NCBI GenBank assembly: GCA_028242535.1
Contig: JAOJYB010000010.1
Coordinates: forward strand, 1-35,332
Direction: 5' to 3'
Length of the DNA stretch: 35,332 nt
DNA from: Candidatus Nitrosopelagicus sp.
GTDB lineage: Archaea > Thermoproteota > Nitrososphaeria > Nitrososphaerales > Nitrosopumilaceae
Shown piece after piece: positions 1-35,332 of this stretch. The notes under the pieces are model-generated. The model was not told where the DNA came from. It did not search any database and was given only the letters and a program-made list of their open reading frames with translations. Position numbers and translations under genes: made by a program. Position 1 is the stretch's first letter, and each line of letters starts with the position of its first letter.

Positions 1-453
1 AATGAAATAATGAATCTTCTATCTCCTGGCGGTAAAGTATATCAAGCAAGCACTTTTGCGGGTAATCCAATTTCTGTTGCAGCAGCAATTAGCTCAATTA
101 AAACAATTAATAAAACCAAAAATAAATTATATCCAAAATTAGAACGTTATTGTAAAATGATGGTTGATGAAATAGATGATCTTGCAACTGATTATAGAAT
201 ACCACACACAATTAACTCAATTTCATCAATGTTTCAAATATTTTTTACAAATCAAAAGGTTATTGATTACAAAACCTCAAAAAAATCAAGTACAAAAAAA
301 TTCCATAAGTTATTTACAAACTTACTTAAAAATGACATATTCATTGCTCCCTCTCAATATGAAACTGTATTCTTATCTGATGCACACACTGATCAAGATA
401 TTACAAAAGCATTAGGTGCTTATGGTTTATCATTAAAGGCAATGAAAAATTGA
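1..453 (+). CDS. hemL: Glutamate-1-semialdehyde 2,1-aminomutase, C-terminal part (5' truncated by window)
   Basis: HemL is a PLP enzyme that converts glutamate-1-semialdehyde to 5-aminolevulinate, the last step of the C5 route. The reading frame is open from base 1, so the gene begins upstream; about 150 C-terminal residues are visible. The stretch GKVYQASTFAGNPISVAAA matches the conserved HemL segment that follows the PLP lysine domain in class III aminotransferases. The active-site lysine lies outside the window. The stop codon (451-453) overlaps the TTG start of hemC, so the two are probably translated together. Other class III aminotransferases share this fold, but the YQAxTFxGNP sequence and the hemC-cobA-hemD neighbours make HemL the best reading. 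Confidence 0.9.
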   Translation, partial: NEIMNLLSPGGKVYQASTFAGNPISVAAAISSIKTINKTKNKLYPKLERYCKMMVDEIDDLATDYRIPHTINSISSMFQIFFTNQKVIDYKTSKKSSTKKFHKLFTNLLKNDIFIAPSQYETVFLSDAHTDQDITKALGAYGLSLKAMKN

Positions 454-1385
454 ATTACAAATTAGGTACGCGTGGTAGTCGATTATCTCTTTCACAAACA
501 AATTGGGTTTTAGACGAACTCAAAAAAACTAATTCATCATTATCATTTGAAATTGAAAAAATCACGACGCGAGGTGATACTGATACAAGACCATTATTCA
601 CAATGGAACAAAAAGGAATCTTTGAAAAAGAAATTGATCGTGCAGTGTCTGAAAAAAGGGTGGATTTTGCTGTTCATAGTATGAAGGATGTTCCTTCAAC
701 TTTAGACTCTTCACTTACTATTGCATGTGTCCCAAAACGTGAATCTGTAAATGATGTCTTGATAACAAATGATGGATTCACACTAGATTCTATTCCATCT
801 GGTTCTACAATTGGGAGTAGCAGTCTAAGACGTGCAGTTCAAATTTCAAGAAAACGTCCTGATCTAAATGTTAAACCAATTAGAGGTAATATTGAAACAA
901 GAATTAACAAAGTCACTGAAAAAAAAATTGATGGTATTGTTCTTGCAAAAGCTGGAATTTCTAGATTGCGTGTGGAAGTAAAACACTCTATATTATCTAA
1001 AGATGAATTTCTTCCATCACCAGGCCAAGGTGCACTGGCTATCATCTGTAGAAGTGATGATTCAAAAACAATTGAAATGTTAAAAAAAATTGAAGACAAA
1101 AATTCTCGAATTGAAATAGAAGCTGAACGTTCATTATCTGAACACATTGATTCTGGTTGTAGATTCCCTGTTGGGGCTTATGCTTCTGTAAAGTCAGATT
1201 CATTAATTCTAAAAGTAGGTGTTTATTCTATGGATGGAAAAAAATCAATTCTCATAGAAGAAAACGGTACAATTGATAATCCCTCAGAACTGGGTAAAAA
1301 AATTGGAAATAAGTTAAAGTCACAAGGTGTATCCGAGATTGCTTCTAATTGGAGAGAAAAACTGGAAGAGTGGAATAACCAATGA
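450..1385 (+). CDS. hemC: Porphobilinogen deaminase (hydroxymethylbilane synthase)
   Basis: HemC joins four porphobilinogen units into hydroxymethylbilane. The protein has 311 residues, the usual length. The N-terminal LGTRGSRLSLSQT signature, the VHSMKDVP motif near residues 76-83 and the Arg-rich SSLRRAVQ/RGNIETR segments that bind substrate are all visible. Cys237, in SGCRFPVGAYA, is the expected attachment site of the dipyrromethane cofactor. The start is TTG at 450, overlapping the hemL stop as TTGA; no ATG lies nearby in frame. The gene ends with an ATGA overlap into cobA. All catalytic features look intact. Confidence 0.96.
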   Translation: MNYKLGTRGSRLSLSQTNWVLDELKKTNSSLSFEIEKITTRGDTDTRPLFTMEQKGIFEKEIDRAVSEKRVDFAVHSMKDVPSTLDSSLTIACVPKRESVNDVLITNDGFTLDSIPSGSTIGSSSLRRAVQISRKRPDLNVKPIRGNIETRINKVTEKKIDGIVLAKAGISRLRVEVKHSILSKDEFLPSPGQGALAIICRSDDSKTIEMLKKIEDKNSRIEIEAERSLSEHIDSGCRFPVGAYASVKSDSLILKVGVYSMDGKKSILIEENGTIDNPSELGKKIGNKLKSQGVSEIASNWREKLEEWNNQ

Positions 1386-2125
1386 CTGGAAAAGTGTATT
1401 TAGTTGGTGCAGGACCTGGAGATCCCAAATTAATTACATTACGTGCAGTTGAATTATTAAAAGCAGCAGATGTTGTTCTTTATGATCGACTAGTTAGTAA
1501 AAAAATAATTTCTATGATTCCAAAACGCACAAAAGTAATTTACGTTGGTCGTGCAGTTGGTGATGATACACGACATCAAGATGGAACAAATGAACTAATG
1601 GTAAAGTATGCAAAATTAAACAAAATTGTTGTTAGACTAAAGGGCGGTGATCCAATTATCTTTGGACGGGGTGGCGAAGAAGCAGAATTTTTAAAATCAT
1701 TTAAAGTAAAATATGAAATAGTTCCTGGAATCACTTCTGGAATTGGTTCTGCAACGTACGCTGGAATCCCATTAACGCATAGAAAATTTGCGTCATCTGT
1801 AGTATTTGTCACTGGTCACGAGGACCCGGAAAAAAATGAGGAAATTGTAAAATGGAAAAAACTTGCAAAATCAGTTGATACTATTGTTATAATGATGGGT
1901 CTTTCAAGACTTGGAATTATATCAAAACAACTTATTGAAGGCGGAATGAAAAAATCTACTCCTGTTGCAGTTATTCAAAATGGAACAACACCAAAACAAA
2001 AAATGATTGTTGGTACTTTGACTAATATTGCAAACAAAGTCAAAAAAGAAAAAATATCCCCTCCTGCAAATATAATTATAGGTGAAGTTGTTAATCTGCA
2101 TAAAATTATAGGATGGAAAAAATGA
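1382..2125 (+). CDS. cobA: Uroporphyrinogen-III C-methyltransferase (SUMT)
   Basis: SUMT transfers two methyl groups from S-adenosylmethionine to uroporphyrinogen III, giving precorrin-2, the branch point to siroheme, Ahb-type haem and cobalamin. The 247 residues form a single methylase domain. Visible landmarks are VGAGPGDPKLITLRA near the N-terminus, YDRLVS, VRLKGGDPIIFGRGGEE, VPGITSG and GIPLTHR, which together are characteristic of SUMT. It is monofunctional: the dehydrogenase domain fused in bacterial CysG is a separate gene here at 15935-16585. The start overlaps the hemC stop (ATGA at 1382-1385), and hemD begins inside its 3' end. Confidence 0.96.
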   Translation: MTGKVYLVGAGPGDPKLITLRAVELLKAADVVLYDRLVSKKIISMIPKRTKVIYVGRAVGDDTRHQDGTNELMVKYAKLNKIVVRLKGGDPIIFGRGGEEAEFLKSFKVKYEIVPGITSGIGSATYAGIPLTHRKFASSVVFVTGHEDPEKNEEIVKWKKLAKSVDTIVIMMGLSRLGIISKQLIEGGMKKSTPVAVIQNGTTPKQKMIVGTLTNIANKVKKEKISPPANIIIGEVVNLHKIIGWKK

Positions 2126-2922
2126 GTCAAGAAAAAACCATTGCCATCACTCGTTCAAAAGATGACTCTGAAGAATTCATTGAATTAATTACAAAACACG
2201 ATGCAATTCCAATCACTCTGCCAACTATTGAACTTGTTAGTAAGGGTGAGAAAATCGTTGATGAATTCCTAAATTCTATAAAAACTGAAAATCCGGATTT
2301 TTCTGTTTTTATGAGTTCTAAAGCTGTAAAATTATTAATTGAGAGTTCTAAAAAAATATCAAAATTTGATGAATTACGACTTGCAATTGCTAATACCATT
2401 GTAATAGCAGTTGGTCCTAAAACTAAAGATGCACTAGAAAATGAAAACATCAAAGTTTCATACATGCCAACAAGATACTCTTCTGTTGGTGTTGGGGAGG
2501 TTTTTACAAAATTAGACGCTGTTGGGAAAAAGGTAATTGTTCCTAGAAGTGGTGCCTCTACCCCATTTCTTAAGGATCTTCTTGAAAAAATTGGACTTGA
2601 AATTATTGAATTATATCTTTATGATGTATGTGCATTTAGCGATACTTCTCAATGGAATGAATTTAGAACTCTTTTTTCACAAAATTCCATTGATGGATTA
2701 ATATTCACAAGTGTTTCTTCTGTTAGAGCATTTTTTGAAATAATGACAAAAGACTTTGAACATTCTCAGCTTTTAGAAAACCTTGACAAAACTAAGGTAA
2801 TAGCAATTGGTCCATTCACTGCAAATGAATTAAAAAAATTCAATGTCCAAAATATTATTGCTGATGTTCATACTGTAGCTGGCTCTGTTGATGTAATTGT
2901 TAATGAACTCTCATTAGCTTAA
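2122..2922 (+). CDS. hemD: Uroporphyrinogen-III synthase
   Basis: HemD closes hydroxymethylbilane with inversion of ring D to give uroporphyrinogen III. The family is poorly conserved, but this protein has the expected two-lobe pattern: an N-terminal ITRSKDDSEEFIELI start, a VFMSSKAVKLLIE segment, and a C-terminal IDGLIFTSVSSVRAFFEI and IAIGPFTANELKKF pair. Length is 266 residues from ATG 2122, which forms an ATGA overlap with the cobA stop. An in-frame ATG at 2113 would add MEK, but the ATGA junction matches the other junctions in this operon. It sits directly after hemC and cobA. Confidence 0.9.
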   Translation: MSQEKTIAITRSKDDSEEFIELITKHDAIPITLPTIELVSKGEKIVDEFLNSIKTENPDFSVFMSSKAVKLLIESSKKISKFDELRLAIANTIVIAVGPKTKDALENENIKVSYMPTRYSSVGVGEVFTKLDAVGKKVIVPRSGASTPFLKDLLEKIGLEIIELYLYDVCAFSDTSQWNEFRTLFSQNSIDGLIFTSVSSVRAFFEIMTKDFEHSQLLENLDKTKVIAIGPFTANELKKFNVQNIIADVHTVAGSVDVIVNELSLA

Positions 2923-2954
2923 CCTATTTAGCCTAGCCTAAATTTACTCTGACT

Positions 2955-2963
2955 TTTATAATA
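2955..2963 (+). promoter_or_regulatory. TATA-like element of the suf operon
   Basis: TTTATAATA lies with its centre about 24 nt before the sufB ATG, in the 60-base gap after hemD. With archaeal TBP/TFB spacing, transcription would begin at or very near the start codon. No GGTGA-type ribosome site is visible before sufB. A 10-bp perfect palindrome, ACAACGTTGT (2964-2973), lies between this box and the start. Confidence 0.6.
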
Positions 2964-2982
2964 ACAACGTTGTAATTCGTTT

Positions 2983-4383
2983 ATGGCAACAGAAAATTTT
3001 GATATGGATTATTCCAAGTATGATTTCAAAGACTCTACTGAAATGTATGTTCACTTGAGCAAAAAAGGTCTTTCAAAAGATACTGTAATTGGAATCAGCA
3101 AAATGAAAGATGAGCCACAGTGGATGCTTGATTTTAGATTAAGATCATATGAAGTATTCATGAAAAAACCTATGCCGACTTGGGGGGCAGATCTCAGTAA
3201 TATTGATTTTCAAAATATTTACTACTATGCTAAGGCATCTGAAAAAACTGAAAAGAATTGGGATGATGTTCCAGAAGATGTAAAAAACACATTTGATAAA
3301 CTTGGTATTCCTGAAGCAGAAAAGAAATTCCTTGCTGGAGTTGGTGCTCAGTATGAATCTGAAGTGGTTTATCATAGTTTAAGAGAGGATTTGGCAAAAC
3401 AAGGTGTATTATTCTTAGATACTGACAGTGCTCTAAAAGAACACCCAGAAATATTCAAAAAATACTTTGGAAAAATGATTCCTCCTGAAGATAATAAATT
3501 TGCTGCATTAAACAGCGCAGTATGGAGTGGTGGTTCATTCATCTACATTCCTCCTGGTGTTAAAGTTGACATGCCATTACAAGCTTACTTTAGAATTAAT
3601 GCAGAAAATATTGGTCAATTTGAAAGAACATTAATTATTGCTGATGAAGGCTCTGAAGTTCATTACATTGAAGGATGTACTGCACCAGTTTATTCATCCG
3701 AATCATTACACTCTGCTGTAGTAGAACTTGTTGCACACAAAGATGCAAAATTAAGATATACAACAATTCAAAATTGGAGTAACGATGTATACAATCTTGT
3801 TACTAAACGTGCTTATGCATATGAAGGTGCATCAGTTGAATGGATTGATGGAAATATTGGTAGTAAAATTACAATGAAATACCCTGGAATTTATTTGATG
3901 GGTCAAAAAGCTTATGGTGAAACCTTGTCTATTGCTTTTGCAGGAAAAGGTCAACATCAAGATACTGGTGCAAAAATGGTTCATTTAGCACCTAATACAA
4001 CATCTAAAGTTACTTCAAAATCTGTTAGTCGTTCTACAGGTCGCTCAACATACAGAGGGTTACTTAATGTTGCAAAGGGTGCAACAAATGTAAAATCTAC
4101 TGTTAGATGTGATGCATTACTATTAGACGACACGTCAAAAACTGATACTTATCCATATATGGAAATCAATCAAGAAGATGCAACTATAACTCATGAAGCT
4201 ACAGTTGGAAAGATTGGCGATGATCAAATTTTCTACTTGATGACTCGAGGATTCACTGAAGAAGAAGCATTAACTCTAATTGTTAATGGATTTATGGAAC
4301 CATTCACAAAAGAACTCCCAATGGAATATGCAGTAGAATTAAATCGACTCATCAAATTAGAGATGGATAATTCAGTCGGTTAG
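2983..4383 (+). CDS. sufB: Fe-S cluster assembly protein SufB
   Basis: SufB is the core scaffold of the SUF iron-sulphur assembly system, working as a SufBCD complex with the ATPase SufC. The protein has 466 residues, normal for the family. The N-terminal region ([15 protein letters not shown]) is typical. The C-terminal beta-helix contains [16 protein letters not shown] and [10 protein letters not shown]; Cys376 sits where the cluster-building cysteine of SufB is expected, followed by the acidic [13 protein letters not shown] segment. It is the first gene of an operon with sufD 22 bases downstream. A sufC gene normally accompanies sufB, but none lies in this window. Confidence 0.96.
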
Positions 4384-4405
4384 AATTACTTTATCGTGAT
4401 AAATC

Positions 4406-5803
4406 ATGGAACAAACGCTATCCTCAATTCAAAATTCTTTACTTGAAGAGATTTCATCATCAAAAAACGAACCTGACTGGCTTAAAGAATATAGAAAAAA
4501 TTCACTTAGTATATACAATGAATTGCCAGCTGAGGTATCTTCTCTTTACAATAAGTATACTGATGCAAAACGTATGGATCCAACTAAGGTTTCATTATCG
4601 ACAACTTCTGATTCTAAATTACCTGATTTTCTTTCAAAACGTGTTGAAGAAGTAAAAAAAGAAAATGGATTGATACAAGTAGGAACAAATGTAATATCCT
4701 CCAATTTATCTGATGAATTAAAATCAAAAGGTGTTATGGTTTCATCCATTGACGATGCATTAAAACATCATCAGGAATTAATAGAAAAAACAATCAAATC
4801 ATCAAATTCTAATGAAGATAAATACACTGCACTAAATAATGCTGCATTTAATTCTGGACTTTTTGTATACATACCAAAAAACCAAATTATAGATGAACCA
4901 ATTCATCTATTCTCTTGTTTGTCTGAAGATGGTTTATCCGTGATATCTAGAAATATTATAATTGTTGAAGATAATGCTAAAGCAAATATTGTTCAAGAAT
5001 TATACTCTCCAAAAAATGAAAAACAACAAGCATACCTTGAACTATTGAATACAACTATTGGTGCAAATAGTAGTCTTGATGTTACATCACTTCAAATGAT
5101 GGATCAGTCATCCATTAACTTCTCTACAAGAAGTTCACATCTTGCACAAGATTCAAAAATTAATTGGTATCTTGGACTCTTTGGAGCAATGTTGTCTAGA
5201 TATAGAATTGATTATCATCTAAATGGAACTGGTGCTGTTGCAACGGATTCTGAAGTTGCATTTGGAAATAATGAGCAATCATTTGATCTAAACACAATTG
5301 TAAATCATAATGAACAATCCACTGAAGGAAGAGTTGTAGAAAAGTCAATCCTAAAAAATAAATCAAAATCTTTGTTTAAAGGAATGATCAAAATCAATGA
5401 AAACGCGGCTCACTCTAATTCATTTCTTTCTGGTCGTTCTATTTTATTAGACAAAGGTGCAAAATCTGATTCGATTCCTGGACTGGAAATTCTCACAAAT
5501 GATGTAAAGGCAACACATTCTGCATCTGTCGCACAAATGGATGAAGAACAACTCTTCTATTTGGGAACACGTTGTCTAAGTAAACCTGAAGCTGAAAGAA
5601 TTATTGTAGAGGGATTTTTGGAACCAATGTCACGTTCGATGTCTCACCAAGTACGTGCTTGGATTGCATACCTAATTGAATCAAAATGGGAAGGAAAAGA
5701 ATTATCAATTAACAATGATGAGCAATTAAAAGCACTAGTTGAGATTGAAGAAACTCGCTACAATGAAAATGCTGAAATTGAACAACATTACAAGTATAGG
5801 TAA
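4406..5803 (+). CDS. sufD: Fe-S cluster assembly protein SufD
   Basis: SufD is the SufB paralogue that completes the SufBCD scaffold. It has 465 residues, longer in its N-terminal part than many archaeal SufD proteins. The C-terminal SufBD fold is recognisable from KSKSLFKGMIKI, SFLSGRSILLDKGAKSD and VKATHSASVAQMDEEQLFYLG-like sequence; His371 matches the histidine that SufD contributes opposite the SufB cysteine. As expected for SufD, the SufB-type cluster cysteine is absent. GTGAT at 4396-4400, five bases before the ATG, could act as a ribosome site. The Rieske protein follows six bases after the stop. Confidence 0.93.
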   Translation: MEQTLSSIQNSLLEEISSSKNEPDWLKEYRKNSLSIYNELPAEVSSLYNKYTDAKRMDPTKVSLSTTSDSKLPDFLSKRVEEVKKENGLIQVGTNVISSNLSDELKSKGVMVSSIDDALKHHQELIEKTIKSSNSNEDKYTALNNAAFNSGLFVYIPKNQIIDEPIHLFSCLSEDGLSVISRNIIIVEDNAKANIVQELYSPKNEKQQAYLELLNTTIGANSSLDVTSLQMMDQSSINFSTRSSHLAQDSKINWYLGLFGAMLSRYRIDYHLNGTGAVATDSEVAFGNNEQSFDLNTIVNHNEQSTEGRVVEKSILKNKSKSLFKGMIKINENAAHSNSFLSGRSILLDKGAKSDSIPGLEILTNDVKATHSASVAQMDEEQLFYLGTRCLSKPEAERIIVEGFLEPMSRSMSHQVRAWIAYLIESKWEGKELSINNDEQLKALVEIEETRYNENAEIEQHYKYR

Positions 5804-5809
5804 AATCAA

Positions 5810-6118
5810 ATGACTGATTGGATAAATGCATGTAGTATTGACAGTTTAGGCCAAGGGAAGATGTTCAGTTTTGATCATAATGAGAAAAAATTACTCTTAA
5901 CAAACATGAATGGAAAAATATTTGCAACTGATAGGATATGTACTCATGCAGAAGCAGATTTAGCTAATGGGATATTAACAGAAAATGGACTAACTTGTCC
6001 ATTACATTTGTCTGTATTCAATATGGATGATGGTACTCCTCAAAACCCTCCTGCTGAAAATCCATTACAAACTTACAGAACAAAAATAGAAGATAATAAT
6101 ATCTTAATTGAGGTGTGA
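5810..6118 (+). CDS. Rieske-type [2Fe-2S] ferredoxin in the suf operon
   Basis: This is a 102-residue, single-domain, soluble Rieske protein with no signal peptide or membrane segment. The two cluster-binding boxes are clear: Cys44-x-His46 (CTHAEADL) and Cys63-x2-His66 (CPLHLSVFN). The absence of the disulphide-forming cysteines of respiratory Rieske proteins, together with the short length, points to a dioxygenase-ferredoxin-like electron carrier. It lies between sufD and sufS with tight spacing (the stop directly abuts the sufS ATG), so it probably supplies electrons to, or is a client of, SUF assembly. The precise partner cannot be read from sequence. Confidence 0.9.
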   Translation: MTDWINACSIDSLGQGKMFSFDHNEKKLLLTNMNGKIFATDRICTHAEADLANGILTENGLTCPLHLSVFNMDDGTPQNPPAENPLQTYRTKIEDNNILIEV

Positions 6119-7366
6119 ATGATGCAAGCGACAACAAGTTCATTTGAGAATTTAAGAAATGATTTCCCAATTTTAAATAGACGAGTTAGAGATAATAAAA
6201 AACTGGTATATCTTGATAATGCTGCAACCACACAAAAACCTAATCAGGTTATAGATGCAATTTCTGATTATTATAAAAATCATAATTCTAACATTCATCG
6301 AGCTGTTCATGCTTTAGCTGAAGAATCTACTGAGGCTTTTGAAGAAACTAGGGACAAAGTTGCAAAATTTCTTAATGTTGAAGATTCTAGAGAAATTATT
6401 TTTGTTAGAGGTACAACTGAGGGAATAAATCTTGTAGCATATGCATGGGGACGTGATAATGTCAAAGAAGGTGATATTATTGTCACTACTGAATATGAAC
6501 ATCATTCAAATATTGTTCCATGGCAATTACTAACTCAAGAAAAAAAGGCACAACTCAAGTATATTGACATTGATGACAATGGGGAATTAATGCTTGAACA
6601 ACTAGATGATTATCTTTCAACTGGAAAAGTAAAACTAGTTACATTTAGTCATATGTCAAATGTTTTAGGAACAATTTCTCCGGTTAAAGAGATTGTTTCA
6701 AAATGTAGATCTGTAGGAGTTAAAGTTTTGATTGATGGTGCACAATCTGTTCCACATATGAAAATTGATTTAACTGATTTAAATTCTGATTTCTATGTTT
6801 TTTCTGCACATAAAATGTTAGGTCCAACCGGAGTCGGTGTTTTATGGGCCAAAAAAGAAATTCTTGAAAAAATGAGTCCTTTCCTTGGAGGTGGTGACAT
6901 GATTCGTGAAGTACACAAATATGAAACAACGTGGAATGATCTACCATACAAATTCGAGGCGGGTACTCCAAATATTGCAGATGTAATTGGATTTGCAAAA
7001 GCAATTGAATATCTTGAAAAAATTGGTATGGATAATATTCGAAATCATGAATTAGAATTAACTAAATATGCACTAGATGAAATGAAAAAAGTTCCTGGAA
7101 TTACATTGTATGGAACAAAAGAACCTGAAAAGAGAGGTGGTGTTGTTTCTTTTAATTTTAACGATGTACATCCACATGATGTTGGAACTATTATTGATAA
7201 AGAAGGTGTTGCAATACGTTCTGGTCATCATTGTGCACAAGTATTAATGGAAAAACTCAATGTTGCTGCAACTAATCGTGCAAGCTTTTACATTTACAAT
7301 ACAAAAGAAGAGATTGATGTATTAATTTCTTCATTACGGCATGTTGCAAAGGTGTTCAAATTATGA
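6119..7366 (+). CDS. sufS: Cysteine desulfurase SufS
   Basis: SufS is a group II PLP cysteine desulfurase that provides sulphur for Fe-S assembly. The 415 residues show YLDNAATTQKP at the N-terminus, the ATTEYEHHSN-type His segment, the PLP lysine Lys232 in FSAHKMLGPTGVGVLW and the persulphide cysteine Cys372 in RSGHHCAQ. All match SufS/CsdA rather than IscS. The ATG follows the Rieske stop without a gap, and GAGGTG just upstream (6110-6115) is purine-rich enough to be a ribosome site. A second ATG follows at 6122. It ends with an ATGA overlap into the SufU scaffold gene. Confidence 0.96.
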   Translation: MMQATTSSFENLRNDFPILNRRVRDNKKLVYLDNAATTQKPNQVIDAISDYYKNHNSNIHRAVHALAEESTEAFEETRDKVAKFLNVEDSREIIFVRGTTEGINLVAYAWGRDNVKEGDIIVTTEYEHHSNIVPWQLLTQEKKAQLKYIDIDDNGELMLEQLDDYLSTGKVKLVTFSHMSNVLGTISPVKEIVSKCRSVGVKVLIDGAQSVPHMKIDLTDLNSDFYVFSAHKMLGPTGVGVLWAKKEILEKMSPFLGGGDMIREVHKYETTWNDLPYKFEAGTPNIADVIGFAKAIEYLEKIGMDNIRNHELELTKYALDEMKKVPGITLYGTKEPEKRGGVVSFNFNDVHPHDVGTIIDKEGVAIRSGHHCAQVLMEKLNVAATNRASFYIYNTKEEIDVLISSLRHVAKVFKL

Positions 7367-7812
7367 GTGGAGATCCAATTTATACTGAAATGATTATTGA
7401 GTATTCTAGAAATCCCTCAAATTATGGAAAAATTGATGATGCACATATTCATCAGCATGATAGTAATCCTCTATGTGGTGATAGTATTGATCTTTATCTG
7501 AATATTGATGGTGATAAAATTAGTGATATCAAATTTGATGGAAAAGGATGTGCGATTTGTATGGCATGCTCTTCAGTTCTAACTGAAATGATAAAAGGGA
7601 AAACTCTTGATGAAGTCAAAAAATTTACAAAAGATGAATTGTTATCTGAATTGGGTCTAGAGCATCTAATCAAAACAAGTCCTGTCAGAATCAAATGTGC
7701 ATTATTATCTCTTAAAACTCTCAAATTTGGAATTTATTCATATTTTGTTGATAAGTTGAAAGATTCTGAATCTGCAGGAAACTTAAATGAAGAGGCAGCT
7801 AATCTGTACTAG
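7363..7812 (+). CDS. sufU: SufU/IscU-type Fe-S scaffold or sulphur-transfer protein
   Basis: This 149-residue protein belongs to the IscU/SufU fold. SufU accepts sulphur from the SufS persulphide with the help of a bound zinc. The expected ligands are visible: Cys38 and Asp40 in PLCGDSIDLYL, Cys63 and Cys66 in GCAICMACSSVLTEM, and Cys112 in RIKCALLSLKTL. The extra residues between the second cysteine region and the last cysteine agree with the SufU type. The start forms an ATGA overlap with the sufS stop, a strong sign of coupled expression. AAGGTG about eight bases upstream may be a ribosome site. Confidence 0.93.
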   Translation: MSGDPIYTEMIIEYSRNPSNYGKIDDAHIHQHDSNPLCGDSIDLYLNIDGDKISDIKFDGKGCAICMACSSVLTEMIKGKTLDEVKKFTKDELLSELGLEHLIKTSPVRIKCALLSLKTLKFGIYSYFVDKLKDSESAGNLNEEAANLY

Positions 7813-8145
7813 ATGACAAATTCAAACATACTTCAAATTAGAAAAATAATATTTGAAAATTTTAATGAAATAGATTTGCGTTTCAATAATGATGAAATCT
7901 ATGAATTACTGAAAAAAAATGAAATTTTTGATCAATCTCAAACAATTGATGACTTGGAAAGTGATTTCAAAAAAATTGAGAATGATGGATTACTTCGTTG
8001 TATTGCACAAAACTTCACAACTCAATGGTTCAAGATATTCAATGATGTTGAAAAAATTACTTGTAATTCTTGTAATACTGAAATTTATCTAGGTAAAGAG
8101 GAACCTAGAATTTGCCCAAATTCGGATTGTAATTCTAATCTATAG
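7813..8145 (+). CDS. Small zinc-ribbon protein at the end of the suf operon
   Basis: I do not recognise a named family. The 110-residue protein has a mainly helical N-terminal part that could be a winged-helix-like module (residues 5-75) and a C-terminal four-cysteine zinc ribbon: Cys84-x2-Cys87 and Cys101-x4-Cys106. The ATG follows the sufU stop without a spacer, so it is probably co-transcribed with the suf genes. Its last 11 bases overlap the 3' end of pgk on the other strand. A DNA- or RNA-binding regulator of Fe-S assembly is possible but is inference only. Confidence 0.75.
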   Translation: MTNSNILQIRKIIFENFNEIDLRFNNDEIYELLKKNEIFDQSQTIDDLESDFKKIENDGLLRCIAQNFTTQWFKIFNDVEKITCNSCNTEIYLGKEEPRICPNSDCNSNL

Positions 8146-9352
8146 TATGTTTTTCTGCAGCATCTTCTAGGCATTTTATCATGGGTAATTTTTGTCCTGT
8201 CAGATATCTCACCAATGCCCCGCCTGCAGTACTAATATGATTTACTTTTTCAGTTAAATTATACTGTCTAAGTGCAGATGTCAAATGTCCGCCACTAATT
8301 ATTGATGTTGCCATGGATTGTGATATTGCTTCTAGCATAGATTTTGTTCCAAATTGGAAATTCTCTTTTTCAAAGAATCCTGCAGGTCCACTCATGAATA
8401 CAGTTCCTGCACTTGAAACAATTCTTGAATAGTGCTCCAACGTCTTTGTTCCAATATCAAATATTTCATCATCTTTTGCTAAATCTCTTACATCTATCTC
8501 TACTCTTTCTCCATCTTTATTCACTGCAATATCTACTGGTGTTGAGAATACATCTGGATGTTCCCCAATCAATGAATGAGCTTTTGCAACCATCTCGTCT
8601 TCATCTTTAATATTCAATGGAAATTTTATTCTTCCTTGTGCTCGTAAAAAGACATTAGCGATTACTCCTGTAAGTAATACATGATCTGCACGTTCTTTTT
8701 TGATTAGTAATTTTATCGCTTTTAGTCTATCATCAACTTTTGATCCTCCTAGCACCACTGTAAATGGAGACTTTGCAACTGTAAGTATATTATCTAATTG
8801 CTTAACCTCTCTCTCTAACAAGCGACCTGCACAAGTTGGTAATACTTGAGCAAATCCTACTAATGATGGATGTGTTCTATGTGCACTTGGAAAAGAATCT
8901 AAAATAAATAAGTCAAATAAATCCTTTAACCTCTGCACCATGATCGTTCTTGCACTCTCTTCTAATGAAAATTCATAATTTTCTTCAGCGCATAATCTCA
9001 GATTATCAAGTAGGATTATCTCATTATCACCCATTTTCTTAATCTCTTCTTGTGCTAATGATCCAATAACATCTGCAACATACCTTACTTTTTTATTTGA
9101 AAATTTTTCTAATTGTTTTGCATGTTCTTCCATTCCTACAAAATCTCCTCTACCCACTCTCCCTTGATGAGATATAACGACAACCTTTGCTCCATCTAGT
9201 GCATTTATTGTCTCAACTACTTCTTCAATTCTTTTTGTTCCTAAAATTTCTCCTGTATCTGGATGAATTGGGCAGTTCATATCTACACGAAGTAGCACAG
9301 TTTTTCCTTTAACATCAAAATTATCTAATGTTAGTATGCCCACAACACACAA
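8135..9352 (-). CDS. pgk: Phosphoglycerate kinase (archaeal type)
   Basis: Pgk interconverts 1,3-bisphosphoglycerate plus ADP and 3-phosphoglycerate plus ATP. The protein is up to 405 residues. Landmarks are VLLRVDMNCP near the N-terminus, the SHQGRVGRGD segment, SFPSAHRTHPS, VVLGGSKVDDRLK and the nucleotide-site GPAGFFE...FGTKSMLEAI with the late ISGGHLTSAL glycine loop. The longest frame starts with TTG at 9352; GTG at 9343 (giving MGILTLDNF) is an equally plausible start, because A/T-rich boxes occur at suitable distances for both. In an autotroph it would act in gluconeogenesis from fixed carbon. It is divergent from the PAP2 gene. Confidence 0.95.
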   Translation of the reverse strand: MCVVGILTLDNFDVKGKTVLLRVDMNCPIHPDTGEILGTKRIEEVVETINALDGAKVVVISHQGRVGRGDFVGMEEHAKQLEKFSNKKVRYVADVIGSLAQEEIKKMGDNEIILLDNLRLCAEENYEFSLEESARTIMVQRLKDLFDLFILDSFPSAHRTHPSLVGFAQVLPTCAGRLLEREVKQLDNILTVAKSPFTVVLGGSKVDDRLKAIKLLIKKERADHVLLTGVIANVFLRAQGRIKFPLNIKDEDEMVAKAHSLIGEHPDVFSTPVDIAVNKDGERVEIDVRDLAKDDEIFDIGTKTLEHYSRIVSSAGTVFMSGPAGFFEKENFQFGTKSMLEAISQSMATSIISGGHLTSALRQYNLTEKVNHISTAGGALVRYLTGQKLPMIKCLEDAAEKHTID

Positions 9353-9386
9353 TTCGTTTCTCCTGTTAAAATTCGTTTATCCGATC

Positions 9387-9412
9387 ATGTCATTAATGAT
9401 GGTAAATGACAT
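9387..9412. repeat. Perfect 8-bp inverted repeat between pgk and the PAP2 gene
   Basis: ATGTCATT (9387-9394) and AATGACAT (9405-9412) are exact reverse complements separated by ten bases. The dyad lies in the 93-base gap between divergent pgk and the PAP2 phosphatase gene, upstream of both. The position fits an operator for a dimeric regulator; no function is shown by sequence alone. Confidence 0.55.
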
Positions 9413-9445
9413 ATTGTTGTCAATTATTGAATAAATGAGATATAA

Positions 9446-10117
9446 TTGCAAAATATTCTATTTGGCATTAGATCAAGACCCTTCTTCATACTCCTAGCCA
9501 TATTTCTTATCTGTACTTTTATTGCAATGTCAGAATCAACTTTGGATTCTGAAAAACAATTCATGACTAATGTTCAAAAATCTGCTGGAAATCCATCTAT
9601 CGATTATGCTGTGTGGCTTCTAACTGAATCTGGCAATATTTTTGTAATGCTCCCATTTAGCATAATACTCCTAATTATTAGAAAGACTCGAAGAATTGGG
9701 ATGATCCTGCTCATCTTACTTGTAATTTCTACAATTCTTACTGGATATATGAAATGTGGAGTTGACAGAGATAGACCCTTTTTGGATTGGCTTGGAAGTG
9801 AACTTCCAGTTGAGGTGGAACCAGACAGCTTTTCACTTTTCTGTGAAGGACGAAGTTGGACTGCAGGATTTCCTTCTGGACATGCCGCACGTTCCACAAT
9901 ATTTGCATTTGTGATGGTGTATGTATTATCTGAAAAATTTCCTAGAGGTGTTCATCTAATCTGGCTTTATCCAATACTGATGTCATTAAGTAGAATCTAC
10001 GTTCTACAACATTACCCATTAGATGTAATTGGTGGAACCATTTTAGGAATCTTTCTGGCAGGATATGTCTCAAAAAGGCTAAAACTAGATGAAATATTCT
10101 TACCACGAAAAATCTAG
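9446..10117 (+). CDS. PAP2-superfamily membrane phosphatase
   Basis: This is a 223-residue integral membrane phosphatase with about six hydrophobic segments (roughly 12-28, 63-78, 85-101, 150-162, 170-182, 194-208). The three PAP2 catalytic blocks are present: Lys103 to Arg110-Pro111 (KCGVDRDRP), PSGH at 143-146, and Ser182-Arg183 with His189 and Asp193 (SRIYVLQHYPLD). Members dephosphorylate lipid phosphates, polyprenyl pyrophosphates or diacylglycerol-like substrates; an isoprenoid phosphate is a reasonable guess in an archaeon, but the substrate is not readable. The start is TTG 9446; the first hydrophobic segment follows closely, and no ATG lies upstream. Its end overlaps the next, opposite gene by 18 bases. 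Confidence 0.88.
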   Translation: MQNILFGIRSRPFFILLAIFLICTFIAMSESTLDSEKQFMTNVQKSAGNPSIDYAVWLLTESGNIFVMLPFSIILLIIRKTRRIGMILLILLVISTILTGYMKCGVDRDRPFLDWLGSELPVEVEPDSFSLFCEGRSWTAGFPSGHAARSTIFAFVMVYVLSEKFPRGVHLIWLYPILMSLSRIYVLQHYPLDVIGGTILGIFLAGYVSKRLKLDEIFLPRKI

Positions 10118-10447
10118 TTTCTCTAAAACTCTAGAACTGACGAAAACTATCGCATAGCGGTCATGATCTATACCTTCAGTTTGATGATCTTTGTTCTCAT
10201 GAAACGTCCAATAACGTACATCCCTCTCTTGATTAGTTTTTCGTAGTGCATATGTCACAGTTGTAGTTACTGTATATCCGATCCGTTTCGCTGCTGTTTT
10301 GTCTTCTTTTGGCATTAAAACTTTGAAACCTTTGTTCTCTTTGTCAAATCCAATCATGACCATTTCATGTGCAATATCACTTGCTTGTTTTTCATCTTTT
10401 ACATCAAATGTCTGAAAAATAGGGATTTTTGACGGATGAAATTCCAT
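10100..10447 (-). CDS. Conserved-looking small protein of unknown function
   Basis: I do not recognise this 115-residue protein. It is soluble, with alternating charged and beta-prone stretches (VLMPKEDKTAAKRIGYTV; YAIVFVSSRVLEKLDF), no signal peptide, no membrane segment and no cysteines. One compact alpha/beta domain is likely. The ATG at 10447 is the only good start. The coding overlap with the PAP2 gene is at the 3' ends only. Its upstream region faces the coiled-coil protein gene, so the two may share a promoter region. Confidence 0.65.
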   Translation of the reverse strand: MEFHPSKIPIFQTFDVKDEKQASDIAHEMVMIGFDKENKGFKVLMPKEDKTAAKRIGYTVTTTVTYALRKTNQERDVRYWTFHENKDHQTEGIDHDRYAIVFVSSRVLEKLDFSW

Positions 10448-10538
10448 ATTTTACGATCACTTGTACCTAAAAAAATTTTTTGGAAGCAATCATGTCAATT
10501 TTCTTTACAGAACAGTCAAAACCGCACATTCTGAATAA

Positions 10539-10544
10539 CTTAAG
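10539..10544 (+). promoter_or_regulatory. TATA-like element of the coiled-coil protein gene
   Basis: CTTAAG is centred 26.5 nt before the ATG at 10568, the spacing expected for a leaderless archaeal transcript. No ribosome site is visible immediately before the ATG. Confidence 0.4.
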
Positions 10545-10567
10545 CAACAATAATTCTTGATAATATT

Positions 10568-11512
10568 ATGATAGGGTTAAGAAGTAAACTCAAACAATTA
10601 ACTTCTCAAAAATCTGAAATTAGTAAGATCAGACGAAAAGGAGAAAATGAATATAAAAAAATAAAATCCATATCTAAAAAATATTCATCATCTTTAAAAT
10701 CAACCCATAAACGAATTGAGTCATTTAAACAAAGTGCTGATGACATTAATGAAACACTAAGTCAAAAACTTGTCCAAATGGAAAGTATTCAACGACTCAA
10801 ATCTGCAGCTCAAGAAAGATTAAACCTTGAAATTCAAAATAAAGAACAAATTGAAAGTGAAATTGACTTTGCTGATAATTCTGAGGAAAAACAGAGTTTG
10901 GAATACCGACTAAATTCAATACTTTCTACTATGGGTGAAATAAAAAATGAAATCAAACAAAGAGCCTCTATGGAGAAACAATTCTCTCAAACCATTTCTG
11001 AAATTGAGAAAAAAAAGAATTCTGTTACAAAAACCATTAAGAAAAATATCGAGTCGAAACTTGAACTCACAAAATTAACAAAAACTACTCAAGAAAAACT
11101 TGATTCTGTATCGAAAAAGTTTGAATCAGCAAAGAAACGTGAAATATCAATTATATCTCAATTATCAAAAATAAAATCTGTTATCCCTAAAGCTAAACCA
11201 AAAAGAAAAGTTACTAAATCAAAAACAAGAAAAGTAAAAGCTAAACCAAAAAGAAAAGTTACTAAATCAAAAACAAGAAAAGTAAAAGCTAAACCAAAAA
11301 GAAAAGTTACTAAATCAAAAACAAGAAAAGTAAAAGCTAAACCAAAAAGAAAAGTTACTAAATCAAAAACAAGAAAAGTAAAAGCTAAACCAAAAAGAAA
11401 AGTTACTAAATCAAAAACAAGAAAAGTAAAAGCTAAACCAAAAAGAAAAGTTACTAAATCAAAAACAAGAAAAGTAAAAGCTAAACCAAAAAAGAAAAAA
11501 ACTCGAAGATAG
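10568..11512 (+). CDS. Coiled-coil protein with a repetitive Lys/Arg-rich C-terminal tail
   Basis: This 314-residue protein has two unlike halves. Residues 1-205 are almost entirely charged, heptad-like helix with many Lys, Glu, Ser and Gln residues, typical of a long coiled coil. From residue 209 the tail consists of six identical 16-residue units (AKPKRKVTKSKTRKVK) and a partial seventh ending KKKKTRR. The tail is strongly basic, with proline spacing and Ser/Thr in each unit, as in histone H1-type tails, so binding to DNA or another polyanion is likely; a nucleoid or chromosome-organising role is inference. It converges with an OB-fold gene 16 bases away. No signal peptide or membrane segment is seen. 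Confidence 0.85.
   Translation: MIGLRSKLKQLTSQKSEISKIRRKGENEYKKIKSISKKYSSSLKSTHKRIESFKQSADDINETLSQKLVQMESIQRLKSAAQERLNLEIQNKEQIESEIDFADNSEEKQSLEYRLNSILSTMGEIKNEIKQRASMEKQFSQTISEIEKKKNSVTKTIKKNIESKLELTKLTKTTQEKLDSVSKKFESAKKREISIISQLSKIKSVIPKAKPKRKVTKSKTRKVKAKPKRKVTKSKTRKVKAKPKRKVTKSKTRKVKAKPKRKVTKSKTRKVKAKPKRKVTKSKTRKVKAKPKRKVTKSKTRKVKAKPKKKKTRR
11192..11479 (+). repeat. Six perfect 48-bp tandem repeats inside the coiled-coil protein gene
   Basis: The 48-base unit begins GCTAAACCAAAAAGAAAAGT and occurs at 11192, 11240, 11288, 11336, 11384 and 11432, with a partial, diverged seventh copy from 11480. The copies are identical at the base level, including silent positions, which indicates recent expansion or homogenisation. 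Each unit encodes 16 residues, so gains or losses keep the frame. Confidence 0.97.
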
Positions 11513-11528
11513 TTAAAATATTAAAATT

Positions 11529-11822
11529 TTAATCTATTTTTTCAAGCTTTCCGAATTTACCTTTTCCGAGCTGGACTTCACCTTTGAACTCGTTTGTATA
11601 TCCGTTCTCAATTTTTATTTTGTCGCCATTTTGAATATTTTTTGCATCTTCTGCCCACAATGTAATTTTAATTTCCATTCCATTGTCAACAAGCATTGCA
11701 TTTGCAACATCTACTGTTGAACCGGCTTTTGTATTTACAGTTCTAACTTCTTCTTTTCGTTCAACTGTGCCTTCAACATTGATTCCTGATCTCATATTCT
11801 TGGCGTCATCAATTGTTGTCAT
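11529..11822 (-). CDS. Single OB-fold nucleic-acid-binding protein
   Basis: The 97-residue protein reads as one OB-fold domain of the RPA/single-strand-binding type. The five-strand pattern is visible: INVEGTVERKEEVRTVNT, STVDVANAMLVDN, MEIKITLWAEDAKNIQNGDKIKIEN and the closing GEVQLGKGKFGKLEKI. The LWAEDA...GDKIKI segment is typical of RPA-like OB folds. It lacks any zinc finger or second domain, so it is either a small ssDNA/RNA-binding protein or an accessory RPA subunit. It is convergent with the basic coiled-coil gene, and its upstream side faces the tRNA-Leu gene. Confidence 0.8.
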   Translation of the reverse strand: MTTIDDAKNMRSGINVEGTVERKEEVRTVNTKAGSTVDVANAMLVDNGMEIKITLWAEDAKNIQNGDKIKIENGYTNEFKGEVQLGKGKFGKLEKID

Positions 11823-11906
11823 GAATTCAAATTTCTTAAAATGATTATAAACTTTGTTTTCAAATTATTCTTCTATATTTATCTGACAAAATATCTACTG
11901 AAGAAG

Positions 11907-11912
11907 TTATAT
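11907..11912 (+). promoter_or_regulatory. TATA-like element upstream of tRNA-Leu
   Basis: TTATAT is centred about 28 nt before the first base of the tRNA, which fits an archaeal tRNA promoter. Confidence 0.45.
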
Positions 11913-11937
11913 GTAAAAATCCATAATCTCTTTCATT

Positions 11938-12037
11938 GGAGGGGTATCGAAGCCCGGTCAACCGAGAAGGACTCAAGATCATCGTATAAGATATCCTTTC
12001 TCTTAGGAGTTCGTGGGTTCGAATCCCACCCCCTCCA
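11938..12037 (+). tRNA. tRNA-Leu (anticodon CAA) containing an intron
   Basis: A class II tRNA can be folded by hand. Acceptor GGAGGGG (11938-11944) pairs perfectly with CCCCTCC (12030-12036), followed by discriminator A (12037); CCA is not encoded. The D stem is TCG/CGA with GG in the loop. The anticodon stem AAGGA (11967-11971) pairs with TCCTT (11994-11998). The loop CTCAAG/A gives anticodon CAA at 11974-11976, reading UUG leucine codons. A short variable arm with CTC/GAG and a T arm GTGGG-TTCGAAT-CCCAC complete it. The anticodon stem only closes if 15 bases are removed from the loop. An open frame across this region is spurious. Confidence 0.95.
11978..11992 (+). other. 15-nt intron in tRNA-Leu(CAA), at position 37/38
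   Basis: The inserted bases ATCATCGTATAAGAT lie after position 37, the standard archaeal tRNA intron site. Because of flanking repeats the exact boundaries can slide by up to three bases. Archaeal splicing endonuclease recognises a bulge-helix-bulge; I could draw only an imperfect version, with C-G, U-A and A-U pairs and one mismatch. Confidence 0.85.
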
Positions 12038-12048
12038 TATTTCTAAAA

Positions 12049-12171
12049 TTATACAATCAAAGATTTTGTAATTGTGATGTGGTGACTAGTAATTTCTTTG
12101 TGAATTTTTGCAAGTTCTTCACTCTTGAAATATAGATTACATCTGAAACATTTCCATGTTTTACTAGGCAT
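12049..12171 (-). CDS. Small C2H2-type zinc-finger protein (40 residues)
   Basis: A short reading frame encodes a 40-residue protein containing KCFRCNLYFKSEELAKIH and a second histidine pair: Cys8-x2-Cys11, then His24 and His30/His31. The Cys/aromatic/Leu/His spacing is close to a classic C2H2 finger. The same frame extends to an ATG at 12210 (53 residues), but TTTATAT on the minus strand (12194-12200) is centred 26 nt before the ATG at 12171, so the shorter form fits a leaderless transcript better. It lies between tRNA-Leu and the VTT membrane protein gene. Function is probably nucleic-acid or protein binding; nothing more can be read. Confidence 0.7.
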   Translation of the reverse strand: MPSKTWKCFRCNLYFKSEELAKIHKEITSHHITITKSLIV

Positions 12172-12193
12172 GGAATGTCTGATGTGTTTTTCG

Positions 12194-12200
12194 ATATAAA
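12194..12200 (-). promoter_or_regulatory. TATA-like element of the small zinc-finger gene
   Basis: On the minus strand TTTATAT lies centred 26 nt upstream of ATG 12171, and inside the longer alternative reading frame, which argues for the shorter start. Confidence 0.45.
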
Positions 12201-12279
12201 GATCATGCATAATTTATTCATGTCAGGAAAAATCATATTGCATACAATGGTTTAGATATTTTGAGATGTAGATTAGTTT

Positions 12280-12900
12280 ATGACTGATCTTTTTGAATCT
12301 ATATTAGAATTTTCTTATATTGGAATCTTTTTTTTACTAATTCTTGTTAATGCTGCTCCTTTACTTATGCCTCCTACTTGGATAATTCTTGCATCATTTT
12401 ATGCCATAGATGCATCATACGATCCGTTAGTATTGGCCTTAGTTGGTGCAACAGGTGCAACTATTGGTAGATTTATTCTTAAACAAGTATCTACAATATT
12501 TCGAAAATTTATTCAAAAAGAACAAAAATCTAATCTTGACGCCATTGGTAATTTTCTAAATAAAAAAAGATTTGGTTATATTCTTACATCATTCCTTTTT
12601 GCTGCAACTCCTCTCCCAAGCAACATGTTATTTGTCACATACGGTCTTCTTAAGGCAAAAAGCATTGGTCTGTATGTTGGATTTTGGGCTGGTCGTGTAG
12701 CATCATACTATCTTATGATCTCGATAAGTAATGTAGTTCTAACCCCATTTGTGGAATTATTTGAAGAACGATATATTGGAATTTTGATTGCTGATGGATT
12801 AGGAATATCTGTAATTATTCTTTTTACTTGTATTAATTGGACTTTATTATTAACTCAGAGAAAATTTAAATTAACAAGACCAAAACTATGGAAATTGTGA
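12280..12900 (+). CDS. VTT/DedA-like polytopic membrane protein
   Basis: The 206-residue protein has several hydrophobic segments (about 9-30, 35-60, 104-125, 128-150, 165-190). The central part (GATGATIGRFI; GYILTSFLFAATPLPSNMLFVTYGL; GFWAGRVASYYLM) resembles the VTT (DedA/SNARE-associated) domain, in which a proline-containing re-entrant loop and a Gly-rich helix with Arg are conserved. Such proteins are linked to membrane lipid transport or scrambling. The identification is by pattern only; the sequence is divergent. The gene overlaps the start of the HD hydrolase gene, indicating one transcript. Confidence 0.65.
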   Translation: MTDLFESILEFSYIGIFFLLILVNAAPLLMPPTWIILASFYAIDASYDPLVLALVGATGATIGRFILKQVSTIFRKFIQKEQKSNLDAIGNFLNKKRFGYILTSFLFAATPLPSNMLFVTYGLLKAKSIGLYVGFWAGRVASYYLMISISNVVLTPFVELFEERYIGILIADGLGISVIILFTCINWTLLLTQRKFKLTRPKLWKL

Positions 12901-13508
12901 ATCAAATTGAAAATTTAAAAAAAATAGCTAAAAGTAAACTTACAAAAAATGATCCTGGACATGATTTTGAACATGTAATGCGAGTATATCGAAATGCTGA
13001 AAGAATATGCAAAAGTGAAAATGGAAATGAAAAATTAATCTTATCTGCGGTATTATTACATGATATTGTAAAAATTAAAAATCGAAAAGATTCTGCTTTA
13101 AAAAGTGCTAAACTATCCGAAAAAATTTTAAAAGAAAATTATTTCTTAGATGATGAAATTATAATTATTTCTGATGCCATCAAAGAACATAGTTTTTCAA
13201 AAGGGAAAATTCCTTCTACAATCGAAGGAAAAATTCTCCAAGATGCTGATAGATTAGATGCTATTGGCGCTATTGGACTGGCTCGTGTTTTCTCATTTAG
13301 TGGCTCGAATAATCGACCTTTTTATGATCCAAAAGACCCATTTTCAGAAAATAGAGTTATCAATGATAATAAATGGACTTTAGACCATTTCTTTCAGAAA
13401 TTACTTACATTAGAAAAAAAAATGAATACTAAAACAGGTAAAACTCTCGCAAAAAAACGTACTAAAATACTAAAAAACTTTCTTAAAGAAATTAAAAGTG
13501 AAATTTAA
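12888..13508 (+). CDS. HD-domain metal-dependent phosphohydrolase
   Basis: The 206-residue protein has the HD metal-binding pattern: His29 in GHDFEHVMRVY, His58-Asp59 in AVLLHDIVK, His101 in IKEHSFSKG and Asp119/Asp121 in ILQDADRLDAIGAIGLARVF. The DADRLDAIGAIG stretch is characteristic of stand-alone HD hydrolases that act on nucleotides or related phosphates. The substrate is unknown. The longest frame starts at ATG 12888, inside the upstream gene; GTG 12897 would give a GTGA overlap with the upstream stop and is also plausible. The stop shares TTAA (13505-13508) with the opposite gene. Confidence 0.85.
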   Translation: MEIVNQIENLKKIAKSKLTKNDPGHDFEHVMRVYRNAERICKSENGNEKLILSAVLLHDIVKIKNRKDSALKSAKLSEKILKENYFLDDEIIIISDAIKEHSFSKGKIPSTIEGKILQDADRLDAIGAIGLARVFSFSGSNNRPFYDPKDPFSENRVINDNKWTLDHFFQKLLTLEKKMNTKTGKTLAKKRTKILKNFLKEIKSEI

Positions 13509-13816
13509 CCATAATCAAGATATCGTTGATGCCTTTTTTCAACTTCTTTATTTTCTCCGCTTATGATTAGTTTCTTTTCATTTTCAAATCTGTTCTGTAT
13601 ATACTGATTAATTCCTTCAAACTCTTTTTTAGTTTCAAATGATTTCATTAATGGTTCAATACTGTTAAAATATTCTACTGTCTTTTCTCTAAATTCTTCT
13701 TTTGTAGGATTCTTTACTTCATTAATTCTAAACCACAACATTGCCCAACTAGCACCTGTAATATGTGGTAAAAGATCTAGTGCTCTTATAATCTCAAATT
13801 TTTCATCGTCTCTCAT
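13505..13816 (-). CDS. Small helical protein of unknown function downstream of hemB
   Basis: I do not recognise this 103-residue protein. It appears wholly alpha-helical and soluble, with aromatic residues near the front (ITGASWAMLWFRIN) and a charged C-terminal half. There are no cysteines, signal peptide or clear membrane span. It starts eight bases after the hemB stop on the same strand, so it is probably transcribed with hemB, and a haem-related role is possible but unproven. Confidence 0.65.
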   Translation of the reverse strand: MRDDEKFEIIRALDLLPHITGASWAMLWFRINEVKNPTKEEFREKTVEYFNSIEPLMKSFETKKEFEGINQYIQNRFENEKKLIISGENKEVEKRHQRYLDYG

Positions 13817-13823
13817 CTTAATC

Positions 13824-14798
13824 TTACAATTTTTCTGCTATATGTTTTGCAAAATAAGTAACAATCATATCTGCGCCTGCACGTTTCATTGAATACAATA
13901 TTTCTTTAGTCATCTCTTCTTCATCTATCCATCCTTGCATCGCTGCACCTTTAACAAGTGCATATTCTCCTGAAACACTGTATGCTGCAACCGGAATATT
14001 GAATCGTCTTCTAGTTTCTGATATCAAATCCAAATATGTTAATGCAGGTTTGATCATGACAATGTCTACTCCTTCATCAATATCTGCTTCGACTTCTCTC
14101 ATTGCTTCTCTTGGATTTGTAAATGGAACTTGATATGTACGTCTATCACTAAATTGTGGTGCACATTCTGCTGCATCTCTAAATGGTGAATAGAAATTTG
14201 ATCTATGTTTTGCTGAATGTGACATAATTGCTACATCTGTAAATCCTTCATCATCTAATGCTTTTCTGATTGTTTTAACTTGTCCATCCATCATTGCTGA
14301 AGGTGAAACCACGTCTACACCTGCTTTAGCCTGACTAACTGCAATTTTTGCTAGTGTCTTTAAACTGGAATCATTATCAATTTTATCATCATGAATTAAT
14401 CCACAATGCCCTGATGTGGTATATTGGCAAAGACAAACATCGGCCATTATTACAATTTTATCTCCAAAATTTTTCCTAATTTCTGCTATTGCTTTTTGAA
14501 CTATTCCATGTTCTACAAATGCTGATGTTCCTTCGTCATCTTTCTCTCCTGGAATTCCAAATAGCATGATTGCAGGAATTCCTAATTCTGAGATTGTATT
14601 TACTTCGTTTACTACTTCTGATAATGGAAGTCTTTCTATTGCTGGCATAGAATTAATTTGTTTTTTGGCTTCAATTCCCTCTTCAACAAAAACTGGACAA
14701 ATCAAATCTTTTGGTGAAATTGAAACTTCTTGAACTAAATCTCTTATTTTTTGACTAGTTCTTAATCTTCTTAATCGCCTTTCAGGAAAATTTGCCAT
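13824..14798 (-). CDS. hemB: Delta-aminolevulinic acid dehydratase (porphobilinogen synthase)
   Basis: HemB condenses two 5-aminolevulinate molecules to porphobilinogen. The protein has 324 residues. It has the two Schiff-base lysines, Lys197 in SHSAKHRSNFYSPFR and Lys250 in VMIKPALTYLD, and a cysteine cluster Cys122, Cys124 and Cys132 (DVCLCQYTTSGHCG) that marks the zinc-dependent form. The N-terminal RRLRRLRTSQKIRDLV is typical. It lies 31 bases downstream of the fused siroheme decarboxylase gene on the same strand, with an A/T-rich box in that gap that could give it a promoter of its own. Confidence 0.96.
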   Translation of the reverse strand: MANFPERRLRRLRTSQKIRDLVQEVSISPKDLICPVFVEEGIEAKKQINSMPAIERLPLSEVVNEVNTISELGIPAIMLFGIPGEKDDEGTSAFVEHGIVQKAIAEIRKNFGDKIVIMADVCLCQYTTSGHCGLIHDDKIDNDSSLKTLAKIAVSQAKAGVDVVSPSAMMDGQVKTIRKALDDEGFTDVAIMSHSAKHRSNFYSPFRDAAECAPQFSDRRTYQVPFTNPREAMREVEADIDEGVDIVMIKPALTYLDLISETRRRFNIPVAAYSVSGEYALVKGAAMQGWIDEEEMTKEILYSMKRAGADMIVTYFAKHIAEKL

Positions 14799-14829
14799 GG
14801 TCTAATTATGTTTTAATTAAATATAATTC

Positions 14830-15852
14830 CTAAGCAGGGATTGATTTCTCAATATCAAATTCATGCTCAACAAAATACTCTACTCTTGTCTTTTTGAATT
14901 CTCTGGAACTAAAAAGAATCTTGTATTCTTCGACATCAATCTGATTCCGTATATCGCTTGCCATCTTTTTTGCTTCATCAATTGATTTACAATGTATCAT
15001 TGAAAATACATTATATGGCCAATCTGGATATACTGGTCTTTCATAACAATGACTAACTTGTGGAAATGCTCCTAATTTTTCTCCAACTTGACTTATTCTG
15101 TCTTCTGGAACTTTCCATACAATCATTCCATTAGCTGTAAATCCTGCTTCTCTATGTCGAAGTATTGCTGCAAATCTTCGCATTACTCCAATACTCTCAT
15201 AATGTCTTAATTTTTCAAAAACTTTTTCTTCTGTTATGCCTAATACATCTGCTGCTTTTAGAAACGGTCTATCTATAATTTCAAAATCTTTTTGTAACTG
15301 TCTAATGAATTCTTTATCTTCTTCAGTAGCAACAAAATTATTTTTTTTAATTTCTTTTTTTGCTTCTGAAGGTTTTACATCATGTTTTTTTGTATCTACC
15401 ATGTCTAGTTTAACTCCAATCTTGAATAATTGAAGTGTTGGTAACATTCTCACTTTTTTAATTCCATCTAATTTTGAGAATTTATCTAACTCTGTTTGTA
15501 AATCTGTACCTGGTGGAACTGCTAATGTAAACCACAGATTGAATTGATGTTCTCTTTCATAATTGTGACTTACTCCTGGATGCTTGTTTATGTGTTGAGC
15601 AACTTTTTCTAATCTATCTGCCTCAATTTCCATTGCAACTAGAGAACTAGTATATCCTAATTTCCTAGTATCAAATATTGCACTTAATTGTCTTAAAACT
15701 CCTTTTCTCTTCATTTTTATTAATCTGGTTTTTACCTCCTCAGATGAAATACTGAATTTTTTTGCAATCTCATCAAATGGCCTTGGAACTAATGGGAAAG
15801 TCCATTGAATTTCATTTAAAATTTCATTATCAATTTCTTCCATACTTGACAT
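14830..15852 (-). CDS. Fused siroheme decarboxylase (AhbA-AhbB-like), Lrp/AsnC-fold
   Basis: The 340-residue protein consists of two related halves, each a helix-turn-helix plus an AsnC-type domain: about residues 8-150 and 180-330, joined by a Lys-rich linker. Each half carries the Ahb/NirDLGH hallmark: His96-Asn-Tyr-Glu-Arg followed by FNLWFTL, and His268-Cys-Tyr-Glu-Arg followed by PYNVFSMIH. These motifs distinguish siroheme decarboxylases, which convert siroheme to 12,18-didecarboxysiroheme, from true Lrp regulators, as does the position between hemB and a precorrin-2 dehydrogenase. AhbA and AhbB are usually separate proteins, so this is a single-chain version. The alternative is a tandem Lrp regulator of haem genes, less likely. 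Confidence 0.85.
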   Translation of the reverse strand: MSSMEEIDNEILNEIQWTFPLVPRPFDEIAKKFSISSEEVKTRLIKMKRKGVLRQLSAIFDTRKLGYTSSLVAMEIEADRLEKVAQHINKHPGVSHNYEREHQFNLWFTLAVPPGTDLQTELDKFSKLDGIKKVRMLPTLQLFKIGVKLDMVDTKKHDVKPSEAKKEIKKNNFVATEEDKEFIRQLQKDFEIIDRPFLKAADVLGITEEKVFEKLRHYESIGVMRRFAAILRHREAGFTANGMIVWKVPEDRISQVGEKLGAFPQVSHCYERPVYPDWPYNVFSMIHCKSIDEAKKMASDIRNQIDVEEYKILFSSREFKKTRVEYFVEHEFDIEKSIPA

Positions 15853-15904
15853 ATATACAAAATCTATGAAATCAATTAAAAAATGTAACGTGTGTTCTTG
15901 AATG

Positions 15905-15910
15905 TATAAA
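15905..15910 (+). promoter_or_regulatory. TATA box of the precorrin-2 dehydrogenase/hemA operon
   Basis: TATAAA is centred about 27 nt before TTG 15935. It lies within the longest open frame (which would begin with ATG at 15902), which argues that translation starts at 15935 on a leaderless transcript. Confidence 0.6.
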
Positions 15911-15934
15911 TTACATTTTGTTAGTGGCAGATTA

Positions 15935-16585
15935 TTGATAATTGATCTTCATCTAAATGGAAAAATTGTTGTTATTGTTGGAGCTGGAAATGAAGCTCTG
16001 AAACGAATAAAATTACTTGAAAATGAAGAATGTCAAATTATTGTAATTGGAGAAAAACCTAGTTCTGAAATAAGAAAACTTGCCACAGTAAAGAAAATTA
16101 CACTGAAAAAAATTAAATTATCTTCGTCATTATTCCTAAAAAATTATAAGCCATTTTTAGTAATTGCATCAACTACTGATACTCTTCTAAACCAAAAGAT
16201 AGTTAAAACTGCTAGAAAAATGAAAATTCTTGCATATGCATCTGATTCACCTGAGTCAAGTGATATTTCTTATCTCTCATTAATTAATATAAAAAAAATA
16301 ATCAAAGTAGCAATTTCTACTGGAGGTAGTAGTCCAATTATGGCAAAAAAGATTAAATCAAAAACTGAGATGTGTTTGCAAAAAAATATTTCAAACCAAG
16401 ATATACAATTAATCAAAATTCAAAAATTTGCACGTAGTGAATCTAGAAAATTTATCACTACCCAAATTGAAAGAAAAAAATTTCTTTATGCATTGATGAA
16501 GGATAAACGTGTTAAAGAGTTATTAAAAGATAGAAAATACAAGCCAATACAGACTATAATAAAAAAAATGGTGAAGGATTGGTAA
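15935..16585 (+). CDS. Precorrin-2 dehydrogenase / sirohydrochlorin ferrochelatase-like (Met8/CysG N-terminal type)
   Basis: The enzyme oxidises precorrin-2 to sirohydrochlorin with NAD and, in Met8-like members, can insert iron. The N-terminal Rossmann motif follows a short strand: LNGKIVVIVGAGNEALKRI. The ISTGGSSPIMAKKIKSK segment is the conserved second domain signature. From TTG 15935 the protein has 216 residues. An in-frame ATG at 15902 would add 11 residues, but those bases contain a TATA box and the family normally begins just before the Rossmann strand. It is upstream of hemA with a one-base TAATG overlap, and divergent from the siroheme decarboxylase. Confidence 0.88.
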   Translation: MIIDLHLNGKIVVIVGAGNEALKRIKLLENEECQIIVIGEKPSSEIRKLATVKKITLKKIKLSSSLFLKNYKPFLVIASTTDTLLNQKIVKTARKMKILAYASDSPESSDISYLSLINIKKIIKVAISTGGSSPIMAKKIKSKTEMCLQKNISNQDIQLIKIQKFARSESRKFITTQIERKKFLYALMKDKRVKELLKDRKYKPIQTIIKKMVKDW

Positions 16586-17844
16586 TGACAAAAAATATTA
16601 TTAATGCAAGAGTAACTTTTAAGAGATCTCCTATTCACGTACTTGAAAGATTCTCATTGGGGGATTCTGAAAATGCGTATAAATCTTTCAAAGAACATAC
16701 TGGTTTATCTGAATGTGTAATTTTACAAACATGTAATCGTGTAGAAATTTTTGGCTCTGGTAATACATTTGATAAGGATGAAATTAAAAAGACTTGGGCC
16801 TCACTCTCTGGTTTGGAAGAAAACAGTTTTCAAGAAAATTTAGAATGGTCCCAAAACTCTGAAGTGTATGAACATTTACTGAAGCTAACTTCTGGTCTTG
16901 ATTCTATGGTTGTAGGTGAAGAACAAATAATGAAACAAATTAAAGACTCAATTCAATCTGCCAAAAAATTAAAAGTTTCTGGTGAATCTTTAAACACTTT
17001 ATTTGATAAAGCAATACGTGTAGGTACTAGAGTACGTACCTCGACTGGAATTAGTAAAGGTAGTATTTCTGTTGGCTCTATGGCAGTTAAACTTGCGGAG
17101 GAAAACGTTGATGAAATGAAACTAAAAAAAATTCTTCTAATTGGAACTGGAGAAGCTGCAACACTTGTTGCAAAATCATTAACAAAGCGTGGTTACAATT
17201 TCTTTATTTCAAGTAGAACTGTGGAACGTTCGACATCATTTTCTAAAACTGTAGGTGGTCAACCAGTTGATTTTAATTCAATTCTTCATGGATTTCAAAA
17301 TTATGATATAGTTTTTGTAGCAACTACTGCTCCTTACTTTTTGGTAACTTTTGAAAGAATACAAAAAGCTCTTGAAACAAAAAAATCTGGTATGATGATC
17401 CTGGATCTTTCCAATCCTAGAACTGTAGATGAAAAAGTTGCTGAATTACGTGGAGTAAAACTAATGAATATTGATCAGATTGCTGAAATGGTTGATAAAA
17501 ATATGAGAAGTCGAATTGGTCAGAAAAACTCTGCAGAAGAAATTATTAAAGAAGAATTGCCAGTATTAGAAGCAACTATGAAAAGATTAGAAGCTGAACC
17601 AATTGTAAAGGATGTCTTCAAAAGTACTGATGCAATTAGGATAAAAGAGCTTGAAAAAGCATTGAGTATGTTAGGTGAATTAAATGATTCACAGAAAAAA
17701 ATAATTGAAGAATTATCAAAATCTGTTGCTGAAAATATTATATCAACTCCTATGAATAATCTCAGAAAAGAAACTGAACATGGGAATTCTGATCTAATAG
17801 ATGCAGCTTCTAAACTGTTTAATTTTAAAAAAGAAGATAATTAA
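16585..17844 (+). CDS. hemA: Glutamyl-tRNA reductase
   Basis: HemA reduces glutamyl-tRNA to glutamate-1-semialdehyde with NADPH, the first committed tetrapyrrole step. The ATG at 16585 overlaps the upstream stop (TAATG) and puts the catalytic cysteine at residue 50 in LQTCNRVEIFG, as in well-studied HemA proteins; an in-frame TTG at 16579 would add two residues. Other landmarks are GLDSMVVGEEQIMKQIKDS, GSISVGSMAVKLA and the NADP Rossmann motif LLIGTGEAATLVAK. A C-terminal helical dimerisation region follows. Length is 419 residues. The stop shares TTAA with the opposite acetyltransferase gene. Confidence 0.96.
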   Translation: MTKNIINARVTFKRSPIHVLERFSLGDSENAYKSFKEHTGLSECVILQTCNRVEIFGSGNTFDKDEIKKTWASLSGLEENSFQENLEWSQNSEVYEHLLKLTSGLDSMVVGEEQIMKQIKDSIQSAKKLKVSGESLNTLFDKAIRVGTRVRTSTGISKGSISVGSMAVKLAEENVDEMKLKKILLIGTGEAATLVAKSLTKRGYNFFISSRTVERSTSFSKTVGGQPVDFNSILHGFQNYDIVFVATTAPYFLVTFERIQKALETKKSGMMILDLSNPRTVDEKVAELRGVKLMNIDQIAEMVDKNMRSRIGQKNSAEEIIKEELPVLEATMKRLEAEPIVKDVFKSTDAIRIKELEKALSMLGELNDSQKKIIEELSKSVAENIISTPMNNLRKETEHGNSDLIDAASKLFNFKKEDN

Positions 17845-18275
17845 TGATTATAGCGCATTTGATTTGATTCTTGTTTGAATCCAATTCTTTCATAAAATGG
17901 AATTAATTCATCTTTACAATCTAAAATTGTTTTATAACAATTCATTGCCTTTGCTTTTTCTAGCAATGAAACAACAAGTTTCATACCTATTCCTCTTCCT
18001 TCAAACTCTTTTGAAACAACTACATCTTCAATATGTCCCACCTTACCTCCATCATGAATGAATTTCTGTTCAATAAGCAATGTTGTCGAACCCACAATCT
18101 TTCCATCGATTTCTGCAACATGTATAATATGATCTGGATTTGCAATGATCTTCTTCAGAATGTTTGTAGCAGTTTCTTTATCCAGACTACTCGCAGTTCT
18201 TAAATTATCTAAGCTTTCTAGAAAATCATTCTCAATATCTGACTCAACTATAACTCGAATTTTAACATCTGACAT
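17841..18275 (-). CDS. GNAT acetyltransferase resembling glucosamine-6-phosphate N-acetyltransferase (GNA1)
   Basis: This is a 144-residue GNAT domain. The acetyl-CoA pyrophosphate loop is EGRGIGMKL (around residues 94-102). The surrounding sequence, VGHIEDVVVSKEF followed by MNCYKTILDC and PFYERIGF, matches from memory the order and wording of eukaryotic GNA1 enzymes (GHxEDVVV, NCYKxxLxC, FYxxxGF), which acetylate glucosamine-6-phosphate on the way to UDP-GlcNAc. It starts 13 bases after the stop of a sugar nucleotidyltransferase on the same strand, which fits a nucleotide-sugar role. A general small-molecule acetyltransferase cannot be excluded. Confidence 0.75.
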   Translation of the reverse strand: MSDVKIRVIVESDIENDFLESLDNLRTASSLDKETATNILKKIIANPDHIIHVAEIDGKIVGSTTLLIEQKFIHDGGKVGHIEDVVVSKEFEGRGIGMKLVVSLLEKAKAMNCYKTILDCKDELIPFYERIGFKQESNQMRYNH

Positions 18276-18288
18276 TCTCTAATCATCC

Positions 18289-18978
18289 CTATTTTTTTCT
18301 ATACGCTTCATTTGTTTTTTCATAGGTTTCTTTATCACCAATATCGATAAATCCTTTTTTAGAAATCACACTACCAACTTTCTTTTTCTTTGCAAGTATC
18401 TTTCGTATCACACTATCCATTCCATATGACCCATTTTTTGGAATTAATTGAAGTACTTCTGGTTCCATTACATAGCAACCTACGTTAATTTTTGCTGAAA
18501 ATTCTGGTTTTTCATTCCATGAAGTAACCTTGCCACTATTCTTTGTGCCAATTACACCATATTTCAAATTAAATTTGTAATCATAGAGACTCATAGTAAC
18601 ATTCGATTTAGATTTTTTATGTTGTTTAATCATATTTTTTAAACTAAAATTGTAGATTGAATCGCCATATAGGCAAACAAATGTTCCATCAATGAATTTT
18701 TCAGCAGTTTTTAGCTGACCTGCCGTTGCAAGTGGTTTATTTGAAATAGCATATTCAATTTTTACACCAAATTTTTTACCATCGCCAAAATAATGTTCAA
18801 TTTTCTTTCGTAAATAACTCACACAGATTACAATTTCTTTAATTCCATTTTTTTTAATCCATTCTATTTCATGCTCTAAAATTGGTTTTCCACCTAATGG
18901 CAGCATTGGTTTAGGAAGAGATTTTGTGTATGGTTTTAGTCTCGTACCAAGTCCTCCTGCTAAAATTACTACCTTCAT
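18289..18978 (-). CDS. Sugar-1-phosphate nucleotidyltransferase
   Basis: The 229-residue protein is a single nucleotidyltransferase domain of the RmlA/GlmU-N/mannose-1-phosphate guanylyltransferase type. The N-terminal signature is complete: LAGGLGTRLKPYTKSLPKPM, followed by LGGKPILEHEIEWI, with the metal-binding aspartate in CLYGDSIYNF. It lacks the left-handed beta-helix acetyltransferase domain of GlmU, so acetylation would need a separate enzyme, such as the GNAT encoded 13 bases downstream. The exact sugar and nucleotide cannot be read. An A/T-rich box about 27 nt before the ATG (near 19005) suggests an independent promoter. Confidence 0.88.
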   Translation of the reverse strand: MKVVILAGGLGTRLKPYTKSLPKPMLPLGGKPILEHEIEWIKKNGIKEIVICVSYLRKKIEHYFGDGKKFGVKIEYAISNKPLATAGQLKTAEKFIDGTFVCLYGDSIYNFSLKNMIKQHKKSKSNVTMSLYDYKFNLKYGVIGTKNSGKVTSWNEKPEFSAKINVGCYVMEPEVLQLIPKNGSYGMDSVIRKILAKKKKVGSVISKKGFIDIGDKETYEKTNEAYRKK

Positions 18979-19034
18979 GAGTTTGTATGCACTTTTCAGT
19001 TCTATTTATGTCCAATTATGCAATATTTAGTGAT

Positions 19035-20312
19035 TCATTGAATTTGCTTAATCTTTTTTATTACTTCTGTAGGTGTATTACCAAATACAATAATCATAGG
19101 TTCTTTTCCTAAATCACCTTTATGATATATGATATCCGGCATTTCTGATTTCAAACAACTAGAGACTCCCCACGATATCGAGGAGTTTTCTTTTAATTTT
19201 GAATTTTTAGATTCTTTTTTTCTATTATAAGTTAACACTGACATTTTACGTTTTTTTGCCTTAGTGATTAATTTTGGTTCATATTTTATATTAATTGCTG
19301 AACGAATCTCAGGAAATTTCTTTGACACTTCAATTAGTGCCGTTGCAACGTGTTGTGATCCTCCGAATACTAGATCCCCTGCTTGAATGACATTATTTCC
19401 AGATTTGACAAGCCTTCCAGAAATACCTAAAACATTTTTGATATTCTTTGGTTTATTTTTTGAAAAAACAAAATTTGTTTGGCATTCAGGAATAATTTTT
19501 GAGACATCTTTAATATTTTGAAAATCAATTATTGAAAGTGAAAGTTGTTTTTGTATTTCAGAATTTTTTTTATGAGTTATTTTAATTCCTTTTCCTAAAT
19601 CTTTAGAATTTTTTATTGACTGATAGACATACTCTTTTGCAATATTTGCTGCTTCATGAATTGATTTTTTTCTAGCAAGTGATGCAGTTATTGATGCTGA
19701 ATAATTGCATCCACTTCCATGATTAATCATTTTGATTCTTTTTCCCTTCAAAATGTAATTTCTATCCGACTCCATTACAAAATCTTCTATCTCCCTTTCG
19801 GATTCCCTATATCCAGTTATTATGACATTTCTAGCACCTAATTCTTGTAATCTCTTGGCAGCATCATCTACTTTGCTACATCCTGATAAAATCTTAGATT
19901 CTCTCTTGTTAGGTGTGATAATTGTGGCTAATGGTATTATCATTTTCCTATAATCTGTGATTGCTGATTTTTTTAATAAAATTGTCTTGGTTGTAGATTC
20001 AATTATTGGATCAACTATTATTGGACATTTTTGATTTTTTATCATTTCATGTACAGCTTTGATAATTGACGAATCATACATCATTCCAATTTTAATTGAA
20101 TCAATTTGAAAATCTGATAACACTGATTCTAATTGAGATTTTATAATTTTTGAGGAAATTGGTAAAATTTTAGAAATTTTTTTTGTATTCTGACTGGTAA
20201 TGGCAGTAATTACTGTAAAACCATACACGCCGTGATTCTCAAATGTTTTGATGTCACTTTGAATTCCTGCCCCAGATGATGGGTCTGAGCCGCCAATTGA
20301 AAGAACATTCAT
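19035..20312 (-). CDS. thiDN: Bifunctional HMP/HMP-phosphate kinase and thiamine-phosphate synthase (ThiD-ThiN)
   Basis: The 425-residue protein joins two domains. Residues 1 to about 255 are ThiD: GGSDPSSGAGIQSDIKTF at the N-terminus and the anion-hole motif NHGSGCNYSASITA near its end. This part phosphorylates hydroxymethylpyrimidine and its phosphate. Residues about 270-425 are ThiN, the archaeal thiamine-phosphate synthase that replaces ThiE, with GDLVFGGSQHVATALIEV and the closing DIIYHKGDLGKEPMIIVFG. It is divergent from thiC, with only 52 bases between the two start codons and one TATA-like palindrome midway. All landmarks look intact. Confidence 0.93.
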   Translation of the reverse strand: MNVLSIGGSDPSSGAGIQSDIKTFENHGVYGFTVITAITSQNTKKISKILPISSKIIKSQLESVLSDFQIDSIKIGMMYDSSIIKAVHEMIKNQKCPIIVDPIIESTTKTILLKKSAITDYRKMIIPLATIITPNKRESKILSGCSKVDDAAKRLQELGARNVIITGYRESEREIEDFVMESDRNYILKGKRIKMINHGSGCNYSASITASLARKKSIHEAANIAKEYVYQSIKNSKDLGKGIKITHKKNSEIQKQLSLSIIDFQNIKDVSKIIPECQTNFVFSKNKPKNIKNVLGISGRLVKSGNNVIQAGDLVFGGSQHVATALIEVSKKFPEIRSAINIKYEPKLITKAKKRKMSVLTYNRKKESKNSKLKENSSISWGVSSCLKSEMPDIIYHKGDLGKEPMIIVFGNTPTEVIKKIKQIQ

Positions 20313-20324
20313 GCTGATCGTAAG

Positions 20325-20342
20325 TTAAACGATTGTTTAAAT
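20325..20342. promoter_or_regulatory. Shared bidirectional promoter element between thiDN and thiC
   Basis: The palindrome TTTAAA (20336-20341) is centred 26.5 nt from the thiC ATG (20365) and 26.5 nt from the thiDN ATG (20312), ideal TATA-box spacing for leaderless transcription in both directions. It is part of a 6-bp inverted repeat TTAAAC/GTTTAA (20325-20330 and 20335-20340) with a four-base spacer. There is no room for a TPP riboswitch. Confidence 0.65.
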
Positions 20343-20364
20343 CCACCATTTGACAATTTGATAT

Positions 20365-21693
20365 ATGGCAACTCAAATGACTTCTGCACGTAGAGGTGTG
20401 GCTACTGATGAAATGAAACAGGTAGCAAAAGACGAAGATGTAACTCTTGACTGGTTAGTTCCAAAAATTGCTAGTGGTTCAATAATAATTCCTAGTAATA
20501 ATGCGCGTAAAGAAAAAATCCATAATGTAGGAATTGGTAAAGGTACAAAAACCAAGGTGAATGTAAACATTGGTACCTCTACCTTGAATGTCAATATTGA
20601 TGAAGAAGTTGAGAAAGCCAAAGTTGCAGTAAAATATCATGCAGATACTATCATGGATTTGAGTGATGGTGGTGATGTTGGAGTTGTTCGAAGACGATTA
20701 TTGGAAGTTGCACCAATTACATTTGGAACTGTACCAATTTATGAAGCATATAACTTTGGAGTTGAAAAACACAAAAACCCATTAGATATAACTGAAGATG
20801 ATTTTCTTAAAGCATTTGAAAATAATATAAAAGATGGAGTTGATTACACAACAATACATTCTGGCATAACAAAAGAAATTGCTAAAAGAATTCTAAAGGT
20901 TGAAAGATATGCTGGCGTAGTTAGTAAAGGTGGAACTATTACTGCCGCTTGGATGCTAAAATACGATAAAGAAAATCCTTACATCACTCATTATGACTAT
21001 ATGATGGAACTGGCACAAAAATATGATGTGACATTTAGTTTAGGTGATGCTCTAAGACCTGGTTCTATTTTAGACTCTCATGATGAATTACAAGTCCAAG
21101 AAATGATTAACATATCTAGACTTGCTAAACGCGCAAATGAAAAAGAAGTTCAAGTTATGGTTGAAGGTCCTGGACATGTTCCATTAAATGAAGTAGCAGC
21201 GAATGTAAGGTTAGCAAAATCACTCATAGGTGATGTTCCATACTATGTCTTAGGACCATTAGTGACTGATATTGCATCTGGACATGACCATATTGCAAGT
21301 GCTATCGGTGCTGCAGTTTCAGCTAGTGAAGGTGTTGATCTTTTATGTTATCTTACTCCTTCTGAACATCTTGCATTACCTAATTCTGAAGAAGTGAAAG
21401 CTGGTTTGATTGCCTACCGAATTGCAGCTCATGCTGGCGATCTTGTAAAATTAAGAGAAAAAGCAATAAAATGGGATATGAAGATGACTGAAGCTAGAAG
21501 AACTCTTGATTGGGAAAAACAATTGGCTTTATCAATTGATCCTGAATTAGCTGCTAAAATTCATGGAAGAACTGGTCAACACCCTGGAAATAATGTTCCT
21601 TGTACAATGTGTGGTGGCGCATGTGTGTATCTTATGTTACCACAACAAAGAAAATATGAAAAAGATCCTGAAAAATTAGAACAATCTACCTAA
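20365..21693 (+). CDS. thiC: Phosphomethylpyrimidine synthase ThiC
   Basis: ThiC rearranges aminoimidazole ribotide to HMP phosphate using S-adenosylmethionine and a 4Fe-4S cluster. The protein has 442 residues, the short archaeal/core form without the bacterial N-terminal extension. Conserved stretches include KVNVNIGTS, DLSDGGD, VERYAGVVSKGG, FSLGDALRPGSI, EGPGHVPLNE and LGPLVTDIASGHDH. The C-terminal cluster motif is Cys413-x2-Cys416-x3-Cys420, one residue shorter than the CX2CX4C of the bacterial enzymes. It is divergent from thiDN and overlaps the 3' end of a Nudix gene by 18 bases. Confidence 0.95.
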   Translation: MATQMTSARRGVATDEMKQVAKDEDVTLDWLVPKIASGSIIIPSNNARKEKIHNVGIGKGTKTKVNVNIGTSTLNVNIDEEVEKAKVAVKYHADTIMDLSDGGDVGVVRRRLLEVAPITFGTVPIYEAYNFGVEKHKNPLDITEDDFLKAFENNIKDGVDYTTIHSGITKEIAKRILKVERYAGVVSKGGTITAAWMLKYDKENPYITHYDYMMELAQKYDVTFSLGDALRPGSILDSHDELQVQEMINISRLAKRANEKEVQVMVEGPGHVPLNEVAANVRLAKSLIGDVPYYVLGPLVTDIASGHDHIASAIGAAVSASEGVDLLCYLTPSEHLALPNSEEVKAGLIAYRIAAHAGDLVKLREKAIKWDMKMTEARRTLDWEKQLALSIDPELAAKIHGRTGQHPGNNVPCTMCGGACVYLMLPQQRKYEKDPEKLEQST

Positions 21694-22080
21694 TACTCTA
21701 TCTAAACTTGGAACTGTTGTGAAATTATTTAATTCATTAATCCTTATCCATCTGGAATCTGAATTTTCCCAATTCAATTTAATTTCTTTATTAATACAAG
21801 AAAATAAAAATGGATAAACCTCCCATTGGTGATTTGCGTATTGAGGTGATTCAATCAAAATCTTATTTCCTTCTTTCATTAAAGTAATATCTAATTCTTC
21901 TATTCCAACCTCTTCCAAAATTTCAATTTTTGCTCGTTTGATTGGTTTCTCATTATCTTCTATAATACCACTAATCCCTGCCCAGAGATTCTTCATACTT
22001 TTTACTTTTTCACTTCTTTTTAGGAGTAGAATTTTTTCTGAATTTCTTAAAAACGACGTAACAATTTTTGTTTTACGCAT
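21676..22080 (-). CDS. Nudix hydrolase with a variant Nudix box
   Basis: The 134-residue protein has a Nudix domain. The box reads Gly38-x5-Glu44-x7-Ile52-Glu53-Ile-Leu-Glu56-Glu57-Val-Gly59-Ile60, so the catalytic/metal glutamates are kept but the usual arginine is Ile52. Nudix enzymes cleave nucleoside diphosphates linked to other groups; the substrate is not readable. The ATG overlaps the tyrA stop by one base, making it the last gene of the aromatic amino-acid operon, although a metabolic link is not obvious. Confidence 0.82.
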   Translation of the reverse strand: MRKTKIVTSFLRNSEKILLLKRSEKVKSMKNLWAGISGIIEDNEKPIKRAKIEILEEVGIEELDITLMKEGNKILIESPQYANHQWEVYPFLFSCINKEIKLNWENSDSRWIRINELNNFTTVPSLDRVLGRLF

Positions 22081-22931
22081 TATTTCTCAATTGTATTAAC
22101 CATCTTTGTTAGTTTTTTGTAGGATTTTTCTAGGTCAACATTTTGAGAAATTTTTTCTTTATTCATGTTAATGTATTCAATTATCTCTTCACTCTTTCCT
22201 TCTTGTGCAGATGCTAGTAGTCTTCCTACATCTTTCCAAAACTCTTCTGCAACTCTTCTAATCTCTGGATTTGAAATAATAGTTTCAATCAATTCTGGTG
22301 ATTCTGTCATTATACTCTCTGCCAAAATCTTTTGAGCTTTGAATGTTGTTCCTGACATTTTTTCTGTAAGTAAAACCTTGTCATCTTTTGCTAAAATATT
22401 TGCAAATGCTATATTGATTAAATGAGTTAAACCAAGAATCATCGCAATTTTTTTATCATGCTCTGTGGAGTCAATTGTTACAAAATTTCCATCTGGAAAA
22501 AGATTCTTTGCAACATTTAGTTCCTTCTTTCCATCTTTTATTGGTATTAAAACAATATTATGATTTTTTAGATTTTTTGCACCTGGACCAAACATAGGAT
22601 GAATACAAATTGGTGATACTTTTGCAGGTATTTTCCCTAATGCAGTTGCTGTCTTTGCTTTATGTGAGGTAATGTCAATTAGATATGATCCCCTTTTCAT
22701 TTCTTTTGCAATTAATCTAATAATTTCAGGAGTCTTTTTTGTCGGTGTTGATAATAAAACATAGTCTACATTTAGAATTGCACTAATCAATGACTTTGCA
22801 TTTTTTATATTTTTTGCAACTGGATTTGTGTTATCAAAACCAGTAACTTCAAATCCTTTTTTTGAAAAATATTCTGAAAACCATTTACCCATTGCGCCAC
22901 CTGCTCCTATTATTGAAATAGTTTTAGCCAT
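22080..22931 (-). CDS. tyrA: Prephenate (or arogenate) dehydrogenase
   Basis: The 283-residue protein starts with an NAD-binding motif IIGAGGAMGKWFSEYF, followed by YVLLSTPTKKTPEII, LIDITSHKAKT and the IHPMFGPGAKNL segment that is highly characteristic of TyrA proteins (substrate-binding His). It oxidatively decarboxylates prephenate to 4-hydroxyphenylpyruvate, or arogenate to tyrosine. Unlike some archaeal TyrA proteins it carries no chorismate mutase domain; that domain is fused to the aminotransferase encoded just upstream. The gap to that gene is seven bases, and the Nudix gene follows with a one-base overlap. Confidence 0.92.
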   Translation of the reverse strand: MAKTISIIGAGGAMGKWFSEYFSKKGFEVTGFDNTNPVAKNIKNAKSLISAILNVDYVLLSTPTKKTPEIIRLIAKEMKRGSYLIDITSHKAKTATALGKIPAKVSPICIHPMFGPGAKNLKNHNIVLIPIKDGKKELNVAKNLFPDGNFVTIDSTEHDKKIAMILGLTHLINIAFANILAKDDKVLLTEKMSGTTFKAQKILAESIMTESPELIETIISNPEIRRVAEEFWKDVGRLLASAQEGKSEEIIEYINMNKEKISQNVDLEKSYKKLTKMVNTIEK

Positions 22932-22938
22932 TCTACAT

Positions 22939-24300
22939 CTATAACCTAGTTTTTAATATGTCCATGCCTTGAATTAGTGTTTTTATGTCCAAACATGCTG
23001 ATATTCTAAAAAACTCATTGTAATCCCCAAATCCTATTCCAGGTGCAATAGCAACCCCATGATCTAACAATTTCTCGGATAATTCTGAAGTATTAATTGG
23101 GTTTTTAGTGCGTGCAAAAATATACATCGCCCCATCTGGTTTAACAAATTCTAATTCCATTTCTTTGCAGATCTCTCCCAATTTTGTTAATCTTTCATTT
23201 ATTAGTTTTACATTATCTGTGACATCCTCTTCTAATGAATTCATAGCTGTATATTGAATTGGTTCTGAAACATTTGTTAAACAAAGCGCTTCTATTTTTG
23301 CTAATCTTTCAACAATCTTTTGATTAGAAATTAAATATCCAATCCTATAACCTGTCATGGAATGTGATTTTGAAAATGATTGTGTAATGATTGATTTTTC
23401 ATAATTGTATGATAAAATACTAGTCCATTCTTTATTTGAATAATTACTGTAAATCTCATCACTCAAAATATACAAATCATGTTTTTTTGAGATTTCAACA
23501 ATCTGATCTTGTAATGTTTTTGGCAAAATCTTTCCAGTAGGATTATTCGGATAATTTAGAACAATCATCTTTGTATTATCATTAATGCATGATGAAATCT
23601 CATCAATATCTGGTTCCCATTTATTTTTCAATGTTGTTTTAATACTTCTTACTTTGATGCCTGCATTTATTGCACATTGTCTATATGCTGGCCATGCTGG
23701 CTCTATCACAATCATCTCATCTCCAGGATCTAAAAGTGTGGTTATAGATAGAAAAACGCCAAATCTTGCACCAGGAGTTACCATGACATTTTCTGAATTA
23801 ATCTTTGTATCAAAATTCTCGTTAGCAAATTCAGCCAATTTTGTTCTAAACTCTGGTAATCCTTTTGCTGGACCATACTTTCCAAATCCCTTGTCATACA
23901 CTTCTGATAGTGATTTTTTTACATTAATTGGAGGTTGAAAGTCTGGTTCTCCTACTTCTAAGTGAATTATTTTCTTCCCTTTTTGTTCTAATTCCTTTGC
24001 TTTAAGAAAAATTGCTAAATGTGTTTTTGATTCTGATGATTGAACTTTTACTGATTCATTTAATAAAAAGTTCAAGAATTTGAGTGCAGTATTTGAATCA
24101 AAATCAATCTCTTTACATTGTCTCTTTACTAACTCTCTAAGTTCATCTTCTCTAGATTCGTTAGATACGCTCATCCCTTCTTTATTTTTTATTTTTCCTA
24201 TATCTTGTGCAATTTCTGTCCTAGTTTTTAATAGAGTTAACATCTCGATTGTAATCTCTTCAATTTTTTTTCTTAATTCTTCTAGTTCAGTCATTTTCAT
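22939..24300 (-). CDS. Chorismate mutase fused to a class I aminotransferase
   Basis: Residues 1 to about 90 form an AroQ-type chorismate mutase: LEELRKKIEEI, LLKTRTEIAQDIGKIK and a SREDELRELV segment supply the expected Arg/Lys/Glu residues. Residues about 95-453 are a PLP-dependent class I aminotransferase with HLEVGEPDFQPP, LNYPNNPTGKIL, the DEIYSNY strand and the PLP lysine in SFSKSHSMTGYRIGY. The fusion would make prephenate and then transaminate either prephenate (to arogenate) or the aromatic keto acids. An ATG at 24294 is an alternative start. It overlaps the aroC stop by four bases and precedes tyrA. Confidence 0.92.
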   Translation of the reverse strand: MKMTELEELRKKIEEITIEMLTLLKTRTEIAQDIGKIKNKEGMSVSNESREDELRELVKRQCKEIDFDSNTALKFLNFLLNESVKVQSSESKTHLAIFLKAKELEQKGKKIIHLEVGEPDFQPPINVKKSLSEVYDKGFGKYGPAKGLPEFRTKLAEFANENFDTKINSENVMVTPGARFGVFLSITTLLDPGDEMIVIEPAWPAYRQCAINAGIKVRSIKTTLKNKWEPDIDEISSCINDNTKMIVLNYPNNPTGKILPKTLQDQIVEISKKHDLYILSDEIYSNYSNKEWTSILSYNYEKSIITQSFSKSHSMTGYRIGYLISNQKIVERLAKIEALCLTNVSEPIQYTAMNSLEEDVTDNVKLINERLTKLGEICKEMELEFVKPDGAMYIFARTKNPINTSELSEKLLDHGVAIAPGIGFGDYNEFFRISACLDIKTLIQGMDILKTRL

Positions 24301-25394
24301 AATGTTGGTTTTATGAAACCACTAAGTAATGCATGATCTGCTATAGTCAGTGCAATCAATGAATCTACTACTGGAGGTGCACGTGGTACTACGCATGGAT
24401 CATGTCTTCCACCTACTTGGAGTTTAATTGACTTTTTCTTTTTTATATCCACACTGTTTTGTATTTTAGAAATAGATGATGCTGGTTTGAATGCAATTCT
24501 CAATGTAATTGGCATTCCATTTGAAATACCGCCCAAAATTCCTCCAGAATTATTAGTTTTAGTTGAAACTTTTCCTCCTTTCATCACATATGCATCATTA
24601 TTCTCTGAACCAAATCTTTCTGAACCTGCAAAACCTGAACCAAATTCTATTCCTTTTACTGCTGGGATTGAAAAAATTGCTTTACTTATGTCTGATTCTA
24701 ATGAACCAAAAATTGGTTCTCCTAAACCAACTGGTAAATTTGTTGTAATTGATTCTATTATTCCTCCAAGTGAGTCTCCTTTTTTCCTAGCATTCAAAAT
24801 AACACTTTTCATTTTTTGAGCAGTATTTCTTTCAGGACATCTAACATCATTTGTGTAAATTGATTTGAATTCTTTTTTTGTTGCTTCCTTTTTCATCTTT
24901 ACCTTTCCAATTTGTGATGTGTAAGAATTAGTTTCAACTCCAATTGTATCTTTAAGTAATTTTCTTGCAATTGCTCCGCCCATTACATGTGTTGCAGTTA
25001 ATCTTCCAGAAAATCTTCCTCCTCCTCTATGATCATTAAATTTTTTATATTTCATATATGCTGGATAATCAGAGTGTCCTGGACGCATTTCAGTTCTTAG
25101 TTTTTCATATGCAACTGATTTCTGATCCTTGTTCCAAATGATCATAGTAATTGGCGCTCCTGTAGTATATCCTCTGAATGTACCTGTAAGAATCTCTACT
25201 ACATCTCCTTCTTTTCTTTGTGTTGATACTAATGATTGCCCTGGTTTTCTCAAATCTAACATTTTTTGAATATCTTTTTCTTCTAATTCTAATCCTGCTG
25301 GACACCCGTCTAGTACTGTCCCAATACACTTTCCATGACTTTCTCCAAAACTAGTGAGAACCAATCTTCTGCCTATGGAATTACCATTCAACAA
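24297..25394 (-). CDS. aroC: Chorismate synthase
   Basis: AroC converts EPSP to chorismate using reduced flavin. The 365-residue protein contains FGESHGKCIGTVLDGCPAG, RPGHSDYPAYMKY, DHRGGGRFSGRLTATHVMGG and the closing GGRHDPCVVPRAPPVVDS, which are family signatures. The start is TTG at 25394 or TTG at 25391; no ATG lies nearby. TTATAA on the minus strand (about 25415-25420) is centred about 24-27 nt before these codons, so aroC may also have its own promoter in the 36-base gap after aroA. Confidence 0.96.
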   Translation of the reverse strand: MLNGNSIGRRLVLTSFGESHGKCIGTVLDGCPAGLELEEKDIQKMLDLRKPGQSLVSTQRKEGDVVEILTGTFRGYTTGAPITMIIWNKDQKSVAYEKLRTEMRPGHSDYPAYMKYKKFNDHRGGGRFSGRLTATHVMGGAIARKLLKDTIGVETNSYTSQIGKVKMKKEATKKEFKSIYTNDVRCPERNTAQKMKSVILNARKKGDSLGGIIESITTNLPVGLGEPIFGSLESDISKAIFSIPAVKGIEFGSGFAGSERFGSENNDAYVMKGGKVSTKTNNSGGILGGISNGMPITLRIAFKPASSISKIQNSVDIKKKKSIKLQVGGRHDPCVVPRAPPVVDSLIALTIADHALLSGFIKPTL

Positions 25395-25430
25395 TCAAAG
25401 ATCGTTTATGATGCTTATAATCCTTCTATG

Positions 25431-26699
25431 TTAGTTTATTTTTGCGCCTACATTTACAAGGTCTGAAATAAATTCTGGATATGAAACTTTTACTGCATCT
25501 GGATCTGAAACTGTACATTCTCCGACAAACATTCCTGCAATCGAAAACGCCATGAATAATCTGTGATCATTTTCTGAATTTAACTCTGCAGGAATTAATT
25601 CTGAAGATTTTTTGATAATCATCCCATCATCTTTTTCTTCAACATTCAATCCTATCTTTTTTAATTCTCTTGAAATTATTGCAATTCTATCAGTCTCTTT
25701 GTATCTTGCATGTTTTACATTAAACATTTCAATGGGTTTTTCTGATTTCAATGCAAGAATTGCAATGGCAGGTAAAAGATCTGGTGTATCTGATAAATCA
25801 AATTTTCCACCTTTTAGTGAAATCGGAGATTCTGTGGTAATTATGTCATCTTCAAGTGTTACATTTACTCCCAATTTCTCTAAAATATCGACAATTGCTT
25901 CATCTCCTTGTGGCATATCTCCTAAACTTATTTCGATATCCAGGCCATCTCCCAACAAAACATTTGCTGCTAGCAATAATGCCAGATTGGAAAAATCTGA
26001 CGGAATTGAAAATGTGGTTGGTTTGTAAATCTGATGTGAAACAACATATCTCTTATACTCTTCTTCAATCTTTACCTCAACACCAAATTTTTTCATTATT
26101 GCAATTGTCAAATCAACATATGGTTTTGAAACCAGTTTTCCTTCTACATTTATAATTAGTCCATCTGGTAATCGAGGTGCAATAATAAGTAGTGCCGAAA
26201 TGAATTGACTAGAAATATCTCCATTTATGCTAATCTCTTTCCCTTGAATCTTTCCGTTGATGTGTATTGGAGGTCTTCCTTCGTCTGATTCGGTTTTGAC
26301 TCCCATTGTTTCTAAAGCATCTAAAATAGGCTGCATTGGTCTTTTTTTAAGACTGTCATCTCCAGTTAATATTGTATTTCCTCCTGATAATGCAGCTATT
26401 GCAATTGCAATCCTAATTGTTGTTCCAGAATTTTCAGCATTTATCATCGAGCTTTGAACTGTCTCATCAATTTTATTTTTAATAGTTACATTATTTTCAA
26501 CTTCTTCTACCTCAACTCCAAATCCTCTACATGCACTAATTGTTGCAATCGTGTCATTAGAATGTAGAATTTTTTTTACTATACTTTTACCATCAGATAA
26601 TGCTGCAAGAAATATTGCTCTATGAGTATAACTCTTGTTAGATGGACATGTTATTTTCCCATTTAATTTGGATTTCTGAATCTTACAATTCATGAACAT
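25431..26699 (-). CDS. aroA: 3-phosphoshikimate 1-carboxyvinyltransferase (EPSP synthase)
   Basis: AroA joins phosphoenolpyruvate to shikimate-3-phosphate. The protein has up to 422 residues with the standard order of motifs: CPSNKSYTHRAIFLAALS near the N-terminus, NAENSGTTIRI, DDSLKKRPMQPILDAL, DISSQFISALLI, and near the end HARYKETDRIAI and DHRLFMAFSIAG. Starts at ATG 26699 or 26693 are both possible; the gene overlaps the end of the shikimate kinase gene by 11-17 bases. It is the sixth enzyme in the pathway and the sixth in gene order. Confidence 0.96.
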   Translation of the reverse strand: MFMNCKIQKSKLNGKITCPSNKSYTHRAIFLAALSDGKSIVKKILHSNDTIATISACRGFGVEVEEVENNVTIKNKIDETVQSSMINAENSGTTIRIAIAIAALSGGNTILTGDDSLKKRPMQPILDALETMGVKTESDEGRPPIHINGKIQGKEISINGDISSQFISALLIIAPRLPDGLIINVEGKLVSKPYVDLTIAIMKKFGVEVKIEEEYKRYVVSHQIYKPTTFSIPSDFSNLALLLAANVLLGDGLDIEISLGDMPQGDEAIVDILEKLGVNVTLEDDIITTESPISLKGGKFDLSDTPDLLPAIAILALKSEKPIEMFNVKHARYKETDRIAIISRELKKIGLNVEEKDDGMIIKKSSELIPAELNSENDHRLFMAFSIAGMFVGECTVSDPDAVKVSYPEFISDLVNVGAKIN

Positions 26700-27537
26700 A
26701 TGCCTTTTTGTTATTGATGTTAGCTATCATTATCTTCCCTTCCAATCCTGAAAATTCTTTCTGAATTTTTGATTTATTCTTTTTATCTGTAATTGCAATT
26801 ATTGAAGGTCCATTACCTGAAATTGTTGCGCATAATGCACCTTTTTCCACTAATTTCATAATTAAATTTGGGTCTGAATTCAAAATTGAGGTTGTTGCAA
26901 TTCCGTTGAGTATCCCTGCATTCCAATAATCTGAACCCTTTGCAAGTTCCCATGATCTTTCAAACGCATTTTTAAATTCTTTTAGCCTTTTCAAATTACC
27001 CCGCTTTCTTGATTTTGGTAAAAATATTACTGCTTGCAGTTCTTTTGGACCTACTTCTCTATGCACTATCTTCATCTTCAAGTTATCAGTTACATTAAAC
27101 CCTCCAAAATAACAGGCACATGCATCATCATAAGCACCAGTAATACTAACTTTGGTCTGTATTGATGTTTTAGCACCCATCTTCAGAATTTCTTCATCAC
27201 TCATTTGTTTGCCAAAAGCTTTTGCACATGATAATACAACTGCTGTTGAAATCGCACTAGAGCTCTTTAATCCATATCCTGTAGGTATGTTTGATCTAAA
27301 GTCTAACTCTAGTCTTGTATTCTCTAAAATCTTCTTTGGAATCATATTGTCAATTACCTTATTTATCAAACGTGAACTAATTGTCTTATTTTCAGAAGTG
27401 ATATGAATTCCAGTTCCTTCTTTTTTTATTAATGTGGCTTCTACAAATGTATCAATTCCTAATGTGGAGCCTTTTCCTATTGCAATTGCATTTACCATAG
27501 ATACTGCACCGTGCACCATGGCCACCACCTCTGTCAT
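26683..27537 (-). CDS. aroK: Shikimate kinase, archaeal GHMP type
   Basis: The 284-residue protein is a GHMP-superfamily kinase, the archaeal replacement for the P-loop shikimate kinase. Visible are the N-terminal HGAVSMVNAIAIGKGSTLGI, the ATP-binding motif PTGYGLKSSSAISTAVVLS, and the glycine-rich TISGNGPSIIAI near the C-terminus. Identification as shikimate kinase rather than another GHMP kinase rests on its position between aroE and aroA and the overall length. Its ATG overlaps the aroE stop by one base, and its end runs into aroA. Confidence 0.93.
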   Translation of the reverse strand: MTEVVAMVHGAVSMVNAIAIGKGSTLGIDTFVEATLIKKEGTGIHITSENKTISSRLINKVIDNMIPKKILENTRLELDFRSNIPTGYGLKSSSAISTAVVLSCAKAFGKQMSDEEILKMGAKTSIQTKVSITGAYDDACACYFGGFNVTDNLKMKIVHREVGPKELQAVIFLPKSRKRGNLKRLKEFKNAFERSWELAKGSDYWNAGILNGIATTSILNSDPNLIMKLVEKGALCATISGNGPSIIAITDKKNKSKIQKEFSGLEGKIMIANINNKKAYVHEL

Positions 27538-28358
27538 CAGAACCCTCCTAGAATAGCACGTTTCATTGCATCATATGGCGCTTGTTTATCTAACCAAATC
27601 TCAAATGAACGTATTGCTTGACCAAGTAGCATCTCATATCCAAAAATAATTCTGGACTTTCTTTCTTTTGCGGTATTTATCAAATCTGTTTTTATTGGTT
27701 TGTAAACTATATCATAAACTGTAGTCTGTTCATCAAATAATTTGCTTGGGATAATATTTTTCTCCCCTTTCAATCCCAATGATGATGCATTAATTATCAT
27801 ATCAAATTTTGAATCAAAATCTTCCATGTCTTTAATTGAACTTGATACAGAACTTAACCCAATTCTGTTTGAAAATTCAGATAATTCATCTCCTTTACTC
27901 TTCGTTCTATTAACAATTGTAATCTCTTTAGCATTTTCTTTTTGAAATCCTGCAATGATAGCTCTTGCTGCCCCGCCAGCACCAAGAATAAGAATTTTTG
28001 AATTTTTTATTTCAATCTCTTTTCTTTTTATTGGTTCCAAAAAACCATCCATATCTGTGTTAAATCCTCTCAATACTCCATCATCATTAAGAACTGTATT
28101 TACGGCTCCAATTTTTTTACAATTGTCATCCAAGTTATCTAAATATTTCATCATTTCAATTTTGTGTGGTATTGTAACATTAAATCCTGCAATCTTGATT
28201 TTTTTTAAAGATTCTATGCCTATAGGCAATTCTCCTTGAGCGACTCTATACGCAATGTATGTACATTCCATTTCTAATTCTTTATATGCTGCATTGTGAA
28301 TTGTTGGCGATAATGAATGATCAATAGGATCTCCGATTACTGCAAATGTCTTTAGCAT
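27537..28358 (-). CDS. aroE: Shikimate dehydrogenase
   Basis: AroE reduces 3-dehydroshikimate to shikimate with NADPH. The 273-residue protein has the substrate domain motif GDPIDHSLSPTIHNAAY, the catalytic Lys in NVTIPHKIEMMKYLD, an FNTDMDGF segment, the NADP loop LILGAGGAARAIIAGF with NRTKSKGDEL, and the C-terminal GYEMLLGQAIRSFEIW. It starts the second section of the aro cluster: upstream of it is a divergent exported-protein gene, and TTATATC on the minus strand (28380-28386) is centred about 26 nt before its ATG. Confidence 0.96.
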   Translation of the reverse strand: MLKTFAVIGDPIDHSLSPTIHNAAYKELEMECTYIAYRVAQGELPIGIESLKKIKIAGFNVTIPHKIEMMKYLDNLDDNCKKIGAVNTVLNDDGVLRGFNTDMDGFLEPIKRKEIEIKNSKILILGAGGAARAIIAGFQKENAKEITIVNRTKSKGDELSEFSNRIGLSSVSSSIKDMEDFDSKFDMIINASSLGLKGEKNIIPSKLFDEQTTVYDIVYKPIKTDLINTAKERKSRIIFGYEMLLGQAIRSFEIWLDKQAPYDAMKRAILGGF

Positions 28359-28379
28359 ATTTCTAATCCAAATTAGATT

Positions 28380-28386
28380 GATATAA
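28380..28386 (-). promoter_or_regulatory. TATA-like element of the aroE-aroK-aroA-aroC section
   Basis: On the minus strand TTATATC is centred 25.5 nt before the aroE ATG, so the aroE-led part of the cluster can be transcribed independently of aroA'-aroB'-aroD. An imperfect-context but exact 6-bp inverted repeat TCTAAT/ATTAGA (28362-28367 and 28372-28377) lies between this box and the start. Confidence 0.55.
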
Positions 28387-28449
28387 CCTATTCATTGGTA
28401 AAAAAATTTTTCATCACAAAAATTAATTCTACCAAAAACAACAAAAACT

Positions 28450-29232
28450 ATGGAAAAACTTCCTTTTCTTCTTGTTATGGTAATTGGATTTTCAATTCTT
28501 CCATTCTCTTTTTCTGAAGATATTCCAGAATGGGTTAAATATAATGCCTCTTGGTGGGCTGATAGGCAAATTTCACAGAGTGAATTTACAAACAGTCTTG
28601 AATTTCTGATCAATGAAGGAATTATTTACATCCCATCAATTGAACCTGCTTCTCCTGGACCTGACAAAATTATTCCTGATTGGGTAAGAAACACTGCTGG
28701 TTGGTGGTCTGAAAATTTAATCCCAGACTCTGAATTTATTAATTCAATGAAATATCTGATTAAAATTGGAATTATACAAGTTGACGTAGTTAGTCCAGAA
28801 ATTATCATAAACGAAGACATAGTTGACGAAATTCCTGAAACTCCTGCCATTTCTGGGAAACCTCTTCACATACTATTTGAAGGATATTCAAAAGCATATC
28901 CTGAAGGAAAATTTGTATTAGATGCAAAAGTGTTTTATGAAGATGTGTATAGTGGAACCGATTATCACCATCATAATAACCAAGTATTATCTGGTGTTAC
29001 CATAAATGTAATTCTCACTGATGAAGAAGGCGATAAAATTCATACTGCTAGTGGTGAAACAGGAAAACTATTCTATAGATATGAAGTAATGCCTGACGAA
29101 ACAACTCTAGATCCTCCTCACTGGAAAATTAGTCATTTGTATACTGCTGATGTAACTGCTTCTCTAGATGGACAAACAGTTAGCAAACAATATCAATTCT
29201 TTGGAACAATGGATAGACCTCCTGGATACTGA
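28450..29232 (+). CDS. Exported protein with two Trp-rich repeats and a beta-sandwich-like domain
   Basis: The 260-residue protein begins with a signal peptide: a short basic start, a hydrophobic core (about residues 5-20) and a likely cleavage near FSFS-ED. Two copies of one motif follow (about 25-59 and 75-109): IPxWVxxxAxWW, then IxxxEFxNSxxxLIxxGII. Residues about 137-252 look like a single beta-rich, Ig-like domain with a HHH cluster at 173-175. I know this Trp-rich repeat as common in thaumarchaeal surface proteins, but not its function. The gene is on the plus strand within the otherwise minus-strand aro cluster, with its own upstream region. Confidence 0.82.
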   Translation: MEKLPFLLVMVIGFSILPFSFSEDIPEWVKYNASWWADRQISQSEFTNSLEFLINEGIIYIPSIEPASPGPDKIIPDWVRNTAGWWSENLIPDSEFINSMKYLIKIGIIQVDVVSPEIIINEDIVDEIPETPAISGKPLHILFEGYSKAYPEGKFVLDAKVFYEDVYSGTDYHHHNNQVLSGVTINVILTDEEGDKIHTASGETGKLFYRYEVMPDETTLDPPHWKISHLYTADVTASLDGQTVSKQYQFFGTMDRPPGY

Positions 29233-29264
29233 TCAAACTAATTAGAAAATTATGTTATGCTTGA

Positions 29265-29927
29265 TCAATATTCGAGTGATTTAATCTCTCTCAAACTAAA
29301 TTGTCCTGGCGCAATTGCCTTTCCTAATGATACATAGGTAAATGGACTGCCTAAATGCAAACATAAAATTCTTGAAAATTTACCTTGTTCGCCCATACAA
29401 AATGCTATTGTTTTATTCTCTGATTTTATAGAATAAAGTGAAAGTAACCTTGATGCGTCAGAAACGCTATTTGCTACAGTCACAATTTTTACTATATCTG
29501 AAAACTTGGCCATTTTGTTGAATTTGGTTTTTAACTGAGATTCATTAGGTGTTTTCTTAAAATCATGCCATGAAATCAATAATTTGCATTTGGTTTTTCT
29601 CAAATATGATGCAAGTTTCTTATCTTTCTGAATTGCATTGAATTCGACATCTAATAAAAACGGATTATATTCTGCAATTAGACGTAGAATTAATTTTCTT
29701 TCATCTTCTTTTCCAATGAATAATCCTCCTTCTGATTTTGGTCGTAATGTACACACACATCTTGAGAGGCTTTTTTTAACATCCTCTAATACAATTGGTA
29801 TGTCTGATTTTCTCAAGTAATCAAATCGTATCTCTGCAAAATCTGATTTTAAAAGTGCCTTTTTTAAAAGATTTTTTATTTTTTTTGGGTTCTTCTCACC
29901 TATTGAGACGCATGTTTTATACTTCAT
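29265..29927 (-). CDS. aroD: 3-dehydroquinate dehydratase, type I
   Basis: AroD dehydrates 3-dehydroquinate to 3-dehydroshikimate through a Schiff base. The 220-residue protein shows the type I features: EIRFDYLR near the N-terminus (residues 32-39), a catalytic histidine His121 in LLISWHDF and the Schiff-base lysine Lys147 in SDIVKIVTVA, then AFCMGEQGKFSRIL and the closing APGQFSLREI. Its ATG overlaps the aroB' stop by one base. Its 3' end faces the exported-protein gene 32 bases away; the two TGA stops lie in TGATCAA and TTGATCA, which are mutually inverted. Confidence 0.94.
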   Translation of the reverse strand: MKYKTCVSIGEKNPKKIKNLLKKALLKSDFAEIRFDYLRKSDIPIVLEDVKKSLSRCVCTLRPKSEGGLFIGKEDERKLILRLIAEYNPFLLDVEFNAIQKDKKLASYLRKTKCKLLISWHDFKKTPNESQLKTKFNKMAKFSDIVKIVTVANSVSDASRLLSLYSIKSENKTIAFCMGEQGKFSRILCLHLGSPFTYVSLGKAIAPGQFSLREIKSLEY

Positions 29928-30985
29928 TATTTTTCAAGGATATATTCATCTGATACTTCCATACCAAAATGTCTTCCAGTAGCTTCTTTTGAAAATACCA
30001 AAACCGAATCACCTTTTTTGAGGTGCGTGACTGAAACCAATTGTCCATTTGCTTTTACAAATCGTATGGTCTCCGCATCTTGTGCAATAATTCCTCCAAT
30101 CTCGTTACCAACTTTTGCTTTTATTAACAACATTGGTCTTTTCTCAATCTTACATCTCCCAATTGCTGCTCTTCTCGCCTTTCCTTTTGAGTTTAAGATT
30201 AGCACTTCACTGCCAGTTTCTAATTCTGATAAATATTTTGTATTTCCATCTGGTGATAATGTGTAACAATGAACTGCCCCTGCATTAACTCTAAATGGTC
30301 TTGGTGATGTAAATGATGAACCAACTGATTCATTGTGAACTAGAAACATGAAATTTGATCTACTTCCAATCAACATTCCTTCTCCTTTATGTAACATTGA
30401 TGCGGTATCAACACAAACTCGTTCTCCATCCCCTATCTCTTGAATCTCTGTAATCTTTGCCTTACTCAAATCAAAACTCTTTGTTCCAAGATTTACTAAT
30501 GTCTCTTGCACTTCTCCTATAGAACCTGTTTGAAGTATGACTCCGTCAACACCAACATCTAGAATAGAAAACATCTTTCTAACTTCTTTCTGATTTTTAG
30601 CTATTGTGAATATCTGTGTGTGAATCTTGTGTAATTTTGCTATAATGTTCTCTAATGGGATAATCTTCCAATCTTTTACCTCAATTATGACAAAATCAAG
30701 CCCTTTTTTTGCAGTCTCAAGAACACCGTCAATGTCTTTATTTGACAGAATTTTAAATTGTTTTCCCACTTTTTTCCCTCTAATTTTCTTACCTTCCTTA
30801 TCAAGTACAACATAATCTGCATTTGGTGTGGTGAATATTGTTTTCATCTTACTTTTTTTGTCTGTAATTATTTTTGGATCTACATAGACATACTTGACAC
30901 CTTCATCTTCCAAATTTTTTACAAATCTATTTAGTTGATTTTTTCCAACTTTTGGTTGAACAATCAAAAGTTTATCATTTGCCAA
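29927..30985 (-). CDS. aroB': 3-dehydroquinate synthase II (archaeal AroB')
   Basis: This enzyme oxidatively deaminates and cyclises 2-amino-3,7-dideoxy-D-threo-hept-6-ulosonate to 3-dehydroquinate, replacing the bacterial DAHP/AroB route. The 352-residue length matches. Characteristic segments are the GVDGVILQTGSIGEVQETL helix, VCVDTASMLHKGEGMLIGS, RPFRVNAGAVHCYTL and AQDAETIRFV, all typical of the archaeal family. It overlaps aroA' by 11 bases at its start and aroD by one base at its end, so the three genes form a tight unit. Confidence 0.95.
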   Translation of the reverse strand: MANDKLLIVQPKVGKNQLNRFVKNLEDEGVKYVYVDPKIITDKKSKMKTIFTTPNADYVVLDKEGKKIRGKKVGKQFKILSNKDIDGVLETAKKGLDFVIIEVKDWKIIPLENIIAKLHKIHTQIFTIAKNQKEVRKMFSILDVGVDGVILQTGSIGEVQETLVNLGTKSFDLSKAKITEIQEIGDGERVCVDTASMLHKGEGMLIGSRSNFMFLVHNESVGSSFTSPRPFRVNAGAVHCYTLSPDGNTKYLSELETGSEVLILNSKGKARRAAIGRCKIEKRPMLLIKAKVGNEIGGIIAQDAETIRFVKANGQLVSVTHLKKGDSVLVFSKEATGRHFGMEVSDEYILEK

Positions 30986-31799
30986 TTTTTTTTGCCATTT
31001 CTTTTGCTGATTCTTTTCTAAAAATTATTCCTGCTAATGCTTCTACCATTTTATCTGGTGATTCATGAGCAAAAATATTTCTTCCATATGTAACTCCCTT
31101 CGCACCTGCATCCATTGCATCTTCAGTCATTTGTAAAATATCCAAGTCAGTTTTTGATTTTGGACCTCCAGCAATTACAACTGGAACTGGAATACTCTCT
31201 GTCACTTTTTTGAATGAATCGATATCTCCTGTGTACAATGTCTTGACAATATCTGCACCACACTCTGCACCAATTCTTGCAGTATGAGCTACAATTTCTG
31301 GGTCATGTGGGTCTTTAACATTTTCTCCTCTAGGATACATCATTGCAAGTAATGGAACATTCCATTCATGACATTCTTCAGAAATTTTTCCTAACTGTTC
31401 AATCATTTCTGGTTCTTCTTTTCCTCCAATGTTGATGTGAAGTGAAACTCCATCTGCACCTAATCGTATTGCTTCTTTAACAGAACCTGTCAACATCTTT
31501 CTATTTGGAGATAATGATAATGAAGTACTAGAAGAAAAGTGAGCTAAAATTCCAACCTTTGTTGGTCTTGGCAATGTTTTGATAATCCCTTTGTTAATTA
31601 TTATACTTGTCAGACCATGATTTTCACATTTGTAAATTACATCATGTGGTTTTTCTAATCCTTCAATTGGTCCATTAGAAATTCCATGATCCATTGGAAT
31701 GCAAAGCATCTTGCCTTTTCTCATAATCTTACTTAATCGTATTTCTGTACCTGTTGCCATTAGTGATATCTTTGGCATACCATACTTAAAAATTGCCAA
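30975..31799 (-). CDS. aroA': 2-amino-3,7-dideoxy-D-threo-hept-6-ulosonate synthase (archaeal AroA')
   Basis: This aldolase-family enzyme condenses 6-deoxy-5-ketofructose-1-phosphate with aspartate semialdehyde, the first step of the archaeal shikimate route. The protein has up to 274 residues. CIPMDHGISNGPIEGL near residues 33-48, MMYPRGEN with Tyr155, and the Schiff-base lysine Lys186 in ADIVKTLYTGD agree with the characterised methanogen enzyme, as does VVIAGGPKSKTD. The longest frame starts with TTG at 31799; ATG codons at 31778 and 31760 are alternatives. It is the first gene of the aro cluster and is divergent from the mqnC-like gene. Confidence 0.94.
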   Translation of the reverse strand: MAIFKYGMPKISLMATGTEIRLSKIMRKGKMLCIPMDHGISNGPIEGLEKPHDVIYKCENHGLTSIIINKGIIKTLPRPTKVGILAHFSSSTSLSLSPNRKMLTGSVKEAIRLGADGVSLHINIGGKEEPEMIEQLGKISEECHEWNVPLLAMMYPRGENVKDPHDPEIVAHTARIGAECGADIVKTLYTGDIDSFKKVTESIPVPVVIAGGPKSKTDLDILQMTEDAMDAGAKGVTYGRNIFAHESPDKMVEALAGIIFRKESAKEMAKKIGK

Positions 31800-31833
31800 A
31801 AATGTAATTTTAGGCTCATTTTTTATCTAAGAA

Positions 31834-31842
31834 TTAAATATT
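31834..31842 (+). promoter_or_regulatory. TATA-like element of the mqnC-like gene
   Basis: TTAAATATT is centred 27 nt before the TTG start at 31865, supporting a leaderless transcript and the unusual TTG start. Confidence 0.5.
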
Positions 31843-31864
31843 AATCTCAAACGATAGATTGTGA

Positions 31865-32983
31865 TTGAGCCAATTAACCCAGCAAATTCACTCTAGTAAA
31901 ATAGGAGATATCTTAGAAAATTCACTTAATGGTATTAGACCAAAAAAAGATGATTATCTGAGACTACTGAAATCTGATGATGTCTATCTTTTAGGACTGG
32001 TAGCTGGAAATATCACTCAAAAAAAGTTTGGGAAAAAAGTATCTTTTGTAAATAATATTATTTTGAATTACACAAATGTTTGTATCACTGATTGTAAATT
32101 CTGTGCATTTTATCGTCCTCCTAACCATGATGAAGCATATACTTTGACTCTAGAAGAAATTGAAGCGAGAGTAAAGACTGGATGGGATATGTTCAAGATA
32201 AGACAAGTCTTAATTCAAGGCGGTCACAATCCTGACCTTGGAATTGAGTACTATGAAGATTCTTTTAAAATGATACGTTCAAAATTTCCTCTGGTGGGGG
32301 TACATGGATTATCAACATCTGAAATCGATATGATTGCACGAGTAGAAAAATCATCAACAAAAGAAATTTTATCGCGATTAAGGGATGCAGGTTTACAATC
32401 TGTTCCTGGTGCTGGTGCAGAAATTTTAACTGATTCTGTTAAAGAAATCATTAGTCCAAAAAAAATTGATAGCGATGACTGGATTAGAATAATGAAAGAA
32501 TCATTTGAGCTAGGTTTGCCTGCTTCTGCAACTATGATGTATGGTCATGTTGAAACAAATAACGACATTGTAGAACATTATGATAAAATTGTTAAACTAC
32601 AAAAAGATCTTAATGGGTTCATGGCGTTTATTCCATGGAGTTTTGAGCCAAACAATACGTTGATGCAAAAGGAGGGAACCGTTACTACTGGTGCAGGTGG
32701 AATTAAATTATTAAAAATGATTGCAATTTCCAGAATTATTTTTGATGGGTTAATTGATCACATACAATCCTCTTGGTTAACAAATGGCATTGGTATGGCG
32801 CAATTGGCATTGCAATATGGTTCTGATGACTTTGGTGGAACTTTAATTGGTGAAGAGGTAGTTTCTTGCACTGGATCTCGTTCTACTGAATTAACTGACA
32901 CTCGAATTATTGATTCAATTAAACAAATTGGTTATTCTGCTGAAGAACGTGATAACTTTTACGAAACAGTATCTATGCGTTAA
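31865..32983 (+). CDS. mqnC: Radical SAM cyclic dehypoxanthinyl futalosine synthase (MqnC-like)
   Basis: MqnC cyclises dehypoxanthine futalosine in the futalosine route to menaquinone. The 372-residue protein carries the radical SAM cluster motif Cys73-x3-Cys77-x2-Cys80 in NVCITDCKFCAFYRPP. EAYTLTLEEI, VLIQGGHNPDLGIEYYE, GLQSVPGAGAEIL, TMMYGHVET and FIPWSFEPNNT follow in the order seen in MqnC. The FCAFYR wording and the GHVET/IPWxFxPxNT blocks favour MqnC over the related F420 enzyme CofH. The start is TTG; no ATG is available. Its stop shares TTAA with the opposite UbiD gene, another likely menaquinone enzyme. Confidence 0.88.
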   Translation: MSQLTQQIHSSKIGDILENSLNGIRPKKDDYLRLLKSDDVYLLGLVAGNITQKKFGKKVSFVNNIILNYTNVCITDCKFCAFYRPPNHDEAYTLTLEEIEARVKTGWDMFKIRQVLIQGGHNPDLGIEYYEDSFKMIRSKFPLVGVHGLSTSEIDMIARVEKSSTKEILSRLRDAGLQSVPGAGAEILTDSVKEIISPKKIDSDDWIRIMKESFELGLPASATMMYGHVETNNDIVEHYDKIVKLQKDLNGFMAFIPWSFEPNNTLMQKEGTVTTGAGGIKLLKMIAISRIIFDGLIDHIQSSWLTNGIGMAQLALQYGSDDFGGTLIGEEVVSCTGSRSTELTDTRIIDSIKQIGYSAEERDNFYETVSMR

Positions 32984-34416
32984 ATTCCATATTCTGCCCA
33001 TCTTGAATCAACTAATTTCTTAGTTTCATCATCCACTTGGACTTTTTCTTGTATTTCTCTTTCAAATCCTTCTTCTGCAGTTTTTTGTGTTGCATCAATT
33101 CCTAATTTTGAGCCTAGATTCACTAGTGGCGATGCAGGATCTAACGTATCTGTAGGAGTTCTATCTATGATTGTGATATCTCTTGCAGCGTCTGTCCTTG
33201 TTGTAATTGCCCAGATAACATCATTCATGTCATGAACATTCACATCCTCATCTACTACGACAAACATCTTAGTTAATGCAAGTTGTCCCATTCCCCATAA
33301 TCCCATCATGACTTTTTTTGCCTGTCCTGGATATCTTTTCTTTATAGAAATTATTGCTAACCCTTGGAACCATCCTGCTGCAGGCATTTCAAAATCTATT
33401 ACTTCTGGATGAAACATTCTAATCATTGGTAAAAATGAACTTGCAATTACTTTGCCAATATATGCATCTTCTAAGACCGGTTTTCCGACAACTGTTGTAA
33501 GGTAAATTGGGTTTTTCCTTTGCATTATTCCAGTTAATGTAAAAGTTGGGAATGGTTCTTTTGGTGTATAATACCCTGTATGATCTCCAAACGGTCCTTC
33601 ATCCCTTATGTCTGATGAATCAACATATCCTTCCAAAACAATTTCTGCATTTGCAGGAACCTCAATATCAATTGTTTTACATTTCACCATTTTAATTCCT
33701 TTTTTCCTTGTAATTCCTGCAAAAAGGTACTTGTCTAATCCTTCTGGAACTGGGGCTACCGCTGAAAAAACGGTTGCTGGCTCTCCTCCAATTATAATTG
33801 CAACTTCTGTTTTTGTTGATTTTGTAAGATCATGATGTTGTGCACCTCGTTTGTGCTTTTGCCAGTGCATTAGTGCATGAGTACTGTCTACAATCTGTAT
33901 TCTGTATACTCCTAAATTTCTTATCCCTGTTTCAGGATGTTTTGTTGCAGTTAATCCAAATGTGATAAATTTCCCAGCATCTTTATGAAATGATTTTAAA
34001 ATTGGTATGTCATCAAAAGTTGGATTCTCTCTAATTATCTCGGTAACTGGTCCACTTTTTTCCAAACTTGGAAATGATTCGCTCATTTTTGAAAGTTCAG
34101 GTAATTTTTTAATCTTATTTAGCATACCCTTTGGAATTTCCATCTTTGTCATATCTGCAATTCTCTGTCCGATTTCAGTAAAATCTGATGTCTCAAGTGA
34201 TAATTCTAATCTTTTCATTGAACCAAATGCATTTCCTAAAACTGGCATGTCATATCCTATTACATTTTCAAATAACAATGCTGGCCCATTATCATACATT
34301 GTTCGACGTAAGATTTCTGCTAATTCAAGTTCTGAATCAACTTTTGTAGAAATTCTTTTTAATTCTCCAGCTTTTTCCAAAACCTCAATTAATTCATGAA
34401 TATCTTCAATTGGCAT
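32980..34416 (-). CDS. UbiD-family prenylated-FMN decarboxylase
   Basis: The 478-residue protein is a full-length UbiD-family decarboxylase, which needs prenylated FMN. It has the N-terminal LRRTMYDNGPALLFENVIG, TFGLTATKHPETGIRNLG, and the hallmark GPFGDHTGYYTP near residues 274-285, preceded by Glu273, in the region of the catalytic Arg/Glu/Glu set. In organisms using the futalosine route a UbiD enzyme removes the carboxylate of 1,4-dihydroxy-6-naphthoate, which would fit the convergent mqnC-like neighbour. Other aromatic acids are possible substrates. CTTATAC on the minus strand (34441-34447) is centred 28 nt before the ATG. Confidence 0.9.
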   Translation of the reverse strand: MPIEDIHELIEVLEKAGELKRISTKVDSELELAEILRRTMYDNGPALLFENVIGYDMPVLGNAFGSMKRLELSLETSDFTEIGQRIADMTKMEIPKGMLNKIKKLPELSKMSESFPSLEKSGPVTEIIRENPTFDDIPILKSFHKDAGKFITFGLTATKHPETGIRNLGVYRIQIVDSTHALMHWQKHKRGAQHHDLTKSTKTEVAIIIGGEPATVFSAVAPVPEGLDKYLFAGITRKKGIKMVKCKTIDIEVPANAEIVLEGYVDSSDIRDEGPFGDHTGYYTPKEPFPTFTLTGIMQRKNPIYLTTVVGKPVLEDAYIGKVIASSFLPMIRMFHPEVIDFEMPAAGWFQGLAIISIKKRYPGQAKKVMMGLWGMGQLALTKMFVVVDEDVNVHDMNDVIWAITTRTDAARDITIIDRTPTDTLDPASPLVNLGSKLGIDATQKTAEEGFEREIQEKVQVDDETKKLVDSRWAEYGI

Positions 34417-34483
34417 GTGCTACCCCTTTTCAAAAAGAAGGTATAAGCCTAACTCGATGTCCAAAAAAGTCTTACAGCAAGAG

Positions 34484-34489
34484 TTTAAT
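34484..34489 (+). promoter_or_regulatory. TATA-like element of the small Cys-rich gene at 34512
   Basis: TTTAAT is centred 25.5 nt before GTG 34512 and is flanked by AAGAG and CTCTT (34479-34483 and 34491-34495), an inverted pair around the box. It lies inside the longer open frame that begins at 34410, which argues against that upstream start. Confidence 0.45.
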
Positions 34490-34511
34490 TCTCTTTTTTA
34501 GAATATGGTTT

Positions 34512-34748
34512 GTGACTGATTCAGATATCTGTGGTGTTTGCAAAGGAACTGGAGCAATTGAACTAATTGATTCTCAATGTCCATTTTGTAATAGTACAGG
34601 TGAAAATTCTCCTGCAGCGGAAAGTTATCTAAAATCACATATCTGTCAATGTATATTTCTTGATAGAAAGATGTGTCCGATATGTGAAAAGAAATGTCAT
34701 CATGATACGCCACATAGACCAAAAATTAGAATCAGCCCAATAAATTAA
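34512..34748 (+). CDS. Small Cys-rich zinc-binding protein (DnaJ-zinc-finger-like)
   Basis: From GTG 34512 the protein has 78 residues and starts MTDSDICGVCKGTG. It contains four or more CxxC-type pairs: CGVC, CPFC, CQC and CPICEKKCHH. CGVCKGTGAIE...CPFCNSTG follows the CxxCxGxG pattern of DnaJ zinc modules, without any J-domain. A longer frame from 34410 would run through the ubiD promoter and an unlikely N-terminal extension, so the GTG start is preferred. The role may be a chaperone-like or RNA-binding zinc protein; the partner is unknown. Its stop shares TTAA with the opposite gene. Confidence 0.72.
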   Translation: MTDSDICGVCKGTGAIELIDSQCPFCNSTGENSPAAESYLKSHICQCIFLDRKMCPICEKKCHHDTPHRPKIRISPIN

Positions 34749-35122
34749 GGCATTGGGGGAAGTTCACTTTTCCGTCCGTGTCCACCTGAACCAAACTTGC
34801 AATAAAAACACAAATCTGATTGCATGTGAGTTAAATGTTCTATTTTTATCGCACCAATTTTTAATGCAATTTTTGTAAGAATTTTGTATTTTAGTGGCAT
34901 TGCTGGAATAACTTCCTTGATGTATACTTGATAATGCTCAGGGCAAAATTTGAGAGTAACACGTGCTGCATCTGAACCTGCTTCATTCACTTGTTTTGTA
35001 AACTTGATCTGTTCTCGAATGTATTCGTGTTTTGGACATGGACAATTCTTTCCTCCTGGATGTTTATATGCGGGAGTATTTTTCCAATCAAAATCTGGAA
35101 AGTCTTTTTCAAAATCGTCCAT
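34745..35122 (-). CDS. Cys/His-containing conserved-type protein of unknown function
   Basis: I do not recognise a named family in this 125-residue protein. It has possible metal ligands in three places: CPCPKH (residues 27-32), FCPEHYQVY near residue 60, and LCFYCKFGSGGHGRK near the C-terminus. The middle part is helical with a hydrophobic stretch (AMPLKYKILTKIALKIGAIKI) too charged to be a clear membrane span. One or two structural zinc sites are likely. It converges with the DnaJ-zinc-finger-like gene and is divergent from the Lys-rich protein at the window end. Confidence 0.7.
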   Translation of the reverse strand: MDDFEKDFPDFDWKNTPAYKHPGGKNCPCPKHEYIREQIKFTKQVNEAGSDAARVTLKFCPEHYQVYIKEVIPAMPLKYKILTKIALKIGAIKIEHLTHMQSDLCFYCKFGSGGHGRKSELPPMP

Positions 35123-35216
35123 ACTCTTCTGTGTATATATAATTAATAAGACTAGATCAATAATCGCCTTATAGAAACATCATAATCTTCTTAAAGCCCA
35201 CAAATGACGTGAAATT

Positions 35217-35332
35217 ATGGCTACAAAGAAAACAGCTAAGAAAACAGCTAAGAAAACAGCTAAGAAAACAGCTAAGAAAACAACAAGAAAGACTACCAAG
35301 TCTACAACATCAAAAAAAGATCTAGAAGCCAA
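35217..35332 (+). CDS. Lys/Ala/Thr-rich repeat protein, N-terminal part (3' truncated by window)
   Basis: A frame opens with ATG 35217 and runs to the window end (38 codons seen). It begins MATKKTAKKTAKKT and continues through further AKKT units to KKTTRKTTKSTTSKKDLEA. Such tails occur in histone H1-like and other nucleic-acid-binding proteins; here the tail is N-terminal and a folded domain probably follows beyond the window, starting around KKDLEA. CTTAAA (35190-35195) is centred about 25 nt upstream, as expected for a leaderless gene. Function cannot be assigned from this fragment. Confidence 0.75.
   Translation, partial: MATKKTAKKTAKKTAKKTAKKTTRKTTKSTTSKKDLEA
35235..35282 (+). repeat. 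Four perfect 12-bp tandem repeats (AKKT units)
   Basis: GCTAAGAAAACA is repeated exactly four times at 35235, 35247, 35259 and 35271, inside the N-terminal tail of the truncated Lys-rich protein. Identity at the base level suggests slippage-driven expansion. Confidence 0.95.

Follow-up and report, generated by a model that had tools for sequence, protein, structure and literature searches.

Symmetric bidirectional promoters, in which the symmetry of the element leads to divergent transcription, were reportedly described in bacteria and archaea by Warman et al. in 2021. For Pyrococcus furiosus, a BRE-TATA-BRE element centred on TTTAAA has been shown to drive transcription in both directions in vitro, from starts placed 49 bp apart; the consensus of this organism is a nearly symmetric TTTAAA, antisense starts cluster about 50 bp ahead of the primary ones, and TBP is symmetric, TFB being thought to set the direction (PMC6640164).

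The locus reported here lies in a stretch of 35,332 nucleotides, hereafter the window, which is one contig of a genome of 25 contigs and 1.0 Mb, 81% complete. Its ThiC protein is 99% identical to ThiC of a Candidatus Nitrosopelagicus MAG. The features of interest are the following:

19035 to 20312, minus strand: thiDN, fusion of ThiD (HMP-P kinase) and ThiN (thiamine-phosphate synthase), 425 aa, ATG start
20313 to 20364: divergent spacer of 52 nt between thiDN (minus) and thiC (plus), proposed bidirectional core promoter
20316 to 20320: GATCG, starting 20 nt upstream of TTTAAA; by eye, the 52-nt and 84-nt subclades of the genus have it at equal spacing
20325 to 20340: TTAAAC-GATT-GTTTAA dyad, arms starting at 20325 and 20335, operator candidate of the earlier note
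20335 to 20343, plus strand: GTTTAAATC, conserved thiC promoter core (TATA and flanks)
20336 to 20341: TTTAAA, proposed shared TATA box, centred 26.5 nt from both ATGs
20365 to 21693, plus strand: thiC, HMP-P synthase, 442 aa, ATG start

Pfam matches were PF08543 (Phos_pyr_kin, 6.5e-74) and PF10120 (ThiN, 7.9e-51) for thiDN, and PF01964 (ThiC_Rad_SAM, 6.1e-174) for thiC. The centre of TTTAAA, 20338.5, is 26.5 nt away from the A of the thiC ATG (20365), and also 26.5 nt away from 20312, the minus-strand first base of the thiDN ATG, in agreement with the coordinates by which the earlier note had placed the element at equal distance from both divergent start codons. GATCG likewise begins 20 nt before the TTTAAA of thiC at the matching places of L019, L022, L023 and L025, and both subclades of the genus have it; in Nitrosopumilus, GATCGATC or GCGATC recurs ahead of thiC.

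With the ATGs taken as proxies for transcription starts, the locus has the organisation of the P. furiosus element, namely a single TATA element with a symmetric TTTAAA core, halfway between divergent starts separated by about 50 bp. It differs from it in what is transcribed. In the P. furiosus study, the second transcript is an antisense RNA upstream of head-to-tail genes, and transcription was shown; here two coding genes of one pathway are concerned, both ATGs stand at the expected start points in an arrangement kept in several genera, and the promoter is a predicted one. By analogy, it may also resemble the promoters of Warman et al., with which it shares element symmetry and divergent orientation. 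No paper describing a shared thiDN-thiC promoter was found in the open-access papers searched. The promoter type is already known; the locus adds to it that coding genes of a single pathway lie at leaderless spacing in both directions, in a layout that recurs over a family.

We consider it probable that the spacer is a bidirectional core promoter of old standing, belongs to the shared-TATA type known from archaea, and serves to co-express two enzymes that act one after the other in B1 synthesis. We infer that TBP would bind the palindromic TTTAAA and that TFB would dock on either side of the box, RNA polymerase being recruited in one of the two directions. Transcription would start about 26 nt from the box, at or within about 3 nt of either start codon, and the thiC and thiDN mRNAs would both be leaderless or nearly so. 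The layout would co-express ThiC (HMP-P) with ThiDN (kinase and thiamine-phosphate synthase); it would be old in Nitrosopumilaceae, and was probably opened later, several times, by insertions giving thiDN its own promoter.

To place the distance of 26.5 nt in its genomic context, we used 400 kb of G052, a complete genome of the window's genus, with ORFs called mechanically from the first ATG, and surveyed the 290 ATGs preceded by largely non-coding DNA. A/T-only hexamers peaked at centres −26.5 (110 of 290) and −25.5 (109 of 290), with counts of mostly 23 to 52 outside the peak; TTTAAA itself also peaked at −26.5 (7 of 290 ATGs). Such a pattern is expected if many G052 genes are leaderless and have their TATA box some 26 nt ahead of the start. 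For both thi genes the box lies at this genus-wide peak, the usual TATA distance for leaderless starts, so that the idea of a single TATA element at leaderless distance from both genes is supported by the survey. Among the 81 head-to-head pairs in the same 400 kb, thiDN-thiC was the only one sharing a box at the called ATGs, and one further pair could do so if a later ATG were chosen. A cluster of these pairs has spacers of 85-98 nt, which leaves room for two boxes. Among the open-access titles and abstracts surveyed, there was nothing usable on mapped leaderless starts in Thaumarchaeota, nor on ThiR.

It may be asked whether the arrangement is a coincidence of a small genome, two genes having come to lie 52 nt from each other with an A/T-rich stretch between them. 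Chance was modelled with a first-order Markov chain derived from the non-coding DNA of a relative (19230 simulated spacers of 52 nt). TTTAAA was present somewhere in 9.7% of these spacers, which is in favour of a coincidence, but it was exactly centred in just 0.21%, and the layout is retained in 8 genera, among them some whose single-box genomes, at 1.6-2.5 Mb, show no reduction. The centring of TTTAAA is therefore unusual by chance, and the comparative data largely refute this explanation; we regard it as hardly credible. The simulation gave a different answer for the dyad, since any 6-bp inverted repeat with a loop of at most 8 nt occurred in 13.5% of the spacers, which makes it ordinary.

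Conservation was then examined in Nitrosopumilaceae, where thiC is present in 232 of 250 genomes. The comparison set consists of 107 of these 232, from 21 genera, for which the thiC upstream locus was at hand; they were picked by listing rank and genus rather than at random, L196 (a C-terminal thiC fragment) was omitted, and genomes without thiDN in view (e.g. both of g3, g7 and g21) were counted as not single-box. A set of 80 named loci gives the same picture, and was kept out of the count since it repeats many of these contigs. One TTTAAA for both starts, in a spacer of 51-57 nt, was found in 41 of the 107 genomes and 8 of the 21 genera: 16 of 22 genomes in g1 (the window's genus), 4/4 in g2, 1/1 in g6, 1/1 in g10, 12/13 in g15, 2/2 in g18, 3/3 in g20 and 2/2 in g22. 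The earlier note had named a spacing not conserved in relatives as the outcome that would speak against a shared box; this outcome did not appear. In single-box genomes the box lies 24.5-28.5 nt from thiDN (mode 26.5) and 26.5-29.5 nt from thiC, and spacer sequence outside the box differs among them. Exact 26.5/26.5 symmetry characterises 16 of 22 genomes of g1; one g2 and one g22 genome show 27.5/27.5, the other single-box genomes outside g1 being off by 1-3 nt. Of the conserved spacing that had been proposed, the short single-box spacer thus holds across genera, whereas exact symmetry is general only in the window's genus. Start codons vary in kind (ATG, GTG or TTG for thiDN, ATG or TTG for thiC), and their positions are kept across genera despite this variation, which supports the start calls.

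At thiC, TTTAAA is present in 105 of the 107 genomes, even with thiDN up to 771 bases off. Its flanks are nearly invariant among these 105, the box being preceded by G in 102 and followed by T in 105 and then by C in 93, and they are kept even where thiDN is hundreds of bases distant. These observations raise the possibility that the box is the promoter of thiC alone, thiDN using a weak box closer to its own ATG, or else being transcribed with a leader from within thiC. Conservation of GTTTAAATC-type flanks at thiC, with or without an adjacent thiDN, could by itself explain the conservation of the box, and many Nitrosopumilus genomes seem to do without a −26 box at thiDN. Nevertheless, the 52-nt spacer contains no A/T-only hexamer other than TTTAAA and the overlapping TTAAAT, spacer length is held at 51-57 nt in all 8 genera, and in both promoter models that we used no site in the thiDN direction scores higher than this box, at −26. 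A promoter serving thiC only is thus unlikely, and a shared box remains the preferred reading.

The two promoter models disagree on the TFB side. For the thiDN-side TFB score, the 16-wide model, whose last column is artefactual, gave p 0.97 for single-box versus other genera, and the 13-wide model, trained without the thi genes, gave p 0.006, both with kinship ignored; rows that lacked TTTAAA or had short flanks were excluded, and the genera g1 and g15 are present in both groups. As the models disagree, we give this comparison no weight. Under the 13-wide model the box of the window has low scores in both directions (0.24 and 0.88 bits). Per-base tallies of the right flank give mostly TCCA in single-box genera and TCAGG-like sequences elsewhere; this would fit a thiDN-side element, and is only suggestive.

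How the layout evolved was considered on a ThiC tree of 55 rows, five of them from other families of the order. Five layout changes were counted, against a minimum of 11 and a mean of 14.5 in 200 label shuffles. Because both branches of the family's deepest split include the single-box layout, the simplest reading would be an ancestral single box with later openings, although change counts cannot prove direction. Outside the family, 14 loci of the same order (L221-L234) were compared, and none had a single-box spacer; thiDN was within the fetched stretch in 2 of the 14, with gaps of 126 and 1077. The converse scenario, two boxes collapsing into one in the window's lineage, had been suggested by the 84-nt subclade, and was rejected on finding single-box spacers in seven further genera.

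Where the spacer is longer, thiDN appears to have another promoter, while thiC retains its box. The 83-84 nt spacers of the window's genus have a second A/T box at thiDN's own −23 to −30.5 (5 of 5). In Nitrosopumilus (g14) the spacer measures 729-771 nt (thiDN in view in 27 of 28 genomes), a different conserved block lies upstream of thiDN, and the −26 box is missing in many genomes. Many expanded genomes, in Nitrosopumilus and others, have no A/T hexamer at −23 to −28 of thiDN; thiDN therefore need not be leaderless everywhere.

Several features of these longer spacers may be recorded. The Nitrosopumilus block is GGAAAAATAGATTAGTRCTAA-like and sits about 15-40 nt before the thiDN start (e.g. 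L031, L055, L061), and several of these blocks contain a TTAGTRCTAA near-palindrome. Between thiDN and thiC, L031, L055, L092 and L106 carry small ORFs whose CxxC-type cysteine pairs look zinc-ribbon-like by eye; the Nitrosopumilus spacers inspected contain such ORFs. In L084, an insert of 1480 bases separates the two genes; its two ORFs, of about 208 and 232 residues, resemble by eye a methyltransferase and an endonuclease/exonuclease-type protein.

We now turn to regulation. In other archaea, thiamine genes are controlled transcriptionally by ThiR, which consists of a DNA-binding domain and a ThiN-like domain, via palindromic sites near promoters. The TTAAAC/GTTTAA repeat is the sole 6-bp inverted repeat of the 52-nt spacer, and the earlier note had seen in it a possible operator. 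This proposal did not survive comparison: the dyad was found in 13 of the 107 genomes, all in g1, which, with the chance rate given above, led us to reject it, and G052, G081 and G070 lack it though they belong to the window's single-box clade. It is probably a lineage-specific, incidental feature. No conserved palindrome common to several thiamine genes was found either, the dyad being limited to one genus and not seen at thi4. Its lack of conservation, together with the absence of a second ThiN-domain protein in the genomes searched, sets the locus apart from the ThiR regulons. A search with PF10120 gave only ThiDN in the window's own genome (81% complete, as mentioned), and in 18 relatives, 17 of which are at least 90% complete, one match each, in a frame of 431-521 aa, with no second one. 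Since the ThiN family occurs once per genome, as ThiDN, a ThiR-like regulator is not in evidence in these genomes. As had been anticipated, no TPP riboswitch was detected at the Rfam gathering score on either strand of the whole window, where a tRNA was the sole family reaching it. This tRNA match (11938-12037) covers 100 bases against a model of 71 positions, and the gene probably contains an intron.

The near-invariant flanks could also mean that the conserved core is mainly an operator over the TATA box, on which a hypothetical thiamine-responsive repressor would shut both genes at once. The G before and TC after the box go beyond a generic TATA need, and GTTTAAATC is rare, with 6 copies in the 1.0-Mb genome. 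Yet none of the 14 thi4 loci inspected showed it directly before the gene, their thi4 promoters looking different, and the other signs expected of such a system, a conserved dyad and a second, ThiR-like ThiN protein in the genome itself or in the 18 relatives, are those found wanting above. Promoter function by itself can, moreover, yield strong conservation of a core promoter. An operator of this kind seems to us very improbable.

The copies of GTTTAAATC were inspected further, six in the window's own genome and 30 of the 44 found in four relatives. A thiamine-regulon motif was discarded on this basis, thiC, with or without thiDN, being the sole thiamine gene recognised beside the copies. In L144 and L145, from two genera, GTTTAAATC lies 26 nt from the GTG start of an antiporter-like membrane protein, identified by eye.

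A TTAG-N6-CTAATT inverted repeat was noticed upstream of the TATA-like box of thi4 in 7 of the 14 loci (L150, L152, L153, L154, L155, L156 and L158), roughly 130 bases before the Thi4 domain, and two further loci have it elsewhere. In 400 kb of G052 it occurs once, in coding DNA. It is possibly a thiamine operator.

Returning to the shared box, ThiC makes HMP-P, the substrate used by ThiDN, and the two are sequential enzymes of B1 synthesis. Joint expression is thus sensible, and exclusive expression of the two genes, one of the outcomes first envisaged for a single TBP site, makes little sense. Mutual exclusion of single complexes would follow from the geometry of a shared box. For five bidirectional promoters tested in E. 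coli, however, basal firing was too low to bring the two directions into competition (PMC12825309). The shared box might be kept because it is itself a control device, taking the place of a dedicated regulator in lineages without ThiR and TPP riboswitches, a single pre-initiation complex at a time tying the outputs of ThiC and ThiDN and fixing their ratio with low noise; we hold this for a doubtful proposal. If it were true, an opened spacer, as in Nitrosopumilus, would mean that the two steps had come under separate control.

Marine ammonia-oxidizing archaea have been proposed as important B1 producers of the dark ocean, and archaeal thiC and thi4 show high expression there (PMC12236431). A two-way promoter of two coding genes, kept over several genera, would offer a natural way to test whether bidirectional promoters in archaea are noise or under selection. 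It would also bear on whether the two directions compete, with the sister clades that have opened spacers as built-in controls.
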